From positions 1-44,715 of IMG/VR virus record IMGVR_UViG_3300025645_000016: 44,715 nucleotides of DNA; one strand, 5' to 3'. Below, piece after piece: positions 1 through 44,715 of the stretch; the first letter of the stretch is position 1, and each line of letters begins with the position of its first letter. Below the pieces are notes generated by a model. That model had not been told where the DNA came from, did not search any database, and saw only the letters and a program-made list of their open reading frames with translations. Position numbers and translations under genes: made by a program. Origin of the DNA: a virus.

Positions 1-127
1 TAGGTTAGCCATTGCCAAAGGTGCATTTGGTTTGAATACTCCGCTTATTTTGCCCTTTTCTGACTGTGAACCGCTTGGGTTTACACTCTCAATAGGAGCT
101 AAACTATTAGGAAGCATTAAGCAAATA
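1..127. repeat. Terminal direct repeat (left copy)
   Basis: Bases 1-127 are identical to 44589-44715. The minus-strand gene crossing this point stays open when the ends are joined, so this is the overlap of a circular assembly rather than two real copies. A length of 127 matches a common assembler k-mer size. It shows a closed genome, or a circularly permuted one. It is not evidence of short physical terminal repeats. Confidence 0.95.
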
Positions 128-1527
128 CCATCGTTTCCAAATTCATCTGGATTATTAAAGATAGTTTGTATATCAGTAAATATATTTGACGAACTATAGT
201 TTTTTACACCATTTGCACATGGGTTGCCGTTATACTCAATAGGTACACCTTTGAAATCTATATCCTTTTCTAGACTATCAAATGATTCACTTAATGGTAT
301 ATCTGAATTATCAAAAGTAACCTTGTTTTTATTCTCTATCCATTTACCACCATCTATAGCCGTTAAATCAATAGGATTACCTGTTAATAAGTCTTTGTAA
401 TGTTCAATTATTAGCCTTTTTGTACCTTCATCTATGGTCCAATAACAGTTTAATTTACCTTGTATTATTTCCTTTAATATAGTTGATAATGTTGTCGTTT
501 CTACTGTAGCAGGTAAACTAGCGGTTGGGCTTCTTACATCACTAATAGAATGCAATTGGATGCCCTTTGTACTACTTGGATTGTTACCAGTTACAGGGTT
601 TGTATCCCTTCTTAAAAACCTACTTTGTACATCTAAATCTGGGCAAACTTGATTAAGACCATAATCTATTACTTCATCTAAATTACGACCATTACCAAAG
701 GTTACATTGCCTCCATAAGCTTCTACCGCTCTATTATAATCGAACCATAAGTAATTAGCTATGCCTGACAAAACTGTAGATTTAACTAAAACCCAATTTT
801 GATTGTCTGCTGTAATCGCTGGTGGAGCAGGGGATAATTGAAACGACCAAGCAGCAGCCACACAAGGGATAGAATCTAAAGCATCCGCACGTCTTACCCA
901 ATCCGCTATGCCTTGATTACATCTATTATAAAACAACTCCCAACCTGTGCCGTCTGGTGGTTGTGGTTCTCCTGCTTGACAATATGTAGATACTTTTTCA
1001 TAAGCAAATACACTAATTGCAAATAGGGGCGTACTAGCCGAATTACCACAATTCAAATAAGCACCAAAAAATGGTTTAGATTTATCATTTATGCCACCAA
1101 CATCAAAGACTAATTCTGGTACGGCTGCATAATCAGAACTAACAATATTAGGGGTTTGTAATAAGTTAAACTCTCTATCAATAGAATCAATCAAGCATTG
1201 ATATAAAGTGTCTGCTTTGGGGCTAACAGTAAAGGTCTTATTTACTTTGTCATCTTCGCCAATAGAATAAGTAAAATAGCCATCATAAATAGGCATTTCG
1301 ATACGTCCACACTTCTCTATAATTTGGAAGGTTATTTTTTGACATTCTCCATGCAGTAAAATAAAATCGTAGGCATCAAATCTAAACACTAAATCGCCAG
1401 ACAACTCTTTTACGTGTTGATATGCTCCGTTGTCGGTTACTAAATTAGTAGCTATCTTAATATCTCCTATATTATAAGGGCTGTATAGCTGACCATTTAG
1501 CTTAAATATGTATTGACTTGTGTTCAT
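1..1527 (-). CDS. Virion structural protein, N-terminal part of a gene crossing the circle join
   Basis: The frame is open without a stop from the ATG at 1527 to base 1 and continues in frame from 44588 to the TAG at 44352, giving 588 codons (587 aa). The start directly follows the stop of the MuF-like gene (TAA at 1530-1528). The protein begins MNTSQYIFKLNGQLYSPYN and is rich in beta-type, Asn/Thr/Ser-containing segments. I do not recognise a family. Its position between the minor head protein and the neck genes suggests a virion protein, possibly tail-associated. The 509 codons in this part cannot be interpreted without the C-terminal part at the other end of the window. Confidence 0.85.
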   Translation of the reverse strand, partial: MNTSQYIFKLNGQLYSPYNIGDIKIATNLVTDNGAYQHVKELSGDLVFRFDAYDFILLHGECQKITFQIIEKCGRIEMPIYDGYFTYSIGEDDKVNKTFTVSPKADTLYQCLIDSIDREFNLLQTPNIVSSDYAAVPELVFDVGGINDKSKPFFGAYLNCGNSASTPLFAISVFAYEKVSTYCQAGEPQPPDGTGWELFYNRCNQGIADWVRRADALDSIPCVAAAWSFQLSPAPPAITADNQNWVLVKSTVLSGIANYLWFDYNRAVEAYGGNVTFGNGRNLDEVIDYGLNQVCPDLDVQSRFLRRDTNPVTGNNPSSTKGIQLHSISDVRSPTASLPATVETTTLSTILKEIIQGKLNCYWTIDEGTKRLIIEHYKDLLTGNPIDLTAIDGGKWIENKNKVTFDNSDIPLSESFDSLEKDIDFKGVPIEYNGNPCANGVKNYSSSNIFTDIQTIFNNPDEFGNDGICLMLPNSLAPIESVNPSGSQSEKGKISGVFKPNAPLAMANL

Positions 1528-2397
1528 TTATTTATCAAATTTACTCTTTTCTATTGTCTTATCTATTCTTTTTGCAAGTTCGTACGTTATCCAGTTCAAA
1601 TCATGCCTACAATTATAACCACCTAGATCAATAACCATTATGTGATTCTTCTTTTTGCCTTGGAAATCTAAGTCCTCCCAACTATTAATCGTTTCTCTAT
1701 TATACACATTATTTATACGACTATCGCAAAAATGTCGTGTTGTTTTTATTTCAGTACCTGCATATATAGCGTAATTCAATTTCAACGCCTTACTAAATTG
1801 CTCGTCTAATGCACGGCTATAGGTTTGGAACTCTTCTATCCCATTTCTGTATTGATAGCCCTCTATTAGCCCCATTTTGCCCTCTACGCCTTTTATTTGG
1901 TCGCTTAATACTGTTTGTATCTCTGTTACACTCGTTGTAGCTGTTACGGCGTTCCTTAGCGTACTTTGTAGCTGCTTTTGTATCTCTGTATTATCAAATA
2001 TTTCATTAACAAATGATGTAGAAGATATTTGAGCACGATTAAATATTGCATCACTTGTAGCAGCTTTAGCCCCTAATGTATTAAAGTAGCCACCTGTTAA
2101 TTTTTCAAGCCCTAAGAATGACTTTAGATAATACTTTGCTAAGTCCTTATCTATATTATCCCTAATGAATTTCTTTAACTTAACAGGACTTGCTATTTTT
2201 TTTAAGTTCTTAGTGCTGTTTTTTATGTTGCCATTGTCGTCTATATCTAAGGAAGGTACAAAAGTATTTAACATAAAAGCATTAAGGCGTTTTTGAGCAA
2301 TTAAAGAGCGTTTCATTAGCCCTTTTTCGTTTGCTAGAATCTGCTTAGTCCTTTTAGCTCCTTTTTTCTTTAGCTCTGTTATAGTAGGTAATGCCAT
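1528..2397 (-). CDS. MuF-like minor head protein
   Basis: A 289-aa protein directly after the portal gene (start 2397, portal stop 2399). The first ~110 residues are Lys-rich and helical. The C-terminus carries the signature of the phage Mu gpF / SPP1 gp7 family: a T-x-R-x-x-C/xxR-x-N-x-V block at residues 220-232 (TRHFCDSRINNVYNRE), a Trp at 240, and the closing GGYNCRH motif at 259-265. Members are minor capsid proteins that accompany the portal in the prohead and may be ejected with the DNA. The portal-MuF order is the usual one. Family assignment rests on the C-terminal motif; the function is inferred from the family. Confidence 0.75.
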   Translation of the reverse strand: MALPTITELKKKGAKRTKQILANEKGLMKRSLIAQKRLNAFMLNTFVPSLDIDDNGNIKNSTKNLKKIASPVKLKKFIRDNIDKDLAKYYLKSFLGLEKLTGGYFNTLGAKAATSDAIFNRAQISSTSFVNEIFDNTEIQKQLQSTLRNAVTATTSVTEIQTVLSDQIKGVEGKMGLIEGYQYRNGIEEFQTYSRALDEQFSKALKLNYAIYAGTEIKTTRHFCDSRINNVYNRETINSWEDLDFQGKKKNHIMVIDLGGYNCRHDLNWITYELAKRIDKTIEKSKFDK

Positions 2398-2398
2398 C

Positions 2399-4189
2399 TT
2401 ATTCTATTTCTGACCTATCAATAGATTCTACTATAGATTCCGATTCTAGAGCTAAATCGATGTAAATTTGCGTAACCTCGTCCACTATTTTCTTTTGTTC
2501 TTCGTGTGGTTTTAAAGTAAACATAGGATATTTAAACCTAATATCGTTGGTAATTTGGCTAAAGTTTAAAGCTAATGTTCGCTGTAGGCTCTTACTTGGT
2601 AATGATTGAATAATGCTAGATTTTAACTCATTATCTACAGATGAAAACGGCAAGAATTTACGCATAACATCGTGTACTTTCATAAATGCCGTATTGTGCT
2701 TATTTTGCTTTAATAAAATACGTTTATCTATGCTCTCAAGCGTCTCAGGATTCGCATTAGCATCTGTAGCTACCTTTCTAAGCATTAGTAAATCCGCTTC
2801 TGTTTCTAAATTATAGTTATTCGTGTACACTAGTCTAGGGGCAACATCTTTTATGTCTTTAGTGTCTGCTATTACTCTTATAAAGAAGTCAAAAGCAGCT
2901 ACAGGGCTTTGTGTAAAGTCGTATAGAACATCATAAGCCGTATCATAGTAGTTTTGATTCTCTGTTGCTGTTACGGCTACATTAGACTTAGTGTTTAAGT
3001 CCACACCAAAAATAGTTTTAGATATTTTACCGCTCATTTTATCAAGTTCTTCAATCTGTACCTTTAAAATCTCAATTGGTGGAGTAGAATATGCTGCTAA
3101 ATCAGACGGTTTAATATTGTTTTCTCCATCTTTAATAGCCAACTGTATAACACTTTGACCGCTTGTCATTGTCTTCCCTCCTGTCCCTTTGCAAACGTGG
3201 CAACTGTTACCGCTTGGCTGTAGCGTACCACCCTTACATTGATTACCGCTGTGTATATCTACATAGTCACATGGTTGGTAATACTCGTATCGCATTGGGA
3301 ACGTGTGCAAAAATGTTGTTATATCCTTCATACTGCCTAAATCTACTAACTCTTTATAGTTAGGCATAGCATTGTGCCAATATGATACAAAAGACGTGTT
3401 ATTTGTAATAGGGTCTTTAATATAGCCGTACTGATGTAAAGGTAAAAAGTCTAAAGGATTCTCATACGCAAAAGTATAGTATATCTTCTCTTCTATCATT
3501 TCAGAAGATACAGCCTGTTCAAAGTTGTAAGCCTCGTAGTAGTTAGAATTATCTAATATATCTTTTATTAACTCAAAAGTAACGTAATACAATCCGTTTG
3601 ACTCAAAAGTATAATAAACTGGAACATCTTTAGCTAGTAGTTTCTTTTCTTTGAAGTACGAAACAGAATCTAGATTGAATAAAACAGCTTCTATTATTGC
3701 ACCTTTATTTTTGTTAATCCAATATACATTTTTTGAACTAAACAAAGAAGGATTAAAACTATCATCGCCTTGTGGGTTGTTGTAATACTTAATCCAAGTT
3801 ACACTATTAGGATCAATAGTATTTTGTAGTAATGATTCGCTTTCTATGTAATCTAGTAACTGTTCGCCATTACTGCCTAGTTGATTAGTATATACAGATA
3901 TAGCCTTTGTAACTTCTTCTTTAGATGAATACTCGAACTTTTGTTTATCTGCTCTAAATACACGCTTTATTTGATTAGCGTTTCTTGCTACTTCTGCACC
4001 TGTTCTAAATTGTGTAAGCCTTACCCTTTGTTCTTTTTCCTCTTTTGTTTCTTGTTTCCTTAGGCTAGTAATTAGCTTATCTATTCCAATACCAAAAGCA
4101 TACATGTTGTAACTATTCATAACTTCTACAGTCCTCGTATAGTTAGCGTGTCTTTGTCCTAGTATTACTCTTTTTGTTATCTCTTGCAT
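2399..4189 (-). CDS. Portal protein
   Basis: A 596-aa protein between terL and the MuF-like gene, the standard portal position. The length fits a portal, the dodecameric ring at the capsid vertex through which DNA is packaged. Typical features are the long helical C-terminal half and the segment around residues 380-410 (ISKTIFGVDLNTKSNVAVTA), which resembles the stem/clip region of Bacteroidota phage portals. Unusually, Cys307, Cys318, Cys330 and Cys333 lie in a loop containing C-H-V-C-K-G-T-G, which resembles one half of a DnaJ-type zinc knuckle. Identification is by position, size and general composition, not by a single diagnostic motif. Confidence 0.8.
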   Translation of the reverse strand: MQEITKRVILGQRHANYTRTVEVMNSYNMYAFGIGIDKLITSLRKQETKEEKEQRVRLTQFRTGAEVARNANQIKRVFRADKQKFEYSSKEEVTKAISVYTNQLGSNGEQLLDYIESESLLQNTIDPNSVTWIKYYNNPQGDDSFNPSLFSSKNVYWINKNKGAIIEAVLFNLDSVSYFKEKKLLAKDVPVYYTFESNGLYYVTFELIKDILDNSNYYEAYNFEQAVSSEMIEEKIYYTFAYENPLDFLPLHQYGYIKDPITNNTSFVSYWHNAMPNYKELVDLGSMKDITTFLHTFPMRYEYYQPCDYVDIHSGNQCKGGTLQPSGNSCHVCKGTGGKTMTSGQSVIQLAIKDGENNIKPSDLAAYSTPPIEILKVQIEELDKMSGKISKTIFGVDLNTKSNVAVTATENQNYYDTAYDVLYDFTQSPVAAFDFFIRVIADTKDIKDVAPRLVYTNNYNLETEADLLMLRKVATDANANPETLESIDKRILLKQNKHNTAFMKVHDVMRKFLPFSSVDNELKSSIIQSLPSKSLQRTLALNFSQITNDIRFKYPMFTLKPHEEQKKIVDEVTQIYIDLALESESIVESIDRSEIE

Positions 4190-4211
4190 CAGTTATTATA
4201 TTTATACAAAT

Positions 4212-5663
4212 TTAACGTTTTTTAGCTAAAAAACCTAATGTAGTGGGATGACATACAAAATAAGTAAATGCGTCTAAGTGATGACCATCTCTTTTTTTCT
4301 TGTTCATCTCCCCGTTTGAACCTTGCACACAATATTTTAAGTCCTTCCTTAATTCTTTGCAATCTTCATGTATTTTAATTCTAACAGGTATTAGACCGCT
4401 AAATAGGAGGTTTATAAAGTTAGCCCTACCCAAAGAACCTTTTGCTATGTTGGCATACTTAGGATTTGATTTTGGTATTCGTTCAATAGGTATTGCATCT
4501 AATCCCTCTTTTAAGTCCATAAACAATGTCTTAACATCACGTGTGCCGTTCCTATGATTACCACTAGCATCGCCATACAAGAACACCCCATTTGATAAAT
4601 CAAACCTATTCCCCAACTCCTCGCCTAAACTCCTAGAATCGTTCCTGGGGTGTGTCATAGCCATTTCATCTATTACCGATAACTGATAGTAGTTTTCGTA
4701 CCCATTCCAAAACCCATTTTCAATATATTCTAATTGGAAAACTAAACCAGACATGTAGGGCTCGACATTAAAATCTACTGAATAATGTAGTGGTAATTTA
4801 TCGTTTACTTTTACATTAGATTTAACGTGCTTTGCTTCTGAATACTTATGTATAAAAGCATTACCATCTATTATCTGCCCCCAACGCCCTAAAGTATAGA
4901 CATCGTAATGACTTGACGATAAACTAGACATTAGATTTAATGATGCAATATAGCCACCATCTAAAAAACGATTATGCTTGTATGTTGTATTAATTACTCT
5001 TGTAGTAATTATTTCGGTTTGTTCTATATCGTAAAAATCAATGTATTTAACCTCTTGTTTGAACTCCCAAACATTCTTATCTAAATACTTTAAATCAAAG
5101 ATATTAGACGGCATGTGGGCTTCTCCTTTTAGTTGTGGCTCTACATATTTAGCTACCCAATGTTCGGCATCAATTGGATTGAATGCAGCTACTAATTGCT
5201 TAGGGTAAACAGAATGACCTCTAAGCCTAATTATCAACTGCAACCACTCCGACTCTGAAAACTCTGTAACCTCTTCAACATAGATAGACGTAACACCTTC
5301 TAAAGACTTAATCTTTTCCTCATTATCAAGCCCCATCATAAAGATAACGTTGCCATTTACTTTATATTCAAGTGTCCTTTCTACTTTATTAACTTTGAAC
5401 ATTGACCAGAGTCCAAACCCTTTTATTATCTTTATTATACCATCCCAAATAGACTTACTAATACTTGTTGCTACCTTTCTAAGAACTAATATTTTATGGT
5501 TGCCGTCATGCTCTGTTAATATGCGTTTTACTATCCTGTAATACATATCTACACTCTTGCCACTACCACCACCACCAAAATAAAACAAGTACCTACCTTT
5601 GTAATCAGGCACGTACTTTGAATATATTGGGTTTGTTTTATATGTTAGTCTAGCTATCGGCAT
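4212..5663 (-). CDS. terL: Terminase large subunit
   Basis: A 483-aa packaging motor and headful/cos nuclease. The ATPase half has a Walker A motif GGGGSGKS at residues 30-37, a Walker B-like segment TSIYVEEVTEF at 125-135 with the acidic pair E130/E131, and a FNP coupling motif at 161-163. The RNase H-like nuclease half has Asp297 (HYSVDFNV), Asp365 (YGDASG) and the C-terminal acidic site near residues 459-464 (DGHHLDA). All expected catalytic positions are present and the length is typical. It overlaps terS by 14 bases, which implies translational coupling, and lies upstream of the portal gene. Confidence 0.95.
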   Translation of the reverse strand: MPIARLTYKTNPIYSKYVPDYKGRYLFYFGGGGSGKSVDMYYRIVKRILTEHDGNHKILVLRKVATSISKSIWDGIIKIIKGFGLWSMFKVNKVERTLEYKVNGNVIFMMGLDNEEKIKSLEGVTSIYVEEVTEFSESEWLQLIIRLRGHSVYPKQLVAAFNPIDAEHWVAKYVEPQLKGEAHMPSNIFDLKYLDKNVWEFKQEVKYIDFYDIEQTEIITTRVINTTYKHNRFLDGGYIASLNLMSSLSSSHYDVYTLGRWGQIIDGNAFIHKYSEAKHVKSNVKVNDKLPLHYSVDFNVEPYMSGLVFQLEYIENGFWNGYENYYQLSVIDEMAMTHPRNDSRSLGEELGNRFDLSNGVFLYGDASGNHRNGTRDVKTLFMDLKEGLDAIPIERIPKSNPKYANIAKGSLGRANFINLLFSGLIPVRIKIHEDCKELRKDLKYCVQGSNGEMNKKKRDGHHLDAFTYFVCHPTTLGFLAKKR

Positions 5664-6162
5664 CGTCTATAATTTCAACATTTTTTAGAACATCGACTAC
5701 ATTAGTTTCAGTCCTTTGTGTGGTCCATCCATGATTATGTGACAAATTAGCCAGTCCTACAGCCGTTTTAATAGTGCCGTTTTCAGTAGCTTCTATCAAG
5801 TTAGTTCTTACTATTTCCTTCAAAACTAAAAGTGTTCGCAAAACAGTTTCACTATTTGAGTGTTTTTTAGCCATCACATTAAACCAATCAGACAGCATTC
5901 TAAACTTAGAAGCAACAGCTAAAAGTGTGGTAGGTCTTTTAGTTATAGTGTGCTTTTCTACGCTTGTTGTATCTCCATTGTCTGATTGAATAGTCTTAGT
6001 TTTCTTTATTACCTCACATACTATATCAGTAGTGGCATACTCTATCATTTTATCAAGCATTTCAAGCGTAGCATCTTCTGTCCATACCTCTGCGTTCTTA
6101 TTGCCCTCTAATGCTTTACTTATCTTTTCCTTTGATTCCTTTGTATGTTTCTTATCCTTCAT
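5650..6162 (-). CDS. terS: Terminase small subunit
   Basis: A 170-aa protein directly upstream of and overlapping terL, the classical place for the small subunit, which recognises packaging-site DNA and regulates TerL. The N-terminus HTKESKEKISKALEGN (residues 6-21) matches the NUMOD3-type DNA-binding helix motif known from GIY-YIG homing endonucleases, consistent with DNA binding. The middle is helical and suited to oligomerisation, and the C-terminus is acidic (DVLKNVEIIDDADS), plausibly the TerL contact. Assignment is mainly by context, supported by the DNA-binding-like N-terminus. Confidence 0.8.
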   Translation of the reverse strand: MKDKKHTKESKEKISKALEGNKNAEVWTEDATLEMLDKMIEYATTDIVCEVIKKTKTIQSDNGDTTSVEKHTITKRPTTLLAVASKFRMLSDWFNVMAKKHSNSETVLRTLLVLKEIVRTNLIEATENGTIKTAVGLANLSHNHGWTTQRTETNVVDVLKNVEIIDDADS

Positions 6163-6165
6163 CTG

Positions 6166-6576
6166 CTATATCATTTTTTTAAACCCTATACTAATAGGCA
6201 TAAATAAAAATTTAGTTTCTGCTTTAGTATCTAATTCTACATAAGATCCAATCTCTACTATATCATCTAACTTGGTTCTAATTCTATACCTAAAACCTAG
6301 CTCAACACTATTGGTTAATTCCTTATCTACTTTTTGAACATAAGCACAACTAAACTGGATTGTATTACCAAAAATAAAACCAATCTTTATTTTATCTACA
6401 GCAGCAGCAACAAAGAAAGAAGTATTATCTATTGCATATTCTACTGAAAATGTAGCTATTGATTTATTTAATCCTAGTTTATTGTTAAACGTTGGAGTTA
6501 TTGAAGCCCCTAAATACATTTGCCCTGACATCGTCAAAGAAAGAAGCATTAGTATTGTTATTGATATTGTTTTCAT
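6166..6576 (-). CDS. Secreted, outer-membrane beta-barrel-like small protein
   Basis: A 136-aa protein beginning with a clear Sec signal peptide (MKTISITILMLLSLTMSG, cleavage probably around residue 18-19). The rest alternates hydrophobic and polar residues in about eight short strands (for example TFSVEYAID, VELGFRYRI, FLFMPISIGF), the pattern of a small OmpW/OmpX-like barrel. The last strand is followed by only four residues, KKMI. A phage protein of this kind could modify the host outer membrane, for instance for superinfection exclusion or late lysis, but this is inference. It lies between small unknown genes and terS, with its start inside the preceding ORF. Confidence 0.6.
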   Translation of the reverse strand: MKTISITILMLLSLTMSGQMYLGASITPTFNNKLGLNKSIATFSVEYAIDNTSFFVAAAVDKIKIGFIFGNTIQFSCAYVQKVDKELTNSVELGFRYRIRTKLDDIVEIGSYVELDTKAETKFLFMPISIGFKKMI

Positions 6577-6658
6577 AATTCAAGTCTTTTAGTATCTCAT
6601 CTAATTCTCTAATCATATTCTCAATAAAGAAATTAAACGCTATTTGTCTTTTGCTCAT
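6485..6658 (-). CDS. Small hypothetical protein overlapping the barrel-like gene
   Basis: A 57-aa ORF starting MSKRQIAFNFFIENM. Its ATG overlaps the stop of the upstream gene as TAATG, so it is probably translated by coupling. The 3' 92 bases overlap the following gene in another frame. The protein is helical and Asn-rich toward the C-terminus. No family is recognised. The first residues are echoed in a 12-codon mini-ORF at 6927-6965 (MTKRQIAFDL then stop), which suggests a decayed duplication. Confidence 0.45.
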   Translation of the reverse strand: MSKRQIAFNFFIENMIRELDEILKDLNYENNINNNTNASFFDDVRANVFRGFNNSNV

Positions 6659-6894
6659 TATATTTTCGGTAATTCGTGCCAACCAATTATTTTGTACTTA
6701 TTTGAATCGTCTGAATGATTTGAATATTCATGTATTCCACATTCGTGAAAATAAAACCTATCATCGGCTTTATCATACCACGCTAATTCGTAGGTAAGAT
6801 TCCATTTCTTTTGCATGCTGTCGTAAATAGACACTTTAAGCAACAAATATTTTTCCTTCCCTGTTGGTTTTTTATCTATGCTATTAAATTCCAT
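6658..6894 (-). CDS. Small hypothetical protein (DUF551-like ending)
   Basis: A 78-aa protein (MEFNSIDKKPTGKEKYLLL). The layout of an opening beta segment, then a W-Y-D segment, then an ending IIGWHELPKI resembles the short DUF551 proteins common in phages, whose last residues are typically V-x-x-W-x-x-LP. Function unknown. The leader contains AAAACTTAATAATGG, and the stop overlaps the next start. Confidence 0.6.
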   Translation of the reverse strand: MEFNSIDKKPTGKEKYLLLKVSIYDSMQKKWNLTYELAWYDKADDRFYFHECGIHEYSNHSDDSNKYKIIGWHELPKI

Positions 6895-6957
6895 TATTAA
6901 GTTTTTTTATTATGTATACCATCTTTTTACTTATCCAAGTCAAACGCTATTTGTCGC

Positions 6958-7197
6958 TTAGTCATCTAATAAATCATTTGGTTTACTTATAAAAGCGTTT
7001 TTAAATTGTCTTATCATTTCAGCACCAAAGTTTTGCAAAACTAAAATAAATGATTGATGATGTTCAATAACCATTTTTACTGTAGCAATAACTTGTCTTA
7101 TCCCATATGGAATAAACACAATCAAAAAATACAATATAAACGGCAAAACTAAGAAATAAAAAACAAGACCTTCTATAGTGAAAAACAAATCAATCAT
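6958..7197 (-). CDS. Small membrane protein
   Basis: A 79-aa protein. Residues 1-38 form one long or two closely spaced hydrophobic segments (DLFFTIEGLVFYFLVLPFI, then LYFLIVFIPYGI), followed by an amphipathic helix and a polar tail ending PNDLLDD. It is probably an inner-membrane protein. A holin-like role is possible from size and topology, but the gene is not next to the endolysin and there is no family match. Confidence 0.55.
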   Translation of the reverse strand: MIDLFFTIEGLVFYFLVLPFILYFLIVFIPYGIRQVIATVKMVIEHHQSFILVLQNFGAEMIRQFKNAFISKPNDLLDD

Positions 7198-7233
7198 ATA
7201 AATATAATTTTTAACATTGCTTTTAAAATAAAA

Positions 7234-7270
7234 ACTACTAAACTAATAAAATGCTTAATAGAGTAGTAGT
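7234..7270 (-). terminator. Weak hairpin terminator candidate
   Basis: Inverted arms ACTACTA (7234-7240) and TAGTAGT (7264-7270), followed on the minus strand by TTTTTATTTT. It lies after the stop of the 59-aa gene at 7282. The stem is only 7 bp with a 23-nt loop, so termination is uncertain. Confidence 0.35.
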
Positions 7271-7281
7271 ATCTATGTAGT

Positions 7282-7461
7282 TTAGGCACTTGGTATGTCT
7301 ATTTTATTCTTAGATAGTTGCTCTTTCATTGGTTCTGATAAAACTCTTATAGATTCTCCTATAATTGCTACGTCTTCATCATAGCGGCTATATTCTGATA
7401 AGAAATTATAAGCCATTATTAAATTCTTCATTGCTTGTATCTGTTCTTTTGTATATTCCAT
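7282..7461 (-). CDS. Small hypothetical protein, 59 aa
   Basis: The ATG at 7461 overlaps the stop of the 112-aa gene upstream (TAATG), indicating translational coupling. The protein begins MEYTKEQIQAMKNLIMAYNF and is helical and acidic, ending KNKIDIPSA. No recognisable domain. Reported because of the coupled start and codon use like its neighbours. Confidence 0.6.
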   Translation of the reverse strand: MEYTKEQIQAMKNLIMAYNFLSEYSRYDEDVAIIGESIRVLSEPMKEQLSKNKIDIPSA

Positions 7462-7799
7462 TAGTTTAAATTTTCTTCTAGTTTTCGTTCTGACCTCTCA
7501 ATCAATTTAGAATAAGGCAGTATTTGAGTTATAGCGAATCCTATTTTTTGACAAACATTCTTTTGCCTTTCTGTCATTGCTTCATCATCAAAGGGAATCT
7601 CTAATACCTTTTGTAGCATTAGCCTAATTTGAAACCATGACATATTGTGGGCTGTTTCTAGTCTAAGCATATAAAGGCTAATATCTCCATTGCAATAATC
7701 ATCATACAATTGATTACAAAGGCTATTAAACGCTTCTACTCTTTCTTCTAGTTCGTCTAAATCTAGATTGTGCCTTTCTACTAGGTCTATATCTATCAT
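7461..7799 (-). CDS. Hypothetical helical protein, 112 aa
   Basis: Starts MIDIDLVERHNLDLDELEERVEAF. It is predicted almost wholly alpha-helical and acidic, with a conserved-looking central segment around W55 (NMSWFQIRLMLQKVLEIP). No family is recognised. It sits in a run of tightly packed small minus-strand genes, coupled to its downstream neighbour. Confidence 0.6.
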   Translation of the reverse strand: MIDIDLVERHNLDLDELEERVEAFNSLCNQLYDDYCNGDISLYMLRLETAHNMSWFQIRLMLQKVLEIPFDDEAMTERQKNVCQKIGFAITQILPYSKLIERSERKLEENLN

Positions 7800-7801
7800 T
7801 G

Positions 7802-7963
7802 TTAAAACGATTCTATATAAGCCTTTACGTCATCAAATAACAATCCCTCTGTAGCTGCTATATGCTGTATGCCTTCGTCTGTTGTTCCTTCTCCATTTTC
7901 AAAGCGTTCATTCACTTTAGTAAGTAAGTCAAACGCTGCTTTGTTTTCAATTAGAATATTCAT
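7802..7963 (-). CDS. Small hypothetical protein, 53 aa
   Basis: ATG at 7963, TAA at 7802, two bases before the start of the 112-aa gene. It begins MNILIENKAAFDLLTKVNER and ends VKAYIESF. Helical and acidic, no known family. The tight spacing on both sides supports a real gene. Confidence 0.55.
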   Translation of the reverse strand: MNILIENKAAFDLLTKVNERFENGEGTTDEGIQHIAATEGLLFDDVKAYIESF

Positions 7964-7984
7964 TATTTATTTATTTAGTTGTTA

Positions 7985-8440
7985 TTAATCTATTAGATGC
8001 TTTGATAAGTCTGAATTGCTATCATTTTTTGGCCTTTCAAAGTATTCCTGTCTAGCTTTCATATAAGTTTGATATATCTGAATACCAATAGAAAATCCTT
8101 TTATAAATCTTTGCCATCCATTCATGGCTTCCATCTTTTTAAACTCTTTTTCAAGTTCAGCATCAAAAGCTAATTGTGCAGCTTCTAGACGTTCGTTTTT
8201 TTCTGTCAGGTCTTTTACTTGATACTCCTTTTCAACTATTACACTGATAAGTTCAGTATTTGACATTTTATTATAGCTCATGTTGTTTGTTTTTAATTCT
8301 TCTATTGTGAATTTTAAGTAATCTAGACTGTATTTAAGTTTGTCGTAAATCCCTTTATTATCAAAGTAGAAATGAAAATATAAATGATTATAAGCATCCG
8401 CTATAGCATCTATATCTTCTTTAAGACATCCTTTACTCAT
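7985..8440 (-). CDS. Hypothetical protein with coiled coil and membrane-associating helix
   Basis: A 151-aa protein from the ATG at 8440 (MSKGCLKEDIDAIADAYN), preferred to an upstream ATG at 8500 that would add a hydrophobic stretch encoded in the leader. The centre (about residues 60-105) is heptad-like (EKEYQVKDLTEKNERLEAA). It is followed by GWQRFIKGFSIGIQIYQTYMK, an amphipathic or weakly membrane-binding helix. Function unknown. Confidence 0.55.
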   Translation of the reverse strand: MSKGCLKEDIDAIADAYNHLYFHFYFDNKGIYDKLKYSLDYLKFTIEELKTNNMSYNKMSNTELISVIVEKEYQVKDLTEKNERLEAAQLAFDAELEKEFKKMEAMNGWQRFIKGFSIGIQIYQTYMKARQEYFERPKNDSNSDLSKHLID

Positions 8441-8511
8441 TTTATTACGTTTTAGACTACTAATATACGACAAAATAAGGACAAAGTCAATTATATACAC
8501 ATATAATAAAC

Positions 8512-9009
8512 CTACTTAAGTATATCTAATTTAGCTATATCTTGTGGGAATAACCAAACATCTTCGCCTTTCTTTATTCTTTTTAGGTGCTTTTTACTTA
8601 CTCCTATTTGTTTATATCTATCAATATTAACCCTATGTATATTTTTCATATCCTCGTCCATGTCTTTACTGTATTGACTATTTAGGATTTTAGAATCTAC
8701 ATAACTTTGACTTACATCTGTAAGGTGCAACATTAGTATTACAAAATTAGAAAGGCTCTTTTTACCAAGGTAGTAATCAAACACATCAAATCCAGATGAT
8801 CCAAGCGTTCCGAACCCTATTAATTCAATTTTATCTTTATGCTCGATTAAGTAATTAGTAAGTATATCAGCGTATTTACACTCCCCCCCACCAGAAGAAA
8901 AGAAAAGCCTTATTTGTTCGTACTCTTTTAGTTTACTATCAATTTCATTAATCAATTTAGATACTGTTTCAATATCCATATCTCCATCAAATACTATACT
9001 TCCTTTCAT
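8512..9009 (-). CDS. ClpP/crotonase-fold protease-like protein
   Basis: A 165-aa protein with the order of elements of ClpP-type serine peptidases. A strand and glycine-rich oxyanion turn RLFFSSGGGE is at 34-43. A helix and strand lead to GFGTLGSSGFDVF at 65-77, where Ser71 or Ser72 occupies the nucleophile position. VILMLHLTD follows with His95 where ClpP has its histidine, and the ending VWLFPQDIAKLDIL resembles the ClpP 'eEAxxxGLID' closure. It is shorter than ClpP (about 195 aa). Phage ClpP-like proteins are usually prohead proteases beside the capsid gene; this one lies among accessory genes and could target host proteins. The fold is fairly likely; the activity is inferred. Confidence 0.6.
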   Translation of the reverse strand: MKGSIVFDGDMDIETVSKLINEIDSKLKEYEQIRLFFSSGGGECKYADILTNYLIEHKDKIELIGFGTLGSSGFDVFDYYLGKKSLSNFVILMLHLTDVSQSYVDSKILNSQYSKDMDEDMKNIHRVNIDRYKQIGVSKKHLKRIKKGEDVWLFPQDIAKLDILK

Positions 9010-9020
9010 GTTTTTAAATT

Positions 9021-9060
9021 AAAAAAGCGGCTACTACCCTCCCAAGTTAGTAAACCGCTT
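9021..9060 (-). terminator. Intrinsic terminator between the 128-aa and ClpP-like genes
   Basis: Arms AAGCGG (9025-9030) and CCGCTT (9055-9060), with an inner TACTA/TAGTA pairing (9032-9036 with 9048-9052), followed on the minus strand by a run of six T. It lies just before the ClpP-like start, so it ends the upstream transcript or attenuates this gene. Confidence 0.7.
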
Positions 9061-9142
9061 CAAAATGTTCATTCATCGTTATCACATCTAAGATAATGCT
9101 TTTTTATTAATAATCAAGTAGATACATAATAAAATATTAATC

Positions 9143-9529
9143 TTAGTGCAAATAATAAATATTTGGTGTGTCAGATTCTTCATAAGTAACAATTGCATAC
9201 ATATCCCTAGCACCACTACCACTCTCTATATATGGCTTAATCCATTCTAAAAAAGATTCAATTTCGTTTTCGTAATTCTTTATACTGCTTCTTGTGCTTA
9301 TTACCCACCTATCGCATACATCTTCATGCCACATTTTACTTATAGGTTCGTTTACCCCAAAATAATAACTACACCCCCTAAATAACCACTCGCATCTTCC
9401 TTTTGGTAGTGGGAAGTCTTTTGGTTTGTCTGCAGTGTCGCCTATCATGTATTTTAAGGCTTCAATTATATTTTCAGGTGTATCTGTTTTTAAATCAGCA
9501 CCGAATATTAACTCTGTGTACATTCCCAT
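9143..9529 (-). CDS. Conserved phage protein of unknown function, 128 aa
   Basis: Starts MGMYTELIFGADLKTDTPEN, a beginning shared by a widespread family of small phage proteins of unknown role. The rest is mixed alpha/beta with conserved-looking aromatic residues (CEWLFRGCSYYFG, WHEDVCDRWVISTRSS) and a C-terminal YAIVTYEESDTPNIYYLH. I recognise it as a family from the N-terminal signature, but no activity is known to me. A terminator follows it. Confidence 0.6.
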   Translation of the reverse strand: MGMYTELIFGADLKTDTPENIIEALKYMIGDTADKPKDFPLPKGRCEWLFRGCSYYFGVNEPISKMWHEDVCDRWVISTRSSIKNYENEIESFLEWIKPYIESGSGARDMYAIVTYEESDTPNIYYLH

Positions 9530-9554
9530 GGTTTATTTTTTTTAATGTTTAATT

Positions 9555-10376
9555 TTAAGAACAATATCTCCTATTTTCATTATTAGCACTCCAAGCTTCG
9601 CCAGGGTCTGTTATTTGCGGCATTTCTCTTTTTAGTTCGTTTGATATTCTTAACCCTTCTGTTAGTATATCTTGCTCATTATCGGTACTCTCACACCATA
9701 AGCCGTAATTATGTAGTCTTTCATGGCTGTGATGTTTAGCAACATTTGTGAGTTTATTGTCAATTAGCACCTTTATACAAAAATAACCTTCTGGGTGCAT
9801 CCAAATGTGAAAAGAATATTTACTATCCTCTTCTGCCTTCTTAGCTGCCATTTTTGCTTTATTTCTAGCATCTAGCTCTTCCTGTCTTTTACGTGTCTTT
9901 AGTCTTTGTTGATCTCTTTGATACTTAGATACTTTGATTTCATGCTCTTTAGCTTCAAGCATCATTTCTAACTCTGTGATGTCTGGAAATTGTTGGTCAA
10001 AGATAATATTTCGTGGTGGCTTCTCTATGTAAACTACTTTTTCGTTGTACTTGTACTTCTGCTTTAGCATGATACCTAAATTATCAATATGTAGGTTTTT
10101 TCTATTCCCATCTAGATAGACTATATTATACTTACCTTTCATAAATATTTCATAATCATTAGGCTTGAATACCTTTAGCATCTGTAAAGCAAAGGAACAT
10201 ATCTTTTGGCGTATATTTATCCTGTATTGCGTTTGATTCCAATTAAGTTTTTTCTTTCTGTAGCCACCTGTTTTGTTTAACTTGTATGCACTACCGCATC
10301 TAGTGAGATAAAATTGGTCAATAAGTCGGTACGCTTTTATCTTGTTATTTATTAGTATTTCGTCTGGCAATCTCAT
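9555..10376 (-). CDS. HNH-endonuclease-like protein, probably degenerate
   Basis: A 273-aa protein. Residues 87-103 (VYLDGNRKNLHIDNLGI) match the D-G-N-x-x-N-x-x-x-x-N-L core of phage HNH/NUMOD4 homing-type endonucleases, but the expected His before DGN is replaced (VYLDGN). Basic residues are abundant before it. The middle (about 135-185) is a long charged helix (KYQRDQQRLKTRKRQEELD), and the C-terminal ~85 residues form a separate domain with W and H residues (YSFHIWMHPEGYFCIKVL). It may bind DNA without cleaving it. Confidence 0.45.
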   Translation of the reverse strand: MRLPDEILINNKIKAYRLIDQFYLTRCGSAYKLNKTGGYRKKKLNWNQTQYRINIRQKICSFALQMLKVFKPNDYEIFMKGKYNIVYLDGNRKNLHIDNLGIMLKQKYKYNEKVVYIEKPPRNIIFDQQFPDITELEMMLEAKEHEIKVSKYQRDQQRLKTRKRQEELDARNKAKMAAKKAEEDSKYSFHIWMHPEGYFCIKVLIDNKLTNVAKHHSHERLHNYGLWCESTDNEQDILTEGLRISNELKREMPQITDPGEAWSANNENRRYCS

Positions 10377-10380
10377 TTTT

Positions 10381-10611
10381 TTATATTGTTTTTAGTTTAT
10401 ATTTACCGAGGTATTCATATTCTACTATACCTCTTTTAATTAATGAGTTTAAAACCCTACTTACTTCTGATTTCCATACTGAACCAGATTCTGAATATCC
10501 ATGTTTTTTGTATTGTATTATTCCGTATTTTTTGGATATATCTTTGAGTTGTTGAAATTCATCAGTAAGACATTCTAATAAGTTTTTTTGATTATCAGTT
10601 AGTTTTCTCAT
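10381..10611 (-). CDS. Winged-helix DNA-binding protein
   Basis: A 76-aa protein of the size and layout of a single winged helix: helix 1 (NQKNLLECLTDEFQQLKDIS), a Lys/Tyr-rich loop, a recognition-type helix (SEVSRVLNSLIKRGIVEY) and a two-strand wing (VEYEYLGKYKLKTI). The phrase 'VxxxLnxLixrGiVe' is typical of transcription regulators. It has its own promoter, which contains an inverted repeat and may be its autoregulatory operator. Confidence 0.6.
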   Translation of the reverse strand: MRKLTDNQKNLLECLTDEFQQLKDISKKYGIIQYKKHGYSESGSVWKSEVSRVLNSLIKRGIVEYEYLGKYKLKTI

Positions 10612-10631
10612 TTATTTTTAGTTTTTACAAA

Positions 10632-10653
10632 CAAAAGTACTATATTCGTACTT
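10632..10653 (-). promoter_or_regulatory. Minus-strand promoter with operator-like inverted repeat for the wHTH gene
   Basis: TACTTTTG on the minus strand (10639-10632) fits the Bacteroidota TAnnTTTG box, about 20 nt upstream of the wHTH start. It overlaps an inverted repeat AAGTAC-(7 nt)-GTACTT at 10635-10653. No clear TTG box is visible at the expected upstream distance, so strength is uncertain. The overlap suggests autoregulation. Confidence 0.5.
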
Positions 10654-10687
10654 CCATAATTTGAGTTTGTAAGTTAATTAATTAAGT

Positions 10688-10721
10688 AAAAAGCCTATTG
10701 CATTAGTGTAGTAGGCTTTTT
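10688..10721. terminator. Bidirectional intrinsic terminator
   Basis: Arms AAAAAGCCTA (10688-10697) and TAGGCTTTTT (10712-10721) with a 14-nt loop, T-rich on both strands. It ends the transcript of the 72-aa gene stopping at... 10765 is upstream on the minus strand, so that transcript runs into this hairpin. It shares its outer stem with the terminator at 28750-28781. Confidence 0.75.
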
Positions 10722-10764
10722 TTATTTAGGTGTTTAGTTGCGTTTAGTGAGTATTTAGGGGGCA

Positions 10765-10983
10765 TTAGTTCTTGCAAAAACCCGAACTACATTTTATATA
10801 ATCCGCAAACTCTCTACTTCTTGTTTCGTCAGCAGTTTCTAATTTAACTGTAAAGCCTTCGTTTGTAAATTCAGTAAATTCTTTTTCCGTTTGCTTATCT
10901 ATGTAATCTATGTGGCTCGCTAATAAAAAACCGTTACACCTCTCACATATTGCTACTTTGCTAATTTTCCCTTCTGTTCTCAT
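10765..10983 (-). CDS. Small putative zinc-binding protein
   Basis: A 72-aa protein from the ATG at 10983 (MRTEGKISKVAICERCNG); a GTG at 10998 in the same frame is less likely. One Cys pair C-x-x-C near residues 13-16 and a second C-x-x-x-x-C in the C-terminal KCSSGFCKN could bind one zinc ion. No family is recognised. A near-perfect stem, CCAC[A/G]TAACA with its complement, lies in the 5' leader (about 10992-11031) and might control translation. An intrinsic terminator follows. Confidence 0.55.
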   Translation of the reverse strand: MRTEGKISKVAICERCNGFLLASHIDYIDKQTEKEFTEFTNEGFTVKLETADETRSREFADYIKCSSGFCKN

Positions 10984-11089
10984 TTTAATTAACGCCACAT
11001 AACAAAGTATAAAAACAAAAGCCTGTTACGTGGTCTTATTAGTGGCTTATGCTCATTTATTAATATTAGTTTTAATTCAATCTTTATGC

Positions 11090-11302
11090 TTATTTTCCAC
11101 ATTCATAATCTAAACTATCTAACTCAATAAAAAACAACTTCATTAGTGCCGTTGAGTTTTTAGATAGCTTGTTTCCTAGATAAAGCATATACACGCCACG
11201 CTTACCAATTGGAAATGGATTTGGCTCAACTCCTTGGTTAATCTGCCACGCTTTGATCTCTTTATCTTCTAGGTACTGTTTTAATCTTTCTCTTATGTTC
11301 AT
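11090..11302 (-). CDS. Small hypothetical protein, 70 aa
   Basis: Starts MNIRERLKQYLEDKEIKAWQ. Helical N-terminus, then a loop (GVEPNPFPIGKRG) and a second helical part ending DSLDYECGK. The start is three bases after the stop of the MazG-like gene, so the two are co-transcribed. No known family. Confidence 0.55.
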   Translation of the reverse strand: MNIRERLKQYLEDKEIKAWQINQGVEPNPFPIGKRGVYMLYLGNKLSKNSTALMKLFFIELDSLDYECGK

Positions 11303-11305
11303 CTT

Positions 11306-11938
11306 CTAAAATTTAGGCTCTACAAAATTAATTGATTTAAGATATTTGTTATCGCTAGTCCTACGAACTACAAAGCCTTCTTTTGCTTTCTCGTAGTGTG
11401 TTATGATAACTTTACCTAATTTATTTGGGTGCGTACCTTCTGCATACGCTTTTACTGTGTCTTTTGCTTCCTGTTCTGTTTTGCAAAGTTTGCTCATGTT
11501 AGATTTGTACACTTGCTCCATTATTAACCCTCTATCATATTGAAACGGCTTAAATAATTCTAACGAGTGAAACAATATACCTTGTAATAAATACTCTATT
11601 TCTTCTTTTCTAATTTTTTCATTCCTTATAGTGTGCAGGTATTTAGATATTATATTTACACTTTCATGGAATGGGATAAATCTTTTGTTGTGGTTATTTT
11701 CAGTACATTTAGCTTCAAATCCATACTCCATAAAGGCACGTAATACAGTCCATAGCACATCACCGCACCCATCTTTCTGTTCGTCTATTGTCTCAGCATC
11801 AATAAGTTCGTTTAATTCTGACTTTATTAGCTTAACCACGTGCTGTAGTCTTTCTTCGCTTATTTCTGTATATTCGTTAAATACAGGTTCGCCAAAGATG
11901 ATTGAATGGTTGCGGATATTATCTATTATTGTTTTCAT
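11306..11938 (-). CDS. MazG-like nucleotide pyrophosphohydrolase
   Basis: A 210-aa protein of the all-alpha NTP pyrophosphohydrolase type. The metal-binding pattern is E41-x-x-E44 (SELNELIDA) followed by D56-x-x-x-D60 (KDGCGDVLWTVL), and a C-terminal N-M-S-K element (residues 151-154) is characteristic of HisE/MazG relatives. Such enzymes remove the pyrophosphate from (d)NTPs. In phages they clean the nucleotide pool or interfere with host alarmone signalling. The C-terminal ~40 residues (KVIITHYEKAKEGFVVRR) extend beyond the core. The start overlaps the end of the 61-aa gene. Confidence 0.7.
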   Translation of the reverse strand: MKTIIDNIRNHSIIFGEPVFNEYTEISEERLQHVVKLIKSELNELIDAETIDEQKDGCGDVLWTVLRAFMEYGFEAKCTENNHNKRFIPFHESVNIISKYLHTIRNEKIRKEEIEYLLQGILFHSLELFKPFQYDRGLIMEQVYKSNMSKLCKTEQEAKDTVKAYAEGTHPNKLGKVIITHYEKAKEGFVVRRTSDNKYLKSINFVEPKF

Positions 11939-12120
11939 AGTTTTCTTTTTATGTTGATTAATTCCATTATTATTGATTCTACATCTAAAATATAAGATTC
12001 TTTAAAATCTCCAGAACCCCACGTGTCATCATCTATAGCATCAAATAACAGTTTTTTAGCTGTATGAATAGCTTCTTTTGCTTCTTGTATCTTATCGTCT
12101 GCTGTTGTATTAACTCCCAT
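11935..12120 (-). CDS. Small hypothetical protein, 61 aa
   Basis: Starts MGVNTTADDKIQEAKEAIHT. Two amphipathic helices separated by DDDTWGSGDF, otherwise no recognisable feature. It shares single-base/4-base overlaps with both neighbours (the 373-aa gene and the MazG-like gene), which marks a tight operon. Confidence 0.55.
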   Translation of the reverse strand: MGVNTTADDKIQEAKEAIHTAKKLLFDAIDDDTWGSGDFKESYILDVESIIMELINIKRKL

Positions 12121-13241
12121 TAGTTATAAAGTTTATAATGTTCTTGTAATAATTCTCTAAAATTATCTAGGAATAAATCTCTTGTTTGTGCGTCTTGGAA
12201 TGACCAAATCTGCGACCTTGAACAGCTAAAATTCCCTTCTATATTGTTTGACTTTTGTACAATACAATTAAGCCATTTTTTACTTCTCCAATCAGGCTCC
12301 CACCCTTGGCGATACACATCACGCAATAAAAGCAGTTGGCAGGTGGCTAACATTGGAGCAGCTAAGCCAAGAGGTAGTATATTTTTGTCTGTTTTAGAAT
12401 CTACAGACGCACCATAAAAAGTACCAATTTCAGAACCATCAGTTACAAACTCATGTTTTACCGCTCTATCCAACTCTATATCCTCCCATCTTTTAGGAAG
12501 TTCAGTTTTTTGTACTAAGTCTATCCCAAAAACTTGCTTTATATTTTTTATAAAAGCATCGAATCTTATTGCACGAGTAAAAAAGTCGGTCTTGCCTTGG
12601 TAGTCTACTTCAATACTATTTTGTTTAAACTTAACTTCTAACCCTTCTTTTGCTATAATAAAATTAGACACCCAACTAAACCCTATTTCTTTCAATGTTT
12701 CAGGTGTTACTTCTTTGCCCTTCTTTACCTTCTGCATTTTATTCAAATCAACCACTACATTATTAGGAAGTTCTAGTTTTCTTGGTTTTACCTTCTGCAT
12801 TTTCTCCCCTGTATGCTCCAAAACATAGGCTTTAAGTTGGCTCATTGTAGGGCATGGTATAAAGGGCTTATTATCTATTGTCACTTCTTTAGTAGTGCAG
12901 TTATATGAAATGCCATTTAAAAACATTTTAGGATGATCCATAAATCTACTCAAATATTTACATTCCACCCAACCATACTTTTTAAGTTCTTTCTTAGTTA
13001 CAGGCTTGTCTAACACTATACCTGTTTTTTCTTTGACCTGCTTTTTGAGGTCTTTTATTGAGGAGAAGGAAGTCAAATCTATTTTGCTAAAACCACCATC
13101 CTTAAAAAACAACCATTCTTTGTCTTCTATATGAACTCTTATCTTTATACCTTCATTCTTTTTTAAATCCAAAATACTTGGCCATCCATCTAATTTATTT
13201 TCAAACCCAAACTTTCTAAGTTTCTTTTTTAATTTTTTCAT
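12120..13241 (-). CDS. Modular protein with three LKKYGF-type repeats and a conserved phage C-terminal domain
   Basis: A 373-aa protein. Three related modules of about 75 residues begin LRKFGF (residue 7), LKKYGW (about 85) and LKEIGF (about 183). Each continues with beta strands and closes with an amphipathic helix such as LKKQVKEKTGIVL or FIKNIKQVFGIDL. The 85-aa protein encoded at 13982-14239 is a single copy of the same module. From about residue 275 a different domain follows (LPLGLAAPMLATCQLLLLRD, RQGWEPDW, TRDLFLDNFRELL) that I recognise as a widespread phage protein of unknown function. It has its own promoter with a TGCAAA-N-TTTGCA operator upstream. Confidence 0.65.
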   Translation of the reverse strand: MKKLKKKLRKFGFENKLDGWPSILDLKKNEGIKIRVHIEDKEWLFFKDGGFSKIDLTSFSSIKDLKKQVKEKTGIVLDKPVTKKELKKYGWVECKYLSRFMDHPKMFLNGISYNCTTKEVTIDNKPFIPCPTMSQLKAYVLEHTGEKMQKVKPRKLELPNNVVVDLNKMQKVKKGKEVTPETLKEIGFSWVSNFIIAKEGLEVKFKQNSIEVDYQGKTDFFTRAIRFDAFIKNIKQVFGIDLVQKTELPKRWEDIELDRAVKHEFVTDGSEIGTFYGASVDSKTDKNILPLGLAAPMLATCQLLLLRDVYRQGWEPDWRSKKWLNCIVQKSNNIEGNFSCSRSQIWSFQDAQTRDLFLDNFRELLQEHYKLYN

Positions 13242-13270
13242 TTTTATAAGTTTTAATTAATTAAGATGCT

Positions 13271-13309
13271 GCAAGATAAACCCTTTATTTTATATATGCA
13301 AATTTTGCA
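13271..13309 (-). promoter_or_regulatory. Minus-strand promoter with palindromic operator (site 1)
   Basis: The perfect palindrome TGCAAATTTTGCA lies at 13297-13309. On the minus strand its TTGC (13301-13298) is the upstream promoter box, followed after 19 nt by TATCTTGC (13278-13271), an imperfect TAnnTTTG. It drives the 373-aa gene starting at 13241. Sites 2 (18.7 kb) and 3 (20.6 kb) have the same geometry. Confidence 0.65.
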
Positions 13310-13316
13310 CACTTTA

Positions 13317-13439
13317 TTATCTAATTAATTTATTTTTGAATCGTTTTTTACTTTTCTGCTTCTGGAGGTTTAGCTTTTCAGGCAGTTTAATAATTGATTT
13401 AAATATTTCGTATCTGCTTGTTTTTTTTGGCGTTTTCAT
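13317..13439 (-). CDS. Small basic protein, 40 aa
   Basis: MKTPKKTSRYEIFKSIIKLP start, about 14 Lys/Arg in 40 residues, C-terminus KKRFKNKLIR. The start is one base after the stop of the 52-aa gene. It could bind nucleic acid, but this is only from charge. The stop lies just before the operator/promoter at 13271-13309. Confidence 0.45.
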   Translation of the reverse strand: MKTPKKTSRYEIFKSIIKLPEKLNLQKQKSKKRFKNKLIR

Positions 13440-13440
13440 C

Positions 13441-13599
13441 TTAGTTATTGTTTTTAATAGTTATCAATCTGGTTAATTCCTCGTTATGCTCCTTTACAAC
13501 ACTATCCACTATTTTAGCGTAGAACTTGCAGCCTATTTTAGCCTTTAAGCGTTCCCCTGTTTTGGTGGATTCTGCTATTGTTTTGCTTATCTTTTTCAT
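13441..13599 (-). CDS. Small hypothetical protein, 52 aa
   Basis: The start ATGA overlaps the TGA of the upstream 64-aa gene, a coupled start. Sequence MKKISKTIAESTKTGERLKA then a Lys-rich helix ending RLITIKNNN. No family known. Confidence 0.55.
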   Translation of the reverse strand: MKKISKTIAESTKTGERLKAKIGCKFYAKIVDSVVKEHNEELTRLITIKNNN

Positions 13600-13790
13600 T
13601 TTGTTATGTCTTTAATATTTACGAATCCTAATAGTTTGCCTGTATCTCTTAGATAGATAGCTCCATCTATTGCTACTATTAATGCTTTAGAATCTCTGCC
13701 AGAAACAGCACAGTACACTTCGCCCAACATCTGCACTTTAATAGTCTGCTCTTTAAATGTAAACTCAAACTCCTTTTTAAACTCTTCCAT
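13596..13790 (-). CDS. Small hypothetical protein, 64 aa
   Basis: MEEFKKEFEFTFKEQTIKVQ start. Predicted compact beta fold (strands FEFTFKEQTIKVQML, YCAVSGRD, ALIVAIDGAIYLRD, GFVNIKDI). It overlaps both neighbours by a few bases. No family recognised. Confidence 0.6.
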   Translation of the reverse strand: MEEFKKEFEFTFKEQTIKVQMLGEVYCAVSGRDSKALIVAIDGAIYLRDTGKLLGFVNIKDITK

Positions 13791-13998
13791 TTATGTATCT
13801 TTTTAGTGAAATGTAATGAAATGTAACACGCTCCAAAGGGCATTCTATACTATCGCTTTTATCCCACCATTCCTTGCCCCTAAATTTACGCTTATCTTCT
13901 ACTGTAATATTATGCTCAACCTCTAAAAGTGCTAATACTTTACCTGCTTTATTAACTCGCCTTTGTTTTTCTGAAATAAAATTAAATTTCTTTTTCAT
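13777..13998 (-). CDS. Small hypothetical protein, 73 aa
   Basis: Starts MKKKFNFISEKQRRVNKAGK. Basic N-terminus, then a mixed region ending LKRYINGRV. It overlaps the upstream 85-aa gene by 17 bases and the downstream gene by 14. Function unknown. Confidence 0.55.
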   Translation of the reverse strand: MKKKFNFISEKQRRVNKAGKVLALLEVEHNITVEDKRKFRGKEWWDKSDSIECPLERVTFHYISLKRYINGRV

Positions 13999-14239
13999 TG
14001 TTTTGTTTTACTAGATTAAACCCAAATTTACTTTTTACATATTTTTTAATGTCTTTCATGCTTTCACATTTAACCCAACCTATATGAAATTTTTCATCAG
14101 TTGATATAGTCAAATCTGCAAGATCTAAACATATAAATTTATTTTTATATTTATAAACCATTATTGTTTGAGAAATTATTGAGGATTCCATATTAAAGAA
14201 ACCATACTTTTTTAATCTCTTTTTTGTTATCTTTTTCAT
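13982..14239 (-). CDS. Single-module LKKYGF-type protein
   Basis: An 85-aa protein from the ATG at 14239 (MKKITKKRLKKYGFFNMESS). An upstream ATG at 14275 would overlap the primase gene and is less likely. The layout of LKKYGF, beta strands (MVYKYKNKFICLDL), then MKDIKKYVKSKFGFNLV matches each of the three repeats in the 373-aa protein. It is probably a free-standing relative that arose by duplication. Function unknown; a small DNA- or protein-binding module is conceivable. Confidence 0.6.
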   Translation of the reverse strand: MKKITKKRLKKYGFFNMESSIISQTIMVYKYKNKFICLDLADLTISTDEKFHIGWVKCESMKDIKKYVKSKFGFNLVKQNNEKEI

Positions 14240-14249
14240 TGTTTTATGT

Positions 14250-16130
14250 TTAAAATGGTAATGGGTCGCCATCATCGTCCAAATCTTCTGGAAGATAAGC
14301 CCCTGTTAATTTACTTGCTTCTAATCCTTTTTGTTCTAACATATCGTTGAATGCGTTATCTAAAGCACACGTTCCATCTATTGACTTATACCAACCTGTC
14401 AAAGGGTCAAATTCTAAAGTAATACAGTCAGGCGTTCCTACTCTTTTGTGACTTTTTACTTTTTGTATGTCAATTTCTACTGATTTATCGCTTTTATCTG
14501 ACTGATTAAAAGGTCTATGTACACAACCAATAGTATAGGCTTTATTATACCACATTGCACCACCTGCTACATCATATGGCAAAGGTCTTTTATAATCTGG
14601 GCTATCTTTATCTTTTTGAGGTTTTGAGGTATGGGCTACAATATTACCGCAAAGTTTAAGCGTTTTACACAAAACATCTACTTTAGCTAAAACCTTTTCT
14701 AAATAAACATCTATTTTCTCACTTGATTCCCTAACAAGTTGGTTAAATGGATCAACTAAAAAGCCATCTATACCTTTTGATATTTTTAACTCTCTTATAG
14801 TTGCCAATACATTAGTAGTTGTGTTACTTATGTTGTCTTCCTCTGGATAGATAAAAAAGAAATGATTATTTATAAACTCTAAAGCAACTTTGTATTCTTC
14901 TAAATTTAAAGCATTAGCAAAACGCTGTTCTATACTCCTTCCTGTTAATAAAGATACCATGTCTGAATAAAAATCTTCTTCTGGATAATGTTCAGGACTA
15001 AATACCGCCCATTTCCAGCCATAATGTATAGACATTAACATCATTTTAAAATGAATGTAAGCAGATTTACCGCTATTTGGAATCCCATACCAAAGCCCCC
15101 ACCAACCCTTGTACCAACTAAAAATATCTTTCAGTTCAATAACCTTGCATGGTATTCCTTTCTTTACTCCATTATGAAAAAGGTCTATCATTTTATCCAT
15201 TGACTGCTCAACTGTACGAACGCCTGTAATTGGTGTATCTTTTGCATTAGTAATGCAATCACTTACCGCCTGTTCTCCATATTTTATCAAAACATCGTTT
15301 AAGTCTTTACAACCTTCTGGATATTCAACAATAGCACATCTATTTGCACCAAATCGCTCAACTAATATAGAAGTCAAGTATTTGCCGTTTGGGTCATTAT
15401 CACAGGCTAAAACAACGCGTTTTAAGTCTTTGATATAATCTATTGAATTATCTAAACATTGTAATTTAGCCCCTACATCGCTTCCCACGTTTGGAGCACC
15501 TTGAGCAACTGAAACACAATTTTTATGGCCGCTTTGGAATGCTGCTAATTTGTCAAATTCGCCTTCGCAAAATATAACCTCGTCTAGTCCTTTTATATCG
15601 TCTAGCCCATATAGATATTTTACAGTTCCTTTATGCTGCCAAAAAAACTTCTGGTCTGTCTTTCTATATTTAGCGTGGACTATCTTGTTATTCTTGTAAT
15701 AATTAAAACAAACCACGCCTTTATTTTCTGCAACATTACATGAATCTAATGTACTTTTATTGATTCCACGCTCATTTTTAAACCAATCAATAGTATTTTG
15801 AGTTAAAAAACCTCTATAAAATGGCTTTATTGGCTCTGTATGTTGGATTTTAGACACTTTATTTACTTTTTGGTATGTTGATATAGGTTGGTTTATTTTA
15901 TTGTCAAATTCGTGCTTATTTTGAATCCATTCGTTTGAATCTACACGGCCTTTAATTTCACAATGATTACAGTAGTAGTTTCCGCTTTCTCTATTGATCA
16001 TAAAAACCTTTAATTTTTGGTTTTGTTTTTTTCTTAGGTGGGAGCATTTAGGGCATGTAGTTAATCCTTTGCTGTTTACTTTTTCTAAATCTACACCTAA
16101 TTTGCTAAATCCTATATCGTAATTGCTCAT
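14250..16130 (-). CDS. Bifunctional primase-helicase (Twinkle/T7 gp4-like)
   Basis: A 626-aa replicative protein. The N-terminal zinc ribbon uses Cys26, Cys29, Cys54 and Cys57 (TCPKC, YCNHC). The Toprim domain has CEGEFDK at 188-194 (catalytic Glu) and LACDNDPNG at 241-249 (DxD). The RecA-like helicase has Walker A GIPNSGKS at 349-356, Walker B-type FLVDP at 457-461 and a later GNIVAHTSKP motif. It would prime and unwind DNA at the phage fork. The C-terminus, EDLDDDGDPLPF, looks like the acidic tip of SSB proteins. The start overlaps the stop of the initiator gene. Confidence 0.9.
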   Translation of the reverse strand: MSNYDIGFSKLGVDLEKVNSKGLTTCPKCSHLRKKQNQKLKVFMINRESGNYYCNHCEIKGRVDSNEWIQNKHEFDNKINQPISTYQKVNKVSKIQHTEPIKPFYRGFLTQNTIDWFKNERGINKSTLDSCNVAENKGVVCFNYYKNNKIVHAKYRKTDQKFFWQHKGTVKYLYGLDDIKGLDEVIFCEGEFDKLAAFQSGHKNCVSVAQGAPNVGSDVGAKLQCLDNSIDYIKDLKRVVLACDNDPNGKYLTSILVERFGANRCAIVEYPEGCKDLNDVLIKYGEQAVSDCITNAKDTPITGVRTVEQSMDKMIDLFHNGVKKGIPCKVIELKDIFSWYKGWWGLWYGIPNSGKSAYIHFKMMLMSIHYGWKWAVFSPEHYPEEDFYSDMVSLLTGRSIEQRFANALNLEEYKVALEFINNHFFFIYPEEDNISNTTTNVLATIRELKISKGIDGFLVDPFNQLVRESSEKIDVYLEKVLAKVDVLCKTLKLCGNIVAHTSKPQKDKDSPDYKRPLPYDVAGGAMWYNKAYTIGCVHRPFNQSDKSDKSVEIDIQKVKSHKRVGTPDCITLEFDPLTGWYKSIDGTCALDNAFNDMLEQKGLEASKLTGAYLPEDLDDDGDPLPF

Positions 16131-17071
16131 AATTCTAATAGTTGTGGGTTTTGTCTTTCTAAATCTCTAATCAATCCCTCGGCATCTTTCTTTTGATAAA
16201 TCCTATCTCGGTATTCTGTATTTACTAATCTATTTTCTAAGTGTGGAGCGTATTTTAAAAATAAGTTTCTAAAGTATTTGAATCGTGCTTTTGTTTCGTT
16301 TGGGGCGTTTGGGTGGTTTTCGCTTGATGCTGGGGCTGTCTCTTCTAGTTCGTCAAGGTATGTTTCAAATTTGGTTTTATTAAAAAGAGTAGAGAATCTA
16401 ACATACTTTTCATATTCAGTACCTTTCCATTGTTTCGCCTTTAGCTCTATTACTTTTATCATTTCCTCAACTGTAGCACCTTCTTTTAATCTAGCCTTAA
16501 CCATTTTGTATTTATCGGAACGAGCTATTAGGGAATCTGTTTTTTTGTTTCTAATGCCTTTTCCTGTGATGCTAGTAAATTGTTCGCAGATGAATAAGTA
16601 GTCGTCTTTAAATTCTAAACTTTTTATCTGTTTCGTTGATTCGCTAGAATCGACAATATCTTTTTCTTTTATTTCTTTCTTCTTATTTCTTTCTTCTTTA
16701 GTTGGTGTCGGGTTGCGTTCGGGTTGCGTTCGGGTTGCGTTCGGGTTAGCCTCTATAGTATCGGTATTTACTAGGATTAAGCGTGTCGTGTTGCGTTCGT
16801 TTATCGTTCGTATTGCGTTCGCTTTTTCTAAGCGTTTAAAAAGCCTCCTAACCTTGTTTTTATCCCAATCTCCACCAAAGATTCTAGCCCAAGAATCTAA
16901 ACTATATAGGGCTTCTCCTGCACTGCATATCATTCTTGTATTGCCTACTAATGTACTCTTTTTTTCCCAATTAACATTCATAAGAATATCGCAATACGCT
17001 TTAAAAAATATAGGGTCTTTATGAATCCAAGTACCTTGTATATCTCTTTGTAGTTTAATAAATCCAATCAT
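16127..17071 (-). CDS. Replication initiator / replisome organiser
   Basis: A 314-aa protein from the ATG at 17071 (MIGFIKLQRDIQGTWIHKDP). An upstream ATG at 17089 is possible. Residues ~13-100 form a winged-helix-like domain typical of phage initiators (FFKAYCDILMNVNW, EALYSLDSWARIFGGDWDKN, VRRLFKRLEKANAI). A low-complexity linker with many Asn/Pro/Thr/Glu residues follows, then a helical C-terminal domain resembling DnaD/DnaB-loader-interacting regions. The linker DNA holds five TTGCGTTCG repeats, as lambda O carries its own origin. It lies directly upstream of the primase-helicase it would recruit. Confidence 0.75.
   Translation of the reverse strand: MIGFIKLQRDIQGTWIHKDPIFFKAYCDILMNVNWEKKSTLVGNTRMICSAGEALYSLDSWARIFGGDWDKNKVRRLFKRLEKANAIRTINERNTTRLILVNTDTIEANPNATRTQPERNPTPTKEERNKKKEIKEKDIVDSSESTKQIKSLEFKDDYLFICEQFTSITGKGIRNKKTDSLIARSDKYKMVKARLKEGATVEEMIKVIELKAKQWKGTEYEKYVRFSTLFNKTKFETYLDELEETAPASSENHPNAPNETKARFKYFRNLFLKYAPHLENRLVNTEYRDRIYQKKDAEGLIRDLERQNPQLLEL
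16710..16821. other. Candidate replication origin: iteron cluster inside the initiator gene
   Basis: TTGCGTTCG occurs exactly at 16713, 16724, 16735, 16791 and 16813 (start positions), with a variant TATCGTTCG at 16802. The spacing is 11 bp within two groups of three, about one helical turn, so the sites face one side of the DNA. The 11-bp unit is not a multiple of three, so the repeat is read in all three frames and is not selected at protein level. Candidate binding sites for the encoded initiator. Confidence 0.65.
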
Positions 17072-17081
17072 TATTGTTAAT

Positions 17082-17498
17082 TTATGCAAATATGCTTTTT
17101 ATAAAATCCCTATGCTCAATAACAAAATCCTTGCTCTTTTTTATTAAATCTAAACTTTCCCAGTCGTCCTCTAGCTCCCATCTTAAGAAATTGCAATCAA
17201 TAACATCAACTTCATTTTTAGTAATAGTTATATTGAAATATTCCGAATACCATTCGTGTAAAATGAATTTGCATTTATTGATTTCAATCTTCAATATTTG
17301 ATTATATGCTTGACCCATTGGGTCGTACCTGTGCTTAATAGAAAAGAATAAATTATCTAAAATGAAATCAATAACAGGATAGTTATTTTGTTTAGCTAAT
17401 TCAACTCCTAGTTCATGCCAAGAAATAGACCTTATTAGTCTTTTAATATTTGCATGACTATTGTCTTCTATAGGTTCAAAAAGTATTAGCTGGCTCAT
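17082..17498 (-). CDS. Hypothetical protein, 138 aa
   Basis: From the ATG at 17498 (MSQLILFEPIEDNSHANIKR). A longer reading from 17543 would run through the terminator hairpin and is rejected. Mixed helical protein with several Trp residues (SWHELGVEL, LHEWYSEYFNITIT, LRWELEDDWESLDLI). No family recognised. It sits just upstream of the initiator gene and downstream of the structured 17516-17602 element, which may control it. Confidence 0.6.
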   Translation of the reverse strand: MSQLILFEPIEDNSHANIKRLIRSISWHELGVELAKQNNYPVIDFILDNLFFSIKHRYDPMGQAYNQILKIEINKCKFILHEWYSEYFNITITKNEVDVIDCNFLRWELEDDWESLDLIKKSKDFVIEHRDFIKSIFA

Positions 17499-17515
17499 AA
17501 CATTAGATTTTAAAC

Positions 17516-17602
17516 AAAAAAAAAGAATTGCTAGAGTAATCAAGTCAAAGGTGTGGACGGCACTAGGTAGCCCCTTTGAAAATCATAATCTAGCAATTCT
17601 TT
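17516..17602 (-). terminator. Long-loop terminator / structured non-coding element
   Basis: A perfect 14-bp inverted repeat, AAAGAATTGCTAGA (17522-17535) with its complement at 17589-17602, encloses 53 nt and is followed on the minus strand by nine T. An inner pairing CAAAGG/CCTTTG is also possible. The loop is much longer than in an ordinary terminator. Bases 17603-17731 upstream hold no ORF longer than six codons, so 17499-17731 (233 bp) may encode a small RNA ending here, or a leader of the downstream gene. Confidence 0.6.
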
Positions 17603-17731
17603 GTTATATTAGAAATACTATATTTTTATATGTTGTATGCCTAGTAGTAACTTTTGTTAGAAATCTTCCACAATCATCTAACAGTACACAATATACGCTT
17701 TTTTATTCTTATTTCCAAAGTTAGGGCAAAA

Positions 17732-17980
17732 CTAAAATAATTTATTTTGTATCTTCTTATCTTCATTATATTTATCTAACATTGAATCTATAGCCCTCGA
17801 TTCATCACAAAACATTTCCATTTGCATAGTTTCTTTATTTACCAAACCATAGAAGTCGCTTTGTCTTGATATTAAATATTTACCTAAAGTTTGTGTATGG
17901 CTCTGTATGTCGCAAATTATTGTAGTTACAAATATTTTAAATCCTCTTTTATCTGAAAATAATACATCTTTTTTGGTCAT
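17732..17980 (-). CDS. Small hypothetical protein, 82 aa
   Basis: From the ATG at 17980 (MTKKDVLFSDKRGFKIFVTT), two bases after the stop of the 43-aa gene. An earlier in-frame ATG at 18025 lies inside that gene and is not preferred. Contains a beta-rich first half (FKIFVTTIICDIQ) and an acidic helical end (MLDKYNEDKKIQNKLF). No family known. Confidence 0.55.
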   Translation of the reverse strand: MTKKDVLFSDKRGFKIFVTTIICDIQSHTQTLGKYLISRQSDFYGLVNKETMQMEMFCDESRAIDSMLDKYNEDKKIQNKLF

Positions 17981-17982
17981 AA

Positions 17983-18114
17983 CTATTTCTTTTCTAAGTG
18001 TAAAAATTGACCACCATAACTGCATTCAGTTATTTTAGTGATCTTATAAATTTCATCAAACCATCTAAAGTTTTCGCCTACTTCGTGGATTGTTGATACT
18101 AGGATTTTTTTCAT
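17983..18114 (-). CDS. Small hypothetical protein, 43 aa
   Basis: ATG at 18114, TAG at 17983. Preceded by the recurrent leader AAAACTTATAAAG directly before ATG, which supports translation. Begins MKKILVSTIHEVGENFRWFD and ends GGQFLHLEKK. No known family. It lies between a terminator hairpin and the 82-aa gene. Confidence 0.5.
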   Translation of the reverse strand: MKKILVSTIHEVGENFRWFDEIYKITKITECSYGGQFLHLEKK

Positions 18115-18125
18115 CTTTATAAGTT

Positions 18126-18192
18126 TTAAAAAGGTCAGGCGGTTTCGATTCCTAGAAAAAATTAAAATTAATTAGTTCAATGCCTGACCTTT
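18126..18192 (-). terminator. Long-loop terminator
   Basis: An 11-bp perfect inverted repeat, AAAGGTCAGGC (18130-18140) and its complement at 18182-18192, loop 41 nt, followed on the minus strand by TTTTTAAAAC. It lies between the stop of the 137-aa gene and the leader of the 43-aa gene. Same general build as 17516-17602 and 19394-19475. Confidence 0.65.
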
Positions 18193-18203
18193 GTTTTTTA
18201 GTT

Positions 18204-18617
18204 TTAGTATATAAATTTTGCTTTCTCGTCAAAGTCGGACAACTCAACAAAGCCGTAATTCTCAAAAACTCCAACGTTTGATGCTCTTATTGTTGTATAT
18301 TCTAGCACAATCTTTCGGGGGTCATAGTATGGGTATAGGCGAATATCAAGCTCATTTTCTTCTGTCTGGCTATGTGTCATTATAATGTCATCTAAATAGT
18401 CTATATAATCATTATATTTATCAAAATAATCTTCGTTATAGTCGTGGTCATTATCATCTTCATTAATACCCATACGATGCTTAAATTCCTCTATAAAATA
18501 ACTTAGTGTTAGTCTAGCTATAAAAAGCCTATCGGTATCATTGCATTCTACTAAAACGCTCAAAGTGTTATCTTTTTCGTTTGCTTTTGCGTGTCTGCTA
18601 ATTAGTGTTAATTCCAT
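18204..18617 (-). CDS. Acidic hypothetical protein, 137 aa
   Basis: Starts MELTLISRHAKANEKDNTLS. A strongly acidic central segment (DDNDHDYNEDYFDKYNDYID) lies between two beta-rich parts. Such negative charge suggests DNA mimicry or protein-protein binding, without proof. It is the first gene after the site-2 promoter/operator and is followed by a long-loop terminator, so it may be a separately controlled single-gene unit. Confidence 0.6.
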   Translation of the reverse strand: MELTLISRHAKANEKDNTLSVLVECNDTDRLFIARLTLSYFIEEFKHRMGINEDDNDHDYNEDYFDKYNDYIDYLDDIIMTHSQTEENELDIRLYPYYDPRKIVLEYTTIRASNVGVFENYGFVELSDFDEKAKFIY

Positions 18618-18662
18618 GGTTATAAGTTTTGTAAGTTATTTAATTACCTCCTTGGTATGATA

Positions 18663-18702
18663 CAAATATAAGACACTTTTTAATAGTATGCAAGTTTTGC
18701 AT
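18663..18702 (-). promoter_or_regulatory. Minus-strand promoter with palindromic operator (site 2)
   Basis: TATATTTG (18670-18663, minus strand) fits TAnnTTTG exactly. TTGC (18693-18690) lies 19 nt upstream within ATGCAAGTTTTGCAT (18688-18702), a one-mismatch copy of the palindrome TGCAAA-N-TTTGCA. It drives the acidic 137-aa gene starting at 18617. Confidence 0.8.
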
Positions 18703-18732
18703 AGTTTTATTTAAAAAAAGTGTAATTATATT

Positions 18733-19185
18733 TTAGTCTTGTAGATATTTCCTGTAATTGAAGTTATCAAGATCGTTGTCAAGGATAATTCTAATAAGTT
18801 TACCAGCGTACAATGTATTAGTATTATATCCACTTTCTGACAGTTCTATACAATAGTATCGGTAGTGCGTACAATCCTTTAAATTTCGGTATCTATATGC
18901 CGTTGTAAGTAGTTTACCGAAATAATCAAAGCACGCCTTTTTATCCTTAAATCTCATAGGCTTTCCGTTTCTTCTAAGCCCTAAAGGATTGTTACAATAT
19001 TTATAAGCGTAGGACGAACCCCATCCGCTCTCCTGTATAGCTATAGCCATAACGACTTCAAAAGGAACTTTATATTCCTGCTCTACATATTGGCAAAATA
19101 GCCAATTATTGAAAAAAAATGCTTCTTTGTGGGTTTGTGCTTGAAGTGTTGTTGCTAATGCTAGTATTAATATTATTGTTTTCAT
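18733..19185 (-). CDS. Secreted endolysin, GH73-type N-acetylglucosaminidase
   Basis: A 150-aa protein from the ATG at 19185. Residues 1-16 are a Sec signal peptide (MKTIILILALATTLQA), so host secretion would carry it to the periplasm without a pore. The glucosaminidase core contains AIAIQESGWGSS (catalytic Glu52), NNPLGLR at 65-71 and GYNTNTLYAGKLIRII at 119-134, all in the order of FlgJ/GH73 enzymes that cut the peptidoglycan glycan chain. It is short for the family but complete through these motifs. An earlier in-frame ATG at 19245 lies within the upstream 57-aa gene and would spoil the signal peptide. Confidence 0.85.
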   Translation of the reverse strand: MKTIILILALATTLQAQTHKEAFFFNNWLFCQYVEQEYKVPFEVVMAIAIQESGWGSSYAYKYCNNPLGLRRNGKPMRFKDKKACFDYFGKLLTTAYRYRNLKDCTHYRYYCIELSESGYNTNTLYAGKLIRIILDNDLDNFNYRKYLQD

Positions 19186-19196
19186 TTGTTTATGTT

Positions 19197-19370
19197 TTAA
19201 TCTATTATTATTTTCATTCCTGTAACCCTTGAAAGATTTTCGCATTCTTTTAAAACCGATTCTTTGGGGCTACCTTCATTCATTTCTATTAAATCGCCAT
19301 TTGTTTTATTTATTATTCTATATCCTGCTGATTCGTAGAAAGTCCAAATATGTATTTCGCAATTTTCCAT
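19197..19370 (-). CDS. Small hypothetical protein, 57 aa
   Basis: ATG at 19370, TAA at 19197, 11 bases before the endolysin start. Begins MENCEIHIWTFYESAGYRII; two beta strands then a helix (SVLKECENLSRVTG). The leader TTAAAACTTATTAAAATGG supports the start. It is probably co-translated with the endolysin. No family recognised. Confidence 0.55.
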   Translation of the reverse strand: MENCEIHIWTFYESAGYRIINKTNGDLIEMNEGSPKESVLKECENLSRVTGMKIIID

Positions 19371-19393
19371 TTTAATAAGTTTTAAATTAAGTT

Positions 19394-19475
19394 AAAAAAA
19401 ATCAGCAGGGGGTGTTTCCTCCAAAACAAGACAAAATTTACAAATAGTTCTGTTAATTAATATCTCCCCTGCTGA
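19394..19475 (-). terminator. Long-loop terminator
   Basis: Arms TCAGCAGGGG (19402-19411) and CCCCTGCTGA (19466-19475), loop 54 nt, then eight T on the minus strand (19401-19394). It ends the pentapeptide-repeat transcript before the 57-aa/endolysin pair. It is the third of three such elements within 2 kb. Confidence 0.7.
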
Positions 19476-19491
19476 CTTGTGAAGTACGCAA

Positions 19492-20010
19492 CTATTTTTT
19501 TTTAGCTTCTTTTATTTTTCGCATCATTTCTATCATAGATGTATATTCTATGTAATGAAAACTTCCTTTTTTATGTGTTTCTTTTACGCTTTTCTCAAAC
19601 TCATTGATATTACCCCAAAAACACCCACACTGTATCATCATGTCAGACCATCTTATATATGTTGTTCTTTCTGAACTTCCAAAGCAAGAAAAAGAGCTAA
19701 TTCCTGTCCCACTCAAATCAGCATCACTCAAATTAGCATCACGCAAATTAGCACCACTCAAATTAGCATCACGCAAATTAGCATCACGCAAATTAGCACC
19801 ACTCAAATTAGCACCACTCAAATAAGCACCACGCAAATAAGCACCACGCAAATTAGCACCACTCAAATCAGCACCACGCAAATAAGCACCACGCAAATTA
19901 GCACCACGCAAATAAGCATCTAAAAGCGTTTTATTTATATTATTATTTTTGCAAGTATAAGAGTGTATTAATTCTCCTGTTATTATTTTTTTAATTTCTA
20001 TTGTTTCCAT
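19492..20010 (-). CDS. Pentapeptide-repeat protein
   Basis: A 172-aa protein. Residues 31-100 are fourteen uninterrupted pentapeptides of the A(N/D/Y)L(R/S)(G/D) type (for example [15 protein letters not shown]), predicted to fold as a right-handed quadrilateral beta-helix of about 3.5 coils. The C-terminal ~70 residues are different ([20 protein letters not shown], then a Lys-rich tail). Some members (Qnr, MfpA) mimic B-DNA and bind gyrase, so a role in protecting or redirecting host gyrase is possible. The family is certain; the target is unknown. Confidence 0.8.
19711..19920. repeat. 15-bp tandem repeats encoding the pentapeptides
   Basis: Fourteen 15-bp units (on the plus strand, variants of CACTCAAATTAGCAC and CACGCAAATAAGCAC). 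Neighbouring units are nearly identical at DNA level, not only at protein level. This suggests recent expansion by slippage or recombination, and the copy number may vary between isolates. Confidence 0.85.
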
Positions 20011-20081
20011 GATGTTGAGTTTTTATAAGTTATTATATTATATTTTTTAGGTCTTACGCTCTGGGCTGCCTGTTTTTCTCA

Positions 20082-20381
20082 TTACCAAGTTTTTCCATTT
20101 TCTAAAACCTCAAAATCTGATAAGTTCATACCTGACCTTTCAAAACCTAAACAACTTCTTAATGTATATGTTCCATCGGCCGTAATAGCGTACACATACC
20201 AATCCATATTTTTAGAATCTTCATTGTACTCTTTATTTGCTTTAGTAATTGTTCTTTTATAGTAATCTATTTTTTTTTGCCCATCTAACGATGCCCCACA
20301 GTTCCCGTTTATTCTGTCTGACTCCCAAGCAGATATACTGTATCTAATTGTTGGCTTAACTTGTTTTCCTAATATGTTCAT
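20082..20381 (-). CDS. Hypothetical protein, 99 aa
   Basis: Starts MNILGKQVKPTIRYSISAWE. Beta-rich with a helical centre; contains WYVYAITADGTYTLRSCLGF. The start overlaps the stop of the 60-aa gene by four bases. No family recognised. Confidence 0.55.
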   Translation of the reverse strand: MNILGKQVKPTIRYSISAWESDRINGNCGASLDGQKKIDYYKRTITKANKEYNEDSKNMDWYVYAITADGTYTLRSCLGFERSGMNLSDFEVLENGKTW

Positions 20382-20560
20382 TGTGCTTCGTTGTTTTTTA
20401 ACATGAAATTAAATAAATATTTTACCATTTCTTCTTTTGTTGCTAGTTCCATCCACTCATATATATCTCCATTCTCTTTTTCTATAATCTCAACAATACA
20501 ATCATTAAATAATATTTCTGTTTGTAATGTTGCTATGTCTAATGAATTTAAGTTTGTCAT
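20378..20560 (-). CDS. Small hypothetical protein, 60 aa
   Basis: Starts MTNLNSLDIATLQTEILFND, helical and acidic, ending FMLKNNEAQ. It is the first gene behind the site-3 promoter/operator at 20608-20646 and is coupled to the 99-aa gene downstream. Function unknown. Confidence 0.55.
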   Translation of the reverse strand: MTNLNSLDIATLQTEILFNDCIVEIIEKENGDIYEWMELATKEEMVKYLFNFMLKNNEAQ

Positions 20561-20607
20561 GATATTGATATTTAAGTTTGTTATTAATTATTTCCCTTTC
20601 GATAACT

Positions 20608-20646
20608 CAAAGATAAGACGACTTTTTGTATTATGCAAATTTTGCA
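20608..20646 (-). promoter_or_regulatory. Minus-strand promoter with palindromic operator (site 3)
   Basis: TATCTTTG (20615-20608, minus strand) fits TAnnTTTG exactly. TTGC (20638-20635) lies 19 nt upstream inside the perfect palindrome TGCAAATTTTGCA (20634-20646), identical to site 1. It drives the 60-aa and 99-aa genes. Confidence 0.8.
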
Positions 20647-20678
20647 CAATAAAAATACAAATTAATTTCAATTAAAAT

Positions 20679-20719
20679 AAAAAGCCCTGCATCAATTAAG
20701 GTGCAAAGGCTTGTTTTTA
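20679..20719. terminator. Intrinsic terminator
   Basis: Outer arms AAAAAGCC (20679-20686) and GGCTTGTTTTT (20708-20718), with an inner TGCATC/GGTGCA partial pairing. On the minus strand it ends the transcript of the 83-aa gene (stop 20736) before promoter site 3. Confidence 0.6.
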
Positions 20720-20735
20720 TTGGGTTTATGGTGGT

Positions 20736-20987
20736 TTATAAAATACCTAATTCTTTTCTATATTCGTATTGTGCCTGTATTAAATCTCTTTTACTTTTAG
20801 ATAATTTGCTTTTTTTAGCTATTATTTTTTGATATTCTGATTTTATAAAAATGTTAGAAGCATTGCTAATTACTTGTTCTGTTTTTTTTTGCGTCATTAT
20901 ATGTATTTCAGGTCTTTTGAAATAACTTTCAGCTAAAAAACTAATTGTTGTCATGCCTTCTACATTTGATATGTTGTACTTTTCCAT
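20736..20987 (-). CDS. Hypothetical protein, 83 aa
   Basis: Starts MEKYNISNVEGMTTISFLAE. The C-terminal half is Lys-rich and helical (IIAKKSKLSKSKRDLIQAQY). It follows the membrane-protein group on the same transcript and is followed by a terminator. No family recognised. Confidence 0.55.
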   Translation of the reverse strand: MEKYNISNVEGMTTISFLAESYFKRPEIHIMTQKKTEQVISNASNIFIKSEYQKIIAKKSKLSKSKRDLIQAQYEYRKELGIL

Positions 20988-20991
20988 AATT

Positions 20992-21303
20992 TTAAAAACT
21001 TTGTATTTCTGTTGTGATATAATCTGTATAGTTAGAATTTGTCTTTACTGCCCAACATGGTGGTACGTCCTCGGCTGCTACCTCCTCAACTTCTGCTACT
21101 TGTACCAAATCAGTACTTGTATTAGCTTGTATTTGCCTTTTAACTTTGAGTTGATGTAGTTCGTGGTTAGCTTGAAGAACGTTGATAAAATGTACTATAC
21201 TATCGCCTTTACAGTATTTCAAGTAGTAGGCTAATAAAGATACCCCTATCCAAATAGTAATAGCTATGATAATTGATAGTATAAATAATATTAGTAGTTT
21301 CAT
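20992..21303 (-). CDS. Membrane-anchored small protein
   Basis: A 103-aa protein with an N-terminal hydrophobic segment at residues 3-28 (LLILFILSIIIAITIWIGVS). A soluble, coiled-coil-prone part follows (VLQANHELHQLKVKRQ), then an acidic patch. Topology is N-in with a periplasmic tail, or the reverse. A spanin-like role is possible because the lysin is downstream on the same strand, but no lipobox or family match is seen. Confidence 0.55.
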   Translation of the reverse strand: MKLLILFILSIIIAITIWIGVSLLAYYLKYCKGDSIVHFINVLQANHELHQLKVKRQIQANTSTDLVQVAEVEEVAAEDVPPCWAVKTNSNYTDYITTEIQSF

Positions 21304-21307
21304 TTTT

Positions 21308-21508
21308 TTATTGTTTAGGTATTTTATAATAAAATGTTGTGTCGTTGTCTGGATATGATATATCTATCTTATGTGGGTGTATTTCTTTTTTTGTTTTAAA
21401 TTCTGAATGATACATTTTAATATCCCCTAACGTATATAATATAAACATTAAAAAACCTGTAGCAAATGTGAGAATCCAAATAACTACTTTTTCTGCATTG
21501 TCTTCCAT
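21308..21508 (-). CDS. Small single-span membrane protein, 66 aa
   Basis: Residues 9-29 (VIWILTFATGFLMFILYTLG) form one transmembrane helix; the rest is polar (HPHKIDISYPDNDTTFYYKI). It belongs to a stack of membrane proteins at 20992-22772. Holin-like size, but unproven. Confidence 0.55.
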   Translation of the reverse strand: MEDNAEKVVIWILTFATGFLMFILYTLGDIKMYHSEFKTKKEIHPHKIDISYPDNDTTFYYKIPKQ

Positions 21509-21511
21509 TTT

Positions 21512-21604
21512 TTATATGTTTTGCATGATGAAATGAACAAGGATATAGAATAATACCCCTATCGTGAAATAATAGTACCAAATGTTGTTTTTATGCTCTT
21601 CCAT
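21512..21604 (-). CDS. Membrane microprotein, 30 aa
   Basis: ATG at 21604 overlaps the end of the 393-aa gene by 14 bases; TAA at 21512. MEEHKNNIWYYYFTIGVLFY continues hydrophobic and ends HFIMQNI. About 19 of 30 residues can span the membrane. It could be a genuine coupled microprotein or chance; the overlap with the upstream stop favours a real gene. Confidence 0.45.
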   Translation of the reverse strand: MEEHKNNIWYYYFTIGVLFYILVHFIMQNI

Positions 21605-22772
21605 GATCTTGTAATTTTTTAAGGTAGGTTTGTAATTCTTTTTTTCTTTCTTTTCCTGTTGTGTTTTTAATCCAGTTTCTTAGTTCAGATGCTTTATATT
21701 CCTTTAAACTACCATCATCTAGTTTTACAATTATCCTATTAACCTTTGTAGAACCTTCAAATGTCTTTATATCTCCATCTTTATACTCTTTATTGTCTTC
21801 TACATCTTTCTCTATATCTTCTTTATACTCTTCTAGCTTCTTCTTTAACTCTTCTACTTCATCTACAGTAGTAGGGTTCTTTATACTATCTTTACCTTTT
21901 AGTTGCTCTTCTAGGTCGTCAGTTTCTCTTATCTCGTGCTGTTCTATAAAGTATAAAAGTATAAAGAGTAATATATAAGAAACTATAGATACATACTTCA
22001 AAGACTTAGTATAAAATACCTTATCTTTTTCATGTCTTGATAGTAGTTCTTTGTTGTTGTCTTTAGCTTCTTTAATAGCTGTATTTTTTGCTCTTAGTAG
22101 TATAGATTCGTGCTTTGTTAAACTGTCAAGCATAGAGTTAGCGTCTGCCTTATTATTTGCTACTACTTCTTGGGCTGCCGAAACTGTTACGCCTTTCCAG
22201 TTGTTTTTTTTGTGTATTTCTTTAGCTTCATTTATAAAATACAAACTTTTATCGTTCCATTTTTTGTTATCTAATGCGATTAAATTACTATACTTTTCTT
22301 CTATGCTATCTATTACTGTATAGTCAGGAGAAATAGCAAAGTATTGTACTGTAGCATCTGAACCTGCATAAGTTGTAAAAATACTAATAGCAGTAAAAGC
22401 AATTAAAGCAATTAATACATTATACTTAACAGGTCGAACGCTGCCGTCATCTTCCTTTTTTATAGTGTTTCTAATAGTAGATGAACCGCTAGCCCTAATT
22501 ACACCCTCTATAATAAATAAGGCTAAAACAGTAATAAAAAGGATAGTAGTCTTATCTTTAGTAATCCCACCTAAAAAAGCAGCCATACCACAACTAGCTA
22601 AAAAGGCAGTACAAAATTGTATCAGTACACTAAAAAACCTAGCAGTATGGTACAAAGGTCTTTCTTCCTCTACTACTGTTTTATACCTTTGCTTTTTCTT
22701 TAGCCGTTTAAGTCGTTTTAGTTTTTGTTTCTCGTTTATGATCTCATCACGTTTCAACGCTTCATCGCTCAT
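21591..22772 (-). CDS. Four-helix membrane protein with cytoplasmic coiled coil
   Basis: A 393-aa protein. Basic N-terminus (KRLKRLKKKQRYK), then hydrophobic segments near residues 46-68, 74-90, 118-140 and 262-282. A large soluble loop lies between the third and fourth (YTVIDSIEEKYSNLIALDNK). After the last segment come a charged coiled coil (VEELKKKLEEYKEDIEKDVE) and a small C-terminal domain with RIIVKLDDGSLKEYKASEL. No family recognised by function. A role in the host membrane, for example exclusion or replication anchoring, is only conceivable. The leader contains the recurrent CTTA-type A/T motif. Confidence 0.6.
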   Translation of the reverse strand: MSDEALKRDEIINEKQKLKRLKRLKKKQRYKTVVEEERPLYHTARFFSVLIQFCTAFLASCGMAAFLGGITKDKTTILFITVLALFIIEGVIRASGSSTIRNTIKKEDDGSVRPVKYNVLIALIAFTAISIFTTYAGSDATVQYFAISPDYTVIDSIEEKYSNLIALDNKKWNDKSLYFINEAKEIHKKNNWKGVTVSAAQEVVANNKADANSMLDSLTKHESILLRAKNTAIKEAKDNNKELLSRHEKDKVFYTKSLKYVSIVSYILLFILLYFIEQHEIRETDDLEEQLKGKDSIKNPTTVDEVEELKKKLEEYKEDIEKDVEDNKEYKDGDIKTFEGSTKVNRIIVKLDDGSLKEYKASELRNWIKNTTGKERKKELQTYLKKLQDHGRA

Positions 22773-22790
22773 AGTTTAAGTTTTTGTAAG

Positions 22791-23051
22791 TTAAAAATAA
22801 GTTTCTATAAGTTTAATAATTATTAAAGTAGTCACAAAGCAGCCCCAGAAATGACACCATATAAGCCAAAATTCTAAGATTATTGCCGTGTGGTCTATTT
22901 GCTGTAGTATGTGCTTTACTTTGCTAAATATGACTTCCTTTGTGCTATTAGAGCGAGTTTTAAAGCGTCTCGTTCGTCTTGGTTTGATGTCTTTTTTGAT
23001 ACGCTTAACCCTTCGCTTTTTAGTACGCCTTTGTATTCTTTGTTTGTCCAT
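22791..23051 (-). CDS. Doubtful ORF with a C-terminal membrane segment
   Basis: An 86-aa reading whose first half lies inside the resolvase gene in another frame and is extremely Arg/Lys-rich, as expected of a shadow. The part beyond the resolvase stop (22915-22791) encodes a plausible membrane span (IILEFWLIWCHFWGCFVTTL) and fills an otherwise empty 125-bp gap. No internal ATG would give a shorter protein. Either an overlapping gene or chance. Confidence 0.3.
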   Translation of the reverse strand: MDKQRIQRRTKKRRVKRIKKDIKPRRTRRFKTRSNSTKEVIFSKVKHILQQIDHTAIILEFWLIWCHFWGCFVTTLIIIKLIETYF

Positions 23052-23404
23052 TTTTTACCTTTACTTTTAGGACTTAAATCTATAACCTTGTATTTAGTCT
23101 TACATAAGTCTACTGTAATTTGGCTAATGGCTTGGTTTTTACCTGCATCCCTTGACATTCTAGCAGCTACATTTTTATTTTTATGACCATTAAAGGTTGT
23201 GTTTTGTAGGTTGCTATTCTCTATACATACTATTGCATCAGTAGGGGATTCGCTGTTAAACCATTTGTAAAAGTCAATGAACCCATTTTGGCAACTAATA
23301 TAGTTTACTGTATTGTCAGACCTATCTACTATAGCAACTAAAAAGCCACCTTGTCTAAAAGCAGGGTCTATCCCTATAAATAACTTAATCGGTCGGTTCT
23401 TCAT
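22916..23404 (-). CDS. RuvC-like Holliday junction resolvase
   Basis: A 162-aa RNase H-fold nuclease. Catalytic acidic residues are in the expected order: Asp13 in LFIGIDPAFRQGG, Glu62 in VCIENSN and the pair Asp143/Asp146 in NQDERDALKLAL. A segment AGKNQAISQIT matches the RuvC helix before the third motif. It would resolve recombination or replication intermediates before packaging. The start overlaps the end of the upstream 95-aa gene by 20 bases. Confidence 0.8.
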   Translation of the reverse strand: MKNRPIKLFIGIDPAFRQGGFLVAIVDRSDNTVNYISCQNGFIDFYKWFNSESPTDAIVCIENSNLQNTTFNGHKNKNVAARMSRDAGKNQAISQITVDLCKTKYKVIDLSPKSKGKKWTNKEYKGVLKSEGLSVSKKTSNQDERDALKLALIAQRKSYLAK

Positions 23405-23672
23405 GTCTTACTTTTTGTTCTTTAATAATATAATTCCCATCTACAAAGTCAAAATTATGCTCAATGCCAAAGAATTTTAGCACTAAATATTGACTCCTGG
23501 GCTTCCATGCTGCTTTCCTTTTTTGGGTGTAAAGCAAATCCCTAACTAGCGTAATTGATACAGGAAAAGTAGCCTTGCCACCTTTCTTGAAGTCAGCAGC
23601 CGAAAGATTATTATCCTCCATGTAATCTATTAACTGATGCCTTAGTATCTGTTTTGTTTTGTTATCTATCAT
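23385..23672 (-). CDS. Putative DNA-binding protein at the divergent control region
   Basis: A 95-aa basic protein (MIDNKTKQILRHQLIDYMED). The layout of helix (ILRHQLIDYMEDNN), LSAADFKKGG turn, then a second helix and Arg/Lys-rich stretch (TQKRKAAWKPRSQYLVLKFF) is compatible with a helix-turn-helix regulator, without clear family similarity. It is the first gene of the minus-strand block and starts only a few bases after a TATATTTG box. Being the promoter-proximal gene at the switch between the two blocks makes a regulatory role plausible. Confidence 0.45.
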   Translation of the reverse strand: MIDNKTKQILRHQLIDYMEDNNLSAADFKKGGKATFPVSITLVRDLLYTQKRKAAWKPRSQYLVLKFFGIEHNFDFVDGNYIIKEQKVRHEEPTD

Positions 23673-23676
23673 AATA

Positions 23677-23684
23677 CAAATATA
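23677..23684 (-). promoter_or_regulatory. Minus-strand TAnnTTTG box of the leftward block
   Basis: TATATTTG on the minus strand, ending five bases before the ATG of the 95-aa gene. Transcription would start close to the start codon, giving a nearly leaderless mRNA. No good upstream TTG box is seen. Confidence 0.5.
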
Positions 23685-23716
23685 ATAAAAAAACTTTAAA
23701 AAACTTCTAAAAACAC

Positions 23717-23746
23717 TTGCTTTTTTAAATTAATGTTGTATATTTG
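23717..23746 (+). promoter_or_regulatory. Main rightward early promoter
   Basis: TTGC at 23717-23720 and TATATTTG at 23739-23746, 18 nt apart, closely fit the Bacteroidota promoter pattern. It lies 40 bp before the first plus-strand gene. There is no TGCAAA palindrome here, unlike the three minus-strand promoters. Confidence 0.75.
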
Positions 23747-23785
23747 TGTCATAACGATATTAAAAAACTTATAAACTTAAACAAA

Positions 23786-23968
23786 ATGGCAAAAGTAAAA
23801 TTAACCTTTAGTTATAAAACTAATTCTAGTATTTTGGATTTGGAAGATTTAGGATTCGATGAAGGTACTGAATTATCAGACTTAACAGAAGAGCAAAAAA
23901 ACGAAATTAGAGATTCACAAGTAGAGTTCGAATTTGTGAGCTGCATAATAGAAGAGGTAGAAGATTAG
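23786..23968 (+). CDS. Small acidic hypothetical protein, 60 aa
   Basis: From the ATG at 23786 (MAKVKLTFSYKTNSSILDLE), after the leader AAAAACTTATAAACTTAAAC. An upstream ATG at 23744 would lie within the promoter and is rejected. Strand-turn-strand N-terminus and a very acidic C-terminus (IIEEVED). It is the first early gene, a position typical of host-takeover proteins. Function unknown. Confidence 0.6.
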   Translation: MAKVKLTFSYKTNSSILDLEDLGFDEGTELSDLTEEQKNEIRDSQVEFEFVSCIIEEVED

Positions 23969-23970
23969 AT

Positions 23971-23978
23971 TATATTTG
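23971..23978 (+). promoter_or_regulatory. Second rightward TAnnTTTG box
   Basis: TATATTTG followed by TGTCATACTTAAT, nearly the same downstream context as the promoter at 23739 (TGTCATAAC). The upstream box is not clear. It precedes the 77-aa gene at 24009. Confidence 0.55.
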
Positions 23979-24008
23979 TGTCATACTTAATTATTAAAAC
24001 TTATAAAA

Positions 24009-24242
24009 ATGACTGATTTACAAAAAACAATAGCATTATACAAAGGCTTTGGTATTGACTTGAAACACTACGAAAGAGATACCCAAAAAGTATTGGCATT
24101 AAACTGCCCTTGGACTGAATCTGAAAATAAAGGGTTTGGCAATATCAATGATAAATTAGCAGGTGGATACCACTCTTGTATGTCTGAAATGATATTTACT
24201 AAAGAGGGAAAATTCATAAAGCAATGCTTTTGGGAAGGGTAG
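24009..24242 (+). CDS. Small hypothetical protein, 77 aa
   Basis: MTDLQKTIALYKGFGIDLKH start, directly after AAAACTTATAAAA. One N-terminal helix, then a Gly/Cys-containing beta part (GGYHSCMSEMIFTKEGKFIK) ending CFWEG. No family recognised. Early gene with its own possible promoter. Confidence 0.6.
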   Translation: MTDLQKTIALYKGFGIDLKHYERDTQKVLALNCPWTESENKGFGNINDKLAGGYHSCMSEMIFTKEGKFIKQCFWEG

Positions 24243-24280
24243 AAAATACTTAATTATTAAACTTATAAACAACTTAAATT

Positions 24281-24787
24281 ATGGAAAAAGGAACAAATTA
24301 TCGTAACGTTTACAAATCTGACCACTTAGGGGCTGTAGATTTAGAGGATTTAATCGAAAGTGGGAAAGACTTAATTTTTACGATTAAGCACGTAAAACAA
24401 GAACTCAATACCAAAGTAGCAGGAAAAAGAATAGATGCTAATATAGCCTATTTTGTAGAGGATATTAAGCCACTTGTACTTAATGCTACTAATGCTAGAA
24501 TAATTAGCCGTTTTGCTAAGTCTACACACGTTGAAAAATGGAATAATATAACTATTGAGTTGTATATCGACCATAATGTGAATTTTAAGGGTTCTATTGT
24601 CGATGGGGTTAGAGTGAAACAAAGACAGCCTAATGTAGTAAAAAAGCTACCTACTATTAACGATGTAAGTTTTACTAAACTATTGGCAGCAGTAAAAGCA
24701 GGTAGTTATACTTATGCAGATGCTATTGAAACCTATTTATTCAACGAATCACAAACTAAAGAATTAGAACATTATGCACCAAAATAA
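24281..24787 (+). CDS. Conserved recombination-accessory protein
   Basis: A 168-aa protein, MEKGTNYRNVYKSDHLGAVD. The central block with YFVEDIKPLVLNATNARIIS and VEKWNNITIELYIDHNVNFK matches a family of phage proteins found directly before YqaJ-type exonucleases, whose exact role I do not know. Its fold may be OB-like, as judged from the strands, which would suit an ssDNA-binding or recombination partner. Its stop overlaps the exonuclease start by 14 bases. Confidence 0.55.
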   Translation: MEKGTNYRNVYKSDHLGAVDLEDLIESGKDLIFTIKHVKQELNTKVAGKRIDANIAYFVEDIKPLVLNATNARIISRFAKSTHVEKWNNITIELYIDHNVNFKGSIVDGVRVKQRQPNVVKKLPTINDVSFTKLLAAVKAGSYTYADAIETYLFNESQTKELEHYAPK

Positions 24788-25523
24788 TGATTTTTTAGTC
24801 CGCTGCTCCGAACTTGGTAACATCATGGCTAAGAGTAGCGGGCTAACTAAAATAGAAGCTAAAAAATTAGACGATTTAATCACAAAACAGTCTAACAGCA
24901 AAGAAAGATACAAGTTAGAAGATAAAAGAGATTTTAAGCCACTATTTGACCTTTCAAAAGGTGCGATGTCTTTTGTTGAAAACAAGGTTAAAAATAAGTT
25001 ACTAGAAATAGATATAGACTTTGATAGCAACCAAATGCTAAAAGGCACAGAAGAAGAAGACGAAAGCATAAAGCTATTTAATTCTGTTAAGTTTAAGTCT
25101 TATAAGAAAAATATAGTTAGAATTTCTAATCAATGGATAACAGGAGAATGTGATATAGACGATGACAAAGAAAGTCTTATAATAGACATCAAAAGTTCGT
25201 TTACTAAGCTAACATTTCCACTAATGCCAAAGGACTGTAAAAACAAACTATATGAATGGCAGCTTAGAGGGTATATGATGCTCTATGATAGAAATAACGC
25301 TACCTTGGCTTATTGTTTAGTAAATACGCCAGACCATTTAATCCCACCAAATGATGATTTTAATCTTCACAATGTAGATGATATTGATCCATTTCTTAGA
25401 GTTACTACGTTATCCTTTACTAGAGATTCAGAACTAGAGGAACAAATCAAATACAAGGTAAGCGAATGTAGAAAATATTATAATCATTACCTTAATTTAG
25501 TTCTTAGTAAAAATCAAGGATAA
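24774..25523 (+). CDS. YqaJ/lambda-exonuclease-like PD-(D/E)XK nuclease
   Basis: A 249-aa nuclease. Motifs are GTEEEDESI at 91-99 (helix Glu), GECDID at 124-129 (Asp127), IIDIKSS at 136-142 (Asp138, Lys140) and YEWQLRGYM at 160-168 (Gln163), in the order seen in Cas4/YqaJ/lambda Exo enzymes. It would degrade one strand of linear DNA to start recombination. With the SSB-like protein at 26107 and the RuvC-like resolvase it forms a small recombination set. The start overlaps the upstream gene. Confidence 0.8.
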   Translation: MHQNNDFLVRCSELGNIMAKSSGLTKIEAKKLDDLITKQSNSKERYKLEDKRDFKPLFDLSKGAMSFVENKVKNKLLEIDIDFDSNQMLKGTEEEDESIKLFNSVKFKSYKKNIVRISNQWITGECDIDDDKESLIIDIKSSFTKLTFPLMPKDCKNKLYEWQLRGYMMLYDRNNATLAYCLVNTPDHLIPPNDDFNLHNVDDIDPFLRVTTLSFTRDSELEEQIKYKVSECRKYYNHYLNLVLSKNQG

Positions 25524-25584
25524 GCTATTTAAAGCAGGAAAAAAGCAGAATGAACAATTTAGGTAACAATCAAAATCAAAAGTA

Positions 25585-25779
25585 ATGATATTAATATTTG
25601 CAGAAAAAGGCACAAAAAAACGGTATGCAGTAAGTAGTAGAGGCACTACTGACGAAGACACGAATAACAAAGTCACAAAAACACTAGAATGGCTAAACCT
25701 AAATAGTAATAGTTGGGAGTATGTAAAATCTTCTGATGGTGGTATATTGTACGAAGGTCAAGACATTTATTTAGGCTAA
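25585..25779 (+). CDS. Small hypothetical protein, 64 aa
   Basis: MILIFAEKGTKKRYAVSSRG start. Short beta-rich protein with Thr/Asn turns, ending EGQDIYLG. No family. An 11-codon ORF (25551-25586) precedes it with an overlapping TAATG and may be a leader peptide. Confidence 0.55.
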   Translation: MILIFAEKGTKKRYAVSSRGTTDEDTNNKVTKTLEWLNLNSNSWEYVKSSDGGILYEGQDIYLG

Positions 25780-25794
25780 ACAAACACTAACAAA

Positions 25795-25893
25795 ATGAAA
25801 AAATATAAGCAATTTTGCATCAAACACAACCTCAAAGCTAATAGATTTAGTTCTTTAGCTAGGTTTATGAAAAACAGGAAAGATGAGCGATGA
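25795..25893 (+). CDS. Basic microprotein, 32 aa
   Basis: ATG at 25795, TGA at 25891-25893. MKKYKQFCIKHNLKANRFSS, eleven basic residues, ends RKDER. It overlaps the next start by 11 bases. The leader is A-rich like its neighbours. Possibly real; short length limits confidence. Confidence 0.4.
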   Translation: MKKYKQFCIKHNLKANRFSSLARFMKNRKDER

Positions 25894-26104
25894 CCAAATA
25901 GACGATAGAATAAGAATGCTTTATTATAAACACAAAGAATTAAGTACAAAAGATAAACAAAGTGAGGTAGGGATTAATATGCTAAAAGAAATATCAAAAC
26001 TAAGACTTCAAAAAATAGATAAAGCATTACTACTCCATAGAGAATTTCAGAAAAGGCACAACTTGAAACCAACTAAATACATTAATAATACTAAACAACA
26101 ATAA
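25883..26104 (+). CDS. Hypothetical helical protein, 73 aa
   Basis: MSDDQIDDRIRMLYYKHKEL start. Entirely helical and charged, with a likely coiled-coil centre (MLKEISKLRLQKIDKALLLH). It lies two bases before the SSB-like gene. No family recognised. Confidence 0.55.
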   Translation: MSDDQIDDRIRMLYYKHKELSTKDKQSEVGINMLKEISKLRLQKIDKALLLHREFQKRHNLKPTKYINNTKQQ

Positions 26105-26106
26105 CA

Positions 26107-26460
26107 ATGTCAGAATTAAAATTAGAAGGTAAATTAATCGTAAAAAACGATACTCAACAAGTAACAGACACATTTAAAAAACGTGAGTTTGTTATAGAAA
26201 CAGAAGGAGATTACCCACAAAGCATAAAGTTTGAATTAAAACAAGATAATTGCTCTAAATTAGATGCCTATAAGGTAGGGGATATGATTGCAGTATCTTT
26301 TAATGTAGATGGCCGCCCTTGGGTAAACAAAGAAGGTAAGACAGTATATTTTGTTTCTTTGTCAGTCTGGAGAATAGAGAAAGTAGGTAGTGTTACTGCT
26401 CCTGTAGATAAATATCAAGATGTGCCTGTAGTTGACAATGATATCGAGTTGCCATTTTAA
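26107..26460 (+). CDS. DUF3127 protein, probable single-stranded DNA-binding protein
   Basis: A 117-aa protein, MSELKLEGKLIVKNDTQQVT. The strand pattern with KKREFVIETEGDYPQSIKFE, DAYKVGDMIAVSFNVDGRPW and VYFVSLSVWRIEK is that of DUF3127, a Bacteroidota OB-fold family related to SSB. The C-terminus VVDNDIELPF ends like the acidic SSB tip (DDDIPF in E. coli), which recruits repair and replication proteins. It is placed after the exonuclease, as phage SSBs often are. Family assignment is good; the SSB role is inferred from fold and tail. Confidence 0.75.
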   Translation: MSELKLEGKLIVKNDTQQVTDTFKKREFVIETEGDYPQSIKFELKQDNCSKLDAYKVGDMIAVSFNVDGRPWVNKEGKTVYFVSLSVWRIEKVGSVTAPVDKYQDVPVVDNDIELPF

Positions 26461-26468
26461 AATCAAAA

Positions 26469-26564
26469 GGGATTGAGTTCCTTTCTTATTCAGCAGTAAA
26501 AATATAAACAACAATTCAAAACAAAGGGGCTTAGTTCCTTATTATTCAGCAGTAAAAATATAAA
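26469..26564 (+). repeat. Tandem hairpin-leader repeats
   Basis: A 23-bp sequence beginning TTATTCAGCAGTAAAAA occurs exactly at 26486-26508 and 26542-26564, 56 bp apart. Each copy is preceded by a small hairpin in the RNA (AAAGGGA/UUCCUUU and AAGGGG/UUCCUU, with G-U pairs). A partly related hairpin (AGGGGC/GCCCCT, 26781-26807) precedes the next gene. They probably shape translation or mRNA ends between the SSB-like gene and the 67-aa gene. Confidence 0.7.
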
Positions 26565-26569
26565 AAATT

Positions 26570-26773
26570 ATGAATCTTATTTATAGCAATGGTAGAAAGA
26601 TAGTTCAAACAGATGAGCATATAGAAGTAGATAATGTAAAATATCCTTTGCCTGACTATGTAAAAAAATCAAACAGTAATAGTTTGATAATAAATAAAAA
26701 CTCTATAGAAATAAATGGCTTTCTGTTTAATCCTGACACAGGAGAATTTAAGCGTAAGGGTTTTTTTAAATAA
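26570..26773 (+). CDS. Small hypothetical protein, 67 aa
   Basis: MNLIYSNGRKIVQTDEHIEV start. Predicted all-beta with several Asn/Ser turns, ends FNPDTGEFKRKGFFK. It lies between two copies of the GGGGCTTAGTT leader element. No family. Confidence 0.55.
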   Translation: MNLIYSNGRKIVQTDEHIEVDNVKYPLPDYVKKSNSNSLIINKNSIEINGFLFNPDTGEFKRKGFFK

Positions 26774-26824
26774 CTAACAAAGGGGCTTAGTTTATCGCTT
26801 TGCCCCTGTTTAAAAATTATGATT

Positions 26825-27097
26825 ATGAGCAAAGAGTTAAACGCTAAATTAAAAGATGCTAGAGATTTTTTCTTAGAGAATAGTAATGGAACTTATACTG
26901 TTGAAATGCTAGGGTACACAAAAGAAGTAGATAACTATCAAGATGCTAAGTGTTTTTTATGGGGGCAATTACCTATAGTGAATGAACCTCAAACAAAACA
27001 AGCATTACCAAATCGGCTATCAAATCAAGCTTACAAAAAAGCAAAAGAATTAAACTATGATAAATTTGTATCTTGGTGGGATGAACAAATTATTTAA
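26825..27097 (+). CDS. Hypothetical protein, 90 aa
   Basis: The start is chosen at the second ATG (26825, MSKELNAKLKDARDFFLENS); 26819 is also possible. Helix-rich with Trp residues (KCFLWGQLPIV, FVSWWDEQII). It follows the hairpin leader at 26781-26807. No family. Confidence 0.55.
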   Translation: MSKELNAKLKDARDFFLENSNGTYTVEMLGYTKEVDNYQDAKCFLWGQLPIVNEPQTKQALPNRLSNQAYKKAKELNYDKFVSWWDEQII

Positions 27098-27151
27098 CTA
27101 ATAACCGCACTACTAGTATGCTTATTGGTGTACTGGATAAAAGATTGAAAA

Positions 27152-27361
27152 ATGGGAATTAAACTAATAAACATAGAGCACAACAAAGAATCTTTTATAC
27201 AAGACGACTCTACTGCTTTTATTCTTACTTATGAGGTTAAAAAATGGTATTACTTCGGCAAAGTTAAAACCAAAACTAACCACATTAATATAAAAAACAA
27301 AATTGTAATGGAGTGGCTTGAGCATATACGACAAAAAACAGGTGTAAAATGCAAACAATAA
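27152..27361 (+). CDS. Small hypothetical protein, 69 aa
   Basis: MGIKLINIEHNKESFIQDDS start. Beta-rich, with a basic C-terminal half ending RQKTGVKCKQ. It overlaps the next gene by 13 bases. No family recognised. Confidence 0.5.
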   Translation: MGIKLINIEHNKESFIQDDSTAFILTYEVKKWYYFGKVKTKTNHINIKNKIVMEWLEHIRQKTGVKCKQ

Positions 27362-27546
27362 AGCTAATACTACAATCACTATTCTACTTCCTAATAGGTA
27401 GCTTAAATTCGTTCGTTTTAGGCTATTATTTCTATGCTGCGGTAAGTTGTAAGGAATATACAAATTGGACTTATATAATAGTAGTTTTGTCGCTTGTAGT
27501 GTGGGCTTATTGGGTTGCTTTTGATAAACTTATAAAACTTAAATAA
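27349..27546 (+). CDS. Two-span membrane protein, 65 aa
   Basis: Two hydrophobic helices at about residues 4-32 and 39-58, joined by a short polar turn (SCKEYTNWT), with a Lys-rich C-terminus (DKLIKLK) predicting both ends inside. The size and topology resemble class II holins, but it sits in the early block far from the endolysin, so another membrane role is as likely. Its stop overlaps the next start by one base. Confidence 0.55.
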   Translation: MQTIKLILQSLFYFLIGSLNSFVLGYYFYAAVSCKEYTNWTYIIVVLSLVVWAYWVAFDKLIKLK

Positions 27547-27845
27547 TGACTAAAGAAGATATTGAAACAATAAAAGAGTTGCTGTCTGCTACAATAGAAC
27601 TTAATGGAGAGTATCAAGAAGGATGGGATGAAGATATAGAAAAAGCCGAAATTCTTATATCTAAATTAGAAAATGAACAAATAAAAACACCTTATAAAAA
27701 AGAATACATCGAATGGAGAGATAAATACTTTAACCAGGTGGATAAGGTGTTTGAGTATCAATCTAAAAAAATGGAAACATACTACACGAAAAGAATGCTA
27801 TATAAGCAGTATGAAAGAGCAATGAATGAATCCCCATTTGACTAA
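27546..27845 (+). CDS. Hypothetical helical protein, 99 aa
   Basis: MTKEDIETIKELLSATIELN start. Almost wholly helical and charged (WDEDIEKAEILISKLENEQI; YQSKKMETYYTKRMLYKQY). It is coupled to the membrane protein upstream. It is the last gene before the palindrome-spaced group. No family. Confidence 0.55.
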   Translation: MTKEDIETIKELLSATIELNGEYQEGWDEDIEKAEILISKLENEQIKTPYKKEYIEWRDKYFNQVDKVFEYQSKKMETYYTKRMLYKQYERAMNESPFD

Positions 27846-27852
27846 AAAACTT

Positions 27853-27941
27853 AAATAGAATATTGACTTATGTCGGAGTGTATAGTGTGTTATATGTAAA
27901 GTCGCAGACGCTCTTGGGTAGTGGATAATCCTATTCTATTT
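27853..27941. repeat. Inverted repeat enclosing a 69-nt spacer
   Basis: The 10-bp arm AAATAGAATA (27853-27862) is perfectly complementary to 27932-27941. Inside are smaller hairpins (GAC-UUAU-GUC; GGA-UAA-UCC). No ORF is present. It separates the 99-aa gene from the three-gene group that follows and may be a structured RNA or a recombination-site relic. Confidence 0.5.
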
Positions 27942-27959
27942 TGATAAACTTAGAAAACT

Positions 27960-28190
27960 TTGATGATGAAACGATATTTAGCTTTTTATGGCGATGATTA
28001 CTACCCTGTTGGTGGTATGAATGACTTTATAAATGATTATGAAACTTTAGAAGATTGCGAAAAAGCGATTAAAATAAAACATAAAGAAAATAGACCTGAG
28101 GATATAGAATGGGAATTTGCTTGGAAACAAATATGGGATTCTAAAAAAAGAGAATTTATTGTAAATACTTTTTATCAGCATAACGCATAA
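27960..28190 (+). CDS. Hypothetical protein, 76 aa (cassette-like gene 1)
   Basis: Start at 27960 or the adjacent ATG at 27963 (MKRYLAFYGDDYYPVGGMND). Acidic, aromatic-rich. The pattern YLAFYGDDYYPVGGMNDFI and a later EWEFAWKQIWDS resemble small Bacteroidota proteins of unknown role. Its stop TAA is immediately followed by CGG and opens a large palindrome, the feature it shares with the next two genes. Confidence 0.6.
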   Translation: MMMKRYLAFYGDDYYPVGGMNDFINDYETLEDCEKAIKIKHKENRPEDIEWEFAWKQIWDSKKREFIVNTFYQHNA

Positions 28191-28278
28191 CGGTTTGTGT
28201 ATGGTGAGTAGCCGACACCTAAAACTTGGCTATTTAAACAAATGTTTAATCGGCTATTTACTATATTTTGTGTTAGCC
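28188..28278 (+). other. attC-like palindromic spacer after gene 1
   Basis: It begins with TAACGG, whose TAA is the stop of the preceding gene, and ends GTTAGCC (28272-28278). Between them 28200-28215 pairs with 28250-28265 along 16 bp with three G-U pairs. A central hairpin TTAAACA-AA-TGTTTAA (28234-28249) follows. TAAC...GTTA ends with an imperfect palindrome between are the layout of integron attC sites, although the core bases do not fit the RYYYAAC/GTTRRRY consensus exactly. Confidence 0.5.
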
Positions 28279-28293
28279 ACAGTTAATTTAATT

Positions 28294-28503
28294 ATGGAAA
28301 GAATTATTCAACAACTAAAAGAGCAGCGAGAAAAAGCTGAAAAGACATTCATTAAAAACAGCTTAATAAAAAGAAACTGCAAGTTTGATGCACCTTGCCC
28401 TGATGTAGATGCTGACTTGGACGCTATTGGCGAACTGAACCAAGCGATAAGTATATTAGAAAACTATGGTGCTACGAAAGAGCCTGTTTCTAATTGTGGA
28501 TAA
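28294..28503 (+). CDS. Hypothetical helical protein, 69 aa (cassette-like gene 2)
   Basis: From the ATG at 28294 (MERIIQQLKEQREKAEKTFI). A longer reading from 28195 would translate the palindrome and is rejected. Helical, with a Cys-containing loop (KRNCKFDAPCPDVDADLD). Stop TAA followed by CGT. No family. Confidence 0.6.
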   Translation: MERIIQQLKEQREKAEKTFIKNSLIKRNCKFDAPCPDVDADLDAIGELNQAISILENYGATKEPVSNCG

Positions 28504-28521
28504 CGTATGATTATATGGTTA
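28501..28521 (+). other. Short TAAC...GTTA spacer after gene 2
   Basis: TAACGTATGATTATATGGTTA: the stop codon again begins TAACG, and GTTA closes the element 14 nt later. It is far shorter than the spacer after gene 1. It is a possible reduced form of the same site. Confidence 0.35.
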
Positions 28522-28549
28522 GATTTTTAACGGATTAAATAGAAAAATT

Positions 28550-28696
28550 ATGAATGAGAAAGCAGAATTTGCAGTAGAAATACTAAAGGAATATGCAAAA
28601 CAAAACCAAGTACTGCCAAGAAGTACAAGCGACCTATCTAAATTAGAAGAATGGTTGATTATAGAACTATTTAGAGTTAAAAAATTAACTATATAA
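28550..28696 (+). CDS. Small hypothetical protein, 48 aa (cassette-like gene 3)
   Basis: ATG at 28550, TAA at 28694-28696 followed by CG. MNEKAEFAVEILKEYAKQNQ and a second helix (LSKLEEWLIIELFRVKKLTI). Fully helical. It is the last plus-strand gene, followed by the convergent terminator. No family. Confidence 0.5.
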   Translation: MNEKAEFAVEILKEYAKQNQVLPRSTSDLSKLEEWLIIELFRVKKLTI

Positions 28697-28749
28697 CGTG
28701 TTGTTTTTTTTTAATTGCACACAACTACCCACTAAACGCAATAACACAA

Positions 28750-28781
28750 AAAGCCTACTATAAATCACTATAGTAGGCTTT
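28750..28781. terminator. Bidirectional terminator between the two convergent blocks
   Basis: A perfect 13-bp stem, AAAGCCTACTATA (28750-28762) with its complement at 28769-28781, loop 6 nt, followed by T-rich sequence on both strands. It ends the rightward early block and the leftward virion block, preventing transcriptional collision. Confidence 0.85.
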
Positions 28782-28788
28782 AGTATTT

Positions 28789-29052
28789 CTATAAGCAACT
28801 AGGACAAAGCAGCCCCTTTACTGTTTTAGCTATGTATCTAAAAAGTTTTGTAGGGTTTACTTTTTCAGAATTTGGAACATCTATAGTGCCGCTTATTTGA
28901 CCACTATCTGTATCAGTTCCTGACATTGTAAATGTTGTTTCAGTTCCATTATCGCTACCCTCTACAAGATGTAAAACCCCTTCATCTTGGTTACAATCTT
29001 CTTCATACTCGTATGTGTTAGCATACTGATTTACTAGTGTTATATTACACAT
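28789..29052 (-). CDS. Small hypothetical late protein, 87 aa
   Basis: MCNITLVNQYANTYEYEEDC start. The first two thirds are acidic, Thr/Ser/Gly-rich and beta-like (GTETTFTMSGTDTDSGQISG). The end contains a basic helix and a C-P-S-C pair (KTVKGLLCPSCL). It is the last gene of the virion block. Possibly a virion decoration or lysis accessory; no family. Confidence 0.55.
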   Translation of the reverse strand: MCNITLVNQYANTYEYEEDCNQDEGVLHLVEGSDNGTETTFTMSGTDTDSGQISGTIDVPNSEKVNPTKLFRYIAKTVKGLLCPSCL

Positions 29053-29264
29053 GATACTATTGTTTTTATAATTAAAAAAATAATGTTTGCAAAATCGTCT
29101 GGATCATAACTTTTACCACCTTCTAAAAACTCAAAGTAATTAAAATCTATAGGTTTAGGCTTATACATTAATCCAATTAATGCTTTTTTAAACCAAAAAT
29201 TAGCAACAACTAGTAAGCACATTATACCTCCTACTTTGTTGCTTATATCTAAAATTGTTTTCAT
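29040..29264 (-). CDS. Two-span membrane protein, possible holin, 74 aa
   Basis: Hydrophobic segments at about residues 12-32 (VGGIMCLLVVANFWFKKALI) and 60-74 (NIIFLIIKTIVSCVI). Placed after the tail fibre at the end of the virion genes, a common holin position. The endolysin is about 10 kb away. It overlaps the next gene by 13 bases. Confidence 0.5.
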   Translation of the reverse strand: MKTILDISNKVGGIMCLLVVANFWFKKALIGLMYKPKPIDFNYFEFLEGGKSYDPDDFANIIFLIIKTIVSCVI

Positions 29265-29266
29265 AT

Positions 29267-29566
29267 CTAATTGTCTTTTTCTTCAATGAAAGACTTAATC
29301 TTATCTTGTAGCATAAGCCTTTGATTGACTACTATTTTTTTAATTTCTTGTATTTCTTGTTTGATTTCTGGGTTTGATTCCTCCAATATATCCAATATTT
29401 TCGGTGTAAAAGCATCAATAATAGAACCAAAACCCTTATATAATTCTAAGAATGTTAAAGGGTTAGGGGATTGATACTTTTTAAAATTAACAGCTATGCT
29501 ACTAAGCATACTTATTATAAATAAAATACCTCCGATATGGGCTATTATTAGTAATGGTAGTGACAT
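29267..29566 (-). CDS. Membrane-anchored coiled-coil protein, 99 aa
   Basis: The N-terminal span at residues 3-26 (LPLLIIAHIGGILFIISMLS) is followed by a loop and a long C-terminal coiled coil (NPEIKQEIQEIKKIVVNQRL). This layout suits a holin or spanin-type lysis protein. No family match. It is two bases upstream of the 74-aa membrane gene, so the two probably act together. Confidence 0.5.
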   Translation of the reverse strand: MSLPLLIIAHIGGILFIISMLSSIAVNFKKYQSPNPLTFLELYKGFGSIIDAFTPKILDILEESNPEIKQEIQEIKKIVVNQRLMLQDKIKSFIEEKDN

Positions 29567-29604
29567 CTTTTATCATTTTAATTGGGGATAGTGTTTGTTT
29601 TGTG

Positions 29605-30855
29605 TTATATGGCTGTTAGTGCTAAGTTTGAGCCTAAAAGCATTGTTACGTCTGAACTGTCTGTTATGTTAGTAATCCATAATTCAATCCTGTCATTTTC
29701 ATCTAGCATCACAAAAGGAAAGAAAGGTCTAAAAGTAGCTACATCGATAGGGCCAGCAACTCCTGCTATTCTTCTAGTGAAGGAAGCTAAGTCTGAATAA
29801 GTAGCTGTACTGTCATCGTATTTTCTTATCGTCAGCGTTATATCCTTGCTTTGAGTGCCTTCTAAAACTATACTACCATCTATAGCATAAGATTCCTCTT
29901 TTGTTGTGCTATGTGCAAAAGCATTATTACCTACTGATTTCAAGTGCTGCATGAAACCGTATGTTGTTGTGCCTAATATCTTTGTAGACGTATTTAATGT
30001 TAAGGGTGTCAACACCTCAGTAGTACAACTCCAATAGCCGCCTATTTTAGTATTTTTTGCTATATTGCCTTTGTTCCCTTTAAAGAATGCTTTTCTTGAT
30101 TTCCAAGTTTCAACAGTATCGGCACCGCTCCCAAGTGTGAAAGGTGCCACCATGTTACCATCTCCACTATATCTGCCATTTTCTAATTGATACCCTTCAT
30201 CTTCCAATATCATATCATAATCAAAAGCAAAAGCAGATTGACCTGCTAATACATCAATATTAACATCTGAACGAATATTGCCAATACTAAAGCCTACATC
30301 GCCTTTTAACAAAGCACCACTTAGATTAATAAACCTTGAACTTGTTATCCTAAAACCGCCCCAATTAGCACCCTTCAACAAAAATCCACTCAATGCACCA
30401 AAAGCGAATCCAATCGTCCAGAATCCTTGCCTTAAACTTTCAAGTGTTCCCATCGCTGTACTTCCAGAAAAAGACACGTTTAGTAGGTCAATAGCTTCAT
30501 TACTTGTGCCTATCATTTTTATTGCTTCACTTCCTGCACCTGTTGCCGAAATATCTAAATCAGAAATAAGCAAATCAGTACCTATACATTCAATCAATGA
30601 TATTCCGTCTTCTGAACTTGACATTGATGTTATCCCTTTTGCAGCCCCTTCTATACCAAATCTAACACCGCTTGTTATGTTAGATAATGTGTATATTCCC
30701 CAATCAAAAGAGTTATTATCTATTACATACATTAAGTTTTTAGCATCTATCTTGTACCCATCTGTCAATGTGTGTGTAGATAATAAATCCTCTACTTTAG
30801 AAATGTGTTGTTTTGTTTTAAATACATAGCCATTAGGCAGTATAATGTCACTCAT
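29605..30855 (-). CDS. Tail fibre/spike with parallel beta-helix
   Basis: A 416-aa protein. Residues ~55-215 show the repeating short strands and turns of a right-handed parallel beta-helix (SLIECIGTDLLISDLDISAT, DLLNVSFSGSTAMG, FRITSSRFINLSGALL, VGFSIGNIRSDVNI). The C-terminal ~160 residues form a beta-sandwich-like domain (AIDGSIVLEGTQSKDITLTI, DENDRIELWITN). Together this suggests a receptor-binding tail fibre or spike placed last among the large virion genes. Function from architecture and position. Confidence 0.65.
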   Translation of the reverse strand: MSDIILPNGYVFKTKQHISKVEDLLSTHTLTDGYKIDAKNLMYVIDNNSFDWGIYTLSNITSGVRFGIEGAAKGITSMSSSEDGISLIECIGTDLLISDLDISATGAGSEAIKMIGTSNEAIDLLNVSFSGSTAMGTLESLRQGFWTIGFAFGALSGFLLKGANWGGFRITSSRFINLSGALLKGDVGFSIGNIRSDVNIDVLAGQSAFAFDYDMILEDEGYQLENGRYSGDGNMVAPFTLGSGADTVETWKSRKAFFKGNKGNIAKNTKIGGYWSCTTEVLTPLTLNTSTKILGTTTYGFMQHLKSVGNNAFAHSTTKEESYAIDGSIVLEGTQSKDITLTIRKYDDSTATYSDLASFTRRIAGVAGPIDVATFRPFFPFVMLDENDRIELWITNITDSSDVTMLLGSNLALTAI

Positions 30856-30859
30856 GATA

Positions 30860-31870
30860 TTAATATGTTATGTTTACTAAAGCTGTTCCATCTGCTACCC
30901 CTGTATCCCAAATCCCATTAATAGCGTTTGTATTGTCATCTATAATAGCTATACCATTTTGAGGCAATCTATATTTATAGCTAGTAAGAGAAGCAATTCC
31001 GCCAACTTGTAAAAATAAGTCAGATGTAGAAGTATTTGCAATTGTTACTGTTTTTCTGAAAGGCGAAGCTATTGCTATTTGTCCATTTATAGCACTAAAA
31101 TTTACTGTAGTTAGTGTTTCACTAAAACGCCCCACACCATCATTAATTCTATAATTAGAATATCTTAATTCTTGTAATATTAAATCCTGTGTACTGTAAG
31201 CTATAGCAGAAGTAACATAAAGTAAAGTTTGATACTCAATAACTACTCCGTTTGTATCATCTGCTATTAGTAAGTTTGAAAATAAAGAAGTAGGAAAGTC
31301 TGAACTTTGAATCCCTAATACAGTAGCAGAAACTTTTACAAAGTAATAGTAAGGTTGTGATATATTAAGTAATTCAATTAAATCTTCTATTCTGTTAATA
31401 GTTGGATTATTAGTGAAATTAGACACTACTATACTATTTGCACTTACTCCTGTTTCTATTGATATTTCATTCAAAGCAAAAGGGAATCCGTTAAAACTTT
31501 CAACATCTGGATTCTCTAAATTAATAGTATATCCTGTGTATTTTTCATCAAAAGTTGTTTGTAATGCACCACCACCACTTGAACCCCCCACATAGCCTGT
31601 AAAATATTCGGTATTAATTTTGTTTACTAATTCTGTAAGTGTTCCAACAAAAACAACCGCTGCACCTCCGTTGTCTTTTGTACTTATTACCGAATCAGTA
31701 AAACGCATAGTTAAAGAAGGAACGTCATCAGCGAAAAAGTACAAATACTCTATGTCTGAATATTTAGCTTGTATTTTAGCATCTAATCCAAAGCTACCTA
31801 GTAGTTGGTCGTTGTCAGCATTTACTACATTAATTGTATTATCTAGTTGCTCTATTAAATAGTTAGGCAT
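30860..31870 (-). CDS. Tail/fibre structural protein, 336 aa
   Basis: MPNYLIEQLDNTINVVNADN start; mostly beta with a Gly/Ser hinge (YVGGSSGGGALQ, residues ~93-104) splitting the N-terminal ~90 residues from the rest. The C-terminal ~75 residues (FRKTVTIANTSTSDLFLQVG) look like a compact beta domain. It lies four bases upstream of the fibre gene. Probably fibre-associated or baseplate; no family recognised. Confidence 0.55.
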   Translation of the reverse strand: MPNYLIEQLDNTINVVNADNDQLLGSFGLDAKIQAKYSDIEYLYFFADDVPSLTMRFTDSVISTKDNGGAAVVFVGTLTELVNKINTEYFTGYVGGSSGGGALQTTFDEKYTGYTINLENPDVESFNGFPFALNEISIETGVSANSIVVSNFTNNPTINRIEDLIELLNISQPYYYFVKVSATVLGIQSSDFPTSLFSNLLIADDTNGVVIEYQTLLYVTSAIAYSTQDLILQELRYSNYRINDGVGRFSETLTTVNFSAINGQIAIASPFRKTVTIANTSTSDLFLQVGGIASLTSYKYRLPQNGIAIIDDNTNAINGIWDTGVADGTALVNITY

Positions 31871-31888
31871 TATTTTATTTTTAGTTGT

Positions 31889-33409
31889 TTAAAAAAGTGG
31901 CTTTATTTGTACCTCAAATTCTGTAAATAATAAATCTAAACCAGTAGTTTCTACTTCAAATCTTACTGTATGCTTATCGGTGTCTGGAAGTGTTATATCT
32001 GCTTGACCAAAAAATAATGACGCTGTACTGTCTATACCAGCAACCGCTGTAACTAAGACACCATCTAGCAATACCTGTGCTGTACCATTTACAACATCGC
32101 CAAGCTCAGCAAATGCAGCATTTTTATCGAATCTATATCTTAACTCTAAAAGATATGGGCTATCTCCTGTTACAAACGAGAGTATATTATGTGTTTGTCC
32201 TACAGGGAATGCAGCATCTAAGGAAAAAGAAAATCCATCGCCTAAATCTTGCCCTCTATAACTAGAACCAACATAACCACCATTTGTTACAAAAGAGTTT
32301 CTATATCCATTCTCAGCAGCAGGGGCAACGGCTATTTGATATTTATTAGCCCATAAATCAGAAGGAACGCTTACAAAAGAAGTAACTAAAACAGGAGTGC
32401 CAGAAGGTAGCTGTTGCCTTACATCGTTTTGATTAGATATGCTTATTTTTTCAAAATCTTTATTGATAGTCGTAATCCCATATTCCCCTGTAACTTCTTG
32501 TAATGCCGTCCTGTGAAATGCCCCAAAGCTAGAATAAACTAAGTCCAGGGTAGTAGATTCTAAAGCACTAGCATCTATAGCTAAATCAAATCTAACTTGT
32601 ATTGCTCTATCTTCTAATTCGTCAGAAGTGTAGCCGTTGTCTGATGCAAATGTTTTTTTATCAAAAACAACTTTATTTGTATGTCCTACAGTTTCAGAAG
32701 CTGTAAAATAATCCCAAATTGATTGCGTACTTTGCCATTTAGTAGAATCGTCAAAAGAATCCCCAAACGCTCCATTGAAACGACCTAATATAGATTGTGT
32801 ACCATTCTTAACAGCATAAACTAATAGTGTTATATCTCCAGCAACAGCAGGTGTAACACCATCGGATTCGTAGTATAATTGCCAACTACTAAAGGAATCA
32901 ACGGCATCAAAATAAGCATTCCCATCTAAATCTTTTATACCATCATCGTCATTATCCCAAAACGCCTGTTTTTCGTCTTGTACTATATAGTTGTTATTAG
33001 AATTGCTTGTAATAGCATCAATCTCATACGATAATAAAACCCTTTGATTGACATCTAATAAAGTACCATCATCTTCTATATCAATGTTTTTAATCGTCCA
33101 TACTTCGGTAGTATCTATATCTTCAATCGTAATTACATCATGCTTGTCTAATGTTTTTAATACAGACAAAAAAGGGCTTCCTACTATTGTAGATAGTGTG
33201 TACCTCTCTATAGTTGTGTTTTTAGTCCTTGTTTCTTGTCCTGTATCATCTACAGTAGTTTCTATAGTATCTACAAAAGTAGGTCTACCAAGATCACCGC
33301 ATAAGTAATAGGTATTTTTATAGCCATCCCCCCAATAAGTGTTTATTGAAAAATCCGAACAATCGTTGGACGTGCTAGGGTTGTTATATGCTGTTATTTT
33401 TGCTCTCAT
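31889..33409 (-). CDS. Large virion protein, 506 aa
   Basis: From the ATG at 33409 (MRAKITAYNNPSTSNDCSDF). An upstream ATG at 33430 lies in a terminator stem and is rejected. Nearly all beta: an N-terminal domain to about residue 140, an acidic DNDDDGIKDLDGNAYFD segment near 145-165 that resembles a calcium-binding type-3 (DxDxDG) repeat, then two or three sandwich-like domains. Likely a tail tip or fibre-support protein. Confidence 0.55.
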   Translation of the reverse strand: MRAKITAYNNPSTSNDCSDFSINTYWGDGYKNTYYLCGDLGRPTFVDTIETTVDDTGQETRTKNTTIERYTLSTIVGSPFLSVLKTLDKHDVITIEDIDTTEVWTIKNIDIEDDGTLLDVNQRVLLSYEIDAITSNSNNNYIVQDEKQAFWDNDDDGIKDLDGNAYFDAVDSFSSWQLYYESDGVTPAVAGDITLLVYAVKNGTQSILGRFNGAFGDSFDDSTKWQSTQSIWDYFTASETVGHTNKVVFDKKTFASDNGYTSDELEDRAIQVRFDLAIDASALESTTLDLVYSSFGAFHRTALQEVTGEYGITTINKDFEKISISNQNDVRQQLPSGTPVLVTSFVSVPSDLWANKYQIAVAPAAENGYRNSFVTNGGYVGSSYRGQDLGDGFSFSLDAAFPVGQTHNILSFVTGDSPYLLELRYRFDKNAAFAELGDVVNGTAQVLLDGVLVTAVAGIDSTASLFFGQADITLPDTDKHTVRFEVETTGLDLLFTEFEVQIKPLF

Positions 33410-33411
33410 AA

Positions 33412-33441
33412 TAAAACAGCCCACTATCACTAATGGGCTGT
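33412..33441 (-). terminator. Intrinsic terminator inside the virion block
   Basis: An 8-bp perfect stem, ACAGCCCA (33416-33423) with TGGGCTGT (33434-33441), followed on the minus strand by TTTTATT. It lies after the 192-aa gene and directly before the 506-aa gene. It would let capsid and tail-tube messages exceed the fibre messages. Confidence 0.7.
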
Positions 33442-33463
33442 AAATAATGAAGTATAATAAATA

Positions 33464-34042
33464 TTATAAAGGATAAGGATATACATCTGGGAATGTCTTA
33501 GCTTCCCAAGTAAATGTTACATCAATACGTTTTACCGCATCTTTGCCCTCATCAAAAATTAGATTCGGTTTGATACTTGAAAAATTTAAACCTGCTGCAA
33601 CCCCGATAATTTCAGAATCTACAGTAGTAAAATAACCTAAAGGCTTAATAATGCCACACTTTACTTTTGACCAGTATTCGTGTGTTGCTTCGTCTATGTC
33701 ATATATAGAGAATGTAGCTGTATTAGTATCGCCCAAATTGTAAGTTTGGAAGTCGTTTAATTCGATTTCGCTTGACTCACTTTCAGAAATAGAACCTTTG
33801 CCAAAGAATTGTTTTTGCTTTACATCTGTTGCATCTGTGTTGTCAATGTCAAAATCTAAAGCTACTAAAGCATTGCCCCAATTGGCTACCAATGTACCTA
33901 CAGTTGGATTAACTAAAATAACACTACTTAATTGAGAGCGTTTGATACCTTTAGGGCAATATTGTACTTGCGTACCTGCTGCACCTAAAACACCATCGCA
34001 ATCTAGAGCCGAACAATCAACGGCTGATATATTTACAGGCAT
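33464..34042 (-). CDS. Probable major tail tube protein
   Basis: A 192-aa protein, MPVNISAVDCSALDCDGVLG. Size and beta-rich composition suit a tail tube subunit. The middle (GSISESESSEIELNDFQTYN) and the ending RIDVTFTWEAKTFPDVYPYP resemble tube proteins in Bacteroidota phages in layout. It follows the capsid and connector genes and is followed by a terminator, consistent with a highly expressed product. No diagnostic motif, so moderate confidence only. Confidence 0.45.
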   Translation of the reverse strand: MPVNISAVDCSALDCDGVLGAAGTQVQYCPKGIKRSQLSSVILVNPTVGTLVANWGNALVALDFDIDNTDATDVKQKQFFGKGSISESESSEIELNDFQTYNLGDTNTATFSIYDIDEATHEYWSKVKCGIIKPLGYFTTVDSEIIGVAAGLNFSSIKPNLIFDEGKDAVKRIDVTFTWEAKTFPDVYPYPL

Positions 34043-34045
34043 AAT

Positions 34046-35185
34046 TTATATTTTTATTGAATTTTTATTAATAAATGTTCGGTCTTTGCATACTAGGCAG
34101 TCACTTACATCTTTAGGCATATGATAAACTAAATTATCTATACCATCATCGTATATTTGTTTTTGCCTTTGTATTTCTGATACTAAAACTTGTGGATCTA
34201 GTACCATCGTGTAGTAACCTATTCTTTTACTTTTAAGTATTGTATCGGCAACCGACATAATAGACCATGCTTTTATACAATCAGCTAAAGCCCACCCAAG
34301 ATTTAAACGACCTCCAAAAGTAGGAGTATTTGGGTCTTGTGCTAATTCACACAACCAACTATAGTAATCGCAACTAAAAACAGCGTTCAATCTAAGACCT
34401 TGCATAGTAGATGTAAAATAACCATTTTCTAAGTCTAATATAGTATCAGATTGTACACCACCTTGATTATTTAAAACCATCAAAAATGGGTCGTCTTGAT
34501 ACTCATTTCTACTACCACACCCGCAACCTTGTTTTATATTGTTGTTTATCGGTTTAGCCCCTACAGGGATTTGATAAACAAAATAAAAACGCTCGTTTTT
34601 GTCAGGTCTTGAATTGGTTAAATCAATAACAAAAGGAGTAGGGAATGTAGCCGTAAATACTTCTTTATTCCCTGTTACTGATACAGTAGCAGATGTAAGT
34701 ACATTAGTAAAATCCCTAGAGTTATAAACCTCTATTGTTACATTAGTAGGTGCTGTTATACCGCTAAAGAAATTAATATCAACACTATTTACAGTTATTG
34801 CACCGCCTTTAATCCTATAAGGCTCAATATAAAAACCTGCGTAATTAGCTGTATTTTGTACAAACTCGGCAGTTTTATAATAGTCATCGCCTATAGTCTT
34901 AAATGGTGCGAATCTCTGGTCTAATCTTGTATTAACTCCGTTTAGAAAGTCGGTTAATGTTTGCTTTATTGCCTTTTCTCGTGCATCTATAGCTATATCC
35001 CAAATACTACCATTTGAGCAGTCAGAACCTGCATTAGCCATATTGATAGGCAAACTGTCACTATTTAGAACATACAAGCCAGACGAACTCGCGTTTAATT
35101 CCGCAAAGTCCATCGGCTTTGTATCGTCCCAACAGTCACATTCAGTATCTGAAAGACCTATTATATTTGTTAGACAATCTAACAT
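34046..35185 (-). CDS. Structural protein next to capsid (connector-like), 379 aa
   Basis: MLDCLTNIIGLSDTECDCWD start, directly overlapping the capsid gene stop by one base. Helical ends (IWDIAIDAREKAIKQTLTDF; ALADCIKAWSIMSVADTILK) flank a beta insertion (NVTIEVYNSRDFTN). Contains a G-C-G-C-G motif near residue 230. The position after the capsid gene suggests a head-tail connector or a second major virion protein. No family named with confidence. Confidence 0.5.
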   Translation of the reverse strand: MLDCLTNIIGLSDTECDCWDDTKPMDFAELNASSSGLYVLNSDSLPINMANAGSDCSNGSIWDIAIDAREKAIKQTLTDFLNGVNTRLDQRFAPFKTIGDDYYKTAEFVQNTANYAGFYIEPYRIKGGAITVNSVDINFFSGITAPTNVTIEVYNSRDFTNVLTSATVSVTGNKEVFTATFPTPFVIDLTNSRPDKNERFYFVYQIPVGAKPINNNIKQGCGCGSRNEYQDDPFLMVLNNQGGVQSDTILDLENGYFTSTMQGLRLNAVFSCDYYSWLCELAQDPNTPTFGGRLNLGWALADCIKAWSIMSVADTILKSKRIGYYTMVLDPQVLVSEIQRQKQIYDDGIDNLVYHMPKDVSDCLVCKDRTFINKNSIKI

Positions 35186-36315
35186 TACCCTTTAACGATT
35201 TTAACGATTCCAGTTTCAGCTCCGTTGTTTGGTGCAAGGGCAAACATACCAGTCAAATCATACTCCCAATTGTGCAACAAACGAATCTTTTTGTTTTTGT
35301 TTGTTGTTTTATCACAATCTTTTTGATATAATACATCTACATAAGCATCTTGCATAGACGTACCATTGAAGAATTGGAATACAGACGTGCTATTATTGTC
35401 TTTATCAAAGTTGTTGTAATAACGTAAAGGAACTGATACCTTAATAGTACCGTCTTTGTCGCCAACTTCCATTGGTGTAGTAGGGTATTCAGCATAGAAA
35501 TAAGAAGCGTATGCTCTTGAATCTACAATAAATAGACAATCATCGCCTACAACTCTATCAAGGTTTCTCTTGTCAAAGTATAAGTTTGATTCTCCAAACG
35601 CTACACTATTTCCAAACTTATCATTACCTACATTACCACCATTAAATGATGCTACAATAGATGCAGTTTGTAAACTTCTACCAGATAAAACTACATAGTC
35701 AGTAATTCCATGCTTATCAGCCAAATACATAACGTTTGCAAGGGCTTCTTGTGTCTTAGTGCCATTCCAATAGTCAGCGTCTGTCATAGTGTAATCACCT
35801 AAAACGATAGTAACACCATCAGGTAAATCAGTAGCAACAGGTGTAGATTTGTTAGCTTCTAATTCTGTGATAAACTTAGTGTTAATACCTTGAACGATCA
35901 TTGTTTGTCTGTGCATCATCAACTCAGCTACTCTTTCATCAAATTTATAATGATTATCACAATCATCATCATTCAAAGAAATTACACTTTTTGAGAATAG
36001 ATTAAAATCATAATCTACCGCTACAGTTGAAACGCCATCTCCTTGTGCAATATCACAAGCAGAAGTTACAGCGGTTGAACCTATTGTAATTTCAGAAGTG
36101 TTGTCGGCTACAGAATACCAAATACGTGTACCTGTACAAGATGCGTTTGTACCTGCTTGTAGTGGTTCTAAAGTGGCTACTTGTCTTTCAGCCAATAATG
36201 GGGCTGTGACTGGTGTGTTTCTAAGTTCTAATTGAACATTAGATTTGTTTTTGAAAACTCTGGACATCTTAGCGAAGATAATCTCCATTTTCGATGCTGT
36301 TACATCATTAGGCAT
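35185..36315 (-). CDS. Major capsid protein (HK97-fold type)
   Basis: A 376-aa protein, MPNDVTASKMEIIFAKMSRV, immediately after the scaffold-like gene. Size, the spine-helix-like region (FDERVAELMMHRQTMIVQGI), the P-domain-like KHGITDYVVLSGRSLQTASI and the closing beta part (NWEYDLTGMFALAPNNGAET) fit an HK97-fold capsid subunit. Several Cys residues are scattered through it, so stabilising disulfides are possible. Identification rests on scaffold adjacency, length and overall layout. Confidence 0.75.
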   Translation of the reverse strand: MPNDVTASKMEIIFAKMSRVFKNKSNVQLELRNTPVTAPLLAERQVATLEPLQAGTNASCTGTRIWYSVADNTSEITIGSTAVTSACDIAQGDGVSTVAVDYDFNLFSKSVISLNDDDCDNHYKFDERVAELMMHRQTMIVQGINTKFITELEANKSTPVATDLPDGVTIVLGDYTMTDADYWNGTKTQEALANVMYLADKHGITDYVVLSGRSLQTASIVASFNGGNVGNDKFGNSVAFGESNLYFDKRNLDRVVGDDCLFIVDSRAYASYFYAEYPTTPMEVGDKDGTIKVSVPLRYYNNFDKDNNSTSVFQFFNGTSMQDAYVDVLYQKDCDKTTNKNKKIRLLHNWEYDLTGMFALAPNNGAETGIVKIVKG

Positions 36316-36327
36316 AGTATAAAAGTT

Positions 36328-37215
36328 TTAAGAGTTGTTTTTTTGTTCGTTCAACTCCATTTGTTGTAAAATAAAATCGGCTTTCTCTGGGTTACCTTCT
36401 GATTCGGCTTTTTGGAACTCTGAAAGTCCAATTTTACCAAGTTCGTCACTAGTAAATCCAAAAGTATTATTAACATTCGCCCCATTGCCTTTAGGGTTTG
36501 GGGGTGTGTTTATTTGTTGTGTTTCGTCTAAGAAATCTACAGGGCTAACTCTTTTTAATAAGTCATCAAATTCTAAAAATCTGCTTTGCTTTTCGTCAAA
36601 AATGCGTTCGCCATCTTTATCTTTTATTACCTCTCTGCCATCTTCATCAAAAGTAATTTTGTACTTTTCTTTGAGGGCTTTTAAAGTAGTTTCAATTTGT
36701 AGCTTTTGCCTTTTTTCGTCTTTACTCAAATTAGCATTTAAAGTCTTTAATTTAGAAACGGCTAACTCTTTTAGTCTTTGGTCGTTTTTAAACTGTCCTA
36801 AATGTTCATCTTTGTATTTCTCTTTTTCGGCTTGGATATAATCCTGTACCTCTTTGAGTTGCAATGCCTGTGAAATTGTAAACGGTTTTTCATCTTTGGT
36901 ATCTCCTTTGTTTTCTAACTCTTCTTTTAGCTCTGCAAACATATCTTTTTGCTTATTGCTAGAAAATTGAAAATTAGGCAAAGATTCCTTTATTAATTTT
37001 TCAGTCTTAGTATGTGCTTGACGTGTGTATTTGCCTTTGAGCTCTTCGTTTTTATTCTCATTGTGAGAAATAACTGTACTCTCTACTGCACTAACTAAAT
37101 CATTAAAATCTGTAATCTCTAAATCCTTAGTAGAAGCTACTAAGTCCGAATTCTTTACGCCTGTGAAGCGTGTAACAGCGTTTAAAAACGCCTCCTTTAT
37201 TTCCTTATCCATCAA
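36328..37215 (-). CDS. Capsid scaffolding protein
   Basis: A 295-aa highly charged, helical protein (KEELENKGDTKDEKPFTISQ; AEKEKYKDEHLGQFKNDQRL) directly upstream of the capsid gene. Long coiled coils, few aromatic or Cys residues and a C-terminal basic/polar segment are the usual signs of a phage scaffold that directs prohead assembly and is then removed. No protease domain is seen in it or nearby. The first two codons are both ATG. Confidence 0.7.
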   Translation of the reverse strand: MMDKEIKEAFLNAVTRFTGVKNSDLVASTKDLEITDFNDLVSAVESTVISHNENKNEELKGKYTRQAHTKTEKLIKESLPNFQFSSNKQKDMFAELKEELENKGDTKDEKPFTISQALQLKEVQDYIQAEKEKYKDEHLGQFKNDQRLKELAVSKLKTLNANLSKDEKRQKLQIETTLKALKEKYKITFDEDGREVIKDKDGERIFDEKQSRFLEFDDLLKRVSPVDFLDETQQINTPPNPKGNGANVNNTFGFTSDELGKIGLSEFQKAESEGNPEKADFILQQMELNEQKNNS

Positions 37216-37243
37216 ATATACGTTATTTTAGTTTAAAAAACAA

Positions 37244-37447
37244 TTATTTAACCTCTTCTGTGGGTTTTTTTGTACTCTTTTTTGCTTTTTCCATGCTTGG
37301 AGTGGGTTTTGGCTGCTTTATTTCTTTAAATTCGAATTTAGCAGGTGCAGATGTTTCTATTTGTACTTTTTGTTCTGCTGTGCATTCATCCCATTTATTC
37401 TCTTTATTAGAAGTCCAAAACCTTCTTTTTTTTCTATACTTAAACAT
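37244..37447 (-). CDS. Small basic protein, 67 aa
   Basis: MFKYRKKRRFWTSNKENKWD start, strongly basic, with a Pro/Lys/Thr-rich tail (KQPKPTPSMEKAKKSTKKPT). The tail resembles a segment of the 189-aa protein upstream. It shares one base with that gene's stop. Possibly DNA-binding or capsid-internal. No family. Confidence 0.5.
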   Translation of the reverse strand: MFKYRKKRRFWTSNKENKWDECTAEQKVQIETSAPAKFEFKEIKQPKPTPSMEKAKKSTKKPTEEVK

Positions 37448-38016
37448 TAGCTTAATTTTTTAAGGTACTCAATAACTCTTTTTTCATCAACGCCCAATGC
37501 TTCGGCTATTTCTTTAGAGTCTTTTTCTTCATCTTGATACATCTTTTTGACTGTAGATTTATCTTTATTAGACAACCCTTTTACATCTGCTTGGGCTTTC
37601 TTAGGTGCTTCAACTTCTTTTACCTCTGCTGCTGCCATACTTGGGGTTGCTTTAGGGGTGCAGTATAGTCTACATATTCTATCTGCTTCTGCCTGTAAGT
37701 CTTTTAGGAAAATGTAATCATGTGTTACCGCTTTGTGCTTATTTGATGCTGGCACGCCCTCTTCTCTTGCTCTTTTCTCTTCTGCTTCTTTGTAGCCAAT
37801 TTGTCTTTTAGCTATTTGAGTGGGTACAATCATGTAAAATTCGTCACCTGCTTCTAATACTTGCTTATCAAAATATCCACCATTTGCAAATTGTCTTTTA
37901 GTTCGCTTTTGAACTGTCTTAGTGTGAGATAGTGGATATGTTGGGAATCCAACACTATTTAAAAAATCCACTTCCTCTTTTGTCATGTCCTTTCTTAAAA
38001 TAAATTTGTTCATCAT
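37447..38016 (-). CDS. Hypothetical protein with C-terminal HTH-like segment, 189 aa
   Basis: N-terminal ~120 residues are mixed (FILRKDMTKEEVDFLNSVGF; DEFYMIVPTQIAKRQIGYKE). A Pro/Ala/Lys linker with TPKATPSM follows. The last ~45 residues (DKSTVKKMYQDEEKDSKEIA, ALGVDEKRVIEYLKKL) form a clear helix-turn-helix of the type seen in small DNA-binding domains. It lies between the tape measure and scaffold genes, an odd place for a regulator; it might tie DNA to the virion. No family. Confidence 0.5.
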   Translation of the reverse strand: MMNKFILRKDMTKEEVDFLNSVGFPTYPLSHTKTVQKRTKRQFANGGYFDKQVLEAGDEFYMIVPTQIAKRQIGYKEAEEKRAREEGVPASNKHKAVTHDYIFLKDLQAEADRICRLYCTPKATPSMAAAEVKEVEAPKKAQADVKGLSNKDKSTVKKMYQDEEKDSKEIAEALGVDEKRVIEYLKKLS

Positions 38017-38036
38017 TTAAAATATTTAGTTAAAAA

Positions 38037-40688
38037 TTAATTACTTGCTTTTACTGTTTCTATTGTTGTATTACCTTTGTTGTCTTTAGTTCTTACCTGT
38101 GCCTTATCTCCTAATGGGATGACTGTAGGTATTTGTTTTACTGCTTCTCTAATAGCTGTTAGGTACTTAGATTGACCATTTATAGCTTCTTTTATGCCGT
38201 CTTTATACGCTTGATACCTTGCAGCTTCTACACGTTGTTTTTTAGCTTGTAGGTTTACTTGTATGCCGTTGTTTAAGTCTGTACTATGATTCCCTAATAA
38301 TAGGCTTCTAGCTTGTTGCATCGTCTTACCTTTTAGCTTTAAATCCTTTGTCGTTTTTGCATCAAGTACAAATTCTTGTCCGTGTGTCACACCTGCTTCA
38401 TCATCAACGCCCATATTACCAGTATAACCACCATCTTTAAATCCTACTGAATTACCTACTGATACCTTAGAAGCCACAAAACTACCTATCATAACCGCAC
38501 TAAGGGCAGTAGCTAATGCCACACCAATACCAAACGGCAAACCACTAAGACTAGAGTATAATGCAGATATAGATGTAATTAAGTTACTTGCTTGTAGTGC
38601 CGTATCTAGTGCAAATTGTGTTTTAGCTGCTTCTTTCTTTTTCTGCTCTGCTATATCTCGTGCCTTTTCTTCTTTCTTTATCTGATCTTGTATATTTTCA
38701 ATATTAGCAGCTTTGCCAAGATTAGCTAAATCTATTTCAGTAGCTAAATCGCTTTTCAAGTCATCTATTTTATCATTTCTAAAATCTACCTCTTTTTGTA
38801 GTGCCTTTATTTGTTCCCCTACAGCATCACTAACCGCTTTAGTTACCTGGTTTAATGCACCTTGTATAGCTTGTATATTGCTTTGTGTTTCCTGTCCTAA
38901 TCCAAGCATTCCAAACAGCCCAGAACCTTTTGTTTTTGCCTTTTCTTCTTCTATCGCTACACCTACACCCCTAATAGATGTTTTTACTAATTCTATTTCA
39001 GTATCTAGGCGTTTCTTTTCTTCTTCTGTAGCATCTGTACTAAAAGCCCTAATAGCTTCTAATCTTGTTTGTTGTAGCTGTAGTTCTAATAAAGCCCTTT
39101 CTTCGCTTTGTACTCTTTGAAAATCTGTAATCTCTGCTTCGCTTTTAGCAGTTATAGCAAAAGATTGTCTTTCTTTTTCTTGCTTACTATCTAACTCTAA
39201 CGTTGCTATTTCAGCCTGTAAGTTTATGTTTTTTAGTTGGTCCTGTACTGCTGCATCAAATGTCGTTTTTTGTAGCAGTTTAGCTTTTGCCGCTGCTTCT
39301 ACCTTGATAGCTTCTAATTGTTTTTGATAGACTTGTTCAGAAACTAATAATAAATCTTGTTGGTTCTTCTTACTTACTAAAGAATCTGTTATACTCTTAT
39401 CCCTTGCTTTTTTCTCATCTAGTGCTATTTGTTCTGCCGTCTTTTTACTTTCATCTACAAGTAAATTGTTAATTTCAAGTTGAAACGCTGCAATGTCGGC
39501 TTGTTGTTTTATTGCTTGATTATCTAAAGACTGTCTTTGTCTGCGAATATTTAAAAGCCTTTGTTCTGATTGTGTCCTTAGATTAGCTAGTTTAATTTCT
39601 GCCTGTGCTATTTCGTCAAGTGTCTGTTTGTCGCTATCAGATTGAGAAGCTAAAGCCTTTAATGCCTTTACTCTTTGCCCCTGTGCTGCTATCTCTTTTT
39701 TTAATTGTGTATCTTCTAACTTAATAACATTATCAAGTGCTTCTATCCTTTCGGCCAAAGGTTTATTGGCATCACTCGCTATATCTCGTGCTTTAACTAA
39801 TTGAGTGTTTAATTTAGCCCTTTGAACTGATAGCCGTCTTTGTGTATCTACTACTGCGTCTAATTGTTTTTGTAATGCAAATGCTGCTGCTGCTTCTCGT
39901 TTTATTTCTTCAGTTGTATTTTTTATAGCATTACCAAACGCTTTTTGTTGTTCTGCATCTAATCCTGTACTTAGTTGTGTTAATGCCGTATTGAGATCAA
40001 CTACACTTTTCTTTAATCTGTCATAATCAAGCGTACCTAAAGCCTTTAGTGTTTCAAGCGTACTTTCTGCAATCAATAAAACAGCCTTAAATCGGTTAAA
40101 TACATTAGTAATAATAGCTTTACCTAATGACTTTATACTTTCTAAAGGATTCTCAAAAGCACTAATTATAGCACTACCTACGTTCACAACAATGTCACGC
40201 AAAACATCTAAAACAGCCCCTAGTGCTGCACTTGCTTGTCCTAGAAATTCAGCCCCCTTCTTAGTAGATGAAAACGCCTTAAATAATGCCGTAACAGCAC
40301 CAACTAAAGCAACGAATACTAACAGTACAGGATTAGCTAATAACGCCTTAAATGCCTTTCCTAAATTCCTAATGCCACTCCTAAGACCTCCAAAGCTACG
40401 ACCTAATACACCCACCGAATTACTCAACTGATTTACACTAGTAGCCGTTTTTTTAGTGTTACTATTTAGTTTAGTTGTATCATCACTAGCTTTTTTAATA
40501 GCCTTTGATGTGTCGCCTAACTCTTTTTCAAACTTATCTAAGCCTTTAGGGTTAAAACTTTCAGTTACAGATTGCCCTATCTCGTCAATAGATGAACTTG
40601 CCACACTTGCTTGACTTGATATATCTTGCAAGGATTGGACTATCCCGCTATCGTCTGCTGTTATTGTTACTATTTGTTCAAATGCCAT
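38037..40688 (-). CDS. Tape measure protein
   Basis: An 883-aa protein that sets tail length and is ejected with the DNA. Long Ala/Gln/Lys-rich coiled coils occupy residues ~250-690. Hydrophobic segments lie near 114-135 (ANPVLLVFVALVGAVTALFK) and near 715-745 (LPFGIGVALATALSAVMIGS). The C-terminal EAGVTHGQEFVLDAKTTKDL is the 'gEfVi' type ending seen in many tape measures. At roughly 0.15 nm per residue it would give a tail of about 130 nm. It follows the frameshifted chaperone genes, as usual. Confidence 0.9.
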   Translation of the reverse strand: MAFEQIVTITADDSGIVQSLQDISSQASVASSSIDEIGQSVTESFNPKGLDKFEKELGDTSKAIKKASDDTTKLNSNTKKTATSVNQLSNSVGVLGRSFGGLRSGIRNLGKAFKALLANPVLLVFVALVGAVTALFKAFSSTKKGAEFLGQASAALGAVLDVLRDIVVNVGSAIISAFENPLESIKSLGKAIITNVFNRFKAVLLIAESTLETLKALGTLDYDRLKKSVVDLNTALTQLSTGLDAEQQKAFGNAIKNTTEEIKREAAAAFALQKQLDAVVDTQRRLSVQRAKLNTQLVKARDIASDANKPLAERIEALDNVIKLEDTQLKKEIAAQGQRVKALKALASQSDSDKQTLDEIAQAEIKLANLRTQSEQRLLNIRRQRQSLDNQAIKQQADIAAFQLEINNLLVDESKKTAEQIALDEKKARDKSITDSLVSKKNQQDLLLVSEQVYQKQLEAIKVEAAAKAKLLQKTTFDAAVQDQLKNINLQAEIATLELDSKQEKERQSFAITAKSEAEITDFQRVQSEERALLELQLQQTRLEAIRAFSTDATEEEKKRLDTEIELVKTSIRGVGVAIEEEKAKTKGSGLFGMLGLGQETQSNIQAIQGALNQVTKAVSDAVGEQIKALQKEVDFRNDKIDDLKSDLATEIDLANLGKAANIENIQDQIKKEEKARDIAEQKKKEAAKTQFALDTALQASNLITSISALYSSLSGLPFGIGVALATALSAVMIGSFVASKVSVGNSVGFKDGGYTGNMGVDDEAGVTHGQEFVLDAKTTKDLKLKGKTMQQARSLLLGNHSTDLNNGIQVNLQAKKQRVEAARYQAYKDGIKEAINGQSKYLTAIREAVKQIPTVIPLGDKAQVRTKDNKGNTTIETVKASN

Positions 40689-40689
40689 T

Positions 40690-41495
40690 TTATTTGTCTT
40701 TTTCTAACTTTGCTTTTATATTGTAAAGTATTTGGTAAAACTCAACAAAATAGCAGCGTTTTAAATATTCAGCATCATAACCGCTATTGTCAATTATAAT
40801 ACTAATACTATCAATTAAATCTTGTTCGCTTGTTACTGTTATATCCTTATAAGTATAACTCCCATTCGCTTTAAATTTAACGTCATAAAATCGCCCTAAT
40901 AACTTGCCATCATCTTCTTGAAAATCTATTAAGCCATTTAGTCGGCTTTCAAAATCTCCTTGCACTCGTCCGATGTTATTAGAGCCAACTCGAAAAAAAA
41001 AGATGGATTAATATTTTCTTTCGTCCAATCGTCTATTTTCTTGTCTGCTGTTTCAAAATCCCAATCACTTATATCTTCGCCATCTTTGATTATGAATAGA
41101 CTTGCTATATAGTAAGCTATTGAGTTTTTATTATTTACATTCTTAAAGCACTCTATTTGATTGATTACGTTTTCCCAAAGGTTAGAAATTCCTTTTTGAA
41201 AGTTAGCTTGTGTAGACATTTGTATCATCTGCTCCTTGATAGACAAAATAGCCTTAAATTGCTCTGTAGGTGTTTTCCCTGTTGCAAACATTCGATGTAA
41301 ATCTTCATAAGCCCTACGCCTTTTTATATTAAATACCAACTTGGCCGGCATAATAGTATATTTGCTACCATTTGCTACAAATTCGGTTTGTAACTCGCCA
41401 TTTTCATCTACTAGATTACGCATAGGGATAACAGCATCAATCTTTTTATCTGTATTGTCAAAATACCCTCTAATTTTATCTATTATCTTCGCCAT
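40690..41495 (-). CDS. Tail assembly chaperone, -1 frameshift product (G-T type)
   Basis: Directly upstream of the tape measure. The first frame (40938-41495) contains nine T on the coding strand (bases 41001-40993, codons for Phe166-168). A -1 slip there enters a frame with no stop until 40690, giving a 268-aa fusion. The downstream ORF by itself has only a GTG start at 40965, inside the upstream gene. This arrangement is the classical G/G-T pair of siphoviruses, in which both products load the tape measure during tail assembly. Confidence 0.75.
40938..41495 (-). CDS. Tail assembly chaperone, unshifted product (G type)
   Basis: A 185-aa, mainly helical protein, MAKIIDKIRGYFDNTDKKID, ending ITSDECKEILKAD. 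It would be made in excess over the frameshifted form. The slip site lies 20 codons before its stop. The start overlaps the stop of the small membrane protein upstream by one base. Confidence 0.75.
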   Translation of the reverse strand: MAKIIDKIRGYFDNTDKKIDAVIPMRNLVDENGELQTEFVANGSKYTIMPAKLVFNIKRRRAYEDLHRMFATGKTPTEQFKAILSIKEQMIQMSTQANFQKGISNLWENVINQIECFKNVNNKNSIAYYIASLFIIKDGEDISDWDFETADKKIDDWTKENINPSFFFELALITSDECKEILKAD

Positions 41496-41800
41496 TACCT
41501 TAATATCCTTTTAATTAACAGTGATACAAATATACTCAAAATAGGTGCAAAAATTAAGTTTATACCCAAAATAATGCTAATACTATCTAATTGAAACATA
41601 TAAACTAAGTAGCATATAAAAGCTATCCAACCGCCTAAGCATTTTTCGCAACTTAAAACCTTTGCTAAAACATCAGGTAGATAGTGATAATAACCTTTTA
41701 AAAAGTCTAATATCTGCCTGTTTTGTGTAAGTTCATGCACGTATACCCATCCAAATATTGAACTGTATATACTTATCTGTATTATTATATATAACTCCAT
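41495..41800 (-). CDS. Small membrane protein with C-x-x-C-L-G-G-W motif
   Basis: A 101-aa protein with three hydrophobic segments (residues 3-20, 52-70, 75-97). CEKCLGGWIAFI at 51-62 matches the C-x-x-C-x-G-x-W signature of DUF1360-like integral membrane proteins found in phages and bacteria. Function unknown. Its place among tail genes is unexpected for a non-virion membrane protein and may indicate a role in entry or in the host membrane. Confidence 0.6.
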   Translation of the reverse strand: MELYIIIQISIYSSIFGWVYVHELTQNRQILDFLKGYYHYLPDVLAKVLSCEKCLGGWIAFICYLVYMFQLDSISIILGINLIFAPILSIFVSLLIKRILR

Positions 41801-42027
41801 TCTTCTATATTTACTTTAGTTATTTGCTTCTTTTCTTCTTCTGTAAGTATGCCTTTTATTTGCTCGTTCAAGTCGATAACAATACCATACTGTTTAGTTT
41901 CTTCATTAAAAAAAATAGGGCTATATCTATTAGCTAAATACCTTTCTTTGCTAACAAAAAGACTATAATGTATTTTATTGTTTAAAGCTTCAACATTTTC
42001 TATATTTTCACTTATATACATCTTCAT
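41785..42027 (-). CDS. Small hypothetical protein, 80 aa
   Basis: MKMYISENIENVEALNNKIH start. Mixed fold, with TKQYGIVIDLNEQIKGILTE. It overlaps the membrane protein gene by 16 bases and abuts the LamG-containing gene. No family recognised. Confidence 0.55.
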   Translation of the reverse strand: MKMYISENIENVEALNNKIHYSLFVSKERYLANRYSPIFFNEETKQYGIVIDLNEQIKGILTEEEKKQITKVNIEEWSYI

Positions 42028-43388
42028 TATAAATTGTATTTATCTTTTAAGTTTACAAAATTGTCTGAAATCTCTAAATTATTAAGTGCTTTATCATAAA
42101 GTAAAACCCTTGCAACATACCCATTAAAATAATTAGATGTAGCTTTCCCTATTTCGTATAAAGTCCCTGCCATTGATAGAGTTCCAGTGGTTGAATTTAC
42201 TAATGTATCATTTAAGTAAAAGTCTGCACTATTAGCCCTTTTTACAAAAGAAAACATAAACTTATTGTTAGACACAGCAACTAAGTCAGAAGTAAGAGAG
42301 TTGTTAAAATTAAATTGGTATTGTCCTATAAATTCCCTTAATTGAACAAACGATAAAAGGGCATCCCCTGCCAACCAAGCTACAGCCCCATTGCCCACGT
42401 GTGGAACTCCTACACGCTCTAGCACTATTGTAAAAGTAGCCTCATCGGTAGATAATAACATGTCTGTTCTTGCCACAAAACTTGATACGTCAAAATAAAC
42501 AGAAGGTAAAGAGTTAATGCCGTTATTTATATATTTAGGTCTAAATACTCCAGACGTTTGCAAAAAGTCATTATTTTGTCCGCTTTGATCTGACCATAAA
42601 AACACTCTTTCATTTTCGGCAGGACTCCCACTATTTACGCCTATTTCTGCATTTAAGTCTAGTACTAAGTCAGTTGTAACAATTGGCGGTATAACAGGAG
42701 GTATTGGGGTTGTAGAACTAGAATAATCAATACATTTAATAGGGTCAAAAATAGGGAACTCAAAATCATTATCTAGACACATATCCATTGTGAAAGTTAC
42801 ATCTACAGCATAAAACGTAAAAGGATATAAGTAATAATTCAAGTCATCAGGATAATCATATTTACCAAAGATATTATTTAGATCAGTTATAACTCTATTA
42901 GGTTCTATTTGCACCCTATTACCTGCATAGTGACCACCTAATATATTCCCATTCTTTGATATAGCTTTAAACACACTAGGTACAGTGTATGATGCACCTT
43001 GGCAAATAGGAACATTAGTATCTATTTCTTTATGCCCTAATTCTTGAAGGTTTAACCACACCACCAAACGAGCTGTCCCCCTAAATCTTTTTTTAGTGAA
43101 TTGGCTTAGGTTTGGCGTTTCTCCTACGCTCTGCATCGGACTTGTTAATTCCCAATAGACAATACTTTTTTTGCTTTGGTCTGGTACTAATTCACTATAC
43201 AAAGTAGTATCATTGCAATCTTTTTCGGTTACAGAACAAGAAACAGGGTATTTCTTTATTTTAGTTTTATTACCCTGTCCTATCTGCTTAGATGTTAATG
43301 TTTGGACTACACCTCCATACCGCTCAACAAAAGGCAACGCTTTTATTGTATCAGCTAATAAAGTGTCAATTAAATATGGTATGATCAT
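42027..43388 (-). CDS. Neck/tail protein fused to a LamG/concanavalin-like domain
   Basis: A 453-aa protein. Residues 1-~225 form one domain (MIIPYLIDTLLADTIKALPF; KKSIVYWELTSPMQ), probably a tail terminator or neck component given the preceding gp10-like gene. A Pro-rich hinge (TTPIPPVIPPIVTT, ~228-240) leads to a C-terminal LamG/ConA-like beta sandwich (DLVLDLNAEIG, FLWSDQSGQNNDF, FYLNDTLVN, FNGYVARVLLYDKAL). Such domains bind glycans, so this may help adsorption. The LamG call is good; the N-terminal role is inferred from position. Confidence 0.65.
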   Translation of the reverse strand: MIIPYLIDTLLADTIKALPFVERYGGVVQTLTSKQIGQGNKTKIKKYPVSCSVTEKDCNDTTLYSELVPDQSKKSIVYWELTSPMQSVGETPNLSQFTKKRFRGTARLVVWLNLQELGHKEIDTNVPICQGASYTVPSVFKAISKNGNILGGHYAGNRVQIEPNRVITDLNNIFGKYDYPDDLNYYLYPFTFYAVDVTFTMDMCLDNDFEFPIFDPIKCIDYSSSTTPIPPVIPPIVTTDLVLDLNAEIGVNSGSPAENERVFLWSDQSGQNNDFLQTSGVFRPKYINNGINSLPSVYFDVSSFVARTDMLLSTDEATFTIVLERVGVPHVGNGAVAWLAGDALLSFVQLREFIGQYQFNFNNSLTSDLVAVSNNKFMFSFVKRANSADFYLNDTLVNSTTGTLSMAGTLYEIGKATSNYFNGYVARVLLYDKALNNLEISDNFVNLKDKYNL

Positions 43389-43918
43389 AAGAATGTATTA
43401 AATATGTTTTCTATTCGTTCCCTTTGTGCATCTATTACTAGTTGTATTTCTTCGCTTGTTGGTTCGTATATATTGCCAAACCTTTCATTGTGATAACCTA
43501 TTAACCTTTGTGCGTATTCTGTTTGTCCTCCTATTCCCACTTTAGTTATAAAATTCGTATTCTCTATATTATTAACTCCTGATTGTTGGAACATTTGACC
43601 AGTTCGAGTAAAATCAATACTATCTGTTTGTAAACCGTCTGCTTTTCTAAAGTCTACATAAGATTGAAAGTAAGAACCCTTTTTGATTGTGTTTCTTGCT
43701 CCTTGTGATAGTGCTTTTTGTTCTCCAAACCATCTCGGTACTAATGATTCAGAATAACTACCAAACTCGCTGCTTGTGCTATCTTGTCTAGTTTTTTGAA
43801 TACGAAGCCTAATCAATGCAAATAAATCATTTGCTTGTTTTACAGTTTCCTGCTCCCTTGTAGCTTCTATTTCTTCGGCTATAAGTTCTAGTCTATTTTG
43901 TAGGTCTGTAAATGGCAT
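43385..43918 (-). CDS. HK97 gp10-like neck/tail completion protein
   Basis: A 177-aa protein. Features of the gp10/virion-morphogenesis family are a helical start (LQNRLELIAEEIEATREQE), a central RTGQMFQQSG at about 124-133 (the R-T-G-x-M/L-x-x-S motif), and the ending EYAQRLIGYHNERFGN before a final helix. These proteins complete the head-tail junction or tail end. It overlaps the LamG-containing gene by four bases. Confidence 0.65.
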   Translation of the reverse strand: MPFTDLQNRLELIAEEIEATREQETVKQANDLFALIRLRIQKTRQDSTSSEFGSYSESLVPRWFGEQKALSQGARNTIKKGSYFQSYVDFRKADGLQTDSIDFTRTGQMFQQSGVNNIENTNFITKVGIGGQTEYAQRLIGYHNERFGNIYEPTSEEIQLVIDAQRERIENIFNTFL

Positions 43919-44350
43919 TTATTCACAACAATCAGTCATTAAAAACTCTTCGGTATTATATATTTTAGCCTCTCCTAAAGAACTCAAAGTAAGTAATACG
44001 ACAAAACGACCAGCCACAGCGGATGGGTGTGTATAACCATCTCCATCAAACGACCAACACACTAAATCTACTCCATTTTTTACAATAGCTTTAGATGTAA
44101 AATTAATACCTGCTATAGCCGTAAATGATGTGAATATTCCACCACCAGGCGTTTCAGCTAACAGGGCAGATACAAATGTATCTTGTGTAACGTGTATTTG
44201 AAATGAAGGTATCTTACCAATAGGTAGTTTTTGATACCCCATTACTACATTTTTATTACTTTTTCTAGCAGAAAACAACTTAGTAGGGGAATCACATACA
44301 GGATAACCACTACCGCTATTTTCTTTAGTACCTTGATTTATATAAAACAT
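43919..44350 (-). CDS. Hypothetical virion-region protein, 143 aa
   Basis: MFYINQGTKENSGSGYPVCD start. All-beta, with FQIHVTQDTFVSALLAETPG and a closing Cys pair (FLMTDCCE). It starts one base after the stop of the 587-aa gene and abuts the gp10-like gene, so it belongs to the virion operon. Possibly a head-tail adaptor or decoration; no family recognised. Confidence 0.5.
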   Translation of the reverse strand: MFYINQGTKENSGSGYPVCDSPTKLFSARKSNKNVVMGYQKLPIGKIPSFQIHVTQDTFVSALLAETPGGGIFTSFTAIAGINFTSKAIVKNGVDLVCWSFDGDGYTHPSAVAGRFVVLLTLSSLGEAKIYNTEEFLMTDCCE

Positions 44351-44351
44351 T

Positions 44352-44715
44352 CTAATAGATTAAATTAATAGTTATATTTCTTGTTTGCAAGTCAAATTCA
44401 GAAGAAACCAAACGCCCTGAATCTGTATAATTAGTTATAAACTTACTATAAGGGCTAAAGCTACTATAACAACAAACAGGATAAGTAATTGATTCGTTTT
44501 CCTTCTTTTGTTTTTGCTCAAACTCTGTGTTTACAAAGTTCATATAGCCGTTTTTAAATGGCCTGTAAAACTTCCAAAACTTATCTTGTAGGTTAGCCAT
44601 TGCCAAAGGTGCATTTGGTTTGAATACTCCGCTTATTTTGCCCTTTTCTGACTGTGAACCGCTTGGGTTTACACTCTCAATAGGAGCTAAACTATTAGGA
44701 AGCATTAAGCAAATA
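44352..44715 (-). CDS. Virion structural protein, C-terminal part of the gene crossing the circle join
   Basis: Continuation of the gene starting at 1527. Bases 44588-44352 encode its last 78 residues, ending VSSEFDLQTRNITINLIY and stop TAG. Bases 44589-44715 repeat 1-127. An ATG at 44705 in this frame is internal (it corresponds to base 117) and is not the real start. Confidence 0.85.
   Translation of the reverse strand, partial: ICLMLPNSLAPIESVNPSGSQSEKGKISGVFKPNAPLAMANLQDKFWKFYRPFKNGYMNFVNTEFEQKQKKENESITYPVCCYSSFSPYSKFITNYTDSGRLVSSEFDLQTRNITINLIY
44589..44715. repeat. Terminal direct repeat (right copy)
   Basis: Identical to 1-127; see the left copy. The unique circular length is 44,588 bp. 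Confidence 0.95.

Follow-up and report, generated by a model that had tools for sequence, protein, structure and literature searches.

A probable integrase-less array of integron-type gene cassettes among the early genes of a flavobacterial phage

Introduction

Small consecutive early genes of a phage, each ending in a stop codon fused to the edge of a palindromic spacer, raise the question of whether such genes are cassettes of the type found in integrons, gene-capture systems familiar from antibiotic resistance, and which enzyme would move them. This arrangement was pointed out by a sequence-only reading of the virus record IMGVR_UViG_3300025645_000016 (44,715 nucleotides; hereafter the window, meaning the whole stretch of DNA analysed), which proposed captured host cassettes or an exchange site for small early genes, although the core bases deviate and no integrase is present.

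According to surveys, Bacteroidetes contain almost no integrons (PMC9024848), and Salinibacter is the only member of Bacteroidetes proper for which IntegronFinder 2.0 lists a complete integron (PMC9024848); the same program found no integron in one Tenacibaculum genome (PMC10013915). Regarding phages, Qi et al. 2023 (PMC9892861) describe attC clusters lacking an integrase (CALINs) in virulent phages, among them Polaribacter phage P12002L, two attC sites of which were assayed with IntI1, one of them giving verified junctions; Cellulophaga and Flavobacteriaceae are not mentioned in the main text of that report.

Organization of the locus

The features of the locus are listed below, with window coordinates and strand.

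27963..28190, + strand: gene 1 (75 aa), its TAA stop overlapping the AAC box of site 1; matches PHROG 1411, function unknown
28189..28274, + strand: site 1, an attC-like hairpin with AAC box 28189-28191, stem arms 28200-28215 and 28250-28265, and GTT box 28272-28274
28272..28504, + strand: cassette body, GTTAGCCACAGTTA ... TAATTGTGGATAAC, with mutually complementary terminal bases
28294..28503, + strand: cassette gene (69 aa, function unknown); four other viral contigs and Maribacter sp. MMG018 encode homologs
28502..28518, + strand: left half of site 2, with AAC box 28502-28504 and box TTATATGG at 28511-28518
28550..28696, + strand: gene 3 (48 aa, function unknown), apparently in the loop of site 2
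28689..28702, + strand: right half of site 2, with box CTATATAA at 28689-28696 and GTT box 28700-28702
28750..28781, no strand assigned: strong terminator-like 13-bp hairpin, closing the early gene block between + strand early genes and - strand genes

As the sequence-only reading had noted, the three small early genes end in TAA directly followed by CG (stops at 28188-28190, 28501-28503 and 28694-28696), each forming TAACG; gene 1 has no convincing start box. The description of the first spacer also held, with a 16-bp stem, in which three pairs are G-T, and an inner hairpin; its RNA fold reached z = -3.45, with only 2 of 200 shuffles equally good. As DNA, the strand bias of site 1 was marginal (-8.5 vs -8.1), and a generic site detector missed the site. 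The inverted repeat claimed after the preceding gene (27853-27941) contains a perfect 10-bp repeat, but it was ruled out as a site and as part of the system, since it folds at shuffle level (z = -0.57) and shows neither the boxes nor the architecture of a site.

The second spacer had been taken as a short TAAC...GTTA element; its boxes are present, but we favour a reading in which it forms the left half of a larger site 2 that carries gene 3 in its loop. The half-sites flanking gene 3 are AAC-TTATATGG (left) and CTATATAA-CGT-GTT (right), and in another locus (L049), whose gene 3 protein is 93% identical, the site 2 boxes are GGGTATGG and CTATACCC, compensatory with respect to those of the window. 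Because the half-site boxes covary between the two, gene 3 (28550-28696) seems to occupy the loop of an attC-like site, within the limits of a two-sequence comparison. The window array is short and partly degenerate, with no further cassette beyond the last site. Database searches gave no Rfam family for the spacer, the sole match being a sub-threshold rteR at the terminator (28750-28781); a PADLOC run on the three window genes gave no significant match, and a plasmid search returned short chance matches only.

Complementary ends of the cassettes

In integrons, an attC site becomes whole only once its cassette has been excised as a circle, so that the start of a cassette complements its own end. 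The loci analysed display this feature, as the bases after GTT at the start of a unit are the reverse complement of those before AAC at its end; in the window cassette (gene 28294-28503), the two ends are GTTAGCCACAGTTA and TAATTGTGGATAAC. On the + strand of the window, 2,260 GTT...AACG pairs are spaced as in a cassette; only 2 of them reach 8 of 10 strictly complementary end bases, and one of these is exactly 28272/28502. Furthermore, the gene of this cassette was found in three contexts in which the ends differ yet match each other, namely GTTAGCCACC/GGTGGCTAAC, GTTAGGCAC/GTGCCTAAC and GTTAGCCACA/TGTGGCTAAC; judging from these comparisons, such differing but matched ends of one gene are compensatory change within the cassette.

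For a broader assessment, sites were located by their inner stem only, and the outer bases were then scored out of 6. Among 23 mostly phage cassettes, own ends scored 4.17/6 vs 2.05 for other pairs (p = 0.0002; permutation maximum 3.17), and the two ends of one spacer scored at chance level (2.13/6). The 115 cassettes from the chromosomal arrays of two Flavobacteriaceae genomes gave 5.58/6 for own ends vs a permutation maximum of 2.72, again with chance-level pairing across the spacer (2.3/6). Position 8 was never Watson-Crick paired, the end being always T and the start mostly G, and the window cassette is also G/T at this position. By all these sequence measures, the complementary ends of the cassettes are an instance of the integron rule.

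Spacer relatives, breakpoints and the moving unit

The sequence-only reading had proposed to look for relatives of the first spacer after unrelated genes, and these were found in phages and bacteria. The spacer of site 1 (28189-28274) is a conserved hairpin: about 15 phage contigs and three bacterial assemblies contain it, flanked by genes that are unrelated, with copies about 80-97% identical. BLAST located a copy with 80% identity in Cellulophaga phage phi18:3, where the flanking genes are unrelated to those of the window, and pattern scans added more viral contigs as well as Maribacter sp. MMG018, a Cryomorphaceae MAG and a Bacteroidota MAG. Most pairs of loci are homologous over the spacer alone, or over the spacer plus one gene. 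Judged by this conservation, the spacer is more than a chance resemblance.

Exchanges placed exactly at TAACG, as anticipated for related phages, were also observed. In three pairs (the window and the Maribacter locus L022, L003 and L013, L002 and L007), a hairpin and a gene are held in common and the sequences diverge at AACG on both sides; in a fourth (L051 and L052), 99.85% identity over 2.7 kb ends at one such box, and the sequences upstream of it are unrelated. The suggestion of a captured host cassette found its counterpart in the Maribacter chromosome, which holds a homologous cassette whose similarity to that of the window begins and ends at AACG boxes. More distant pairs that share the window gene have different hairpins on its flanks, and the phage and chromosome copies differ in the downstream hairpin. 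Because the hairpins differ around a shared gene, they must also turn over, either through exchange inside the sites or through fast hairpin decay.

The extent of the moving unit was delimited with duplicated chromosomal cassettes, comprising eight families with unrelated neighbours. In the AACG orientation, the left hairpin was 98.5% identical between copies vs 67.6% for the right one, which equals background, and this held for 104/104 pairs; identity begins at the AAC box. Moreover, the AACG strand, i.e., the would-be attC bottom strand, was the better folder in 94% of 156 chromosomal sites.

Since ends match within cassettes and duplicated cassettes bring one hairpin along, we regard the system as integron-type, and the window, from a marine flavobacterial phage, very probably carries a short array of integron-type gene cassettes that lacks an integrase; attC-type single-strand movement by a host recombinase would be the route. 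The original idea of integron-type cassettes is largely supported by the relatives of the spacer after unrelated genes, the complementary ends, the breakpoints at TAACG and the cassette common to phage and host chromosome. According to this model, a cassette would consist of a hairpin plus a gene body with two complementary ends; in the excised circle, the ends would meet at the hairpin and rebuild an attC folding on one strand, and a recombinase would then cut the AA|C (G|TT) box and insert the cassette at another such site.

One alternative is that the spacers act as short homology islands, at which the recombinases of phages exchange adjacent genes through homologous recombination with no site-specific enzyme. 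A spacer of ~90 bp common to many phages with different neighbours fits this proposal, as do the exonuclease and the SSB encoded in the window, and the breakpoints at the boxes could partly derive from homologous recombination; however, homology islands predict neither complementary ends, nor strictly one-sided travel of the hairpin, nor a recombinase beside the arrays (described below), which makes the proposal improbable. Small transposons, whose terminal inverted repeats would correspond to the 9-14-bp inverted ends of the bodies, were already disfavoured and are far less credible, as the two ends of a cassette match each other yet vary between cassettes, whereas the ends of a transposon are recognised by their sequence; the unit that travels contains the hairpin, and the arrays run head to tail on one strand. 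Just as implausible is a sole role of the spacers in the early operon as terminators of transcription or as RNA elements: although the spacer folds well as RNA, and attC-like hairpins may terminate weakly too, its conservation between unrelated genes in phages and chromosomes and the lack of an Rfam family speak against this role, which does not account for the end complementarity.

The pattern of the left box was used to evaluate the distribution of these sites. It was present in 76/101 Flavobacteriaceae genomes, with up to 57 copies vs 2 for the reversed control; in a whole-phylum sample it was found in 45/197, mostly as single matches near control level. In one genome (G017, loci L085-L091), a 438-bp cassette occurs as eleven near-identical copies dispersed over two arrays, which suggests recent or frequent copying.

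A candidate host recombinase beside the arrays

A tyrosine recombinase of ~390 aa lies at the end of large arrays in both genomes studied (L091:16622-17794 on the - strand and L099:5697-6860 on the + strand), and relatives occur in 121/250 Flavobacteriaceae genomes. In 40 recombinase loci, with flanks of up to 5 kb, the 3' side held 61 sites in one orientation and none in the opposite one, and the 5' side held 5 (61/66 on the 3' side); sites were present on the 3' side within 5 kb at 29 of the 40 loci. An earlier set with 1.5-kb flanks displayed this geometry too, in 12 loci. As the control for this association, we used the 5' side of the loci themselves, because a lower-identity recombinase group, meant as a negative control, also adjoins arrays (14/20).

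The recombinase can be aligned with IntI1, but the IntI-specific insertion is missing and the N-terminal part is longer by ~95 residues. Its best profile is XerA (NF040815; 214 bits, cut-off 220), and XerA is also its nearest solved structure (5hxy). The IntI profile (TIGR02249) found nothing above its cut-off in 300 genomes, and the IntI1 of R388 scored 507 bits as a control in the same kind of search. No relatives of the array recombinase were found in the window or in 23 related phage records, a set without a positive control. From its position, we infer that the cassettes are moved by the adjacent ~390-aa recombinase, which is thus a candidate host integrase; the phage would use this enzyme during infection to gain or swap small early genes.

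Gene orientation in phages and chromosomes

The gene lies on the AACG strand in 21/22 phage cassettes vs 9/100 chromosomal ones (Fisher p = 1e-15). Consequently, the usual integron order of a gene followed by its attC was observed in 91 of the 100 chromosomal cassettes and in 1 of the 22 from phages. A unit of hairpin plus downstream gene had been considered as a non-integron polarity, and was abandoned once the chromosomal genes proved to be on the other strand; since they are, the unit read in the direction of the gene is a gene with its own downstream attC, i.e., an ordinary integron cassette. In the Maribacter chromosome, the copy of the window cassette is likewise inverted compared with the cassettes next to it. 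We suggest that phage attC sites may be oriented against early transcription, in which case only cassettes with a flipped gene would be useful in the phage. Both this reversal of the genes relative to attC and the likely enzyme, a non-IntI host recombinase, were absent from the sequence-only reading.

Relation to known systems

The arrays resemble the sedentary chromosomal integrons of Vibrio and Xanthomonas (IntI family) in their one-strand organization, an attC rebuilt in the circle, a G|TT crossover box and an integrase beside the array. Unlike in these integrons, the flavobacterial recombinase lacks the IntI-specific domain and points into the array, the pairing at the boxes extends to ~11 bp with position 8 unpaired, and the core boxes are GTTR instead of GTTRRRY, with AAC and GTT kept. 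The deviating core bases had already been recognised: only 4/115 chromosomal cassettes match GTTRRRY, and the window has GTTAGCC. Because the core boxes deviate and the recombinase is non-IntI, the window is filed as a variant of an integron cassette array and not as a complete integron. The extra domain has been held to be required by IntI (Messier and Roy 2001, as cited in PMC9668308). Among XerA, XerC and XerD, the recombinase is nearest to XerA by profile and structure, but differs from all three in the extra N-terminal part of ~95 aa and in its location beside cassette arrays.

The CALIN of P12002L is the closest precedent in phages, as it also belongs to a virulent flavobacterial phage without integrase and has the same boxes, and we found sites of the same architecture in that genome. 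The accessible text of the report (PMC9892861) does not describe a link to a host integrase, a systematic reversal of genes or a gene in an attC loop. Our literature search, covering few subscription papers and preprints, retrieved no paper that links cassette arrays of flavobacteria to a recombinase other than IntI. Thus, attC sites in phages were already known (Qi et al. 2023), and the remainder appears to be new.

Taken more broadly, we lean slightly towards the existence of a widespread, unrecognised integron class in Flavobacteriaceae, with a XerA-like recombinase devoid of the IntI domain and arrays of tens of cassettes, with which phages would exchange cassettes while keeping a pool of flipped genes read from the early operon, some with a gene in the attC loop. 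If the adjacent recombinase moves the arrays, a major group of marine bacteria would have evolved, or retained, integron-style gene capture that does not need the IntI domain. Phages would then represent a direct route between phage and host for small early genes, DNA methylases included, and a testable system.

Two further observations concern other phages. A relative of the window cassette gene lies, judging from the flanking sequence, apparently between two terminase genes of another phage (L045, around 3001-3213). DNA methylase genes occur in cassettes of several flavobacterial phages (L004:11599-12387, L026:4050-4800 and L027:1177-1870), possibly as counter-defence cargo.
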